DNA of 47,119 nt, taken from Candidatus Bathyarchaeota archaeon (GTDB lineage Archaea; Thermoproteota; Bathyarchaeia; Bathyarchaeales; SOJC01). Below, piece after piece: positions 1 through 47,119 of the stretch; the first letter of the stretch is position 1; each line of letters begins with the position of its first letter. Location of the stretch: the NCBI GenBank assembly GCA_020354575.1, contig CP070649.1:1699174-1746292 (forward strand), written 5' to 3'. Made by a program: the position numbers and the translations under genes. The notes below the pieces were generated by a model. The model was not told the DNA's origin and did no database searches. It worked only from the letters and a program-made list of their open reading frames with translations.

Positions 1-330
1 ATGATTAAACACTATTGCATGCATACAAAATATTTGGCAGGATTCTCCATACTTTCCACGATGAATTTATTTTTCGCGCATGTATGACGTTCCTGTAACA
101 CACGCAACTCAAATCTGTCCTCTAGAATAGACGATCAAAACAACACCAACTGAAGAGGAAGAAAACGGGAACCCTCACGCTAACCACAACGAAAACGAAC
201 AACCTTAGCTCGTTGGCTTGGAATTCCATGTGCGCATGGAATTACGGGATTAGCCACGCTCTCCCCTCTCAGGATGCTTGAACAAGCACGTTCCCTCGAC
301 AACATAAACCATATGCTCAGTAGCAAATAA
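1..330. other. Gene-poor stretch with a 9-bp hairpin
   Basis: No convincing gene. Positions 222-243 form a perfect hairpin: AATTCCATG, loop TGCG, CATGGAATT. Reading frames here are broken by stops every few tens of bases. The plus strand is rich in A and C, unlike the purine-rich coding strands elsewhere in the window. A TTGCATGCAT motif lies at 15-24. Confidence 0.4.
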
Positions 331-459
331 GCCATTGATACCTTAGATGAGCACAGGTTTATTATTGTCTCGTATTCCTACATCACAGGTCGTCATAAGC
401 CAAATGATGACGACCTCGACGGCTCTGCATTGAAACAACACCTCTACGCCAACCGCTAG
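331..459 (+). pseudogene. Possible decayed coding fragment
   Basis: After a stop at 328-330 this frame stays open for 42 codons and reads like protein, with the segment RFIIVSYSYITGRHKPNDDD, then a TAG stop. It has no start codon and no ribosome binding site. The acidic cluster after a hydrophobic strand recalls phage RusA-like resolvases, but that is only an impression. A 10-bp stem, 387-396 paired with 407-416, lies inside it, so a structured RNA is an alternative. Confidence 0.25.
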
Positions 460-683
460 AGCCAAACTAACGAATAATAAAAACGAATAACCTCATGCTT
501 ACACAAAGACGCTTACAAGTAATAAAACGGATAAAAAAATTATCCAATTGCTCTTCTTTTCATGCAACCCTAAAGAAAGCAAACTAACGACCAACCAAAG
601 AAACACCCATTTACAAACAGGGCAGATTTAAGAACCTAAACGGCTCAAAAAAATCGAACAATTCGTTAGAAAAAAATGAATAA

Positions 684-878
684 CTAAGTCAGAATCAAAC
701 GGCTCTCATCTTCTGACAAAGACCACTTTCTCGGCAAATTTGACTTTTTATGATACTCATGTAAAGCTCTTATCTTCAACAAAGAAAAATTACGCAACAC
801 ATAGGCTCCACTTTTCTTCTTAACAATCTTAAACACCAACGGCTCACCAGTTAAACGACCTTTACGACGATACTTCAC
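684..878 (-). CDS. Small basic protein, unknown function
   Basis: I do not recognise this 64-aa protein. It is strongly basic in the first third (KYRRKGR, KIVKKK) and contains no cysteine pair or membrane segment. The GTG start is preceded on the minus strand by GAGGGG five bases upstream. A TATA-like TTTAAATA lies near 914-921, at a sensible distance for an archaeal promoter. The nearby ATG frame runs straight into a stop, which supports GTG. It stands alone in an otherwise broken region, so it may be a mobile-element passenger. Confidence 0.45.
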   Translation of the reverse strand: MKYRRKGRLTGEPLVFKIVKKKSGAYVLRNFSLLKIRALHEYHKKSNLPRKWSLSEDESRLILT

Positions 879-905
879 AACATCCCCTCAATAACCATGA
901 TAAAA

Positions 906-1131
906 CTCCGTAGTATTTAAATCTGATGACTCCCTATTATTACAAGAGGAAAAAAGTTTGGATGCCCAGCAAAAAAGACAGAAACAAAAAACTACGGAGA
1001 ATCTAAACGAACAAGAGAATAATTACAGGAATACAAGAAAATTACTAAGCAGGAAGTCTGGGACGGCCACATCATCCCCCCACAAATTTGCCACATCTCT
1101 AACTATTTAATGTTATGCAGTCACTACGGAG
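906..1131. repeat. Three copies of ACTACGGAG
   Basis: The 9-mer ACTACGGAG occurs at 991-999 and 1123-1131 on the plus strand, and inverted at 906-914. The inverted copy sits just downstream of the TATA-like box of the 64-aa gene. The copy at 1123 supplies a GGAGG ribosome-binding-like sequence. The copies could be protein binding sites or the arms of a long hairpin. Confidence 0.35.
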
Positions 1132-1139
1132 GAAAGTGA
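1023..1139 (+). pseudogene. Possible decayed coding fragment
   Basis: This 38-codon open frame follows a TAA and ends at TGA. It reads plausibly as protein, with KKITKQEVWDGHIIPPQ and then CHISNYLMLCSHYGG, but has no start codon. I do not recognise the family. Together with the fragment at 331-459 it suggests that the first 1.1 kb holds remains of lost genes. Confidence 0.25.
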
Positions 1140-1271
1140 TTATTGAGCACGGTTCTTGCACTTAACAAGAAATATGCAAGCACCTAATGGAATCACAACA
1201 TTAACATGCACGAACGTAACCTTTTTCCTACAATGTGCAATAGCACTAGACTAAACTTGGGAGTTGATAGA

Positions 1272-1631
1272 TTGGAAACAGTAACAATGATTCTACAAAC
1301 TGCTCCTTATGGAGATGAAAGAATCTGGAATGCTTTCAGGCTAGCAAGAGCGCTTACCACAGCTGCCATAAACATGCAAGTAAATATTTTCCTTACCGGC
1401 GATGCTGTCACAACCGCAAAAAAAGGCCAGAAGCCTCCGGAAGGCTACTACAACCTAGAAGATATGCTAAAAGAGCTAGTTGGGCAAGGCATTGAGGTCA
1501 TTGCTTGCCGCACATGTGTTGGTGCCAGAGGTTTGACCCATGACGAACTTATCGAAGGAGTCCAGATTGGCACAACCGTTGGAAACCTTGCCAAATGGAT
1601 TAAAACAAGCCAGAAAGTTCTGTCATACTAG
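1272..1631 (+). CDS. DsrE/DsrF-family sulfur-relay-like protein
   Basis: The product belongs to the DsrE/DsrF/TusD-like family, small alpha/beta proteins that carry sulfur or act as accessory redox proteins. The N-terminus METVTMILQTAPYGDER with the following helix FRLARAL is the typical first strand and helix. CRTCVGARGL near the C-terminus holds two cysteines, a usual place for the sulfur-carrying cysteine. The frame is open to an ATG at 1206, but that has no ribosome site. TTG at 1272 has GGGAG upstream and gives the usual family length of 119 aa. It stands alone, so the partner pathway cannot be read from context. Confidence 0.85.
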   Translation: METVTMILQTAPYGDERIWNAFRLARALTTAAINMQVNIFLTGDAVTTAKKGQKPPEGYYNLEDMLKELVGQGIEVIACRTCVGARGLTHDELIEGVQIGTTVGNLAKWIKTSQKVLSY

Positions 1632-1696
1632 ACTTTCATGCAAGAGGATTGCTGGAGATCGACGGTGCTGATTAATGGGGCTGAGAACTTTTATAG

Positions 1697-2842
1697 CTAT
1701 AATAATCTTCGAAGAGAATTAGATATGTAATCAATCTGCTCGATTGTTACCCCGGGATGCACAGGCAACGAAAGGACTTGGTTACTAGCTAACTCTGTAT
1801 TTGGCAGATGAGTTTTGCTGAATTTCCGATAAAAGGGCATCAGATGAATAGGCACGCGATAATAAGCAGTTGCTCCGATGCCTGCTCTCCTCAACCCATA
1901 TATGACTTCATCTCGTTTCTTCACATTGTCATTTCTTAATCGGATGGTGAACAGATACCAGCTGTGCTTATAGCCCATCGGTGTGACAGGTAACTGGATA
2001 TCATTAATGTTCTGCAGTTTTGTGGCAAGTCTTTGGGCATTTCGCTCTCTCATTTTTAGAAACTCTGGAAGCTTTTTGAGTTGAACCCGTCCTACTGCTG
2101 CTTCCATCTCGGGCATGCGGAAATTTCCTCCTAACATGCTTGAAACATATTCATTCTTTTCACCATGGGTTCTCATTGCAGGTAATTTTTCAGAAAATTC
2201 TGTGATGCTCGTGGTTATCATGCCTCCTTCGCCAGTTGTCATGTTCTTGCTAGCATAGAAACTCCAACAGGCTAGGTCTGCAAAGCATCCTGGTGGCTTT
2301 CCTTTGTATAACGCGCCATGACCTTGAGCTGCATCTTCGATAACAATTAGATCACGAAGCTTCGCAATCTCTGCAATGGATCTTACATCAGCAGGCAAAC
2401 CAAAAAGGTCAACAGGTATAATTGCTTTGGTCTTTTTTGTGATAGCCTTTTTGATTTCCTCAGGATTAATGTTGTAAGTGTCTGGGTTTATGTCCACGAA
2501 TACAGGTTTCGCGCCTACCAACACAACGGCCTCAGCTGTAGCAACAAAGGTAAAGCTGGGCACAATTACTTCATCTCCTCGGTTCACTTTCGACACCAAG
2601 AGAGATAAATAAAGTGCAGTTGTTCCGCTATTTACCGCAAATGCATATTTTGCCTTTGAAAATTCTTCAAAAGCTTCCTCGAACATTCCTACTTCTGAAC
2701 CACTTCTAGTGCGGCTTGTCAAAATGCCACTTCTCAAGACTTTGGTGACTGCCTTAACTTCCTCTTCGTTAAGTAGAGGTTTATTTATTGGGATCAATTT
2801 TAATCGAGAAACCCCTGTAAAGTGGACTCTTCCAATATACAA
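1697..2842 (-). CDS. DegT/DnrJ/EryC1/StrS family PLP aminotransferase
   Basis: This is a sugar- or amino-acid-type aminotransferase of the DegT/StrS family, fold type I, PLP dependent. Visible features are NSGTTAL near residue 71, the PLP-ring aspartate in VIEDAAQ near 170, and the Schiff-base lysine in SFYASKNMTTGEGG at 199. The length of 381 aa is normal. Such enzymes usually aminate keto-sugars, but the substrate is unclear because no sugar-nucleotide genes lie nearby. It follows coaD by 31 bp on the same strand and is probably co-transcribed with the CoA genes. The TTG start at 2842 is weak; a TTG at 2797 would begin nearer the conserved IPINKPLLNEEE. Confidence 0.9.
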   Translation of the reverse strand: MYIGRVHFTGVSRLKLIPINKPLLNEEEVKAVTKVLRSGILTSRTRSGSEVGMFEEAFEEFSKAKYAFAVNSGTTALYLSLLVSKVNRGDEVIVPSFTFVATAEAVVLVGAKPVFVDINPDTYNINPEEIKKAITKKTKAIIPVDLFGLPADVRSIAEIAKLRDLIVIEDAAQGHGALYKGKPPGCFADLACWSFYASKNMTTGEGGMITTSITEFSEKLPAMRTHGEKNEYVSSMLGGNFRMPEMEAAVGRVQLKKLPEFLKMRERNAQRLATKLQNINDIQLPVTPMGYKHSWYLFTIRLRNDNVKKRDEVIYGLRRAGIGATAYYRVPIHLMPFYRKFSKTHLPNTELASNQVLSLPVHPGVTIEQIDYISNSLRRLL

Positions 2843-2873
2843 GTTTAGTGAAAGAGGTTAATTAAGCCTTAAT

Positions 2874-3371
2874 CTAGGAGTTTTTAGAGATAATCCGACT
2901 TTTTATTAGTCTCCCTTCGTGATCAATCTCCAAGCAGCGAATTCTGGTAGTAGAAATTGGATTACAATTCTCGGCTAGAACCATTTCAATGATAATTACG
3001 CTTAAGGTTGGAAGGCATTTGGCTTTTCGTCTTTCATTTATGCTGATAGCGCCTTGCTTGGTTTCTTGACTTACTACTATCGCCTCTATTTTTTTGCTGG
3101 TTGACGCGGGTCCATATGAATCATGCAAAGGCACAATTTCGCTACGTTCAAGCCAGTCATGTTTGAGGAGAAAACTCTTTAATTCTTCAAGTCTTACCGC
3201 AAATGGCGCAACTTCATGAGGTTTCTTCATCTTTTCAACAAACACGTCTGTGCATACGCCTATCATGACTCTCTGACCAATTTCGAAAGCTGTTTTGAGC
3301 AAGACTCGATGGCCTTTGTGAAATTCATCAAATGTTCCACCAACAGCCACAACCTTGAAGCGTTTACTCAA
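2874..3371 (-). CDS. coaD: Phosphopantetheine adenylyltransferase (archaeal type)
   Basis: It transfers AMP from ATP to 4'-phosphopantetheine to make dephospho-CoA, a late step of CoA biosynthesis. The cytidylyltransferase-like fold shows in GGTFDEFHKGH at the N-terminus, the HxGH nucleotide-binding motif. ISTTRIR near the C-terminus is the ISSTRIR-type ATP-binding motif. At 165 aa it has the length of archaeal PPAT. It starts 6 bp after the pantoate kinase gene ends, so two steps of one pathway share a transcript. Confidence 0.93.
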   Translation of the reverse strand: MSKRFKVVAVGGTFDEFHKGHRVLLKTAFEIGQRVMIGVCTDVFVEKMKKPHEVAPFAVRLEELKSFLLKHDWLERSEIVPLHDSYGPASTSKKIEAIVVSQETKQGAISINERRKAKCLPTLSVIIIEMVLAENCNPISTTRIRCLEIDHEGRLIKSRIISKNS

Positions 3372-3377
3372 TCTTTT

Positions 3378-4310
3378 TCATCCCAGTAGACGTGCGCCTT
3401 TGACATCAATTCTCGATACAAGTATGTTCTTGGAGGGCAAAACTCCCTTAAAAGCTTCAGCTATTACTTCAGCCCTATCAATTGTTGTTAATGCATGAAC
3501 CGCTTCGCCAACCATGTTTTGCGAAGCACCAATCGCCCCTGCTTTTTCAGCCAAGCTGATCAGTTTTTCAGTCATTGGTGTAGAAAATCCCGCTTTGGCT
3601 GCAAATTCCTTACTTGCCCGCATGAAATTTTCCAATGATGGGCGGGCTAGTATATCCAAAACTGTCTTCCTCCCCAATTCGTTTATTACAGTTCGTAGGT
3701 CATCAGAGGTCAATACTTCCTTCGTGGAGATTGGTCTATGGTAGCCTGTCACAATTCTGTGATTTGATGTTGTTGGAATGCGATCGATTACAGCGTGATC
3801 TGGAGCTCCAGGTTCCACAGTGATGACACAGCCCCCCAGAGCAATCGGTCCAACTGTGCCTAATCCTGTGTGACATCTAATCTCTGCAATATGAGCTATC
3901 TTTCCAGCCTGGAGTAATGTAAGATCGACGTCCAGTGCTTCACTAAGGGCAAGCGCAGCACTCAGCGCTCCAGCTCCGCTGGATCCAAACCCTGCTCCGA
4001 TAGGAATCGCTACTTCATGATGGAAGGAGATTCTGTAAGGTTCATCGACTCTTTCAAGCAAAATCGCTGCAACCGTTCTTGTCGTTTCTGCATGTGGTGC
4101 ATACCTTCCATTTATAAAAACTGCTATGGATGGTTTATCTGATTCTGTTGCACTCACCTCAGTTAAAACACCTTCCTCTAATACAAAACCGCCTCCGCGA
4201 GCACCCATCTGCTCCTCATTTGAAAATGGTTTGCCATCAACCGTTCGATCGCAAATCTCAAAAAAGCTAGTTATCCCACCTGGACAAAAGGCTCTGGCTC
4301 CTTTAGACAA
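3378..4310 (-). CDS. Pantoate kinase (GHMP superfamily)
   Basis: It phosphorylates pantoate to 4-phosphopantoate, the first archaea-specific step of CoA biosynthesis, before phosphopantothenate synthetase. It belongs to the COG1829 archaeal GHMP kinases: PIGAGFGSSGAGAL is the glycine/serine-rich ATP-binding motif 2, and FCPGGITSFFEI is the family N-terminus. The length of 310 aa is typical. The TTG start is chosen because AGGAGA lies eight bases upstream. It leads an apparent three-gene operon with coaD and the DegT aminotransferase. Confidence 0.9.
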   Translation of the reverse strand: MSKGARAFCPGGITSFFEICDRTVDGKPFSNEEQMGARGGGFVLEEGVLTEVSATESDKPSIAVFINGRYAPHAETTRTVAAILLERVDEPYRISFHHEVAIPIGAGFGSSGAGALSAALALSEALDVDLTLLQAGKIAHIAEIRCHTGLGTVGPIALGGCVITVEPGAPDHAVIDRIPTTSNHRIVTGYHRPISTKEVLTSDDLRTVINELGRKTVLDILARPSLENFMRASKEFAAKAGFSTPMTEKLISLAEKAGAIGASQNMVGEAVHALTTIDRAEVIAEAFKGVLPSKNILVSRIDVKGARLLG

Positions 4311-4486
4311 CGATTATTTCTCCTATTCTTAAGAAAGATCTGTACTTGGAACCGCTCTTAAGGGTAATGTAATAGATCTTTGGGGTAATCTGAGTTTAGA
4401 TTAAACTTTTCATCGCATTTATACTTCGCTGCTTTTTCTCTTGATATAGACCAAATGGTTTGAGCCATGAGAAAATATCTCGCTTC

Positions 4487-5215
4487 TTACTCTTCGCTTT
4501 GAGGGACTAAGGATGGAAAAGCCCTATAACATGCTTCAAGTATTGGTGGTCCAAGAACCAATAAAAACGGAATTTCAGTGGCAAAAGTCCATACAAGCCA
4601 TGTTAAACTTGCATAGGCAGGCAAAGGAACTACATCTGCAGCTCCCGGCATAATAAAATATTGGCTAAATAGCCAAACAGTAACGCCAATGATAGCGCTA
4701 CCGACAATCAAGCCAACCGTAGAAGCGATTTCAAAACTTCTCCACTTTGGCAGAAGAAGAACAACAATAACCAGCGCAATATAGCTCATTATTATTACGC
4801 CAGCAAACCACATTGTTACTTCGAAATCCAACCAAACATATGAAATCCAAATAAATATCAAAGATCCCAAACCAAACAGGGCTGTAAGAATCTTCCAGTT
4901 GAATTTTCTTCTTGTAATATATCCTATCAGGAAAAACATTGCAAAGTTGGAAGTCACTCCAGCCATTAGACTTAGGATAGGGTTCCCATGAATAAACATA
5001 TCACTGATAAAAATACCTATAGCTGCACCTAGTCCTCCCACCCAAGGACCAAAGAGTACAGCAAACACTGCTGGGATTATGACAACTGGCCAGAACCTGA
5101 CGAGGCCCAACCCAGGTGTTGTAATCGGAATGATGAAGTAGAATATGTATCCAAATACTGCGTATAATGCAGCGTTCATTGCTGCAGAAGCAACATGTAA
5201 GGGCTTCAAACTCAA
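4487..5215 (-). CDS. ECF transporter S component-like membrane protein
   Basis: This is a multi-pass membrane protein of the vitamin/metabolite ECF substrate-binding type. The stretch VRFWPVVIIPAVFAVLFGPW followed by GGLGAAIGIFISDM is typical of S components: a transmembrane helix, then a small-residue helix and an acidic end. About six membrane segments are visible. The substrate cannot be told; no A or T component lies beside it. The frame is open to 5317, but a TTG at 5215 fits better: a TATA-like CTTTATAC lies about 65 bp upstream, and the longer N-terminus looks non-conserved and crowds the rpoH promoter. Confidence 0.75.
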   Translation of the reverse strand: MSLKPLHVASAAMNAALYAVFGYIFYFIIPITTPGLGLVRFWPVVIIPAVFAVLFGPWVGGLGAAIGIFISDMFIHGNPILSLMAGVTSNFAMFFLIGYITRRKFNWKILTALFGLGSLIFIWISYVWLDFEVTMWFAGVIIMSYIALVIVVLLLPKWRSFEIASTVGLIVGSAIIGVTVWLFSQYFIMPGAADVVPLPAYASLTWLVWTFATEIPFLLVLGPPILEACYRAFPSLVPQSEE

Positions 5216-5357
5216 TTCACCATCTTTTTTCAATCCATAAACAGTATGATAAATAAGAGTTTCGTATGAATTCTTCAAACATGTATAAAGAACCCTAAGC
5301 ACAAAGTTTAAGGGCAATTTAGATGATGTCTTCTAGTATTCACCTGGAGGTGTCACT

Positions 5358-5909
5358 TTGAGTAAAAAAACCGAAAAATCCATGGAAGAAGAAAAGGTTG
5401 CCGTTCTGATTAAATTGAGAGGCTACAAACTTCTAAAACAGGAAGAGTACAAAAATGCCATTGGCTTCTTTGTGAAGACCTCCATTGGTAAATCATTGAT
5501 GTTTTGCATTCCCTCTCAAGGTACCGTAGGAGTTGCCTACATTAATCAATTGGTAAAGATAATGGAAGAAGAAAAGCTGGAGAGCGGGATTGTTGTAACA
5601 AGTGGTCGGTACACACAAGCAGCCAAGAAGAAAGCGCGAAAAAATAAAATTGAGCTGATCCCTCGAATCTTTCCAGCTTTCGATATATTTGCCCACGAGC
5701 TTGTGCCAAAACACGAAATTTTACCTCCTGATGAAAGAGAAGGGTTGCTAGCCAAATATCGAGTCCAGCCCTATCAGCTGCCAAAAATAAGAACTACTGA
5801 TCCCGCTGTCAAAGCCATAGGAGCAAAAGCGGGTGATGTTTTGAGGATCATTCGAGAAAGTGAAACCTCAGGAAAGTATATTGCCTATAGGTATGTAGTA
5901 GAAGGCTAG
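5358..5909 (+). CDS. rpoH: RNA polymerase subunit H with an extra N-terminal Rpb5-like domain
   Basis: The last 73 residues (111-183) are a clear RpoH/Rpb5 assembly domain: HELVPKHEILPPDE, LPKIRTTDP and the terminal IIRESETSGKYIAYRYV. RpoH helps assemble RNA polymerase. Archaeal RpoH is normally only about 80 aa. Here about 100 residues precede it in the same frame, with RGYKLLKQEE, GTVGVAYINQL and GIVVTSGRYTQAA, resembling the Mrr-type restriction-endonuclease fold. Eukaryotic Rpb5 has an N-terminal domain of that fold in the same position. TTG at 5358 is preceded by GGAGGTG. No internal start would give a stand-alone short RpoH. The gene is not beside rpoB here. Confidence 0.92.
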   Translation: MSKKTEKSMEEEKVAVLIKLRGYKLLKQEEYKNAIGFFVKTSIGKSLMFCIPSQGTVGVAYINQLVKIMEEEKLESGIVVTSGRYTQAAKKKARKNKIELIPRIFPAFDIFAHELVPKHEILPPDEREGLLAKYRVQPYQLPKIRTTDPAVKAIGAKAGDVLRIIRESETSGKYIAYRYVVEG

Positions 5910-5948
5910 CTTGTGTTTAAAAATTCCCCAAGAGATTTCGAACCGAAA

Positions 5949-5956
5949 CATATATC
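5949..5956 (+). promoter_or_regulatory. TATA box of the HAD phosphatase gene
   Basis: CATATATC lies 53 bases before the GTG start at 6009. That places transcription start near 5978 and leaves a short leader holding the GGGTGA ribosome site. Confidence 0.4.
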
Positions 5957-6008
5957 AGAAAAGAACTTCACTATCGCCCATCCAACTTGAACCCTTGGGT
6001 GACTCTGA

Positions 6009-6704
6009 GTGATCAAAGCCATCATATTCGACCTTGATGGGACTCTTGCTGAATTTAATTTAGATTACAAGACCGTAAGAGCTGAGGTAAAAAATCTCCT
6101 CGTAAACCACAGCTTCCCATCCTCAATCTTCTCAATCAATGAGAGTATTTTTGAAATGATGAAGAAAGCTAAAGTTTACATGCTAAATAATGGCAAAAAG
6201 GAACACGATTTCTTAGAAATCAATAAAGAAGTACTTTCGTTAGCAAGTAGACATGAACTCAAGGCAGCCCACGAAACCTCTCTGCTTCCTGGAGTATTTG
6301 AAGCCTTAAAAACCTTGAAGAAAATGAATCTGAAACTTGGAATTTTCACGATAAATAGTCAGAATTCAACGGATTATATTTTACGCGAATTTCGTCTGAA
6401 ACAATTCTTCTCTGCGATAATAGCGAGAGAACGTGTAACCAATGTCAAACCTGATCCATCACACCTTGCTACCACATTAAGAGCTTTGAACGTAGATGCA
6501 GGAGAAGCGATTGTTGTGGGTGATAGTGTTGTTGATATCCAAAGCGCTAAGGCACTGAACGTTGCATCTGTGGGCATAGCAAGAGGTAATGATGGAGTTC
6601 GCAAGTTGAAATCAGCTGGAGCCACGACCGTTATCCAATCCCTAGCTGATCTGCCTGCTTATCTTGTTGAGTTGAGAGAAGAAAAGCGTCAAGCGTTTAA
6701 CTGA
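6009..6704 (+). CDS. HAD-superfamily phosphatase (phosphoglycolate phosphatase-like)
   Basis: A haloacid-dehalogenase hydrolase with DLDGTLAEF at the N-terminus (the first aspartate is the nucleophile), a motif II threonine in IFTINSQNS, a motif III lysine in VTNVKPDP, and GDSVVDIQSAKALN as the acidic motif IV. At 231 aa with a helical cap between motifs I and II it fits the Gph-like subgroup, which hydrolyses small phosphate esters. The exact substrate is unknown. The GTG start has GGGTGA upstream. It follows rpoH by about 100 bp but has its own TATA box. Confidence 0.85.
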   Translation: MIKAIIFDLDGTLAEFNLDYKTVRAEVKNLLVNHSFPSSIFSINESIFEMMKKAKVYMLNNGKKEHDFLEINKEVLSLASRHELKAAHETSLLPGVFEALKTLKKMNLKLGIFTINSQNSTDYILREFRLKQFFSAIIARERVTNVKPDPSHLATTLRALNVDAGEAIVVGDSVVDIQSAKALNVASVGIARGNDGVRKLKSAGATTVIQSLADLPAYLVELREEKRQAFN

Positions 6705-6708
6705 AAAG

Positions 6709-6713
6709 TTTTT
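6709..6713 (+). terminator. T-run after the HAD gene
   Basis: A T5 tract within AGTTTTTCTTTCC directly follows the stop codon. This is a plausible archaeal oligo-T terminator, though weak by itself. Confidence 0.3.
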
Positions 6714-6732
6714 CTTTCCGACCCATAGGGGG

Positions 6733-6866
6733 GTGACGAGTGGAAGGGGAGAGAGGAAATTAATGGAGGGAGGTGATATAACTCCTACACGTAATTACGT
6801 GTACTCTTCCACTCGTTATTTTAGAATAATAAAAAGGTCTACCTATATTTCTTATTATCAAATGAG
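6733..6866 (+). repeat. Structured intergenic element, copy A
   Basis: An 11-bp stem, ACGAGTGGAAG at 6736-6746 with CTTCCACTCGT at 6806-6816, encloses a purine-rich strand with GGGAGAGAGGAA and a perfect inner hairpin at 6787-6802 (ACACGT, AATT, ACGTGT). Downstream come CTACCTATATT (6839-6849) and, after five bases, TTATCAAATGA (6855-6865). The same order of parts, with the same five-base gap between the last two, recurs at 33983-34094. It fills the gap before the cohesin-like gene. It could be a non-coding RNA, a long 5' leader or a small mobile element. Confidence 0.6.
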
Positions 6867-7118
6867 AAACTGAATCACTATTAAGTCGCAATTTCTAAAA
6901 AAAATATGTTATAATTGATACAATTCTGTACGAATAAGTGCTGCATATTCTTTTCCATCCGATTTAACCGTTTTTACGCTACATCGAGTTCATTTTTGAC
7001 CCTTCGAACTTAGAGTGGCAAGCCAATGAGTGAGAGATTTTATGCGTGGAAATATGAATAAATGATGCTCTGAAAGAGAAATTTCCTAGGTAACAATAGT
7101 AGAGAATAATTCCAGAAT

Positions 7119-7127
7119 CTTTAAATC
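7119..7127 (+). promoter_or_regulatory. TATA box of the cohesin-like gene
   Basis: CTTTAAATC lies about 50 bases before the ATG at 7173. The predicted leader holds a strong purine-rich ribosome site, GGAGAATGGAGAAG. Confidence 0.45.
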
Positions 7128-7172
7128 TAAAGATATTCCTCTTATAATAAGAAGGAGAATGGAGAAGAGAAG

Positions 7173-9350
7173 ATGAAATCAATTACGAAGAAGTTCTTCG
7201 GATATCTTGTGACTAGCTTACTAATGCTTTCAATGTTTAATATCATATTAACCGCAGGTGCTGATCCTGATATGCCTACACTTAGTGTGGAGCCATCGTT
7301 AGTGGTGCTCACAATGGGAACTGAAACTTTCGATGTGAATATCACTATCCGTGATCTGAGCATCGATTATAGAGCTGTTGGATTAGAGTTTAGACTTGGA
7401 TTCGATATTGACCTTATTAATGTTACGACTGTTGTTGAAGGGCCATTCCTGCAAAATCCTGAATGGAATCATTATGGGACACTATTCTTCGATTTGGTAG
7501 AAGACAGCATTATACTCCCAAATGGAACTGAAATTGAAACTCATGCTTTGGTGGGTAACATCCTGCTTCCTAATGCCACTGGTGACTATACTGATTTTGC
7601 ATATGGTGATGGAGTTCTGGCAACCATAACTTTCACTGCTATATCCCCAGACGTCATCGGTATTTGCGACCTTGATCTGTGGGGCGTTGCGATAACCAAT
7701 CCCGAAAAAGAAAGATTACCCGCCCACACAGAGGATGGCATAGCCAAGATTCATGTAGCAACAATCAGCGCAAGTCCATCACTAATAATGCTGCCAACTG
7801 GAACTGATGAATTCACTGTTGATATTGATATAAGCGACTTGAGCTTGGACCATAGATGTGTTGGTTTAGAGTTCAGAGTCGAATATGACGACACGAAACT
7901 AGAGGTTGTCGATGTTGTTGAAGGGCCATTCTTAGATGACCCCACATGGGCTCCATTTGGCACAATATTCTTTTACATTATCGAGCCTCCACAGGAACCA
8001 CCAGATCCCCCAAACCCAGCTCACATTTTGGTTGGAATGTTGATTGTCCCGAACGCCACTGGAGATTGGGAGTTCTTCCCCTATGGTGCTGGAACACTAG
8101 CAACTATAACCTTCCGATGGATACAGTTCAGAGACAGCTACATTATACCTTATGCCACAGCACTCAGTAATCCCGAATCAGTTAGAATGCCAACACATAC
8201 AGAAGATGCATATGTCAAAATGCCCCGCCCAACTCTAAGCGTTGACCCCTCTATGTTCGTAGGACCAATCGATACTGACGAATTTGAAATAAACATAACA
8301 ATAAGCGATCTGTACATCGAACACGACGTAGTGGGAATAGAGTTCAGACTAGCCTATGCTGACATGTACCTAGAAGTCGTGGATATTACTGAAGGTCCCT
8401 TCATGCAAGCGTTTGGCACAACCTACTTCATACCAAGCGTTGTAAGTCAAACAGAAGGCTTCCCACCGCATGTTCATGTGGGAATAGTGCTACTTCCGCC
8501 ATGGACAACCATCCCGGAGGGTGAAGGAACTTTAGCGACCATCACCTTCAGATGGAAACAGTATGGCGCCTCCGAACTTGAACTCATGGGCGATGATTGG
8601 ACACCTTTGCAGGTAAGACTGGTGGACACTAACTCCGATACCTTGCCATCTCCGAACTTGGAGCATGGCTATGTCGAAGTTCCCCTGGCAACGCTTTGTA
8701 TAGAACCGCCATTGACACAAGCCTTTTTTGTAGGTGACACATTTGATGTCAACGTAACCATAAGTGATCTAAGCGTAGCTTATCACTTCGTTGGCATCGA
8801 GTTTAGAGTAGCCTTCAATGATACGCTATTAGAAGTAGTAGATGTTACTGCAGGGCCTTTCCTCGACAGCCCGTTGACTTTCTACAATGTCGATCCCGAA
8901 GCTTGGTTCCCGAATGGAACCTATGTACCGTCTAGCGTTGTAATAGGCCAATTATTGCTTCCACCGTGGACTGACTTCCCGTATGGAGACGGAGTGCTGG
9001 TAACAATAACTTTCGAAGTAATCTACCAAGAGACCATGGTTGATATCGCGCCTCCTCCGCTTACAGGCGAGTTCTCGATTTTCGCTGGAGCAATAAGCGA
9101 CCCAGCACAGAACAGACAACCTGTAGACTATTGCGACCCAGCAGCTGCTTACGAGATCTATCCAAGACACTTGTGCGACCTCAACCTAGATGGCTATGTC
9201 GGCATTGACGACTTGATCATCTGTGGTGAAGCCTTTGGCTCAAGTCCTGGGCACATCAGATGGAACCCTGAAGCCGATGTTAATGGCGACAACTACGTAG
9301 GCATTGACGACATTGTAATCTGTGCACAAAACTTCGGCTGGCCAACCTAA
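7173..9350 (+). CDS. Secreted protein with four cohesin-like repeats and a C-terminal dockerin
   Basis: A Lys-rich N-terminus and a hydrophobic stretch to about residue 28 form a signal peptide. Four repeats of about 155 aa begin near residues 35, 196, 353 and 506. Each opens with a PTLSVEPS-type strand and contains VGLEFR, then VVEGPF, then G(D/E)GxLATITF, typical of cohesin/carbohydrate-binding-like beta sandwiches. Residues 667-725 form a type I dockerin: two calcium-loop repeats, DLNLDGYVGIDDL and DVNGDNYVGIDDI. Cohesin binds dockerin in cellulosomes, so copies of this protein might bind each other or other surface proteins. It lacks a visible membrane anchor or S-layer motif. The start is certain from the ribosome site. 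Confidence 0.85.
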   Translation: MKSITKKFFGYLVTSLLMLSMFNIILTAGADPDMPTLSVEPSLVVLTMGTETFDVNITIRDLSIDYRAVGLEFRLGFDIDLINVTTVVEGPFLQNPEWNHYGTLFFDLVEDSIILPNGTEIETHALVGNILLPNATGDYTDFAYGDGVLATITFTAISPDVIGICDLDLWGVAITNPEKERLPAHTEDGIAKIHVATISASPSLIMLPTGTDEFTVDIDISDLSLDHRCVGLEFRVEYDDTKLEVVDVVEGPFLDDPTWAPFGTIFFYIIEPPQEPPDPPNPAHILVGMLIVPNATGDWEFFPYGAGTLATITFRWIQFRDSYIIPYATALSNPESVRMPTHTEDAYVKMPRPTLSVDPSMFVGPIDTDEFEINITISDLYIEHDVVGIEFRLAYADMYLEVVDITEGPFMQAFGTTYFIPSVVSQTEGFPPHVHVGIVLLPPWTTIPEGEGTLATITFRWKQYGASELELMGDDWTPLQVRLVDTNSDTLPSPNLEHGYVEVPLATLCIEPPLTQAFFVGDTFDVNVTISDLSVAYHFVGIEFRVAFNDTLLEVVDVTAGPFLDSPLTFYNVDPEAWFPNGTYVPSSVVIGQLLLPPWTDFPYGDGVLVTITFEVIYQETMVDIAPPPLTGEFSIFAGAISDPAQNRQPVDYCDPAAAYEIYPRHLCDLNLDGYVGIDDLIICGEAFGSSPGHIRWNPEADVNGDNYVGIDDIVICAQNFGWPT

Positions 9351-9360
9351 ACTTAAAGAG

Positions 9361-9393
9361 TGCATGCATGCACAAAAATATAAGCGCGCGCGC
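9361..9393. repeat. Alternating purine-pyrimidine tracts
   Basis: Just after the cohesin-like gene stop come TGCATGCATGCACA and then GCGCGCGCGC at 9384-9393. Such alternating tracts can adopt Z-DNA or cruciform forms. A related GCATGCATGCG sits at 9460-9470. Confidence 0.4.
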
Positions 9394-9410
9394 ATCACTC
9401 CAAAGTTCCC

Positions 9411-9416
9411 TTTTTT
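9411..9416 (+). terminator. T-run after the cohesin-like gene
   Basis: CCCTTTTTTCTATG about 60 bp after the stop codon is a plausible oligo-T terminator. Confidence 0.35.
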
Positions 9417-9499
9417 CTATGCAACAGAAAGAAACAAGAAAGGTTCTTATCTAATGCAAGCATGCATGCGATTTCTTTAAAACCTCAAGTCTTTCTCTA

Positions 9500-9721
9500 T
9501 TACACTGTTTCAAGTTTGTATATTACCTTCAGGCCCTTCAAAGTTTCATGAATTGCAGTCCCTATTTGTAGAATTTCATCCAAATTTATCGGTCGTCCCC
9601 AATCGTATACGTGATCATAGCGACCCTTAATTGGTTTGAAACCCATGGCACGTAATTTTTCTGCTACGATCACCGGATTTGCACCTTCGCTATTAAACCA
9701 AATTGTTAGATAAGTTTTCAT
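9500..9721 (-). CDS. Small conserved-looking protein, unknown function
   Basis: The product is a 73-aa soluble protein starting MKTYLTIWFNSEGANP, with a beta-strand, a helix containing VAEKLRAMGF, and a second strand and helix ending in KGLKVIYKLETV. The pattern suggests a compact alpha/beta (ferredoxin-like) fold. I do not recognise the family. The frame extends to an ATG at 9739, but the start at 9721 has a GTGAACC ribosome-like site and begins at the first strand. It lies downstream of the LLM oxidoreductase operon, about 100 bp away on the same strand. Confidence 0.6.
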   Translation of the reverse strand: MKTYLTIWFNSEGANPVIVAEKLRAMGFKPIKGRYDHVYDWGRPINLDEILQIGTAIHETLKGLKVIYKLETV

Positions 9722-9841
9722 AAGGTTCACTCTACTCATTCTTGCTTTTACGTGTCTGTACGATTTATTCTTTTGTATAAGGACTACAAGAAGTAGGAAT
9801 TACCATTTGGGTAGATCACACGAGCAGAATTCTTAGGAAAC

Positions 9842-10921
9842 CTAATTCTGTTTGAAATAGGGCATGACTTTTTTCGCGAATAGTTGGCAAGTGTCTTTGA
9901 GAGTTCTGGGTGAGACTTGGAAGTTCATTACAAAGTGTTGGCAACCAGCATTAACAAATTTTTCCAGCTTCCCTATGATGTCCTCAGGGGTGCCAAAAAG
10001 GAAGGGCGCTTTTTCAACTGCTTCATCGGGCAGTTCCTTAGCTTTTATCAACCAAGCTTTTCCATCCCTAGGAAAGACCAGTTTGAATGTCATCTCAAAA
10101 TCATAGGTTGTGGGTTCGAAGCCAATTTTTTCCAATATTCTGGGTCTAGACAGCAGCATCATTTTGCCCGTTAACATCATAGCTTTTTTGGCCACTTCCA
10201 AGTCATTAGAGACTACAACATACATAAAATGGGCTGGATCGATACTACAGGGGTCTCTTCCATACTTCTTCGCAGTTTCTTGAATGATCTTTAGATTATT
10301 TCTATACTCTTTCGGTACTAGGTTGGCAGGTAACCATCCATCACCATATTGTGCTGCTACCTTCATGGTCCTTGGCGAACTCGCTGCGATATATATTGGG
10401 ACAGTAGCTTGATACTTAGTCTCTGAAATAGGTATAGCAGGTCTAGGGCGTAAGAACGCCTTCGTAAGTTGGTAGTATTTCCCATTGAAATTTACGAAGT
10501 CTTCATTGAATAATCTACGTATAATTTGAATAGCCTCGATCGTTCTACCTACAGGTTTGTCAAAAGGAATGCCAAAGGGAACCAAATTCATCGCTTCGCC
10601 TACGCCAATTCCGAGCACTGCCCGACCATTTGATAATACATCACAAGATGTAGCCATTTGAGCAAGAGAAGCAGGATGATGTCGGTAAGTATCACTCACA
10701 CCCGTAGCTAATTTGATCTTCTTCGTAAGTACTGCTAGAGCACACAGTGTGTTCCAAGCATGCAAAGCATCCCAGCGGCGAACCCCTGTAGCTACCAAAT
10801 GATCTGGCATCCAAAAGGAATCGAACCCGAGTTTCTCTGCCAATAAAGCTGTGTCACGGATAATCTCCCAAGGATAATTGGGGCACTCAATCCCAAATTT
10901 AAGTAACCTTTCCTTAATCAT
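9842..10921 (-). CDS. LLM-class F420-dependent oxidoreductase (Mer-like)
   Basis: This is a luciferase-like TIM-barrel oxidoreductase of the type that uses coenzyme F420, related to methylene-tetrahydromethanopterin reductase. Visible markers are LGFDSFWMPDHL near residue 33, the ATGVSDTYRHHPASLAQ segment, GRAVLGIGVGE, and YIAASSPRTMKVAAQYGDGW. The length of 359 aa fits the family. The substrate is not fixed by sequence: true Mer, alcohol and other reductases look alike. It is last in an operon with a thiolase and a DUF35 protein, which suggests acyl-CoA or lipid chemistry rather than methanogenesis. Confidence 0.85.
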   Translation of the reverse strand: MIKERLLKFGIECPNYPWEIIRDTALLAEKLGFDSFWMPDHLVATGVRRWDALHAWNTLCALAVLTKKIKLATGVSDTYRHHPASLAQMATSCDVLSNGRAVLGIGVGEAMNLVPFGIPFDKPVGRTIEAIQIIRRLFNEDFVNFNGKYYQLTKAFLRPRPAIPISETKYQATVPIYIAASSPRTMKVAAQYGDGWLPANLVPKEYRNNLKIIQETAKKYGRDPCSIDPAHFMYVVVSNDLEVAKKAMMLTGKMMLLSRPRILEKIGFEPTTYDFEMTFKLVFPRDGKAWLIKAKELPDEAVEKAPFLFGTPEDIIGKLEKFVNAGCQHFVMNFQVSPRTLKDTCQLFAKKVMPYFKQN

Positions 10922-10945
10922 AAAACATCCCTGAGTATTCTTTGC

Positions 10946-11359
10946 CTAGGCTTTCTTGAGCTCGTAGGTAATTCTGTCATTGGGTAAGGGTAAGGGTGTG
11001 ACCAGGAGCTTCATCCCGATTTTAATCTCCTTTTCACCTATATCTTTGCTCAGGAGTGCATACACTTTCACGCCTTCTTCACACTCAGCAAGAGCGATGG
11101 TATACGGAACTTCATCTTGGAAGCCTGTTGGGGCAAAATACGCCGTAGTATATGTGAGAAGGCTGCATCTTCCACTTAATTGGTGCCATGTTACATCTGT
11201 TGACATATCATATGGACAGTCAGCCCTGGGAGGAAAGTATAATTTTCCACATCTATTGCATTTCGTTGCCATTATTTTCCCATCATTCAAGTGTTTCACA
11301 AAATCTGCAACCTTAGTCTCAGAAATGAAACCCTTTTTCCCAAATTTTCTGAAACTCAA
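10946..11359 (-). CDS. DUF35 OB-fold/zinc-ribbon protein, thiolase partner
   Basis: A COG1545-type protein: a short rubredoxin-like zinc ribbon, then an OB-fold that binds CoA. The ribbon reads CNRCGKLYFPPRADCPYD, so the usual fourth cysteine is replaced by Asp. The OB domain follows at TWHQLSGRCSLLTYTT and PYTIALAECEEG. In archaea such proteins bridge acetoacetyl-CoA thiolase and HMG-CoA synthase and channel acetoacetyl-CoA. It begins two bases after the thiolase gene ends, so the pair is surely co-expressed. No HMG-CoA synthase gene lies in this window. Confidence 0.88.
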   Translation of the reverse strand: MSFRKFGKKGFISETKVADFVKHLNDGKIMATKCNRCGKLYFPPRADCPYDMSTDVTWHQLSGRCSLLTYTTAYFAPTGFQDEVPYTIALAECEEGVKVYALLSKDIGEKEIKIGMKLLVTPLPLPNDRITYELKKA

Positions 11360-11361
11360 GA

Positions 11362-12513
11362 CTATTCCCTCTTCAGTATTGTAACATTTCCGTACAATCC
11401 GACTCCTCCAATGTTGTGAATCAGACCAATTTCAGCACCATCGATTTGAGTCTTACCCGCTCTCCCTTGGAGTTGGTGCACAATTGTCCTGATTTGGGAA
11501 CCTCCAGTGGCACCTATTGGATGCCCTTTAGACAAAAGACCTCCGTCCACATTCACAGGTATCTTCCCGCCAATATATGTCTGCGATTCGTCTATCAATT
11601 TTCCACCCTCTCCAGATTTACAGAATCCTAGGTTTTCGTAAGCCATTATTTCAGCAATAGTGAAGCAGTCATGAACCTCCGCTACATCTATATCCTTTGG
11701 CTCTACACCTGCCATATTATAGGCCTGTTTGCCTGCTTGAATCGCGCAGTCAAGACCCGTGATATTTGTCCTATTAGGAGTGGCTAATGTATCACTTGCT
11801 GCGCCTATTCCTGCGATCCAAATCGGAACAGTGGTTATTTTCCGCGCTTTTTCTTCACTTGCCATGATTACACATGAAGCACCATCAGCATTTGCACAAC
11901 AGTCATACATTTTCAAGGGGCTTGCTATGTCTCTAGCCTTCAGACAATCTTCCAAGGTTACTTCTCTCCGAAACATCGCCAAGGGGTTAGAAAGAGCGTA
12001 TTTACTGCTCTTGACCTTAACCTTCGCCAACTGCTCATCCGTAGTTCCATACTTATGCATATGAGCACGGGCAAACATTGCATAACCCGCGGGCATCATA
12101 GTACCGAAAGGTGATTCCCATTGTATATCCGCACCTCTACCCATCCTTTCCTGAGCCTCAGATGAGGATATTTCTGACATTTTTTGAAATCCGATCACTA
12201 CAACAATTTCGTGGAGTCTGGATTTTAAGAAACCATACCCGACTCTCACACCAGTGCTGCTTGAAGAGCAAAGAGATTCAGCACAAAGCGTTGGTCTAGG
12301 CGTTAAACCAAGATATTCAGATATTAATCCCGCGGGACTTCTTTGCTTATCGTACTCTGGAGCCGAGCAAATTATGGAAGCCTCAATTTCCTTAGGTGAG
12401 AGATTGATGTCTTCTAACGTATCCCTGAAAGCCTCGAAACATAATTCTTGAATGCTCATCCTACTATTTCTGGCAAAGGGGGTTTGCCCCACGCCTACGA
12501 TCGCAACTCTCAT
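11362..12513 (-). CDS. Thiolase-family acetyl-CoA acetyltransferase (archaeal/SCP-x type)
   Basis: The enzyme condenses or cleaves 3-ketoacyl-CoA. The nucleophilic cysteine is C82 in AESLCSSSST, and GHPIGATGG supplies the catalytic histidine. The C-terminal motif is HNIGGVG rather than the CxGGG of bacterial thiolases, as expected for the archaeal acetoacetyl-CoA thiolase group. The length of 383 aa is normal. ATG at 12513 has GAGGAT upstream. It is first in an operon with DUF35 and an F420-type oxidoreductase. A role in mevalonate supply or fatty-acid breakdown is likely, but the chain-length preference cannot be read. Confidence 0.9.
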   Translation of the reverse strand: MRVAIVGVGQTPFARNSRMSIQELCFEAFRDTLEDINLSPKEIEASIICSAPEYDKQRSPAGLISEYLGLTPRPTLCAESLCSSSSTGVRVGYGFLKSRLHEIVVVIGFQKMSEISSSEAQERMGRGADIQWESPFGTMMPAGYAMFARAHMHKYGTTDEQLAKVKVKSSKYALSNPLAMFRREVTLEDCLKARDIASPLKMYDCCANADGASCVIMASEEKARKITTVPIWIAGIGAASDTLATPNRTNITGLDCAIQAGKQAYNMAGVEPKDIDVAEVHDCFTIAEIMAYENLGFCKSGEGGKLIDESQTYIGGKIPVNVDGGLLSKGHPIGATGGSQIRTIVHQLQGRAGKTQIDGAEIGLIHNIGGVGLYGNVTILKRE

Positions 12514-12683
12514 TGGAAATCCTCAAGTGCTGATAAATTCATTCAGCCCATAATAAGATTATTGTAATACCAGTGCTTACCTATTTGCGAAAGCGAAAGT
12601 GACCCAGCGGAAGCACTAAAGAAATTAGGGAAACATTAAAAGCAGCTAAGTTGCTACTTGATAGGAATTTACGTGGGAGACTT

Positions 12684-13070
12684 ATGAGCATAGAAAAGGA
12701 AGATCCAATCAAGCTTCATAAACAAGGTAACATCCTATATGAAACTGGAAAATATCCTGAGGCAGCAGAAAATTTTCTCCGATCTTCGGAGCTCTATGAA
12801 AAGAAGAGCAACTTCTTTGATGCTTCAAATATGCTATACAAGGCTGGCGAATGCAGCTTTATGCTGGAAGATTACAAGGTTGCCCTTGAACGCTTCACCA
12901 AATCTGCGGAGCTGGCTTTCAAAAAAGGATTTGACCGTTTCGGGGTCAGTGGATTAGAGTATGTATTAGATTGTTATAAAAAGTTGAAAAAAGAGAAGAG
13001 CAAAGAGGCAATTGCGATCCAGAAGGAGATAAAGAAAATCAAAGAAAAGTTGGCGTCCCAGTTTCTTTAG
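12684..13070 (+). CDS. TPR-repeat protein
   Basis: A 128-aa helical protein with at least two or three tetratricopeptide-like repeats: LHKQGNILYETGKYPEAAEN, then a degenerate repeat around MLYKAGECSFMLEDYKVAL, and ERFTKSAELAF. TPRs bind partner proteins. The frame is open to 12651, but ATG at 12684 has GGGAGA upstream and starts at the first helix, so I prefer it. It lies 40 bp before the DNA ligase gene on the same strand. No functional link between the two is known to me. Confidence 0.75.
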   Translation: MSIEKEDPIKLHKQGNILYETGKYPEAAENFLRSSELYEKKSNFFDASNMLYKAGECSFMLEDYKVALERFTKSAELAFKKGFDRFGVSGLEYVLDCYKKLKKEKSKEAIAIQKEIKKIKEKLASQFL

Positions 13071-13111
13071 AATCCATATAACATACGAAAGGAAAGCTTA
13101 TTTTTCTCCGA

Positions 13112-14830
13112 TTGATTTTTTTGAAAGCGATAACTGTGCCAACCCTCTTTAAGACCCTTGCAGAGCTCTGTGAAAATTTAAAATCTACAACAAAACGAAA
13201 CGCTATGATTAATCTCGTTGCCTCTTTCATTCTCCAACTTGAGGTCAGAGAGACATCCGCCGCAGTATTAATGTTGATTGGGAGAGCTTTTCCAAAATGG
13301 GATCAGCGAGTTCTCGAAGTTAGTTGGGCAGCACTAGGTACAATCATTCGAAAAATCCTGAATTTGAGCGATGAAGCTTATTTTCAGGCTTTTGACAAAA
13401 CCGGTGATGCGGGTGAAGCGATTGAATCCCTTTTCAGGGAAGGCAAAATCAGAAGGCAATCCACACTTTTTCAAAATGAGCTTACGATTCTTGAAGTTCA
13501 TCGTTCATTTAACGCAATTGCAGGAATAACCGGAACAGGATCAAGAGAAAGGAAAGAGAGACTGCTTGAGACATTATTCAGCTCAGCAACTCCCCTTGAA
13601 GTTAAGTATATTGTGAAGATTTTAATTGGCGAAATGCGAACAGGGTTCCATGAAGGGCTGATGGAACTCACAGTTTCCCATGCCTACAGAATTCCATTGA
13701 AGGTTGTTCAGAGAGCAAGTATGCTAGCAGGAGATATAGGAGAAGTTGCAACACTCGCAAAGAATAAAGGAGAGGAAGGTCTCCAGAGGCTGAAATTAAA
13801 GGTCTTTAGACCCTTAAAACCGATGTTGGCCCAGAAGATTGAATCCATAACTGAAGCCCTGAAGGAACATGGCGGAAAGACTGCCTTAGAGCATAAGATA
13901 GATGGTGCCCGTGTTCAGATCCATAAGTCAAGAAGCATAGTGAAAATATTTAGTCGACGACTAACTGATGTCACATCAAGTCTGCCGGAGATTGTAGAAC
14001 TCTGCCAGAACGAAATTGAAGAAGCTGAAGTTGTCCTTGAAGGCGAGTTAGTTGCAGTTAACAAAAAGGGCAAACCGATGCCTTTTCAGAATCTTATGCG
14101 TCGTTTTCGAAGGATTCACAAAATCAATCGGATTGCAGAAGAAATACCAATTAGACTCTATCTTTTCGATTTACTATATATTAATGGAAAAAGCCTCATT
14201 AATCAAAAGTACACAAAACGTAGAGAAAGGCTAGGTAAACTTGCAGGATCAATTCCCCTTACAAAGAATATTATTGCCTCAGATCCGGATGTAGCTGAAG
14301 AATTTTACAAACAAGCCATAAAGGAAGGGCATGAAGGATTAATGCTAAAGAACCTTGATAGCCTCTATACGCCAGGCGTCCGAGGCAAAAAATGGCTCAA
14401 AATGAAAAAGGTTCTAGAACCTTTGGACTTAGTTGTTATAGCTGCAGAGTACGGTTATGGACGAAGACATGGGTGGCTCTCGGATTATCATCTTGCAGCT
14501 CAAGATCCAGATACTAATGAACTACTAACAGTGGGAAAAACTTTCAAAGGCTTAACCGATGCTGAGATTATTGAAATGACGAAGCGATTGAAGGGGCTGA
14601 CTGTAAGGAGGGAAGGCAATAAAGTAATTGTCGTTCCTCAAATAGTCGTGGAAGTCTCTTATAATGAGGTTCAAAAAAGCCCAAAATACTCGTGTGGCAT
14701 GGCTCTTCGTTTCGCCAGAATTACGCGAATTCGCTATGATAAAAGTGTAAATGAAGTTGACACAATCCATAAGGTTCGAGAAATCTACAACAATCAGTTT
14801 CAAAGAAAATCAAGAGCCCCTCAACTGTGA
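13112..14830 (+). CDS. lig: ATP-dependent DNA ligase (archaeal LigI type)
   Basis: It seals nicks in replication and repair. An all-helical DNA-binding domain fills residues 1-230. The adenylation motif KxDG is in EHKIDGARVQIH, with Lys262 as the AMP-accepting residue. Motif III is FSRRLTDVTSSLP, motif IV is EGLMLKN, and motif V is KKWLKMKK. The OB-fold domain follows to the end, which lacks a clear PCNA box. The 572-aa length fits archaeal ligases. The start is TTG at 13112 or 13121; neither has a good ribosome site. A TATA-like AAGCTTATTT just upstream suggests a leaderless message. Confidence 0.95.
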   Translation: MIFLKAITVPTLFKTLAELCENLKSTTKRNAMINLVASFILQLEVRETSAAVLMLIGRAFPKWDQRVLEVSWAALGTIIRKILNLSDEAYFQAFDKTGDAGEAIESLFREGKIRRQSTLFQNELTILEVHRSFNAIAGITGTGSRERKERLLETLFSSATPLEVKYIVKILIGEMRTGFHEGLMELTVSHAYRIPLKVVQRASMLAGDIGEVATLAKNKGEEGLQRLKLKVFRPLKPMLAQKIESITEALKEHGGKTALEHKIDGARVQIHKSRSIVKIFSRRLTDVTSSLPEIVELCQNEIEEAEVVLEGELVAVNKKGKPMPFQNLMRRFRRIHKINRIAEEIPIRLYLFDLLYINGKSLINQKYTKRRERLGKLAGSIPLTKNIIASDPDVAEEFYKQAIKEGHEGLMLKNLDSLYTPGVRGKKWLKMKKVLEPLDLVVIAAEYGYGRRHGWLSDYHLAAQDPDTNELLTVGKTFKGLTDAEIIEMTKRLKGLTVRREGNKVIVVPQIVVEVSYNEVQKSPKYSCGMALRFARITRIRYDKSVNEVDTIHKVREIYNNQFQRKSRAPQL

Positions 14831-14939
14831 TGCTTTTGACAATGAATACCCTGTAGGAGTACATCAACTGAGTTTATCCATGTATTCCTCTATCTATCAG
14901 CTAAAAACCTGTAGCAAAATAGAGTCTTGCGGGGTTCCG

Positions 14940-15350
14940 CTAAGGTTTGATTATTCTCCTTGCCTTCGTTATTGCTTTTGTATGTTTATATATCGATAGC
15001 AGAGCTCCAATGATCCAGATTCCAAGGAAAGGAATGTTATATGGAGGGAACAAAAAACAAAGCAAGATTGCAGCGTGTATTATTTGTAGTAGATCCATTA
15101 CCTGTAGCGCATTTGTGCTAATAAATAATAATACTATAGATAAAATAACGCTGATCGGGAATAACAGAGTCCATGATATCAGTTTCATCAGTGCTTTTCT
15201 GCTTTTAATATGATGAGCAATTCTATTTGAAATGAAATAGATTATTAGCCCAAATATAACATCAAAAATGGTCAATAGAAAAAGCAGGAAAAGGACCAGC
15301 TCTAGGTCAATCAACTTGATATCCCTCACAAATATCGATTGAATGAGCAT
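14940..15350 (-). CDS. Predicted four-helix membrane protein
   Basis: This 136-aa hydrophobic protein has roughly four membrane segments, beginning LVLFLLFLLTIFDVIFGLI and including ISWTLLFPISVILSIVLLF. It ends in a basic tail, KAITKARRIIKP, probably cytoplasmic. I do not recognise a family. It is convergent with the ligase gene. The opposite strand also has an open frame (14947-15213), but hydrophobic helix periodicity favours the minus strand. Confidence 0.55.
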   Translation of the reverse strand: MLIQSIFVRDIKLIDLELVLFLLFLLTIFDVIFGLIIYFISNRIAHHIKSRKALMKLISWTLLFPISVILSIVLLFISTNALQVMDLLQIIHAAILLCFLFPPYNIPFLGIWIIGALLSIYKHTKAITKARRIIKP

Positions 15351-15559
15351 AGGCTGTAACTAGGGCATAAAAATGTATGTGTACATATAAAGAATCAATC
15401 CAAAAATCATTTACTATTCCAAGCGTGATTTTTCTCTGTCTGATCTTTTCAAGGAAACTCAAGATCACCTCGACTGTACAGCAATGATTCTACATAGCCA
15501 TACCGCAACATCTAAAAGCTTAGAACGAGATGAAGAACTTCTACAATCGGGGTTCGAAT

Positions 15560-16564
15560 ATGTCACAGAAAGAGGCAGCGCCAAAGTCCTTTTCAAGAGA
15601 AAACAAGCTTAAAGTGCTTGATTACAATGAAGAGAAGAAGATTTTCAAGGTCAAACATCAAGATAGCAGTAACATTTGCAGCATAGTAGATACATTCGCT
15701 GAAATGTTTGGCATGTGGGCTGGGCGGATCCTGATTACCGCGAAAGATGAACAATGGGCATTAACAGCAGCAAACACAGCTACTGGCTTTGCTTCATCAA
15801 TTATAATGTCTCCTGCTGAAGCTGGGGTAGAAGGATTAGTTTCTCTGAATAACTCCCCCGATGGAAGGTCAGGAGCAATAATCCAGATTTATCACAGAAC
15901 TAGACTAGACTTGAAAAATCAAATGATCCTTAGAATTGGACAATGTGTGATGACTTGCCCCACTACTTCTGCTTACGATGGATTGCCTCGAGTTAAGAGA
16001 AGATTGAAGGTGGGGCGAAGCCTTCGACTTTTTGGGGATGGATTTCAGAAAGAAGACATAATAGGGAATAGGAGAGTTTGGCGGATCCCAGTGATGGAAG
16101 GAGACTTCATTGTTGAGGATAATTTTGGAGCTAAAAGGGCAATTGCTGGAGGAAATTTAATCATAATGACCGGGAGTCCCTCAGTAGGGCTTGAAGCCTC
16201 TAAATTGGCAGTAGAAGCTATCCATAGAAAAGTTAGAGGAGTTGTTATGCCATTTCCCGGCGGTGTTTGTAGATCAGGATCTAAAGCCGGCTCTCTCAAA
16301 TACAAGCTCAAAGCATCTACCAACCATCCTTTCTGTCCAAAGCTCAGAGGATTGGTTAGCGATTCAGAAGTTCCAAATGGAGTACAATCTGTCTACGAGA
16401 TTGTAATTAATGGTCTCAATTTGGAGGTCGTAAAGAAGGCAATAGCTGAGGGCATAGAAGAAGCATCAAAAGTTGCTGGAGTGACCTTGATTTCTGCCGG
16501 AAATTATGGTGGAAAGCTTGGACCCTACCATGCTTATCTTAGAGATGTTCTAGGATTTGAATAA
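15560..16564 (+). CDS. ftr: Formylmethanofuran:tetrahydromethanopterin formyltransferase
   Basis: Ftr moves the formyl group from formylmethanofuran to tetrahydromethanopterin, the second step of the archaeal methyl branch of CO2 fixation or C1 oxidation. Family segments are AANTATGFASSIIMSPAEAG, SPDGRSGAIIQI, RIGQCVMTCPTTSAYDGLP, MEGDFIVEDNFGA, PFPGGV, and the C-terminal SAGNYGGKLGPYHAYL. The product is about 334 aa, with roughly 35 extra residues before the conserved core. ATG at 15560 has GGGG seven bases upstream; ATG at 15530 is also possible. No other C1 gene is adjacent. Ftr is soluble. Confidence 0.93.
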   Translation: MSQKEAAPKSFSRENKLKVLDYNEEKKIFKVKHQDSSNICSIVDTFAEMFGMWAGRILITAKDEQWALTAANTATGFASSIIMSPAEAGVEGLVSLNNSPDGRSGAIIQIYHRTRLDLKNQMILRIGQCVMTCPTTSAYDGLPRVKRRLKVGRSLRLFGDGFQKEDIIGNRRVWRIPVMEGDFIVEDNFGAKRAIAGGNLIIMTGSPSVGLEASKLAVEAIHRKVRGVVMPFPGGVCRSGSKAGSLKYKLKASTNHPFCPKLRGLVSDSEVPNGVQSVYEIVINGLNLEVVKKAIAEGIEEASKVAGVTLISAGNYGGKLGPYHAYLRDVLGFE

Positions 16565-16595
16565 ATCAACATCTCCTCAATCTATTTCCAATGGT

Positions 16596-17657
16596 CTAGG
16601 TATCTAACACGATATATTCTCTGCCTTTTCCATCAGGTGATCCTACTAAAAGTCTATCATATATTCTGCCTTTTCTGCTGTCTATTATCCGCTCAAGTTT
16701 GCCTTTTGCTTTAATATTTTCACCTTTTTTTGCCAAACTGTCATAAAGTCCTTCGTAAGAAACCACTTCTTCAATGTTTGCTTCAATCTCCTCATCGACT
16801 ACAACATCCTGAACTCTGTAGATTGCTGGAAGAAAAATGCTATCAACATTATCAACAACTTCTGCTTTTATGGTTACAAATTTGATTGGGTTGGAAATTT
16901 TGTCACCATATTTCTCTGTAAGTTCGTCTTCCTTCTTAATTGGATGGATCGAGAAGGCTGTATTTTCAAAGAGACCAATATTCCATTTTCGCTCATAAAT
17001 TTGCGCAGCTTCAGTAAGGCTAATTGGGTGTTTTTTCGTTTTTTCTCGAATCCATATCTCCTGTTTTTCTTCTTGAAAGCGTCTGATGCTAAAGTCATTT
17101 GATGAGACCGCTTCGGTAAGAGTCTCTTTAATTCTAAAACCATTTTTAGCTCCATATACTGTGATGTCAATATCAGAAAACATTGGATTGTGAATGTTAA
17201 GTAGAATAGATCCTGTAACACCAAATTTTGAAACTGGAATGGCACTTAATTCTGATAGGCAGGACACAAATTGAACCACTTTTTTTTGCAGAGGGTCAAG
17301 GGCCTGGTTTTCGAATAGTTTATCCAACTTTTTTTCAGGCTTGAGGTGTTCAACCAGATAATCTTTTGGTACTGCAGTCATCAAGATATTATAGACATGC
17401 GAGAAGAAGATGTATTGAGGATAATCATTCTTCAATAGCTCAAATGTCTTCAGGAGACTAGGAATAGTGTACGTTGGCATTGCCCGTTTGAATCGCGTTG
17501 TTTCGTTTCTCCATTTCCCTTTAGTATCTGGCAGGTATCTTAGATAGCTAATGACTCGATCATCTGGATGATATGGACCCACGACGCAGAAGAAAAGTCC
17601 TTCTTTAGTTCGTAAAAAATCACGATCTCTGAAATCCCGATGACTCACATTGTTCAC
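16596..17657 (-). CDS. Predicted nucleotidyltransferase (COG2413-like), paralog 2
   Basis: The core GVTGSILLNI followed by SDIDITVYG is the GS...DxD signature of the polymerase-beta nucleotidyltransferase superfamily, near residues 165-185. A well conserved N-terminal block (GPYHPDDRVISYLRYLPD) and a C-terminal block rich in strands (VDEEIEANIEEVVSYEGLY, IKAKGKLERI) flank it. It is homologous over its whole length to the gene just upstream, which it overlaps by four bases, so the two are translationally coupled. The substrate (tRNA, protein or antibiotic) is unknown. The paralogs keep both metal-binding aspartates, so both may be active. Confidence 0.78.
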   Translation of the reverse strand: MNNVSHRDFRDRDFLRTKEGLFFCVVGPYHPDDRVISYLRYLPDTKGKWRNETTRFKRAMPTYTIPSLLKTFELLKNDYPQYIFFSHVYNILMTAVPKDYLVEHLKPEKKLDKLFENQALDPLQKKVVQFVSCLSELSAIPVSKFGVTGSILLNIHNPMFSDIDITVYGAKNGFRIKETLTEAVSSNDFSIRRFQEEKQEIWIREKTKKHPISLTEAAQIYERKWNIGLFENTAFSIHPIKKEDELTEKYGDKISNPIKFVTIKAEVVDNVDSIFLPAIYRVQDVVVDEEIEANIEEVVSYEGLYDSLAKKGENIKAKGKLERIIDSRKGRIYDRLLVGSPDGKGREYIVLDT

Positions 17658-18685
17658 CTTTCTAAGACCATGAAATCTGAAGCTTGCCCTCCTAGAATAA
17701 GCCTGAAAATTGGTGTCTTGATCTTTCCTTGCACTTTTTCAACCTTGCCTTGTGCAATGACAGACTCTCCTTCTCTTGCCTGTTCACAGAATCTACCTCT
17801 AAAGGATACAATTTCCTTCACTGCTGTTCCATGTGCTCCTTCAAGCAATTTTACATTATCAATAGGATATCGACAAGGTGTGAATATCGCTTCAGAGTCG
17901 TCCAGAACAGTTGCTGAGATTTTAGCATAACCGACTCTCTGATAATTATAGTCACCATATTCTTGGACGGTTTCATTCAAACTCTTTATACAGCGAATAT
18001 AGAACTCGCGTTGTCCGAACCTACCTTGTAAAACCTTTCTACTTTCGGTTTTGATGAATAGATCCGAAGGCATTGTTGTGTCTTGAGATCGATAATAGCA
18101 AAGGGCTCTTAGCTCTTCTTCTGTATGCCTCTTTACTTCGCTTTTCTCGTTATTCATTGCAGATCTAAGTGTTGCATGAAGTTTGAAGCAATTTTTTTCT
18201 CCATAGACCACTGGATCAATATCCGATTTAGGAGTATGCAAACGAACTAAAAGAGAGCCTGAAATTCCCAGTTTATCCCAAGGGATATTCGAAATATTTT
18301 GTATATACTCGATTAGGCTTAATGCCTTTTTCTCCATTTCATCTAATTGACTGCTAGTGCGGAGTTCTCGTAAACGGTTTGATGGCCTATAAATAGCTTG
18401 TATGTCTTTCTTTGGAACCTCACAAAGATTCATTCCAAAAACAGGGTCGAAGATTAGATAACGGGGCAATCTTTCTTCCAGGAATTTGTAGCGTTCTAAA
18501 AGCGGGTAGATTTTCTTGTAGCTTGTTCCATCTAATTCGCGGTCTCCATGAGAGTCTGGAATGAAGCGAGGGAATGCGACTATTCTATTTGGAGGATGGA
18601 TAAATCCCTTAACATCAAAAATTATCTTGTTGTTGTCTTTAATGTAGTCGCCTTCCCCACATTTTAATGAATGCATGCATTTCAT
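17654..18685 (-). CDS. Predicted nucleotidyltransferase (COG2413-like), paralog 1
   Basis: This protein shares the nucleotidyltransferase signature, here GISGSLLVRLHTPKSDIDPVVYG, and the N-terminal block IHPPNRIVAFPRFIPD with its downstream neighbour. ATG at 18685 is preceded by GGAAGGAAG. The N-terminal codons overlap a near-perfect palindrome around ATGCATGCAT at 18671-18680, which could bind a regulator or fold in the RNA. The pair follows a winged-helix gene on the same strand, a layout that might mean a regulated enzyme pair. No toxin-antitoxin claim is supported. Confidence 0.78.
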   Translation of the reverse strand: MKCMHSLKCGEGDYIKDNNKIIFDVKGFIHPPNRIVAFPRFIPDSHGDRELDGTSYKKIYPLLERYKFLEERLPRYLIFDPVFGMNLCEVPKKDIQAIYRPSNRLRELRTSSQLDEMEKKALSLIEYIQNISNIPWDKLGISGSLLVRLHTPKSDIDPVVYGEKNCFKLHATLRSAMNNEKSEVKRHTEEELRALCYYRSQDTTMPSDLFIKTESRKVLQGRFGQREFYIRCIKSLNETVQEYGDYNYQRVGYAKISATVLDDSEAIFTPCRYPIDNVKLLEGAHGTAVKEIVSFRGRFCEQAREGESVIAQGKVEKVQGKIKTPIFRLILGGQASDFMVLER

Positions 18686-18732
18686 TAACTTCCTTCCATC
18701 AGCTCAAGCTTTTCTTTATGTGTATAACAGAT

Positions 18733-19206
18733 TCAAACTCCAATTTCCTCGTTAAAAATCCTTGCCAGCTCCTCTTTTCTGATACCAAGATCATCAGCAA
18801 GCTTTCTTATCCATCTTAGATACGATGTGAATGCGGTGTTAACGATTCCAACTTTCTCATTTTTAGTTAGGCTTTTTTCTTCTAGAAGAAGAATTGCAAA
18901 CCACCTTCCAAAGTCAGATAACAAGTAATACTTCAGCCATACTGCGCGCGTTTTAATGGTTGATTTTTCCATATGCTCTTCCAATATTCCAAGTTCTGTT
19001 AGAGCCTGTAATCGTTCTATAATTGTTTTGTTAGAATAAGGTAACTTGCTGATTAAATCCCTTTGGTAGATCTTTTCGGTGATGCCTTTGTCGATCGAGA
19101 AGGTCAAGATATCGATTGGTACTCTGGAACCAAAAATGGCTCGTAAGACTTTTTGCTTTCGGCTTCTAGGCAAGAAAATTATATATGGATACAGAGTTTC
19201 TGTCAT
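18733..19206 (-). CDS. Winged-helix transcription regulator
   Basis: A 157-aa soluble protein with a winged-helix domain at residues 20-80: PIDILTFSI, then KIYQRDLISKLPYSNKTIIE as the helix-turn-helix, then LTELGILEEH as the start of the wing. A helical C-terminal part (FGRWFAILLLEEKSL to the end) probably dimerises. The gene sits between the nucleotidyltransferase pair and a divergent transporter. A perfect 12-bp palindrome lies 49 bp upstream and could be its operator. Confidence 0.7.
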   Translation of the reverse strand: MTETLYPYIIFLPRSRKQKVLRAIFGSRVPIDILTFSIDKGITEKIYQRDLISKLPYSNKTIIERLQALTELGILEEHMEKSTIKTRAVWLKYYLLSDFGRWFAILLLEEKSLTKNEKVGIVNTAFTSYLRWIRKLADDLGIRKEELARIFNEEIGV

Positions 19207-19254
19207 GGATCATCGATGTTAATACTCTATCATGAAAAAGCTTAATAATGTTAT

Positions 19255-19266
19255 GTAAATATTTAC
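19255..19266. promoter_or_regulatory. Palindromic candidate operator GTAAATATTTAC
   Basis: A perfect 12-bp palindrome sits in the 73-bp gap between the divergent regulator (start 19206) and transporter (start 19280). Its AT-rich core can also serve as a TATA box for the transporter, about 20 bp before the start codon. That would allow the regulator to block both promoters. Confidence 0.45.
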
Positions 19267-19279
19267 ACTCGATTTCAAA

Positions 19280-20458
19280 TTGGAACACTTATCTTCAAGA
19301 GAAGTAGCTTTGATCGCTGTCTTTTCAGGGCTGTATTACGTCTTATCGTATCTGCCGGGGATAAGAGCTGTAGGCGTAACAAGCGTTACAATCAATATTG
19401 AAGCGTTCATGGCCTCAATATTTGGTATAGTATTGGGACCTTTTCTTGGAGCAATAACCGCCTTCGCAGGGGCAATGATGGCTTGGGGGCTTCCACCTGG
19501 GTCACCGACAGCGTCTAGTGCAGTCTTTATTCCAGCTCCAGTCATAAATGCCTTCATAGTTGGACTAATTTTTACAAAACGGTGGAGAGTAGCATTTATT
19601 TCTCTTCTTGCAACCATAGTAGTGTTCTGGTTTCTCCCTCCAGCGTTACCTTGGGATCAGTATTCACATGTTGGCTTCTGGGTCATGTGGGATAAAATTC
19701 TAGCCTTAATACTGATAATCCCTGTAGTTTTTCTCATCAGCAAAACTAGGAAAAGAATAGAAAAAGTCCCTGAAAGAGCTGACGTGATGAAGAAAAGGAC
19801 GCTGAATTACATAACCATTTTCCCAGTTATCGCCTCTCTTTTAATCATTATCAATACAATGCTGATAATATTAGAAGGAAACGTGCTGAAGTATCAGATT
19901 TCCATTTTCAACACAGTATTGAATTTCCAATTTGGTATTGAAGATATACTGCTAGCGACGACTTCTTTTAGCTACCTCTGGTTGGTTATCGGGATAGGTA
20001 TTCTAGTTTGTGCTGCACTACTCCACCTGAAACCCGAGAAGCTGATGCTATGGAATATCTTGATTTTCCTGTTTTCTTGCTCTAGCGTCATTGTTGGTGG
20101 AGGGTTCATAGTCGGTTTATTCCTTGGAGTGTTCAGCGGGATAATCGGAACCTTGAAAAGGAGATTTACAATTTCGAGAATCGCTAGTGTGCAGATTCTT
20201 CTGTTTTTCTTATTGGCTTTTATTGGAAATGAGGCCGATAACGCATTGGGTGCTGATATATTTGCAGTACCTCTTGTTTATAATGGAATTTTTGGTTTCT
20301 CAACAGATGTTGTTCGTGGATTTTTTCTCATTGCCCCCTTTTTCTATCCTGCGATAAGAATAGTTCAAGCTATAATCACGACGCTAATTGCTGTACCTCT
20401 TATGAGAAATCTAAATGCTGCTGGACTGGGTTTAGCAAAAGAATCTAGAAACGAGTAG
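19280..20458 (+). CDS. ECF-type transporter substrate-binding membrane protein, double-length
   Basis: This 392-aa polytopic protein has an N-terminal ECF S-component-like half: LIAVFSGLYYVLSYLPG, then EAFMASIFGIVLGPFLGAIT and AFAGAMMAWGLPPGS. A second hydrophobic half ends in YPAIRIVQAIITTLIAVPLM, a segment also typical of S components. It may therefore be a tandem or fused S component. About ten membrane helices are visible. The substrate is unknown and no ATPase is adjacent. The TTG start follows a palindromic TATA-like site at 19255, so the message may be leaderless. Confidence 0.7.
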   Translation: MEHLSSREVALIAVFSGLYYVLSYLPGIRAVGVTSVTINIEAFMASIFGIVLGPFLGAITAFAGAMMAWGLPPGSPTASSAVFIPAPVINAFIVGLIFTKRWRVAFISLLATIVVFWFLPPALPWDQYSHVGFWVMWDKILALILIIPVVFLISKTRKRIEKVPERADVMKKRTLNYITIFPVIASLLIIINTMLIILEGNVLKYQISIFNTVLNFQFGIEDILLATTSFSYLWLVIGIGILVCAALLHLKPEKLMLWNILIFLFSCSSVIVGGGFIVGLFLGVFSGIIGTLKRRFTISRIASVQILLFFLLAFIGNEADNALGADIFAVPLVYNGIFGFSTDVVRGFFLIAPFFYPAIRIVQAIITTLIAVPLMRNLNAAGLGLAKESRNE

Positions 20459-20604
20459 AGATATACAAAGCTCTTATCCGAGCAGGGACCCTCAACAATC
20501 TTTATTAAGGCATCTCGATCTTTCTGCTTAAACTAAATGAATTCATTTGAAAGCACACAATGCTAATAAAACACAGGAATTATTTTTCCTAAGGGTCTGT
20601 TTGA

Positions 20605-21558
20605 TTGCTCCATAAAGAGCAAGTTATTAAGCATATTTCAAATAGTTTTCAACTGGCTATTCTCCTAGAAGTTAGCGCTCCAAAACCTGGAAATATCACT
20701 AGAACAGCTAATTTTAGGAACACGCGTTATGAGCATTTCTTAGCTTCAGCTGTTGCTGTTGAGCCTGGTTTGGCTATTGCTGCCAAGCGAGGTATTATGG
20801 TCTATGAAAAAGTAATAGGATTAAACGAACTTTTCCTTGGAGAAGTGATGAGAGATTCGGTCATGAATATCATGTCTTGGCAGCATGGGGGCAACACGCT
20901 CCTAGGTTCCGTGCTTTTGTTATTCCCCCTTGCAGCAGCCGCAGGAATGACACTCTCTGAGAAAGAGAAATTCTCGATTCAGCAGCTAAGAAAAAACCTC
21001 CGGTCAATCGTTAGATCAACAACCTCTGTGGATGCTGTTGCGGTCTATGAAACAATCGAAATTTTCAAACCTAGTGGCTTAGCAGGCAAGGCGCCAATTC
21101 TAGATGTGACCGATCCAGAATCCAAAAATAAGATCTTGAAAGATAACGTGTCCCTCTTTGAGATTTTCAAAATTTCAGCATCTTATGATGCTATCTCTAG
21201 AGAATGGGTGGAGAATTATCCAATCACCTTCGAATTAGGACTGCCTTACTTTAACAAGCAGCTTAGTGAAACAGGAAACCTAAATATCGCAATCACCCAC
21301 ACTTTTCTCAAAGTCCTGTCTCTTGTCCCTGACACTCTAATTGCCAGGAAAGCTAATTTAAAGAAAGCTCAGGAAGTCTCTGATGAAGCAAAGAAAATAT
21401 TGAATTTAGGAGGTTTGACAACTAGTATAGGTAGAGAAGAGCTCTCTAAATTCGATAATGATCTCCGTAGTCAAAACAACCGGTATAACCCGGGAACAAC
21501 AGCTGATATTATTGCTGCTATTATAGCCCTCACTATCTTGGATGGTTATCGTCCATAA
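20605..21558 (+). CDS. CitG/MdcB-like triphosphoribosyl-dephospho-CoA synthase family protein
   Basis: COG1767 family. Conserved features are EVSAPKPGNITR near residue 25, FLASAVAVEPGLAIAA, and WQHGGNTLLGSVLLLFPLAAAAG. In bacteria CitG makes the prosthetic group of citrate lyase from dephospho-CoA and ATP. The archaeal members are far more widespread than citrate lyase, so this function should not be assumed. At 317 aa it has family length. It is preceded by a TTG start with AAGGG upstream. No citrate or malonate decarboxylase genes are present here. Confidence 0.82.
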   Translation: MLHKEQVIKHISNSFQLAILLEVSAPKPGNITRTANFRNTRYEHFLASAVAVEPGLAIAAKRGIMVYEKVIGLNELFLGEVMRDSVMNIMSWQHGGNTLLGSVLLLFPLAAAAGMTLSEKEKFSIQQLRKNLRSIVRSTTSVDAVAVYETIEIFKPSGLAGKAPILDVTDPESKNKILKDNVSLFEIFKISASYDAISREWVENYPITFELGLPYFNKQLSETGNLNIAITHTFLKVLSLVPDTLIARKANLKKAQEVSDEAKKILNLGGLTTSIGREELSKFDNDLRSQNNRYNPGTTADIIAAIIALTILDGYRP

Positions 21559-21767
21559 TGCATTCATATCTCATTAAATATGCATGTATCTAAGGAAGAA
21601 TATTGATAAAAGAACTATGGAAAGATAAAAAATCTGGCTTAAAGAGGCTTTTCGGGACTTGAAGACATTTGCTGAAGGGAGAAAGGAGGTTCCATCTTAC
21701 TATTAAATAAGTAAGGTGCAAATTTCTTCAAAATCATTCCGACGCCTCCTAAAAGCCATTTTTCAGA

Positions 21768-22937
21768 CTATAGTGCCTTAAATGCATCAAACCATTTTGC
21801 ATACGATGCAACCATATCAAGGGATACGCTTGGTTTTCGATCTTCAAGTATCTGCCGAAAATCACTCATTTTTACAGGTCTAGGTTTAGCTTGTTGATCA
21901 TGTGCTTTCCCAGACTCGAAAAATTCACCAATGACTCGTAAATAGGCTGATTGACAACAATCTTTTATGTCACTTCCGGAAAACCCTTCTGAGAGTCTTC
22001 CCAATTCATGAAGGCTCATGTGTGGATCCAGGTTCAAATCGGTTGTGTAGAGCTTGAACATCTGCAATCTTGAGTGATGATCGGGCAATGGTACAATGAT
22101 TCTCTTTTGAAACCTTCGAATAAATGGCCAGTCTAAATCCCAGGGTCTGTTAGTAGCGCCAATAACATAGGCGTGAAGCCTCTTACCTTTATCTATAATT
22201 CCATCCATTTCTTTGAGAAATTGGTTCCTAACACGAACTTCGCCACCGACTTCGCTTGAATGTCGTCCCATTAACGAGTCTAATTCGTCAATGAACACTA
22301 TCGCAGGTTTTCCATTATTTGCAGACTTTCGAGCTGATGTAAAAAGCCGGGCTACGTTTTTCTCAGCTTCACCTAACCACTTAGACATTATTGAAGCAGC
22401 ATCCACAGATATAAAATTCGCATCAATTTCTGTGGCCACGGCTGCAGCTATTAGAGTTTTTCCACACCCTGGTGGTCCAAAGAGTAGAATCCCTCTAGGC
22501 CATCCCAGAGGGAAAAGGTCTGGTCTTTGAACTGGGTAGACAATTGCTTCTTTGATCGCTTTTTTTGCTGGTTCCAAGCCAACTACTTCAGGCCATTTCA
22601 CATTGGGCTTTTCTTGCATGATCAGCTCGTCATAGCTTGCTTTTCCACCTTCTGTAGGTGCTGTAGCTTCCGCGGGTCTTCCACTTATATCGGGTTTCAG
22701 TGGCATTCCGCCTTGTAATATTTTGACCCTTTCTTGATACGCCATAGCGCGTTGTATATAGACTTTGTTTAGTCCATAATCAGGGTACAAGTGAACGATT
22801 CTTAGAAGAGTTTCTATAGACTTTTGATACATTGTAATAGCCATTCCCTTTGACCCTTGATTATCAAGTCTTATTGCTTCGGACGCGTAGTTTGTAGCAG
22901 CTTTTTCCAATTCTTGAGAAGCACTCATTTCTATCAC
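21768..22937 (-). CDS. cdvC: CdvC, Vps4-like AAA+ ATPase with MIT domain
   Basis: CdvC disassembles ESCRT-III filaments during archaeal division. Residues 1-75 are an MIT domain (LEKAATNYASEAIRLDNQG, TLLRIVHLYPD). The AAA+ module follows: Walker A GPPGCGKT at 154-161, Walker B IVFIDELD at 213-220, and the second-region-of-homology arginines in WPFIRRFQKR. The start is GTG at 22937, overlapping the cdvB stop by four bases, or ATG at 22928. It is the last gene of a four-gene operon. All catalytic motifs are present, so it should be active. Confidence 0.93.
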   Translation of the reverse strand: MIEMSASQELEKAATNYASEAIRLDNQGSKGMAITMYQKSIETLLRIVHLYPDYGLNKVYIQRAMAYQERVKILQGGMPLKPDISGRPAEATAPTEGGKASYDELIMQEKPNVKWPEVVGLEPAKKAIKEAIVYPVQRPDLFPLGWPRGILLFGPPGCGKTLIAAAVATEIDANFISVDAASIMSKWLGEAEKNVARLFTSARKSANNGKPAIVFIDELDSLMGRHSSEVGGEVRVRNQFLKEMDGIIDKGKRLHAYVIGATNRPWDLDWPFIRRFQKRIIVPLPDHHSRLQMFKLYTTDLNLDPHMSLHELGRLSEGFSGSDIKDCCQSAYLRVIGEFFESGKAHDQQAKPRPVKMSDFRQILEDRKPSVSLDMVASYAKWFDAFKAL

Positions 22938-23812
22938 ATTTCAAGTATTATTTTTCCTTTGGCATCAAGGTTTTCTAATGTTGTTTTCACTTCCTCAGGA
23001 GGAATCTCCAAGCTTAGGGCACATTCAGAGATGTCTATCGGCCCTTTGCACTGTTTTATATATTCCAATAGCTTGTCTTCAAGAGATTGAGCATGTTGTA
23101 TTCTTAGAGAGATGCTTTGCATTTTCAAGTCCTTTATCGAAAGAAAAGCATTGGAGGTTTCTTTCTCCTCTCCAGTGGATTCAGGACACCCTGCAACCAA
23201 TGCAACCATTTCTTTGATATGCTCTGGTTGTTGGGTTTCCTGCAATATTTCCGAGACGGGCGGTTCAGGCAATTGATCATTTAATTTTTGCTCTAGAATA
23301 GCGTTAACTTCATTGATAATATCTTGTGCACCTGGAGTTTTCAGGTTTGTTTGTATGATTTTTGGAGGTTCAGAAGATAACTTTGTGACCGTAAGTGTTT
23401 CTTGTATACTACTGTTTACTCTGTCTAGTTCAGAAGCGACGTCAGGCATTATATTGACTAAGTTGGTTGTGACATTTTTAAGAGCATTAAGCGCTGGCTT
23501 GAGGTCGACCATTATTGTGCTAAGTTCCTTGATAGTCTCCAATCGAAGGACAATGCGTTCTATGGCAATTTGAGTCTGCAATAGAAGCTTTATGAGCTTT
23601 CTTACCTCTGCCAGCTCGTTTGCACACATTGTAGCACGTGCATTATTATTTTTTTGCAGCGCGAAAGTACAAGCTCGGAAGAGGGTCTTGTCTCTTTCAC
23701 GGAGTCTTATATGAACCTGTTCTAGCTTAGAATGTTGAATTTTTAATTTTCGGATTGACTTCACGATAATATCTTCGAGGGGTGGAGGTTGTGATCGAAG
23801 GAAATTCCGAAT
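22934..23812 (-). CDS. cdvB: CdvB, ESCRT-III-like protein with C-terminal winged helix; probable ATT start
   Basis: CdvB forms the division filament and is recruited by CdvA through its winged helix. The ESCRT-III helices run from KLKIQHSKLEQVHIRLRERD to about residue 140. A MIM2-like proline motif, QLPEPPVSEIL, should bind the CdvC MIT domain. The last 60 residues form a winged helix (ISECALSLEIPPEEVKTTLE). The first standard start is GTG at 23764, but the frame before it encodes RNFLRSQPPPLEDIIVKSI, which lines up with the paralog's KDALRPPGPLKPRLDMAI. The only plausible earlier start is ATT at 23812, six bases after a perfect GGAGGG at 23819-23824. Confidence 0.9.
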   Translation of the reverse strand: MRNFLRSQPPPLEDIIVKSIRKLKIQHSKLEQVHIRLRERDKTLFRACTFALQKNNNARATMCANELAEVRKLIKLLLQTQIAIERIVLRLETIKELSTIMVDLKPALNALKNVTTNLVNIMPDVASELDRVNSSIQETLTVTKLSSEPPKIIQTNLKTPGAQDIINEVNAILEQKLNDQLPEPPVSEILQETQQPEHIKEMVALVAGCPESTGEEKETSNAFLSIKDLKMQSISLRIQHAQSLEDKLLEYIKQCKGPIDISECALSLEIPPEEVKTTLENLDAKGKIILEM

Positions 23813-23841
23813 TTTTGACCCTCCGCCCGTCTTTTCGGTTT

Positions 23842-24630
23842 TTAGGAACTTTGTTCTTCTGCGTTTTTTACGTATACAACGACAGGGCTTTCGCCTGAAG
23901 GCTGAGGTGATTCTGGGGGCTCTGGCAGGGTGGTGTCTAGCGACTCATTGCTTGGTGGAAGCACTGTTTCCTCCACTTCTTCCTCTACTTTTTGCTCAAT
24001 CATTTCGTCAGCTGTTTCGCTTTGGCTTTCGCCTAGAATCAGATTCGATAATTTTTTTCTCAGTGCTTCAAAGGTGTTCTTCTCTGAGTTGATTCGTTTC
24101 AGTCCTTCCTTCACTATCTCTACTGCAGTTTGATAAGATTCCTCGTCGATTTGCCCTATCTCCTTTTCGATTTCCAAATTGATCAAAGCTGAATTGAGCG
24201 CCTTCACTCGTTTGGTGCATTCATCAACTTCACTCTCAACTTCAGCTATTGTGCTTTCTGCTTCTGCTTTCAGCTGACTCAGTGCACCTTCAAAGCTGGA
24301 ATACAAGTCTCCATACATCTCTTCAGGGATTTTCTTTTTATCATTTAAATCTTTTATAGCCTGAGTTTTCCGCCAAAGGAGTGGTATCTGGTTGCAGAAA
24401 TTGTCGGCTTGCATCTTTAATGTAGAGAATAGCATTATTTCTTCATTCTCGGTCTTGATCTGATCGCTTGAGTATTGTTTGATGTGGCCGTCTCCATGTT
24501 CTATGAATACTCCGTCTACTCGCCCTCCTGGAGTCACTAGAAACGAAGCTATAGTACCAACTACATGACCATATTCGTCTTTGATCGGTTTACCTAGATG
24601 ACTAAAAAGATTGGATGTTGATTCAAACAT
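23842..24630 (-). CDS. cdvA: CdvA, PRC-barrel/coiled-coil division protein
   Basis: CdvA binds membrane and recruits CdvB. Residues 1-70 look like a PRC-barrel (GKPIKDEYGHVVGTIASFLV). Residues 95-195 are a long coiled coil rich in Glu and Lys. An acidic, proline-rich linker follows, and the C-terminus SPVVVYVKNAEE resembles the short ESCRT-III-binding peptide that pairs with the CdvB winged helix. ATG at 24630 has GGTGAT upstream. It lies between the two ESCRT-III genes, 25 bp after the first. Confidence 0.88.
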   Translation of the reverse strand: MFESTSNLFSHLGKPIKDEYGHVVGTIASFLVTPGGRVDGVFIEHGDGHIKQYSSDQIKTENEEIMLFSTLKMQADNFCNQIPLLWRKTQAIKDLNDKKKIPEEMYGDLYSSFEGALSQLKAEAESTIAEVESEVDECTKRVKALNSALINLEIEKEIGQIDEESYQTAVEIVKEGLKRINSEKNTFEALRKKLSNLILGESQSETADEMIEQKVEEEVEETVLPPSNESLDTTLPEPPESPQPSGESPVVVYVKNAEEQSS

Positions 24631-24655
24631 AGTAAATCACCAGTTCTCTACGTGC

Positions 24656-25312
24656 TTAGGATGTGTTGGTAGATGACTCTTCTCCCAACTTAGGAATGCT
24701 TGTTGGTAGCTCAGGGAATCTTTCCTTAATTTTCTGCTCTGCTACGGATGACGCTTCGGAAAGGATCTTTTGAGCATCTTCATTCGCTGAATCAAAGTTT
24801 ATTGTCAAACCTGTACTCTGACCTGCATCAATGATTATACCATTCAATAAGTTGCCTATTTGCCCCAATTCCTTTTCTGCTTCCGGGAATATTGCTGACA
24901 TGCCACTCTTCACTGAACGAAGCACTCCAACTGCAGGAGCGAGTGTTGTTACGATGTCACCTAATTCAGAAACTGTTCTTAATCTAAGTACTATTTGCTC
25001 TAAAGCTAGTCGACCGTGCATTATCATCTTTTCCATCTTTCGTATTTCGGCAAGTTCATTGGCAAAAACATTTGCACGAGCCATGTCGTGTTTTGTGTAT
25101 GCATCCACTATTCGAGCGAAGATTTTCTGATCGCGATCTGAGAAGCGTTCGCCTGCTTGGTCCAATCTTTGGACTTGAAGCTCGATCCGCCTTATAGCCA
25201 TGTCAAGTCGCGGTTTTAGTGGACCTGGTGGCCTTAAAGCATCTTTGACCCTTGTTTTAAATGGTTGCTGACTTTGTGTTTCTTCCCATCGTTTAGCAAA
25301 TCTTTCTGACAT
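24656..25312 (-). CDS. ESCRT-III-like protein, CdvB paralog without winged helix
   Basis: This 218-aa ESCRT-III core contains RPPGPLKPRLDMAIRRIELQ near residue 27, FSDRDQKIFARIVDAY, and FANELAEIRKMEKMI, all typical of Cdv ESCRT-III. It stops after a short tail with FPELPTSIPKL, a possible MIM2 motif for CdvC. It lacks the CdvA-binding winged helix, so it resembles CdvB1/CdvB2 of Sulfolobales. It is first in the operon, with ATG preceded by AAGGAGGT ten bases upstream. That site can be masked by a hairpin. Confidence 0.9.
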   Translation of the reverse strand: MSERFAKRWEETQSQQPFKTRVKDALRPPGPLKPRLDMAIRRIELQVQRLDQAGERFSDRDQKIFARIVDAYTKHDMARANVFANELAEIRKMEKMIMHGRLALEQIVLRLRTVSELGDIVTTLAPAVGVLRSVKSGMSAIFPEAEKELGQIGNLLNGIIIDAGQSTGLTINFDSANEDAQKILSEASSVAEQKIKERFPELPTSIPKLGEESSTNTS

Positions 25313-25322
25313 AATTTAGTTA

Positions 25323-25342
25323 CCTCCTTAAGAAAGAGGAGG
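25323..25342 (-). promoter_or_regulatory. Hairpin that can mask the ribosome site of the cdv operon
   Basis: In the minus-strand leader, CCTCCT (25337-25342) pairs perfectly with AGGAGG (25323-25328) across an eight-base loop. The second arm is the ribosome-binding site of the first cdv gene. Folding would hide it, so expression could respond to temperature or to a binding factor. Confidence 0.4.
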
Positions 25343-25545
25343 GGGTTAAAAGGATATTATTACATTGTTATCATGTGCTAAATACCCACGTATATATGTG
25401 GCAGTATTATGCTATTTCAAAAATGTTTTGAGCTTTAAATCCCATAATAAAAGAGGAACGTGGTTTGTTTGCTGTTTTAAACAATTTTATGTCAGTTAGC
25501 CTAAAAAGGGCCCCTCTTGTAGTATGTTAAATCAAGGTGATCAGT

Positions 25546-25764
25546 ATGGGTGATAGAATAAGAATATTCGCTATGTTCGGAGTATTAGGATTTGCTGCAG
25601 GAATTATTGCTAACTTTACGGCGAAATATGTAATCCCATGGATGACAACTCTTGTTTTTCCAGCAGTTGGCATCGAATGGGCTTTATCAGGATTTGCAGG
25701 AGCTTTCCTGACAATCCTGCTGGTTACGGTTTGGGCTCACGTAACTTCCCCTTCAGAAGGCTGA
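25546..25764 (+). CDS. Small two-helix membrane protein
   Basis: This 72-aa protein has two predicted membrane helices, IFAMFGVLGFAAGIIANF and LSGFAGAFLTILLVTVWAH, with short charged ends. No family is recognised. ATG at 25546 has AAGGTGAT just upstream, better than the in-frame GTG at 25537. It is divergent from the cdv operon across about 230 bp, an A/T-rich gap holding the imperfect palindrome CCACGTATATATGTGG. Confidence 0.6.
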   Translation: MGDRIRIFAMFGVLGFAAGIIANFTAKYVIPWMTTLVFPAVGIEWALSGFAGAFLTILLVTVWAHVTSPSEG

Positions 25765-25791
25765 ATTTATTCCCCAGCAACTCGTGAATCC

Positions 25792-25798
25792 TTTTTTT
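25792..25798 (+). terminator. T-run after the small membrane protein gene
   Basis: A T7 tract (ATCCTTTTTTTCC) about 28 bp after the stop codon is a plausible archaeal terminator. Confidence 0.4.
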
Positions 25799-25913
25799 CC
25801 TATATCTGTAGGGCTAAATTTCGTCTATTCAGAGAATCCATCGAAATATTCTGACAAATGGGATAGATAATCCAGAACTAACATGATGTTTATTACCCTA
25901 GTTCTGATTTTCT

Positions 25914-26552
25914 TTGCGTATGCACGATATGCTAGGAGCCTTAATACTGGCGGGGGGACAGGCAAAGCGAATCAAGGAAAATAAGGCATTATTGCAGCTA
26001 GGTGAAAAGCCTCTATTATTTCATGTGCTTGAGAAGATTTTTGATGTGACCCACGAAATTGTCGTTGTCATAGGGAAAAGAGATAATCCCCTAGAATTCA
26101 AACTTCTCCTTCCATCAAAAGTGATTCTGGTGCAAGACAAAGTTTATGGGCAAGGACCATTGGGTGGGATTTTCACGGGATTTAAAAGAATGCAGTCAGA
26201 ATATGCACTGGTTACTCCTGTTGACTCACCTTTTATAAAAAAAAGCTTACTTGAGTACCTAATTTCGAAAGCGAGTAGTGCAAATGCGGTGATTCCTCTC
26301 TGGCCAAATGGGAATCTAGAACCACTTCACGCAATTTATAGAATCTCCGCAGTAATCCCTGCAGCAAAAAATGCTATAATTAATGGTGAATTCCAAATGC
26401 TAAAGATTGTGAAAAAACTTAGAAACGTGACTTATTTAAACACGGATTATCTCAGAAGATTTGATAAAAAACTTCTGACCTTTTTTAACATCAATGACCG
26501 GAACGATTTGGAAGTTGCTCGGAATCTGTTCAAGGGGTTTGCGCTCAAATGA
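25914..26552 (+). CDS. mobA: MobA-like molybdenum cofactor guanylyltransferase
   Basis: MobA attaches GMP to molybdopterin to make the dinucleotide form of Mo/W cofactor. The N-terminus ALILAGGQAKRIKENKALL is the nucleotide-binding signature (LAGG, R, K), and TPVDSPF holds the metal-binding aspartate. At 212 aa it has normal length. Starts at 25914 (TTG), 25920 and 25929 (ATG) all precede the first strand. A TATA-like GTTTATTA near 25887 favours a leaderless message. mobB lies head-to-head downstream, ending 23 bp away. The substrate could be a related nucleotide sugar, but context favours MobA. Confidence 0.83.
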   Translation: MRMHDMLGALILAGGQAKRIKENKALLQLGEKPLLFHVLEKIFDVTHEIVVVIGKRDNPLEFKLLLPSKVILVQDKVYGQGPLGGIFTGFKRMQSEYALVTPVDSPFIKKSLLEYLISKASSANAVIPLWPNGNLEPLHAIYRISAVIPAAKNAIINGEFQMLKIVKKLRNVTYLNTDYLRRFDKKLLTFFNINDRNDLEVARNLFKGFALK

Positions 26553-26575
26553 TAAACTCACTGTTGAAGCAATTA

Positions 26576-27133
26576 TCAAAGAAGATTTTTGATTAATTCG
26601 ACAAGCTTATTCCTATCTTCAAGAAAACTAAGATATGGCGCGTCAAGATTAATGGGCGTCTCCTTTTTGAGCAGAGTAGGACCAACAAAAGCCAATACTG
26701 GAAAAAGCCGTTTGTCCAAAGCATCAAACTCCCCTTTATCCCCTACGATTACGATCTTTTGAATATCAGACCTTTGTATAACCTGGGATTGAAATCCTTC
26801 AATGAGCAACAGATCAACAGGCTCATTTTCAAACAACTGAAGAATTTCATCAATGTTTTCCCTAGAGTTTTCCCTTTTTTTGAATAGGGCAATTTCCTTA
26901 GGTGAGGTGCAAACGACAATTTTCGCGCCAGCTTGTGAATGTCGCCAGCTGTCTTTTCCCTTCAAGTCCAGTGAATGTCGCGGATTATGCACATGTTTTA
27001 TTGTTCCAATTCTGAGATTCTTTTTTGCTAAATTCCTAATAAGATGCTCAATAATCGTTGTTTTTCCCGATTTTGAGACTCCTATGACAGCTATTATTGG
27101 CGGTCTGATTTTATTCTCAACTTCATTCGTCAC
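26576..27133 (-). CDS. mobB: MobB, molybdopterin-guanine dinucleotide biosynthesis GTPase
   Basis: MobB is a P-loop GTP-binding protein that assists MobA. PPIIAVIGVSKSGKTTIIEH is the Walker A region, GTIKHVHNPRHSLD the family-specific motif, and LLLIEGFQSQ the acidic Walker B-like strand. At 185 aa it is of normal length. It is convergent with mobA, so the pair is not one operon although the roles match. Two moeA genes for the preceding metal-insertion step lie 13 kb away in this window. Confidence 0.88.
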   Translation of the reverse strand: MTNEVENKIRPPIIAVIGVSKSGKTTIIEHLIRNLAKKNLRIGTIKHVHNPRHSLDLKGKDSWRHSQAGAKIVVCTSPKEIALFKKRENSRENIDEILQLFENEPVDLLLIEGFQSQVIQRSDIQKIVIVGDKGEFDALDKRLFPVLAFVGPTLLKKETPINLDAPYLSFLEDRNKLVELIKNLL

Positions 27134-27297
27134 CGTTTTTCACCTCTGGCTCTTATATGCACATCTTTATTGCGAGAATTAGAAGTCATTTAATCACAAA
27201 TAAAAGATTCACTTATTAGATCATCGATTTCAATGCTTGCATGTTACAAATAATTATGCGGAAAAAATTTAACTATTCAACGTGCTATCTTTAATGG

Positions 27298-27383
27298 GGA
27301 GAGGAGGGCGAACCCAATGAACCCTTTGGGTTAGGAGGGAGGCTTCTCACACTCCTTTCTTCTTTCAGCCTTGCTCCCTCTCC
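27298..27383 (+). ncRNA. Structured leader or RNA element C upstream of lhr
   Basis: GGAGAGG (27298-27304) pairs with CCTCTCC (27377-27383). Inside, AACCCAA (27311-27317) and TTGGGTT (27326-27332) form a seven-base-pair hairpin. A purine-rich strand, GGAGGGAGG, follows. The general layout recalls elements A and B, but the conserved downstream block is absent, so it may be unrelated. It fills most of the 360-bp gap between mobB and lhr. Confidence 0.4.
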
Positions 27384-27493
27384 TCTAGTCTACGAAGCTT
27401 ATCATGCTGCAAAGCGTTTAAAAATTCCCTTGTTTCATTTGGCTGCGAAAGATTATCAACAAGTCTGTTAATTTTAGTAATAGGTTTCTTGAG

Positions 27494-30385
27494 TTGGGCG
27501 AAGAAGCTCATGTCTTCCAAATGCTAGCTAACTCTGTCCAAAAAGGACTGAGCGAGCAGGGATTCTCCTATCCCACTGAACCCCAGATTAAGGCTATTCC
27601 CTTAGTCTTAAGCAGGGAAAACCTTCTTTTGGTTGCACCGACAGGAAGTGGCAAGACTGAGGCAGTTCTTCTTCCCATCTTTTCAAGAATTCTTCAGAAC
27701 CCTACGCGACAAGGCATTTCAGTGCTTTTTATTACTCCTCTTCGAGCTCTAAATCGTGATATGTTAAGACGCATGTCTTATTGGAGTTCAAAGCTGAATA
27801 TCTCAATAGAAGTTCGCCATGGTGATACTGAAGTGAAGATTCGCAGAAAACAAGCAATTCATCCGCCGGAGATATTAGTAACAACGCCTGAAACTCTGCA
27901 AGCAATTCTGCCTGGGTCACTTATGCAAAGGCATTTACGTCACCTATCTTGTGTGGTAATAGACGAAGTGCATGAATATGTGATGAGTAAGAGAGGAGTA
28001 CAGTTTTCAGTAGCCTTGGAAAGACTCTTTGAGCTTGTAGGCAGCGACTTTCAGAGAATCGGTTTATCAGCAACTGTAGAGAATCCAGCGAAAGTTGCCA
28101 AGTTTATCGCTGGAGAAAGAAGAAAAATTCGGATTCTTAAGATTTCATTGGAGAAAAACTACACATATACAATTGAATTTCCAGTGGCGTCAGACAGCGA
28201 TTTTGTTTTGGCTCAGAAGTTGAATACTGCACCTGAGGCAGCTGCCAGAATCCGTCGTATGCTTGAGTTGGTAAAACAACACACATCGACACTTATTTTC
28301 GTTAATAGTCGAACCAATGCTGAAATTCTAGGACATAGATTGGGATTGCTTGCTGGAGAAATTGCAGTGCATCATGGGTCTTTGTCCAAAGAGGAGAGGA
28401 TGAAAATTGAAAATGCGTTTAAAGCGAATGCTATAGGAGCCATAGTGTGCACTAGCACCTTAGAGCTAGGAATTGACATCGGGCAGGTAGACTTAACTAT
28501 TCAATATTTATCTCCTCGACAGGTTAGCAGCTTGATTCAGCGAGTCGGTCGAAGTGGGCACCGTCTCGATTTAGTTTCAAAGGGGGTTATCATCACAGCA
28601 TTCTCTGAAGACACTTTGGAATCTCTAGCAGCAGTCAACGGCGCTCGTAGCGGAAAAGTTGAACCCACAATAATTCATGAAAATGCGTTAGATGTAGTTG
28701 CCCATCAGATTGTTGGCATTCTGATCGATAAAGGGATAACTGACATAGATACTGTGCTAAAAATTATAACTCGTGCATACCCTTTTCGAAAACTTTCCCA
28801 AACAAAGCTTCTAGAAGTCATGAATTATCTACATCTTTTAAGAGTAATAAAATTAGAAGGCATGTCATTGAAGAAAACGAAACACTCACGAAATTACTAC
28901 TATCGCAATCTATCCATGATACCTGACGAAAGACGCTATCCAATAGTCAATATCCTTTCTGACCGAAGAATTGGGACCCTTGGCGACGAGTTCATGGCAC
29001 TCAGAGCGCGCATAGGTTTGAGCTTCATATGTAAGGGAAAGGTGTGGCGTATTGTGCAAATTGAAGATGAGACAGGAACTGTTTATGTTGTCCCTTCAGA
29101 AGACAAATTTGCGGCAATTCCTGGATGGGACGGTGAAATGCTTCCAATTCCATATGATCTAGCCAAAGAAGTGGGAATACTGAGAGAGGCAATTGCGAAG
29201 AAAATTAAGCAAATCAGGAACATCAAAAAAGTTACTGAACAGCTTGCTAAGAAATTTGAAATAAAAGAGGCAGCTCTCCTTAAACCTGTTAAAGAGGTAA
29301 ATGCCTATTTAAAAGAAAATCTGCCACTCCCAACACATCATCATATTCTCCTTGAAGCTTTTGGCAAATACATTGTGATTCACGCGTGCTTTGGAGAAAT
29401 CGTAAATCGAACTCTCGGTAGTATTTTTGATGCCATATTGTCTAATCACGAGCTTATAGTTGGTTGGTGGAACGATGGCTACCGGCTATTACTTGAAATC
29501 CCACAAAAAGTGGGGGAGAGAACACTAGCGAGAGTTTCTCGCTTGATTTTTAATAGAACGTCAGATGAAATTGACAAAGCATTTGATGAGTATCTTGAGT
29601 CACGGTTTCCTTTTTCCTACAAAATGAAATTTGTTGCAGAGCGTTTTGGTGCTTTACCTCGAGGGAGAACCATGAGTCCGGAAAGAATGGCGGAGCTTCC
29701 ATCACGATTTAGGAATACACCGGTTTATGAAGAGACTATTCGTGAAGCGATGCTTGAAAAGGTAGATCTCATAACAGCGAAGCGAATAATGGAAGACATC
29801 AAAGCGGGAAATATCAAAATTAGCATGTTGGTCAGGCTGGAACAACCTACACCTTTAGCGTATCATATTCTTGCCAAGTATTCTGAAATTTCAGAGCTTC
29901 AAGCCCCCAACCATGTATTCATTAGCAACGTAGCACGAATGAAAAGGGCAATACTCATGGGGTCAGTCAAACTATTATGTTTCAATTGTGGGACCCTGCT
30001 TCAGGAAAAGCAAGTTCGTGATTTGAGAGAAGAGCCAGTTTGTTCAAAGTGTAGTTCAAGATTGCTCGCAAAGATGATGAGAAGACAGAGCCCTGATAGG
30101 TTGTGGGATCTGCTGCAACGAAGACAAAAAGGAGAGACGCTCGGTTCGGAGGAGTTAGACGAGTTAATCTATTCACGTCGAACTGCTGACCTAATTCTGA
30201 GTTATGGTAAGAAAGCAATTATAGCTTTGCAGACCAGAGGTATAGGACCTGAGACTGCGTTTAGAATCCTTGGAAGGATGCATCCCAATGAAGACGACTT
30301 CTATGCAGACTTGTTGAAAGGAAAGATACAGTATTTGCGGACTAAGCCCTTTTGGGAAAGAAAGAAAAGAATAGGAAGCAAGTAG
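27494..30385 (+). CDS. lhr: Lhr-family superfamily 2 DNA helicase
   Basis: A large 3'-5' helicase of the Lhr family, linked to repair and recombination. The Q-like motif is SYPTEPQIKAIP, Walker A is APTGSGKTE at 48-56, motif II is VVIDEVHEY near 157, motif III is GLSATVENP, and motifs V-VI are CTSTLELGIDIG and LIQRVGRSGHR. The Lhr-specific winged-helix and core regions follow. Two CxxC pairs near 828 and 850 (CFNCG, CSKC) form a probable zinc finger. At 963 aa it fits aLhr2-type proteins. The TTG start is preceded by a weak ribosome site. Confidence 0.93.
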   Translation: MGEEAHVFQMLANSVQKGLSEQGFSYPTEPQIKAIPLVLSRENLLLVAPTGSGKTEAVLLPIFSRILQNPTRQGISVLFITPLRALNRDMLRRMSYWSSKLNISIEVRHGDTEVKIRRKQAIHPPEILVTTPETLQAILPGSLMQRHLRHLSCVVIDEVHEYVMSKRGVQFSVALERLFELVGSDFQRIGLSATVENPAKVAKFIAGERRKIRILKISLEKNYTYTIEFPVASDSDFVLAQKLNTAPEAAARIRRMLELVKQHTSTLIFVNSRTNAEILGHRLGLLAGEIAVHHGSLSKEERMKIENAFKANAIGAIVCTSTLELGIDIGQVDLTIQYLSPRQVSSLIQRVGRSGHRLDLVSKGVIITAFSEDTLESLAAVNGARSGKVEPTIIHENALDVVAHQIVGILIDKGITDIDTVLKIITRAYPFRKLSQTKLLEVMNYLHLLRVIKLEGMSLKKTKHSRNYYYRNLSMIPDERRYPIVNILSDRRIGTLGDEFMALRARIGLSFICKGKVWRIVQIEDETGTVYVVPSEDKFAAIPGWDGEMLPIPYDLAKEVGILREAIAKKIKQIRNIKKVTEQLAKKFEIKEAALLKPVKEVNAYLKENLPLPTHHHILLEAFGKYIVIHACFGEIVNRTLGSIFDAILSNHELIVGWWNDGYRLLLEIPQKVGERTLARVSRLIFNRTSDEIDKAFDEYLESRFPFSYKMKFVAERFGALPRGRTMSPERMAELPSRFRNTPVYEETIREAMLEKVDLITAKRIMEDIKAGNIKISMLVRLEQPTPLAYHILAKYSEISELQAPNHVFISNVARMKRAILMGSVKLLCFNCGTLLQEKQVRDLREEPVCSKCSSRLLAKMMRRQSPDRLWDLLQRRQKGETLGSEELDELIYSRRTADLILSYGKKAIIALQTRGIGPETAFRILGRMHPNEDDFYADLLKGKIQYLRTKPFWERKKRIGSK

Positions 30386-30525
30386 GTAATTACAGAATTC
30401 AACCGAGATTTACCATTCATACAAGCTCTAAATGGCCATTCAGCATGAATTAATAATACCCAAGAATTTTGCCAATTATTGCTGGTAAAACACAGAGTAT
30501 CTATCAATTGACGAGAAGCCTTATT

Positions 30526-30897
30526 ATGGACTCAACAATTTTTAACGTAGCTTTTATGGCAAAAACGGTGGAGGAAACTCTCATCATCGAAAAACTAGAA
30601 GAACGAAAAGACAGGATGCCTTCTGAGATTTTCGGAGAGAAGAGTACCCCTGAACCTTTACACAGAAGAGATCGCCATGATATTATTGCAGAGATTCTGA
30701 AAACAGCGACGGGCGGAAAAAGAAAAACATTCATTATGTATAAAGCAAGATTAAGTCACGCTCAATTGAAACTTTACTTGGCGCTTCTTGATCAAAACGA
30801 GATGATCGTAAATGATAATGGAGTATATAAAACAACTCCCAAAGGTCTGACATTTATTCGAGAGTTCGAATCAATCAATTTCTTATTTGGTCGGTAG
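30526..30897 (+). CDS. Winged-helix DNA-binding protein
   Basis: A small regulator of the archaeal HTH_45-like winged-helix group: RHDIIAEILKTATGG, KTFIMYKARLSHAQLKLYL as the recognition region, and VYKTTPKGLTFIREFE as the wing end. This pattern is common in TACK archaea. The N-terminal 45 residues are poorly conserved and may be unstructured. The frame is open to 30469, but ATG at 30526 gives the more compact protein. It follows lhr by 140 bp with no clear link. Confidence 0.75.
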   Translation: MDSTIFNVAFMAKTVEETLIIEKLEERKDRMPSEIFGEKSTPEPLHRRDRHDIIAEILKTATGGKRKTFIMYKARLSHAQLKLYLALLDQNEMIVNDNGVYKTTPKGLTFIREFESINFLFGR

Positions 30898-30963
30898 CCT
30901 GTGCGTTTGTACGCACAGAAGATGAATTTCTATTTTGTATGTACTTATAATGATTGAATATAT

Positions 30964-32340
30964 TCAGGAAGCTAAGTGTAGAAGCTCCGCAATGTCGTGG
31001 ATTTCAATCAAATTACTTGAATGTCTCCTACTGGTTCTAAAGGCTGCAGTAAAAAGAATTGTATCTTTGCTGGAAATTAACTTGTCAGAAGAAAGCTTCT
31101 TAGCTACTGAAAGTATCCGATCATCCTCGATTAGATAATTCATTTGAGTCGGACAGACACCGAAGACAAGTTCGAGTTGGGATTTCACCATTTCATTTGG
31201 TGTAACAGCAATTATCAGTGGTGCAATCTTGAACCTTGAGATCATCTTTGCAGTGTAACCAGATCTAGTCAAGGTTACAACCTTGTCAATGGGCATGGTC
31301 TGGCATAGCCTTTGTATTGATTTACTGATTGCATCGGAAATGTTGACAAAGGTGCTATCCTCAATGTGGCTTTTCGTTGCTGGCTCGGTTTCTTCCGCTA
31401 TTTGAGCTATCATTGAAACTGATCTGACAGGATGTTTTCCTATTGAGGTTTCCCCTGAAAGCATAATTGCATCTGCTCCATCTAATATTGCATTAGCTAC
31501 ATCACTAACTTCTGCTCTTGTCGGGCTTGGCTGCTGAATCATGGATTCAAGCATTTCTGTAGCTATTGCAACAGGCAGTCCCTTTTGATTGCATTTTTTC
31601 GTAAGCGATTTTTGTACCAACGGTACTTTTGCAGGTTCAATTTCTACTCCAAGGTCGCCTCTGGCTATCATAATATATTCCGCTGCATCCATGATCGCAT
31701 CAAAATTGTTTACGCCTTCAGTATTTTCAATCTTGGCTATAACTGCGCCTTTATACCCATGAGCACTAGCTCGCAAATTAGTCACATCTTCTGCATTTCG
31801 AGTAAAGGAGAGAGCAATATATTCAGCATCAATTTTTTCAGCAAACTTTATGATCTCTAAATCTCTTTTTGAAAGAGTAGGAACTGAGAGTTGTCTACTT
31901 GGAATGTTAACTCCTTTGCCATTTTCTATTTCACCATGGTTCATTGCAGAAAGATGAACTTCCCGATTAGCTTTTTTAACAACGACAGTTCTGAGTCTAC
32001 CGTTATCGATGTATATCATATCATTAACTCTGATGTTATCGTAGAAGTCATGATTGAAGCTGAGTTTGCTGTGGATGAAGCCAACTTTCAGAATATCTCC
32101 TTTCTTAACCTTTTGTTTTTCTGCTACCTGAAGTCTGATCTCAGGACCTTTGATGTCAACAATTATTGGAATATTTGCAGTTTCACGAACTTTATTCATA
32201 ATTAATTCATGATAATCCGGAGATCCATAAGCTGTATTTATTCTGGCTCCATTCATTCCAGCTTCATACATTTTCCTAATTATTTTCTTCGATGAACTAG
32301 CTGGACCAATTGTGCATATAATCTTCGTTTTCCTAAACAC
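30964..32340 (-). CDS. pyk: Pyruvate kinase
   Basis: It makes ATP and pyruvate from phosphoenolpyruvate, or acts at the end of a modified Embden-Meyerhof route. Core segments are KTKIICTIGPAS, VDIKGPEIR, YIALSFTRNAEDV, IARGDLGVE with the active-site region, and ATEMLESMI. At 458 aa it is normal. Two potassium-site residues are altered: the usual NFSHG is NTAYG (35-39), losing the serine ligand, and DTKGPE is DIKGPE, losing the threonine ligand. The enzyme may be potassium independent. The start is GTG at 32340. Confidence 0.9.
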   Translation of the reverse strand: MFRKTKIICTIGPASSSKKIIRKMYEAGMNGARINTAYGSPDYHELIMNKVRETANIPIIVDIKGPEIRLQVAEKQKVKKGDILKVGFIHSKLSFNHDFYDNIRVNDMIYIDNGRLRTVVVKKANREVHLSAMNHGEIENGKGVNIPSRQLSVPTLSKRDLEIIKFAEKIDAEYIALSFTRNAEDVTNLRASAHGYKGAVIAKIENTEGVNNFDAIMDAAEYIMIARGDLGVEIEPAKVPLVQKSLTKKCNQKGLPVAIATEMLESMIQQPSPTRAEVSDVANAILDGADAIMLSGETSIGKHPVRSVSMIAQIAEETEPATKSHIEDSTFVNISDAISKSIQRLCQTMPIDKVVTLTRSGYTAKMISRFKIAPLIIAVTPNEMVKSQLELVFGVCPTQMNYLIEDDRILSVAKKLSSDKLISSKDTILFTAAFRTSRRHSSNLIEIHDIAELLHLAS

Positions 32341-32520
32341 AAGGCTCTCTCCATTATGTCTAGCTATATAATCCTATTTGGGCGTTTTAACTGACTCAAT
32401 CTACTTAAACTTAATTGGTCAACACACTGGGAACCTTAAAATTCAAAGACAAACAGAGACCTTTAATAGAAGTTGGTTGAGTCATTGAATTATATTAAAT
32501 TATTTTGTTGAGGAAGAAAA

Positions 32521-33021
32521 TTGAACAAGAGAACTAGTAATAATGTGCATAAAGCTTTCATTGAAGAAGCGAAAGCTCATAATCGGTTGCTTATGTTTGC
32601 AGCACAAGCTGAAAAAGAAGATTTATCCCAGATTGCCCTTTTATTCAGAGCTGTTGCAGCTGCTGAGAGTGTTCACGCCAGAAGGCATTTTGCTTTACTT
32701 GAAGGCAGTATTAAAGATACACAAAGTAATTTGGAAAGGGCATTTCAATCTGAAACTGGCGTTGCAAGAGTTGGATATGCCAAGATGCTGAAGGAAGCAG
32801 AGGAGGACCGGGAAGAAGCAGCTGCTTTGGTGTTCTCTCAGGCCCGAGATGTTGACGAGACTCATGCTAAGTTGTATAAGAAAGCCCTTGATCATTTAAT
32901 TGCACTCCGTTCCACGCATTATTATATCTGCACAATATGTGGTTTTGTTTCTGATGGTAACATACCTAGCAATTGCCCGATTTGTGGGGCTTCTTCAACC
33001 GAATTTCAAAACGTGGAGTGA
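32521..33021 (+). CDS. Rubrerythrin
   Basis: This non-haem iron peroxidase protects anaerobes against hydrogen peroxide. The ferritin-like diiron domain shows EEAKAHNRLLMFAAQAEKE, RAVAAAESVHARRHF and AEEDREEAAALVFSQAR, with paired glutamate and histidine ligands. The C-terminal rubredoxin-like domain has ICTICGFVSDG and NCPICGA, the four iron-binding cysteines. At 166 aa it is short but complete. The TTG start has GAGGAAG upstream. It stands alone. Confidence 0.93.
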   Translation: MNKRTSNNVHKAFIEEAKAHNRLLMFAAQAEKEDLSQIALLFRAVAAAESVHARRHFALLEGSIKDTQSNLERAFQSETGVARVGYAKMLKEAEEDREEAAALVFSQARDVDETHAKLYKKALDHLIALRSTHYYICTICGFVSDGNIPSNCPICGASSTEFQNVE

Positions 33022-33190
33022 TTCAGATAGAGGTCCACGTGAAACGACTCACTATTCTCGTCCTGCATATATTCGATGTAAAGATATTTCCTTAATATCA
33101 ATTTTAGATTCATAAAATAAAAGGCAATTGTGAACCTGAACCTTCCTTCATGCCGCATTGTTTCGTTAGCGTTTGAGGATTAGGAAATAG

Positions 33191-33715
33191 ATGAAAAGAA
33201 AATACACAATCTTAATGGGTCTGGCTTTTCTTGTTTGTTTGGTTTTGTCCTATTACATGAATAGAATCTTTCTTGAAATATTAGACAACTTGTCGCAAAA
33301 TCCCATTTTGCTGCTTCTAATGATTTTTATAAATAATGTTGCTGTAATCTCTTTAATTCTATTGGGTATGACATTTTATGTTAACCTAGTGATATCAAAT
33401 TTCTTTGAAAAGGAAAAGTATGCAAATGTCGTAATTGAGCATCCAAGAATTTTTGCATTATTTTTCGCTATTATCATTCTCTTTCTAAGCGTCCTTCGAG
33501 GGATTAACTTCTTTCTTGGCGTTATCATGGTTGAGCTCTTGCCATTCTTTTTATTGGCTAGTTCACCAATTTTGATAATTGAAGGGTATGGTATATTCAT
33601 TACGATAACAAAAACATTAAGCAGGGCAATATCAATTAAAGATATGATTTTCATTTATGGTTTGTTCTTTATCGCAGCGACGATAGAAGTCAGCCTAATG
33701 ATATTTCTAGTTTGA
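33191..33715 (+). CDS. SpoIIM-like membrane protein
   Basis: A 174-aa protein with about five membrane helices. The segment LLLMIFINNVAVISLILLGM carries the paired-asparagine motif seen in the SpoIIM/COG1300 family, and the C-terminal half VELLPFFLLASSPILII fits it. These proteins are widespread in archaea and bacteria with unclear function outside sporulation. ATG at 33191 is preceded by an A-rich stretch without a clear ribosome site. The family call is moderate. Confidence 0.6.
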   Translation: MKRKYTILMGLAFLVCLVLSYYMNRIFLEILDNLSQNPILLLLMIFINNVAVISLILLGMTFYVNLVISNFFEKEKYANVVIEHPRIFALFFAIIILFLSVLRGINFFLGVIMVELLPFFLLASSPILIIEGYGIFITITKTLSRAISIKDMIFIYGLFFIAATIEVSLMIFLV

Positions 33716-33982
33716 TGAGCGCATGAATGCATGGATTCGGGCTTTACAGGCAAAGGATCATTGCATTTAATTGAAGCAGAAACCTCACAATCTCTGGCTA
33801 GTTGGGAAAACCTTAGGGGTCTCTATGCAAGAATGCATTTTGTTAATGTTCAATGCGAAGATGAACCTGCTTCATTCTGACCTCTTCGCCTCCTTAAAAT
33901 AAGATATGCAAACACAATGATGCAAGAAGATACGATAGTTATGTTGAGTGCATAGTTCCATGCACGCATGCAATTATTTGAA
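33716..33982. other. Intergenic stretch with short motifs
   Basis: No gene is supported. A 49-codon frame at 33731-33880 exists but has no ribosome site or recognised motif. The stretch holds ATGCATG at 33728-33734 and GCATGCAATT at 33966-33975, and directly precedes element B. Confidence 0.35.
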
Positions 33983-34094
33983 GGTGAGTGGGAGGAGAGA
34001 GAGGAAGTGAATTACTTCCAATCTGTAGAAACTTTCTACACACTCACCATAATAATTGTGTGTTGCCCTACCTATATTGATTCTTATCAAATGA
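33983..34094 (+). repeat. Structured intergenic element, copy B
   Basis: The outer stem is GGTGAGTG (33983-33990) with CACTCACC (34041-34048). Within it are two perfect hairpins, GGAAGT/ACTTCC at 34003-34019 and TGTAGAAA/TTTCTACA at 34024-34040, making a three-way junction. The unpaired 5' strand is purine rich (GGAGGAGAGAGA). Downstream CTACCTATATT (34068-34078) and TTATCAAATGA (34084-34094) match copy A exactly, with the same five-base gap. The inner hairpins differ in sequence from copy A while pairing is kept, which suggests a conserved fold. Confidence 0.6.
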
Positions 34095-34188
34095 AGCGCC
34101 TGTCATCCAGATTTAAGATAAATTTCTTAGTGCTTCAACATAATTAATGCATTTTCCGATGAAATCTATGAATATATGCGAACCCTAT

Positions 34189-34332
34189 TTACCGTGAAAA
34201 TTTAATGGGATTTCTCTTAAATCGTTTCTTGCATTTAACGCTACAAAAAAAATACGTTTCTCCATCATAGCTCATTTTATATTTGGCCATCTTCTCATTC
34301 AAGATGGCGCCGCAAACAGGATCTCTAGGCAT
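34189..34332 (-). CDS. YHS-domain small metal-binding protein
   Basis: A 47-aa protein that is almost only a YHS domain: MPRDPVCGAILNEKMA, then YDGETYFFCSVKCKKRF and NPIKFSR. The pattern DPVCG ... Y(F)FCS..CK..F..NP is the signature of the YHS family, found in heavy-metal and cysteine-metal handling proteins and in some P-type ATPases. Three cysteines likely bind the metal. ATG at 34332 has AGTGAT upstream, and an ATATAC-T-GTATAT site lies 26-38 bp before it, giving a TATA box and a possible operator. A cysteine-rich gene this short is easily missed. Confidence 0.8.
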   Translation of the reverse strand: MPRDPVCGAILNEKMAKYKMSYDGETYFFCSVKCKKRFKRNPIKFSR

Positions 34333-34357
34333 TATAATCACTTTTGCAGAAATACAG

Positions 34358-34370
34358 ATATACTGTATAT
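34358..34370 (-). promoter_or_regulatory. Palindromic TATA/operator of the YHS gene
   Basis: ATATAC, a single T, then GTATAT form a 13-bp inverted repeat, located 26 bases before the YHS start codon. It overlaps where a TATA box should be, so a metal-responsive repressor could act here. Confidence 0.4.
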
Positions 34371-34537
34371 TCGCTTGGTTATATTGTTTTTCTAGTCATC
34401 CTCCATGATCGTGTATTGATATTTCTTCTTAACGATGATTTTGCCATTATGCCGCTAGGTAAATATATTTTTGCAGAGCGAGAATCTAAATCCAAGAGTG
34501 TTTCTATGATGAGCCAACATGTTTTTTTGTTACAAGT

Positions 34538-35146
34538 TTGCTTGTTCTCTGGAATCTGACTGTTATTCAATATATTTCAAAATGGTTTTATGATTTTTTC
34601 AAAAGATTTGAGGGAATACCCGCTGCTTATATTGGTCGCAAGGTCGTACATATTCTAGGAGGAGGCATTACTGGCTTGCTGACTCCTATGTTTTTTGAAG
34701 GGAATTACCACATTATTATAATATCCGCATTTCTGCTTGCAGGTTATACCAGATTTAAACGAAGCTGGAGGCCGATGTACTGGTTTCAAGTTAAAGAGAA
34801 TTCTTACGAAGTTCATTTCGCTCTTGCTTATGGTGTAGTCTTGATGCTTGGTGTAGTCCTTGGAGATATATGGGTTGGTTTAATCCCTGTTCTTCTAATG
34901 TCATTTGGCGACTCAGCTACGGGTCTTGTTCGTGCTTTCACGCAAAGAAGACAAACCAAATCTTGGGATGGTACATTTGCTATGTTTATCGTTTGCTCAG
35001 TCATTTGCATATGGAAATTAGGTCATTATGGCATTTTACTGGCGACAGCTGCAAGTCTTATTGAGCGAATAAAGACGCTGGACGATAATATCACGGTACC
35101 AGCGGTAGCTGCGATCCTTATGTATCTTGGAAAGTTTCTTTTTTGA
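34538..35146 (+). CDS. Dolichol/phytol kinase-like CTP-transferase family membrane protein
   Basis: A multi-pass membrane protein of the SEC59/COG0170 group, which phosphorylates isoprenoid alcohols using CTP or acts in CDP-lipid formation. IGRKVVHILGGG near residue 35 and MSFGDSATGLVRAF followed by KSWDGTFAMF are the family marks (GDSxxG, then K-S-x-GT). About six helices are visible. The start is uncertain: TTG at 34538 has no ribosome site and the frame opens at 34490. A T7 run at 34522-34528 separates it from another open frame (34344-34559), so a frameshift is possible. Confidence 0.72.
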   Translation: MLVLWNLTVIQYISKWFYDFFKRFEGIPAAYIGRKVVHILGGGITGLLTPMFFEGNYHIIIISAFLLAGYTRFKRSWRPMYWFQVKENSYEVHFALAYGVVLMLGVVLGDIWVGLIPVLLMSFGDSATGLVRAFTQRRQTKSWDGTFAMFIVCSVICIWKLGHYGILLATAASLIERIKTLDDNITVPAVAAILMYLGKFLF

Positions 35147-35277
35147 GCAATATGAATTGGATGGATAAGGATCACGTGCACGGTACTACTGAGAAACTAT
35201 TCTTTTGTGATGTATGGCAAAATATCCAAACAAACTCTAGGAAATTCAGTCCGAGAACTCCGAACTTTACATAAACA

Positions 35278-35538
35278 TCATTTGTATGAGATCAGAAGCT
35301 GAGAGCATCTTCTTCCTTGTCTTTTCATTGTAAAGCAATAGTTTCCTGCTCTTTTGTGTCCACAAGACTGCCGTAGCTTGCTGGTGATTTTTGCAGTGCA
35401 TCTATATCTTCGGTTTTTTCCCTTCTTGCCTGACCTCCATTTACGTAAGATTGTTCCTTTTTTTCCTTTATTCGTCGAACGTTGACGGACTTGCATATAA
35501 TGCCCCTTGATCTTCACTCTTTTCCTTGACTTGGCCAT
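35278..35538 (-). CDS. Small Lys/Arg-rich protein with cysteines
   Basis: I do not recognise this 86-aa protein. About one third of its residues are Lys or Arg (MAKSRKRVKIKGHYMQVRQR), and four cysteines lie in the second half (YRCTAKI, RQSCGHK, GNYCFTM, RRCSQ), so it may bind nucleic acid and perhaps a metal. ATG at 35538 or 35547 starts it. A TATA-like CATATAAC overlaps the inverted repeat at 35562-35579 just upstream, supporting real expression. It is convergent with the dolichol-kinase-like gene. Confidence 0.5.
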   Translation of the reverse strand: MAKSRKRVKIKGHYMQVRQRSTNKGKKGTILRKWRSGKKGKNRRYRCTAKITSKLRQSCGHKRAGNYCFTMKRQGRRCSQLLISYK

Positions 35539-35561
35539 GTCGATCATTCATTGTTAGCATC

Positions 35562-35579
35562 ATAACTTTGAAAAGTTAT
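35562..35579 (-). promoter_or_regulatory. Inverted repeat at the promoter of the basic protein gene
   Basis: ATAACTTT and AAAGTTAT, eight-base arms with two bases between, lie 15-30 bp before the start codon and overlap the TATA-like element. This is a candidate repressor site, possibly autoregulatory. Confidence 0.4.
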
Positions 35580-35684
35580 ATGAAACCAGAATTAGTATTG
35601 GATATACTTTTCGTCCTGTATCTCTGCCAGTTGTTGGAATTTTAAACCTATGAATTAGATAAATCGGGACGAAAATTAAAAACA

Positions 35685-35696
35685 CTTAATAATAAT
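35685..35696 (+). promoter_or_regulatory. TATA box of the candidate C/D sRNA
   Basis: CTTAATAATAAT after the A-rich GAAAATTAAAAAC lies about 25 bases before the predicted 5' end of the sRNA. This is the expected archaeal spacing. Confidence 0.45.
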
Positions 35697-35711
35697 TCTC
35701 TGCTTCACTGA

Positions 35712-35776
35712 ATTTGATGAAGAGTAAGGCGAGCATCTGAGTAAGTTTTCGATGATGATATCGCATACTCTGATTA
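35712..35776 (+). ncRNA. Candidate C/D box sRNA
   Basis: Four boxes occur in the right order: C box TGATGA (35715-35720), D' box CTGA (35737-35740), C' box ATGATGA (35752-35758), D box CTGA (35770-35773). The C'-to-D spacer is 11 bases and the C-to-D' spacer is 16. The total of about 60 nt is typical of archaeal 2'-O-methylation guides. A TATA box sits about 25 bp upstream. Guides would lie just before D' (TAAGGCGAGCAT) and D (TATCGCATACT). I found no perfect target in the partial 23S of this window. Confidence 0.6.
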
Positions 35777-35805
35777 GCCCAGTATGTATGTTATGCATGA
35801 GGGTA

Positions 35806-36000
35806 TCATATCTTGTCGATTCCTTCGTGGGCACGCAATGCCTCAACGAACTCAATAATTAGCTCAGTATCATCAAGTATTTGCTTATAGTGTTGCCTTG
35901 TCCTCATCTTTAGCATCCTGAATCCTTCTAATTTTTCTTTTTTCCATAAATATTGCGTGATTATTTTACGTTCCAAGTCAGTTACGATATGACTTCTCAT
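35806..36000 (-). CDS. Small conserved archaeal helical protein
   Basis: This 64-aa all-helical protein has the pattern TDLERKIITQYL, KLEGFRMLKMRTRQ and DDTELIIEFVEAL. It resembles a short archaeal family (LEGFRxL...R, then D-ELIxEF) seen in TACK genomes, of unknown function. ATG at 36000 follows GTTAAATTTC by about 12 bp, so the message is probably leaderless or has a very short leader. No operon partner is visible. Confidence 0.6.
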   Translation of the reverse strand: MRSHIVTDLERKIITQYLWKKEKLEGFRMLKMRTRQHYKQILDDTELIIEFVEALRAHEGIDKI

Positions 36001-36099
36001 GTGTAAAGAAATTTAACTAACGCCTATTATCTGAAGTTTCGAGTTCCATATCATATCTTTATTTGACTGATGACATCCCAGGTAAGCATGGATATTTAA

Positions 36100-36516
36100 T
36101 TATTTAATTTTCGCTAGATTTATGAAGTCCTTTATCATGTTAAAATGTCTAAATGCTAATTTTCTCTGAAGCTTTCTTGGCTTGATTAACTTTATCATCT
36201 CTACTTCCATCTCTTGCCTTTTCATCTTTCCGCCAATAGGCTTTACATGGAAACAAGTGGCTAGATAGTCATATTCTATATTATCTTGCACTCCTTTTTC
36301 ATGATATTCGCCTATTTTCTTGATAACTTTCACTTGAAGCCCTGTTTCTTCTCTTACCTCACGTACAATAGCATGTTTCAAACTTTCCCCTTCATCGACT
36401 CTTCCCCCTGGAAGCGCCCAATACCCTTTGAAAACCACTGTGCGTCGTTTAATAAGCAAGATTTGGCTATTGGGGAATTCCACGATTGCAGTCACTGTAC
36501 TACCACTGAATCTCAT
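36100..36516 (-). CDS. Nudix hydrolase
   Basis: It hydrolyses nucleoside-diphosphate-linked compounds. The complete Nudix box runs from GGRVDEGESLKHAIVREV to REETGLQ, with all Mg-binding glutamates. The preceding strand ILLIKRRTVVFKGYWALP is typical of MutT/ADP-ribose pyrophosphatase-like members. At about 139 aa it is a single domain. ATG at 36516 or TTG at 36522 starts it. The substrate is unknown. It is followed by a 100-bp gap and the small helical protein gene on the same strand. Confidence 0.88.
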   Translation of the reverse strand: MRFSGSTVTAIVEFPNSQILLIKRRTVVFKGYWALPGGRVDEGESLKHAIVREVREETGLQVKVIKKIGEYHEKGVQDNIEYDYLATCFHVKPIGGKMKRQEMEVEMIKLIKPRKLQRKLAFRHFNMIKDFINLAKIK

Positions 36517-36649
36517 TCTCAAACCTGCCCGTTGGAATCCTCTAGAAAAAGAATATCAAATACCTTTCGGGCAGTGCTCTTCATGTTCGAAGCGAAGTGT
36601 ACTAGAAAACTAGGCTGATTAGGCTGCATTCAAGATCTTTTAGATGTGG

Positions 36650-37072
36650 TTAGACAAAAACAGCCAGTATGAAGAGAATTGCACCAATTAGAGTCGATGA
36701 TAATGGATGGGACGATCTAATGGCAAAAGGATGCTCTTGAGTGACTTCAGCAAGGATAAGTGAGATACCTGTTCCTGCGAAAGCAAAGAAAATTTCACTT
36801 GATGCAAGAAAGATTTTCACTAAAATCAGTAATACCATTCCCCAGTGGTAGTGCTCGAACAACTCGATTCTTCTTTCATACTTGCTTATTCCAGTCCTCC
36901 ACCAAAGAAAGTCAAAAATTATACCTAAAAAGACACCTACTATGAGCCAAACGAAGACAGATAAAATTCCTACGCCATTTAGAGAAGTTATCATTATTGA
37001 TAGAGTATGTGTGATCAATACAATAAAATATATGTCTAGCTGCTTGCAATCATAATCAAGTCTCACTTGCAT
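36650..37072 (-). CDS. Predicted four-helix membrane protein
   Basis: A 140-aa membrane protein, with helices near LDIYFIVLITHTLSIMI, VGILSVFVWLIVGVFLGII, HWGMVLLILVKIFLASSEI and LIGAILFILAVFV. A charged loop, RTGISKYERRIELFEHYHWG, contains two histidines next to a helix. I do not recognise the family. The first 20 residues may be surplus. It is divergent from the HAD-like gene with only 46 bp between starts. Confidence 0.6.
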   Translation of the reverse strand: MQVRLDYDCKQLDIYFIVLITHTLSIMITSLNGVGILSVFVWLIVGVFLGIIFDFLWWRTGISKYERRIELFEHYHWGMVLLILVKIFLASSEIFFAFAGTGISLILAEVTQEHPFAIRSSHPLSSTLIGAILFILAVFV

Positions 37073-37118
37073 GTTTTTATAACGAGATCAGATTAAGTTT
37101 AGTTCTGGAGAATATGTC

Positions 37119-37754
37119 ATGGATGCTATCGTAGTAGACATTGATGATACAATCGTCAATACTAATCGCAGGCGATATATTACATGGTGTAAGGTTTTGG
37201 GAAGAGAAATTCCCTTTAGAGATGTTGAGTCATCAAGCTCAGAAGAAATTCTCGAGAAATATGGCGACTCCAATAGGAGGATTTGGGAGAAATTTTGGAT
37301 GGTAATCCTTTGCGTAAATGAAATCGGGGTGAAATTGTTAGAACTAGATAAGCCAATCCTCCACGTTCAGGAAATTCTCAAAAAATGGAGCGAAAAGTTC
37401 AAATTAATTTACTTGACTGCCCGAACAGAAAATATGAGGCAACTTACACTATATGAACTAGGAAAATTCGGATTCCCAACAATCGATGTAGAACTGAAGA
37501 TGTTTGAGCTTGACGACTGGAAGAACTACTCCTCCATATCATCAGTTGTGAAGACAAGATCCGTGAAGTTTGCTGAAATATTGACAGATTGCAATGTCTT
37601 TAGAGTTGTGGACGACTATCCAGACTTCTTTCAGGCCTACAACTACCCCTCCGTTCCCGACAGAATAGGTCTCCTTAGAGGGAAAAGATTTTCAAAAGAA
37701 CAATATTTCGCTAATGGCGCTACTAGAGTCATTGAAAGCTGGGATGAACTCTAA
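37119..37754 (+). CDS. HAD-like acid phosphatase family protein
   Basis: The N-terminus MDAIVVDIDDTIVNTNRRR holds the DxDxT nucleophile motif, LTARTENMR is motif II, and VDDYPDFFQAY is the acidic motif near the end. Motif III lysine is likely K in SVVKTRSVKF. The layout fits the HAD superfamily group that includes acid phosphatases and LNS2-like proteins. The length of 211 aa is normal. The substrate is unknown. ATG at 37119 is preceded by GGAG about 10 bases upstream. Confidence 0.8.
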   Translation: MDAIVVDIDDTIVNTNRRRYITWCKVLGREIPFRDVESSSSEEILEKYGDSNRRIWEKFWMVILCVNEIGVKLLELDKPILHVQEILKKWSEKFKLIYLTARTENMRQLTLYELGKFGFPTIDVELKMFELDDWKNYSSISSVVKTRSVKFAEILTDCNVFRVVDDYPDFFQAYNYPSVPDRIGLLRGKRFSKEQYFANGATRVIESWDEL

Positions 37755-37809
37755 GTTACGGAAGTATAGATCAAATTGCTTTTGACCAGTTGATGACCAG
37801 CGACCTGTC

Positions 37810-37980
37810 TTAAATTCTATATTTTCCATAGCCTGTGGATTTCACCCATAGTAAGATGTGCTTATCGCAGACCATTACTTGGATCCCATCATATCCTTTT
37901 GCTTTAAACTTCGTTCTTGCACTGCAATCTTTCTCTATGCATCCTTCTTTGACATTATTTCCTCTCAATGGCATCCTCAT
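37810..37980 (-). CDS. Small Cys/His protein
   Basis: A 56-aa protein with EGCIEKDCSARTKFKAKG and MVCDKHILLWV: three cysteines plus a histidine spaced for a small zinc finger (CxxxxC, then CxxH). I do not recognise the family. The start at 37980 is a guess between neighbouring ATG codons; TTG at 37995 is also open. It is convergent with the HAD gene and isolated. Confidence 0.4.
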   Translation of the reverse strand: MRMPLRGNNVKEGCIEKDCSARTKFKAKGYDGIQVMVCDKHILLWVKSTGYGKYRI

Positions 37981-38112
37981 ATTAACCAAAAACAAAGTCC
38001 CATGTTCACTATTAAGACCATGTTTTAGAACATTTCATTCTAATTTTCGAACAGCTTCCTATACTTATCAGCACACTTTACGCCTCTAGATGTGCTAAGT
38101 AGCACTTAGGAT

Positions 38113-38319
38113 TCACTTTGCAACTTCTTTCCAGTATCTTTCACAGCCTATCCTTCTGGGACATAATTCGCAATAGATTCTATGCAACCATCGGAAAAAT
38201 CCATTGCCACTCCATCCCCAACTGGCACCAAGCCTGGTAATTCCCTTCCATCTGGCGAGATATACTCTCTCCACGAATACACCCAACACAAATGCCACAA
38301 ATACAACCACTATCTCCAT
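38113..38319 (-). CDS. Small membrane-anchored protein with cysteine motif
   Basis: A 68-aa protein with one N-terminal membrane helix (MEIVVVFVAFVLGVFVERVY) and a soluble tail holding YCELCPRRIGC. Three cysteines in CxxC plus C spacing could bind iron or zinc. The frame is open to 38376, but ATG at 38319 has a perfect GGAGGG site five bases upstream, which decides the start. No family recognised. Confidence 0.6.
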   Translation of the reverse strand: MEIVVVFVAFVLGVFVERVYLARWKGITRLGASWGWSGNGFFRWLHRIYCELCPRRIGCERYWKEVAK

Positions 38320-38549
38320 AGTTGCCCTCCAATTCCTCAAATTGCCTTTATGCCTATTTACGTATTTCTCATTCACTTAGCAATTTGACGATATAGAAAT
38401 ATTAGAAAACGATAAGGGAGTGTGTTTAACACAAATTGACGACTTTGAACCATCCTCTTTTTCCTTAGGTTGAGGTGAGAAATGCAAGCATACATTATCC
38501 CTTCTCCTATGCTACGTACAGTAATGATAATAATGGGTTTAGGAAAGCT

Positions 38550-39302
38550 ATGATTATGGTGAGAAAAATTGCTTACCTTACTGTTGACGATTGTCCTTCC
38601 AAGGATATGAAGCAGAAGGTCGATTTTCTTCTGGAAAAGAATATTCCTGCGTTGTGGTTTTGTAGAGGTGAGTTCTTAGAGAAAAGACAAGAAGCTGTTA
38701 TCTATGCGATACAAAATGGGTTTGTGATAGGGAATCATTCATATACACATCCTCTCTTCTCAAGAATTCCAGTGGAAGAATGCTTCAAACAGATTGTATT
38801 GACCGATGAATTGATCGAAAAATTATATGAAAAAGCAGGAATTAAACGACCTGCCAAAGTATTCAGATTTCCTTGGGGTGATAAGGGCGGTGGATTTGAC
38901 ATGACAGAAAAAGGGTTTTTCCCTAAAAGTGAAAATCCTGAGAAAATAAGAATCGTTCAATCGTTTTTAAGGAAATTTGGTTATAGGCAACCAAGATTCA
39001 AAGGTATTAATTACGATTGGTTTAATGCAGCGAAACTGCTGAATTATGTCGATGTTTACTTCACGTTCGATACGATGGATTGGGCAGTTATGGTGAATAA
39101 GCCGAAATACGGAATCCGTGGATTAGAAGGAATTTTAGAACGATTAGATGAAGATGCTCCTGGCGAAGGAAAAGGTTTGAATTGTGCAGGCTCTAACGAG
39201 ATTATCCTTCTTCATGATTTAGCCGAGATATCCCATATATTTGAACCGATAGTAGAGAAACTTCTCGAAAAAGGACTAAAGTTTGAAAGGCCAGAATTTT
39301 AG
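38550..39302 (+). CDS. Polysaccharide deacetylase (NodB-like) family protein
   Basis: This is a carbohydrate-esterase 4-type deacetylase, removing acetyl or similar groups from glycans. NodB motifs in order are TVDDCPS (metal-binding aspartates), GNHSYTHP (histidines), RFPWGDKGG, DTMDWAV and IILLHD. No signal peptide is seen, so a cytosolic substrate or another export route is likely. ATG at 38550 has AGGAAAG upstream, better than the open frame start at 38475. The 250-aa length fits a single domain. Confidence 0.85.
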   Translation: MIMVRKIAYLTVDDCPSKDMKQKVDFLLEKNIPALWFCRGEFLEKRQEAVIYAIQNGFVIGNHSYTHPLFSRIPVEECFKQIVLTDELIEKLYEKAGIKRPAKVFRFPWGDKGGGFDMTEKGFFPKSENPEKIRIVQSFLRKFGYRQPRFKGINYDWFNAAKLLNYVDVYFTFDTMDWAVMVNKPKYGIRGLEGILERLDEDAPGEGKGLNCAGSNEIILLHDLAEISHIFEPIVEKLLEKGLKFERPEF

Positions 39303-39490
39303 TAAGGCTTACCGAGAGAAATGGAGATTCTCTGCATGTACTTGAATGCGGGAATAGAGAATTGTGTGATGTGAGCGATTCATTATCGCGAGGCGTGCAT
39401 GAGGGGAAACACCAATGCCAACCTTCTGAGAAGGGATGATGAGTATCATGGAGCAAGGGAAGGTGAGGCTAATAGAGCTCATGCATTCAT
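39303..39490 (+). pseudogene. Coding-like remnant with a frame break
   Basis: After the deacetylase stop, one frame reads RNGDSLHVLECGNRELCDVS onward to HQCQPSEKG with no start, then stops at about 39441. An overlapping frame continues with MMSIMEQGKVRLIELMHS and stops near 39492. The two together look like one decayed short product. I do not recognise it with certainty. The end overlaps a CATGCATTCATG palindrome-like motif. Confidence 0.3.
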
Positions 39491-39549
39491 GAACGGAAAC
39501 AGATTTATTTCCTAAATGTATAAAGCCTTAGCTACAAGAAGGTCCTAGC

Positions 39550-39930
39550 ATGAAATTGCCATCAATGTTCGAAATAAGACATAAAGGATTATTCTTTTTT
39601 ACACTCTTCTATTTGGTAGCAGGCATCCTCAACCTTGCGGTCTTAGGAATATATGGTTTAGATCTGCTTCATGTGGCTTTAATTGCGGTCTTGAGCTTGA
39701 TTACTTCCTTTGGGCTTTACGGACTACAAAGGTGGTCACTCTGGTTGGTAATCGGTTTGTTTTTTATCACAACAACCTATGGAGCCTTCATGCTAAACGC
39801 TATTCTTACTGATTATACATCTCCTCCAGGGATCAGCACCTCAATAGCCATTCTTGCAATAATTTTTTACCTTATTTTCACGTGGATAGCCACAATCTAT
39901 ATTGCATCAAATAGGAAAGACCTAAGATAA
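39550..39930 (+). CDS. Predicted four-helix membrane protein
   Basis: A 126-aa membrane protein with helices near LFFFTLFYLVAGILNLAVLG, LHVALIAVLSLITSFGLYGL, LWLVIGLFFITTTYGAFM and SIAILAIIFYLIFTWIATIY, ending in a basic tail. No family recognised. ATG at 39550 is preceded by AAGGTCC. Its end overlaps the end of the moeA gene by nine bases, tail to tail. Confidence 0.65.
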   Translation: MKLPSMFEIRHKGLFFFTLFYLVAGILNLAVLGIYGLDLLHVALIAVLSLITSFGLYGLQRWSLWLVIGLFFITTTYGAFMLNAILTDYTSPPGISTSIAILAIIFYLIFTWIATIYIASNRKDLR

Positions 39931-41184
39931 TCTTCCTATATCCTCCACGGGCTTAAACAGCAACACATCAACTTCTTCCCCTGATTCTACGAATTGCTGA
40001 GTTTCTTCTAACTCTATATAGCCATCTGCTTTGGCCAGCGTGGTTATGGCTCCTGATAGCCCCTCCAAAACAGGGGAAGCCAACCAGTGACCTGCATCAT
40101 TCTGGGAAAGAGTAACAGTGATAAATGTTCGACGTCCTCGAGCTGAAAAAACCTTGTCTGTAATTACCGCCCTTAGAGTAGTGGAAGGCAAAGCTTTCTG
40201 TTTAGTCAATAAAGGGAGGAATGGACGAATTAAAAGCTGATATGTTAGCAGAGCTGAAGTTGGGTGCCCCGGAAGGGAGAAAATAAGCTTTTCACCAACA
40301 ACAGCTACTGCAATGGGTTTGCCAGGCTTGATAGCTATTCCGTGGATTATCAACCCTGGCTCCCCCAATCCATCTATTATGTTTGGCAGAATATCTTTTG
40401 GTCCTACTGATACTCCGCCAGAAGTTATGACGACTTCACTGATGTCTAAAGCATTTTCCAAAGTTGATTTTAGCACTTCCACATTGTCGTCCTGGATGAT
40501 ATCAAAATTGATTGGTTCTACACCAATTTCCAAAAGAGCTGCAGTCAGCGTATATGCATTAATATCGTAGATTTTTCCTAGCGGTAAAGGATTCCCCGGG
40601 GCTATTATTTCCTGTCCAGTTGATATAACTGCCACTTTGGGTTTCTTATACACTTTTACTTGTGCAAACCCTAACGCTGCCAAAACTCCCAAGTTCTGCG
40701 AAGACAAAATAGTGCCACCTTTCAAAACCATCGCGTCTTTACGAATATCTGATCCTTTGCCCATCATGTTTTCATTTTTCACTACTGATTTGTAAACATA
40801 TACCTTCTCATTTTCTTCATTAGTGTGTTCAATCATAACAGCAGCATTTGAATTGGATGGCAATGGAGCACCCGTAACAATCTTCATAGCATAATTTTTC
40901 TCTAAGCGCAATTTTGATATTTCGCCGACATCCGCATAGCCTGATATCTTTAACATGACTGGTTTGTCCTCGTCGGCACCGAAGGTGTCTTCAGCTCTAA
41001 CTGCATAACCATCTACAGTTGAGCGACTAAATGGCGGTACATCCATAGGCGCAGCTATGTCACTAGCTAGTACCCGACCAACAGCTTTCAATAGAGGAAT
41101 TTCTTCAGTTTTGGGAGGTTTTGGGGAAAAAGCCTTTTCGATTCGTCTTTTTGCTTCGTCTAAACTAATTAATTGTCTAAACAC
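39922..41184 (-). CDS. moeA: Molybdopterin molybdenumtransferase MoeA, copy 1
   Basis: MoeA inserts molybdate or tungstate into adenylylated molybdopterin. PFSRSTVDGYAVRAEDTFGA is the N-terminal domain motif, VISTGQEI and VITSGGVSVGPKDI are the MPT-binding MoCF_biosynth motifs, and FSLPGHPTSALLTYQ the C-terminal one. The 420-aa length is normal. It overlaps the other moeA by eight bases, so the two are co-translated. Two copies often divide Mo and W insertion, which would be inference here. Confidence 0.92.
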   Translation of the reverse strand: MFRQLISLDEAKRRIEKAFSPKPPKTEEIPLLKAVGRVLASDIAAPMDVPPFSRSTVDGYAVRAEDTFGADEDKPVMLKISGYADVGEISKLRLEKNYAMKIVTGAPLPSNSNAAVMIEHTNEENEKVYVYKSVVKNENMMGKGSDIRKDAMVLKGGTILSSQNLGVLAALGFAQVKVYKKPKVAVISTGQEIIAPGNPLPLGKIYDINAYTLTAALLEIGVEPINFDIIQDDNVEVLKSTLENALDISEVVITSGGVSVGPKDILPNIIDGLGEPGLIIHGIAIKPGKPIAVAVVGEKLIFSLPGHPTSALLTYQLLIRPFLPLLTKQKALPSTTLRAVITDKVFSARGRRTFITVTLSQNDAGHWLASPVLEGLSGAITTLAKADGYIELEETQQFVESGEEVDVLLFKPVEDIGRLS

Positions 41185-42421
41185 TTTTCATTCCGCCAAG
41201 TGTGTCAAAAAGAATGACAGTGACTAGTTCATGTTCTTTTAATCCTTCTCTGTTTTCAGGTATTATTATGTAGCCATTTGCTCGCGTCATTGTTGAAATT
41301 ATGCTCGATCCTTTAATTCGGATAGGTTCAGCGAAAAACTCCCCGTCTTTTTCAAAGACTTCCACTCTTAGAAAGACCCGTCTTCCTAAGACCCCTGCGA
41401 TTTTTCTGGTTAGTTTAGCTTGGATCTTCACTCGACTTTCGTAATGCGTTCCCATCAGTTTATGAATTAAAGGTCGAACGAAAACCTCGAAGCCTATTGC
41501 AGCTGCGACGGGATTTCCAGACAAAATTATCACTGGTTTCCCTTGCACAACAGCTAGTGCGGTAGGCATGCCTGGACGTAAAGCTATTCCATGGGCTACG
41601 ATGCTATGAGATTCCATGCGCTCTATCACCTTAGGAACTAAGTCGTGAGCGCCTACACTCGTTCCTCCCGTAGTGATCACAATATCTGCTTCTGCCAAAC
41701 CTCTTTTAATTCTCTTTTCGATTTCATTTGCGTCATCTTGTGCAATTCCCAAGGTAATGGCTTCTGCTCCCAATTGAGAACACAAGCCTGATAAGATTAT
41801 GCTATTAACTTCAACAACTTGATTTTGTTTCAGCATCTTTCCAAATTCTACAAGCTCATTGCCAGTTGCTAATAATGCGACTTTCGGTTTTTTCACCACT
41901 GTAACTTTCCTCACTCCCAATGCAGCCAGCAAACCCAAGTGATATGGATTTAGTCTTATACCCGCTTCTATTACACAATGACCTTTCTTTGCATCTTCTC
42001 CTTTTTTTGAGACATTAGTCCCTGGAGCTAAAGCAACAAGCACATCAACTTTATCTTCTTCTTTTTTTGTATTTTCTAGTCTTACTACTGTATCAGCTCC
42101 CTTGGGAAGCGGATTTCCTGTCCATATCTCAATTGTCTCTCCATGTTGAATTTTTTCATTATACACGAGCTGGAAACATTTTGGTTTGAACTTTGATGCG
42201 CCAAATGTGTCTTTAGCTTTTATTGCATATCCATCCATTGTTGAACGATCAAAAGAAGGTAGATCGCTCTCTGCAATTATAAGCGCAGCAGTAACTCGAT
42301 CCAAAGCTCTATCCAAAGGAATTAGATGAGGTTCTAATCTCGTTGGTCTTAATTTCTTCCAAAAGCGTTCTAAGGCTGTGTCTATAAGAGTGAGCTTTTT
42401 GAATCCCTTAAGTCGTACCAA
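41177..42421 (-). CDS. moeA: Molybdopterin molybdenumtransferase MoeA, copy 2
   Basis: It has the same domain order as its neighbour: SFDRSTMDGYAIKAKDTFGA, LLATGNELVEFG, VITTGGTSVGAHDLVP and ILSGNPVAAAIGFEV. The conserved aspartate and serine positions are kept. It is first in the two-gene operon. The two copies are clearly diverged (only the motifs match closely), so this is an old duplication rather than a recent one. The partner MobA and MobB genes lie 14 kb away. Confidence 0.92.
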   Translation of the reverse strand: MVRLKGFKKLTLIDTALERFWKKLRPTRLEPHLIPLDRALDRVTAALIIAESDLPSFDRSTMDGYAIKAKDTFGASKFKPKCFQLVYNEKIQHGETIEIWTGNPLPKGADTVVRLENTKKEEDKVDVLVALAPGTNVSKKGEDAKKGHCVIEAGIRLNPYHLGLLAALGVRKVTVVKKPKVALLATGNELVEFGKMLKQNQVVEVNSIILSGLCSQLGAEAITLGIAQDDANEIEKRIKRGLAEADIVITTGGTSVGAHDLVPKVIERMESHSIVAHGIALRPGMPTALAVVQGKPVIILSGNPVAAAIGFEVFVRPLIHKLMGTHYESRVKIQAKLTRKIAGVLGRRVFLRVEVFEKDGEFFAEPIRIKGSSIISTMTRANGYIIIPENREGLKEHELVTVILFDTLGGMKSV

Positions 42422-42534
42422 TTAGATGCCCCACTCATTGCAGGGGCATATCATAGAAAAACTTATCGTCAAATGAGTGAGTTACAAACAGTATGATGCA
42501 AAACAAGCACTTCATTTAGTGTTAAGATCTCAAT

Positions 42535-43392
42535 CTATTTAGTGCGTCGGATTTTGACAAACTGGTTATAAGAAAGAGTGAGAATTGCCACGATCCACGC
42601 AGCTGTGTTTTGGATTATCAAGTATTTTTCAGTTGGATTAAGAGAGACCAAACCCTTTGTCACAGCGGATGCTGCACTTTCAAGGGTATTGCGGAATGCT
42701 GGTGCAGCTGCAATCAGTGCATTGTGAATTGAAGCTCCAAGAATCCCGATCGGCGGGATGGCATTTGCAATATTTTCAGAGGCTTTTATTGTTCCGATCA
42801 CGAAATCAAGGAAAGAGGTATTCAAATTATAGAAATCCATAGTTATAGTTGGAACGAGTTTTGGATAAGCGACAATAGTAATGAGCAAGACCATCATGCT
42901 AAAGGATGCTGCAATAATAAGAGCGCTCTTAATTTTTGCTCTAACCAGAAATGCTCTTTTCTGCAATCTTTCAGGTAATAGAGTTTTTAGGATTTTTTGC
43001 TTCGTTTTCCGCAAAGTCAATCTTCCCCTCCTAAGATACTTCCTTAGAATTTTAAGACGCGTGGGTCCATGGATTTTCTTTTGTGGTGTTCTTACTGGAG
43101 ATTTCGTTCTTGAGGTCGCTTGCGCTATGTTTGTCGCTAAATTTGTGAAGCTTGCAGTTAGAATGATTATGATCGTGATAGGAAGCAAGTGATACATTAA
43201 GCTGATGGAGACGTTCGTGAATGGTATTATAACAATTGCTGAATCTTCCAGGCTTGCGGGAATGCTGAAAGTGATGAGCACAAATTCCAGAATTATTGCA
43301 AGTAGCATGAATGAGAGAATCGTCAGGAGATTTGCAGGTGTCGCCCAGTGAAGGATCAAGCGTTTTTTCGTTTGAGTCAAAGCCTGCACCAC
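42535..43392 (-). CDS. Archaeal membrane protein, unknown function
   Basis: A 285-aa protein with about four membrane helices in two groups: LLTILSFMLLAIILEFVLI and HLLPITIIIILTASF at the front, then ALIIAASFSMMVLLITIVAY and TAAWIVAILTLSYNQFVKI. A highly basic loop lies between (KILRKYLRRGRLTLRKTKQK), likely cytoplasmic. I do not recognise it. It is followed by an 110-bp gap and the moeA pair on the same strand, though a role in cofactor synthesis is not shown. Confidence 0.6.
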   Translation of the reverse strand: MVQALTQTKKRLILHWATPANLLTILSFMLLAIILEFVLITFSIPASLEDSAIVIIPFTNVSISLMYHLLPITIIIILTASFTNLATNIAQATSRTKSPVRTPQKKIHGPTRLKILRKYLRRGRLTLRKTKQKILKTLLPERLQKRAFLVRAKIKSALIIAASFSMMVLLITIVAYPKLVPTITMDFYNLNTSFLDFVIGTIKASENIANAIPPIGILGASIHNALIAAAPAFRNTLESAASAVTKGLVSLNPTEKYLIIQNTAAWIVAILTLSYNQFVKIRRTK

Positions 43393-43560
43393 TTAATGGT
43401 GGTTGATTTTAATGGTAGAGGTAGATATCAATCTTACCGTTTTAGCTGTATGCGTGAAGAAATCTCGTCTTAATGCAAGCGTTGATTGGTTCAAAATTCG
43501 CAGGCTCCTGTGAAATTATTTATATGATTTTGGAGTTATCTTTACTTCTGACCGGTGTTG

Positions 43561-43779
43561 ATGGATATGACCAGCGTTTTTGGCGAAGAAGAACGGCGAA
43601 AACACACGGGAAAGTGTATCGATTGTGGAGAGGTTTTGGAGTTATACATGTTGGATTTGAAGAAAAGCAAACGAATTTTGCAATGTACAAGATGTGGGCT
43701 GTACCATTTCTATAAGAAGGATTTGCTTGGGAAATGGAAGCTTGCAAAGGCAGCAAAGGTTCCGGATCTATGGAGATAA
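43561..43779 (+). CDS. Small zinc-ribbon protein
   Basis: A 72-aa protein with CIDCGEVLELYML and LQCTRCGLYHFYKK, two CxxC knuckles about 20 residues apart, which form a zinc ribbon. The C-terminus GKWKLAKAAKVPDLWR is basic. Such ribbons occur in transcription and translation factors, but the function is unknown. A TATA-like TTTATATG lies about 40 bp upstream, so the leader is short. ATG at 43561 is preferred to GTG at 43555. Confidence 0.68.
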   Translation: MDMTSVFGEEERRKHTGKCIDCGEVLELYMLDLKKSKRILQCTRCGLYHFYKKDLLGKWKLAKAAKVPDLWR

Positions 43780-43870
43780 AAAGGCGAGTTATCAACCCTG
43801 AACTCATTACTGCAGGTACCATTTACCCAAATTCCATTTGGATTTGCTTCTTAGCAAAACTTGCTTGCAA

Positions 43871-44824
43871 TCATATTTGGATTGTGACCACTTGGAATAA
43901 GATATACATAATTAGTAAAATTAAGCCGCCGATTTTTGACACACCGCCCCTCATCAGAAAGCGCCAAAAAATGACTGTCGTTATTAATAAGAAAGGAAGG
44001 ATTTCTGAAAAAATCGTCATATCAACTGCTGGCGAGGTTAAAAGAACGATCCCCAAGACAAGCGTCAAATTGGTGAGATTAGAGCCGATGATGTCGCCAA
44101 TTGCCAGTTGAACGTGTTCGCGTCTAGCTGCAGCAAGACTAGTTGTGAGTTCTGGGAGTGAAGTTCCTACAGAGACAATTGCTGCGCCAATTAAGATTGG
44201 GGGTGCTCCAAGAGCGGAAGCAATATCGGAGCTTGCGCCTACAACTAGGCGTGCTGTCACTGCAATTATGGCGAAGCCCAGAACCAGCTTTCCAAGCACA
44301 ATCTTCATTCTTCCCTTTCCGACTTTTTCAGATGGATCAGGCTCAATGGGAGGTGTTCGTTTTCTTGCCACCAAAAAAACGTTAACTACGAAGGTTGCTA
44401 GAAGTATGAGGCCTACAATCGGACTTGAAATGTCAAATATGTGGAAATGGGAGATTATTAGAAGCAGAGGAATTAACGATGTGAGGAAAAGAATGTCCGT
44501 TAATTCAATTAGAACTTCTGTGCAGCACATCTGGAGATAACCCAATAGTCCGAGAATTCCTAAAACTGTCCCCATATTAAACACGTTTGAGCCAAGTATG
44601 TCTCCTACACTTATGCCTGGGTCTCCCTGAAGCACTGCAAAAAGAGCTACCATTATTTCCGGCGTCGAGGTCATGACTGAAAGGATAATAAACCCTGCAG
44701 AGACCTCGCTTAATCCCGTGAGTTCTATCACTTTTTCTACCCATTTTATGGTAAAATGACTAATGATTGCTAAACCTGATAATGATGCCACAAGAACAGC
44801 AAGCTGAAATGCAAACTCGGTCAT
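43871..44824 (-). CDS. Sodium/calcium exchanger family protein
   Basis: A ten-helix cation/H+ or Na+/Ca2+ antiporter (YrbG-like, NCX superfamily). The two inverted alpha repeats are plain: MTSTPEIMVALFAVLQG with GDILGSNVFNMGTVLG, and VGTSLPELTTSLAAARREH with GDIIGSNLTNLTLVLG, holding the ion-binding Glu, Asn and Ser residues. The 317-aa length is normal. A hydrophilic loop (RKRTPPIEPDPSEKVGKGRMK) joins the halves. No regulator is nearby. Confidence 0.92.
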   Translation of the reverse strand: MTEFAFQLAVLVASLSGLAIISHFTIKWVEKVIELTGLSEVSAGFIILSVMTSTPEIMVALFAVLQGDPGISVGDILGSNVFNMGTVLGILGLLGYLQMCCTEVLIELTDILFLTSLIPLLLIISHFHIFDISSPIVGLILLATFVVNVFLVARKRTPPIEPDPSEKVGKGRMKIVLGKLVLGFAIIAVTARLVVGASSDIASALGAPPILIGAAIVSVGTSLPELTTSLAAARREHVQLAIGDIIGSNLTNLTLVLGIVLLTSPAVDMTIFSEILPFLLITTVIFWRFLMRGGVSKIGGLILLIMYILFQVVTIQI

Positions 44825-44965
44825 GATGGATCAATTATTTTTTCCTGAATAGATATGTTTTATGGAATTCTAGCTCCTAAGAATTTACCTTTCTTTACCT
44901 GCCCAGTGAAGCTGCTTTACCTCTATCAGACGACCTACCAAATTGATTTTGTGAATTCGTTGAAA

Positions 44966-46027
44966 TTAGCATATTCTTGGGACTGGATCTCCAATTGGCA
45001 TAGGTAGAATTCGTCTGCCACCCACTATCGACTTCATTGCGACTAGATCAAACGCATTAGTTGCTTCGCCAATAATTCTGGCGTCTTTTCCTTCTTTCGT
45101 TTTTCTTAAAACTCTCAAGACCGCTTGGCTCATTTCCTTCACAACTCCAATAACCACTTTTCCTTCATTTCCAATTTCTAATGGATCTATTCCCAACATT
45201 TCACAAGCCACCTGCACATCTTTTTTAATAGGAATCTCTGTTTCATGCACCAGAATTCCAACCTCTGCCTTCTCGCTCCACTCATTGAGCGTATTAGCCA
45301 ATCCGCCACGTGTTGGGTCCTTCATCGCCACTATGCCTCCCACTTCCAAAATCCTTCTGATCATATGGTTCAAAGGCTTGACATCGGACCTAACCCTGCT
45401 GCCAAAAGCTATGCCTTTTTGTGCTGATAATACAGCTACACCATGGTCCCCTATTGAACCCGATAGAATTATCTTATCACCTGCACGCAAATTTTTGTCA
45501 AGTATCCAACGTGAGGCATAATCTTTCCGATAATTTCTCACAATTGCTAGATTATGATCCAAAGCTTCACTTCGGATTCCAATGCCACTTACATTCACCA
45601 CAAGTCCACCTAACTTGCCCTTCTCCACGACCTTTGTATCCCCTGTCACTACGAAGACTCCTGCTTCCTCACAGGTTTCTTTCATACTTATTAGAATCTG
45701 CTCTAGATCCGTGAAGGCTAATCCCTCCTCTAATACAAACCCGCAAGCCAATGCCCTGGGCTCAGCACCTAAAGCAGATAGATCATTTACTGTTCCAGCT
45801 ACTGCTAATCTGCCTATATCCCCCCCTGGAAAGAAAATTGGTTGCACTGCGTGCGAATCGCTCTTAAATGCCACTCCTTCCACCACCGCAGCATCATCCA
45901 ACGCTTCCAATCCAACTTCAACTTTGTGAAAGCCTCCAAGATGTGGTATAATTAATCTTTCAATCAACTTGGACATCATAGAGCCTCCACCGCCATGGCT
46001 CATGGTGATATTTTCATTTCCTGCCAA
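44966..46027 (-). CDS. hypE: HypE, hydrogenase maturation carbamoyl dehydratase
   Basis: HypE turns a carbamoyl group on its C-terminal cysteine into the cyanide ligand of [NiFe] hydrogenase. The N-terminal MSHGGGGSMMSKLIE, DSHAVQPIFFPGGDIGRLAV and VTGDTKVVEKGK are AIR-synthase-like ATP-binding parts, and MKDPTRGGLA is also typical. The product ends PRIC, so the essential C-terminal Cys is present. TTG at 46027 has AAGGGGA upstream, better than an internal ATG. No other hyp gene is in this window, so partners lie elsewhere. Confidence 0.93.
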   Translation of the reverse strand: MAGNENITMSHGGGGSMMSKLIERLIIPHLGGFHKVEVGLEALDDAAVVEGVAFKSDSHAVQPIFFPGGDIGRLAVAGTVNDLSALGAEPRALACGFVLEEGLAFTDLEQILISMKETCEEAGVFVVTGDTKVVEKGKLGGLVVNVSGIGIRSEALDHNLAIVRNYRKDYASRWILDKNLRAGDKIILSGSIGDHGVAVLSAQKGIAFGSRVRSDVKPLNHMIRRILEVGGIVAMKDPTRGGLANTLNEWSEKAEVGILVHETEIPIKKDVQVACEMLGIDPLEIGNEGKVVIGVVKEMSQAVLRVLRKTKEGKDARIIGEATNAFDLVAMKSIVGGRRILPMPIGDPVPRIC

Positions 46028-46404
46028 ATGTATCCCCTTAGGTCAATGCCTTCCAATAACATAAATACATCGAATTCAGTTGGCAAGAAATTGATCTTTC
46101 CTCTAATGCTTATCTCATATGGATGGGATAGTACAGTGTCATGATAAATATGGGAAAGTGTTCACTGAGATTGAAAATCTAGAATGATATAGTAACCCTT
46201 ATATCTCCTAACTTCGCCTCTAAGTTATTTTGGCGATCATTCACTCGCTCATGAGATAGATGCGGTCTTTAATCTTAAGAGATTGAAGACGAAGGTTGCA
46301 AGTGAGACTAGAGAAATATGGACACTTCTAGCTCGCGATGAACACTGCACAGGAACATGTCCAATGGCCAACAAACCTACACTAAACAAACACCTATTCA
46401 CCTA
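46028..46404 (+). other. Leader region between hypE and 23S rRNA
   Basis: This 377-bp stretch holds no gene: no 16S rRNA 3' end and no tRNA. A TATA-like box lies at 46197-46206. The stretch is probably the 23S promoter and leader. Confidence 0.5.
46197..46206 (+). promoter_or_regulatory. TATA box candidate for the 23S rRNA
   Basis: CCTTATATCT lies about 200 bp before the mature 23S start. Another AT-rich site (TCTTTAATCTT) occurs near 46265. Confidence 0.35.
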
Positions 46405-47119
46405 CACGCCAAAAAAGCCCGATATGCAACGCCGTCTGGTGAATGACCAGGCTTGAGCGCTGAAGAAGGGCGCGGCAAGCAGCGATATGCCTCGGGTAAG
46501 CGCACGCAGCTGTAGAACCGAGGATGCCCCAATGGGACTTCTCGTTACGGTTCCTTAGGGAATCGTGACACTCCAGCAATGGAGAGGGAACCCCCTGAAC
46601 TGAAGCATCATAGTAGGGGGAGGAAAAGAAACTAACTAGGATTCCCCTAGTAGCGGCGAGCGAAACGGGAAAAGTCCAAACCGAATCTTGAAAGGAAACT
46701 TTCAAGAGATGTAGGGTTAAGGGTCCGGCTATATCTTCACTAGCTAAACTGAAGTGGTCTGGAACGACCTGCTATAGAGGGTGAAAGCCCCGTAAGTGTA
46801 AACTGGAAAGAAAAAGGCTGGAATCCCAGAGTACCATACCCAGGTTTGGGTGTGGAAAATTGGGAGTCACCAACTTCCAAGACTAAACACGTCTCAAGAC
46901 CGATAGCGCACTAGTACGGTGACAGAAAGTTGAAAAGTATCCCGGAAGGGAGCTGAAAAGAGTCTGAAACCAGATGGTTAAAGACGTATGCAGCCTGGAA
47001 GGATAGATCCCATTCGAAGGAAACCGTAGTGATACGGCAGTACGGGAATGGGGGACTAGGGTTGCATGTTCCGTCTAGAAACACGGGCCGGGGAGTTCAT
47101 GGCTATGGCAAGCTTAAAG
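46405..47119 (+). rRNA. 23S ribosomal RNA, 5' part (runs off the window)
   Basis: The 5' third of an archaeal large-subunit rRNA. Recognisable parts are GAAGAAGGGCG, AGCAGCGATATGCC, TAGTAGCGGCGAGCGAAACG, GTGAAAAGTATCCCGG in variant form (GTTGAAAAGTATCCCGGAAG) and GGCCGGGGAGTTCATGG near the end. The exact mature start is uncertain by about 20 bases. It is cut by the window end. An opposite-strand open frame (46394-46705) is a shadow. No 16S gene precedes it. Confidence 0.95.

Follow-up and report, generated by a model that had tools for sequence, protein, structure and literature searches.

The window analysed here, a stretch of 47,119 nucleotides from the genome of a Candidatus Bathyarchaeota archaeon, contains two sites (copies A and B) that are probably two genes of a previously uncatalogued small-RNA family, transcribed from the minus strand. 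Sequence comparison supports the family, its fold, the pairing changes and a fixed promoter geometry. The reading that we consider the most plausible is a multi-copy, jointly regulated family of sRNAs that pair with Shine-Dalgarno regions, similar to the streptococcal csRNAs, for which transcription, start and end points, mRNA pairing and the regulator are all predictions.

On this reading, each site would hold a small-RNA gene that stands by itself and is encoded on the minus strand. Three elements would form its promoter: box 2 (TGTATCATATATGCA) around -105, box 1 (TTTGATAACAA) around -45 and a TATA box around -32. Transcription would probably start at the foot of the closing stem, P1, to give an RNA of 64-82 nt. 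P1 and a 5' hairpin would keep this RNA closed and display a C/U-rich single strand, which may block the start of translation by pairing with target mRNAs at their purine-rich ribosome-binding sites. With one to three copies per genome and common promoter boxes, one regulator could switch them all.

Copies A (positions 6734-6866) and B (33983-34096) have in common an outer stem, the purine strand GAGAGAGGAA and a block, CTACCTATATT-N5-TTATCAAATGA, that is identical in both except within N5, while the sequences of their inner hairpins are not the same. The initial annotation had listed these features, and all of them are present at both sites. When folding was compared with dinucleotide shuffles, z was -3.6 for A and -2.1 for B. 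The resemblance between the two copies is real and beyond chance.

The annotation had also proposed an undescribed ncRNA family selected for its fold, and this is borne out: there are about 22 copies (models R1 and R2), in which pairing is kept despite sequence change, and no match to Rfam. The block pattern, run with up to three mismatches on 13 genomes of the same Bathyarchaeia family, gave four further sites, each with the same upstream fold as A and B. Model R1, built from five copies with B left out, recovers B at E 8.8e-5 per genome and, in the loci retrieved, finds 22 copies with E<0.01. In related genomes, where the annotation had suggested a model search, it recovers many copies on which it was not trained, with a top match of E 5e-11. 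The longer model R2, which has B in its training set, matches B at E 2.8e-19. Model R3 covers the RNA only and was built on the minus strand from six other genomic copies that include neither A nor B; it matches A on the minus strand (E 4.6e-7 in the window, 1.8e-5 genome-wide) and B, likewise on the minus strand, with E 0.022 for the window. The genome that holds A and B has a third copy (G000:C1:1548657-1548823), whose RNA is nearly the same as that of B.

Copies are found in 11 of the 13 genomes and nine of the ten genera of this Bathyarchaeia family. When 257 genomes of the class were searched with R2, none of the 244 outside the family gave a match at E<0.05, and every confident copy falls within this one family of Candidatus Bathyarchaeota. 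Pattern matches outside Bathyarchaeota records in scans of viral and genome contigs were rejected as chance. Many marine viral contigs (L050-L063, L065 and L068) carry one and the same 31-base, 22.6-bit match to the block pattern but lack all other parts of the element, and this match is put down to chance. Among the covariance models of 4227 Rfam families, rRNA alone reached the gathering score, and the other matches were weak, to unrelated families and far under their cut-offs. The genome has a separate RNase P RNA (206 bits), which argues against that identity, and copies read by eye had neither the ACA box that H/ACA guide RNAs carry close to the 3' end nor the terminal C and D boxes of C/D guide RNAs.

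In the predicted fold of the minus-strand RNA, P1 and the 5' hairpin leave a C/U-rich strand exposed, whose last letters are UCUCCC; a second hairpin on the 5' side of this strand is optional (Table 1). In the predicted folds, the C/U-rich strand, which commonly takes the form CUUCA..UUCCU(U)AUCUCCC, is mostly or wholly unpaired in nearly all copies. In a model-fitted alignment, for which the counts lean towards the model, pairing is kept in P1a in 124 of 126 cells, where GC/AU, CG/UA and AU/UA exchanges occur, and in P3 in 89 of 93, where the exchanges are GC/CG and UA/CG. The plainest case of kept pairing is copy L106, in which both hairpins are made of different letters. T-runs are not consistent past the RNA, and whichever strand is read, terminator T-runs are limited to part of the copies. 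CATGCACGCATG stands directly past the 3' end of the RNA both in copy B (33960-33985 of the window) and in the flank of L023; similar alternating stretches are also seen there in several other copies.

Table 1. Features of copies A and B and of the small-protein genes with the box pair. The RNAs, their parts and the promoter boxes are predicted.
Feature	Position	Strand	Basis or remark
Copy A small RNA, 81 nt, P1 to P1'	6736..6816	-	R3 minus match and minus-strand fold
Copy A P1 5' strand	6816-6806	-	R3 match, minus-strand fold
Copy A 5' hairpin	6803-6786	-	R3 match, minus-strand fold
Copy A C/U-rich strand	about 6785-6747	-	R3 match, minus-strand fold
Copy A AUCACCUCC, nine letters as in the 16S rRNA 3' tail (anti-Shine-Dalgarno)	6769..6777	-	shuffle p 0.008
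Copy A P1 3' strand	6746-6736	-	R3 match, minus-strand fold
Copy A TATA box AATATAGG	6842..6849	-	starts -33 from RNA 5' end
Copy A box 1 TTTGATAATAA	6852..6862	-	starts -46
Copy A box 2 TGTATCAATTATAAC (family consensus TGTATCATATATGCA)	6908..6922	-	starts -106
Copy B small RNA, 64 nt, P1, hairpins and C/U-rich strand	33984..34047	-	R3, R2, minus-strand fold
Copy B 5' hairpin UGUAGAA/UUCUACA	within 33984..34047	-	fold
Copy B second hairpin GGAAGU/ACUUCC	within 33984..34047	-	fold
Copy B TATA box AATATAGG	34071..34078	-	starts -31
Copy B box 1 TTTGATAAGAA	34081..34091	-	starts -44
Copy B box 2 TGCATTAATTATGTT	34137..34151	-	starts -104
Small-protein gene L139	G000:C1:327480-327713	-	
Small-protein gene L147	G000:C1:1087827-1087934	+	
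Small-protein gene L138	G001:C1:759003-759332	+	

The 3' tail of the 16S rRNA in this genome reads CGGATCACCTCCT (at L166). Exact matches to this anti-Shine-Dalgarno tail are found in only a few copies, with 11 letters in L021 (L097) and nine in A and L025; the match is not family-wide, the mean being 5.95 letters against 5.10 in shuffles. CAU is present in some copies only. Genes in the window have start regions with Shine-Dalgarno-like sites when the best start codon is chosen for each gene, a choice for which the values are uncorrected, and the RNAs pair better with these start regions than with gene interiors, a preference shared by any C/U-rich strand. This weakly suggests mRNA start regions as the targets of the C/U-rich strand. 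Because of the unpaired UCUCCC end, the 16S-tail matches, the Shine-Dalgarno sites and the start-region preference, the likeliest function appears to be trans control of translation initiation, which has also been proposed for the streptococcal csRNAs. The mRNA of a small protein described below was considered as a specific target and rejected, since its rank among the window start regions was inconsistent.

A minus-strand RNA might also be real and act on protein, as a scaffold or decoy whose P1 and C/U-rich strand bind an RNA-binding protein without any mRNA pairing. Conservation is highest in P1 and the UCUCCC strand, and in several copy pairs the RNA is more alike than the promoter (0.94 against 0.65 for B and the third copy), both of which agree with such a role, as does the scarcity of exact anti-Shine-Dalgarno matches. 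However, neighbouring genes vary and no gene for a partner protein adjoins the copies, and we regard this explanation as unlikely, though deserving of consideration.

The initial annotation had placed the element on the plus strand with the shared block inside the RNA. The RNA strand is probably the minus strand, on which the block is better read as an archaeal-type promoter that is not part of the fold. Both boxes nearest the RNA keep a constant distance from P1, with a spread of no more than three positions: in 21 of 22 copies the TATA box starts between -31 and -33, and box 1 (TTTGATAACAA) starts between -44 and -46 in every copy. Box 2 (TGTATCATATATGCA), which lies beyond the stretch originally annotated and 49-51 bases from the block TCA in most copies, starts between -103 and -106 in 19 of 22, weakly in some of these. 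The spacers between the boxes diverge and are barely conserved in their letters, but their lengths are held. This geometry suggests that the RNA is a separate transcript.

A plus-strand RNA that includes the purine strand and the block would accord with the ability of the plus strand to fold and with its larger number of wobble pairs in a long purine/pyrimidine register. Nevertheless, no comparable conserved promoter lies upstream of P1 on the plus strand, the 3' part, from P1 outward through both boxes, has no fold (mean z -0.3), and TATA-like boxes at fixed spacing fit transcription of the minus strand. Folding z is lower on the minus strand in 16 of 17 cases; the P1 domain has a mean z of -5.0 on the minus and -3.5 on the plus strand, with less weight on the values of six copies in which the domain was truncated. 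At copy A, R3 scores 31.8 bits on the minus against 15.2 on the plus strand, R3 itself being built on the minus strand. Wobble G-U pairs, 13 on the minus against six on the plus strand (six against none in P3), are modest strand evidence; a count with unconstrained helices suffers from purine-tract bias and was dropped for the strand call. The plus-strand model is improbable. Other readings of the block were also discarded: an open frame runs through it in one copy (L013), but stops in the shared frames in most copies exclude a common protein, and neither a terminal hairpin at TTATCAAATGAG nor a palindrome hairpin keeps its pairing among copies, in a 3' part without fold.

The annotation's other suggestion, a small non-autonomous mobile element, or a decayed transposon end that forms hairpins by chance, would explain why copies occur at many different loci, and why B and the third copy of this genome have nearly identical RNAs in diverged flanks; L023/L105 likewise resembles L016/L096. 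But there are only one to three copies per genome, and the flanks, inspected for target-site duplications as the annotation had advised, have longest repeats of 2-6, which is chance level (expected mean 4.0); the target-site duplications of a MITE-like element were not found at the copies. The gene neighbourhoods of five copy pairs match between genomes, a sign of vertical inheritance, and together with the presence in nine of ten genera and the pairing kept while sequence changes, this makes a mobile element very improbable. Least probable of all is a cis-acting leader or riboswitch of an adjoining gene, which would be suggested by the position of copies 230-272 nt upstream of a methylmalonyl-CoA mutase operon in genomes G003 and G002, but the minus-strand RNA heads away from that operon, other loci have different neighbours with no constant downstream gene, and copy A is convergent with a HAD gene. 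In the genome of the window, about 1.3 Mb separate the 16S 3' end (L166:1379-1502) from the 23S rRNA gene with which the window closes (46415-47119), so the rRNA genes appear to be unlinked.

The pair of box 1 and box 2, at a spacing of 60 or 61 bp, is also found upstream of three small-protein genes, of which the window's genome has two and G001 the third; at these genes box 2, not box 1, adjoins the TATA box. The proteins form a lineage-specific family of about 100 residues with the motif VLKGEEAI..LN.YI.EL and no Pfam match. The small-protein genes, three of which carry the pair, have a common conserved leader, AGAAGTCTACTTTTATTCTAGAAAA..TTCTATAT. The common box pair suggests that the sRNA and small-protein genes are under a common regulator. 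A further, speculative and rather doubtful step would be a Bathyarchaeia-specific network in which one regulator acts on the boxes at their fixed 60-bp spacing and drives both the small protein and translation-repressing sRNAs that mimic the anti-Shine-Dalgarno sequence, with the module used in opposite orientations.

Bathyarchaeia are a large, mostly uncultured archaeal class, and among the open-access papers that we searched, none dealt with their small RNAs. Metatranscriptomes can be used to check the family's promoter boxes, its candidate pairing strand and the start predicted for the RNA, and the common box pair provides a handle on an unknown regulator. If true, the family would add an archaeal example of multi-copy sRNAs under joint control.

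The small RNAs sRNA162 of Methanosarcina mazei (PMC3510493) and the haloarchaeal sRNA132 (PMC6560208) are archaeal sRNAs that act on mRNAs. The bathyarchaeal RNAs share the archaeal origin and may act on mRNAs, and sequence relation was compared through Rfam. To our knowledge, neither sRNA162 nor sRNA132 forms a family of several copies that have a promoter module in common. C-rich bacterial sRNAs, such as IsrR of Staphylococcus and RoxS of Bacillus, use an unpaired C-rich strand as their mRNA-pairing site. The bathyarchaeal RNAs have a similar candidate site, whereas IsrR and RoxS are bacterial and differ in fold and control.

The closest parallel that we see is with the csRNAs of the CiaRH regulon in Streptococcus, whose unpaired region is a proposed pairing site for the start codon and Shine-Dalgarno sequence (PMC3091779). 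The CiaR direct repeat of csRNA promoters, TTTAAG-N5-TTTAAG (PMC3091779), was not found in the promoters of the family, which have TTTGATAACAA and TGTATCATATATGCA instead. The bathyarchaeal RNAs also differ in being archaeal, unrelated in sequence and predicted from DNA sequence, and their candidate pairing strand lies inside a long closing stem, while that of the csRNAs lies between two stem-loops. In both, several related sRNAs per genome share one type of regulator site, which is putative in the bathyarchaeal family, and stem-loops frame a candidate Shine-Dalgarno-pairing region, which in the bathyarchaeal RNAs is predicted to be mostly unpaired.
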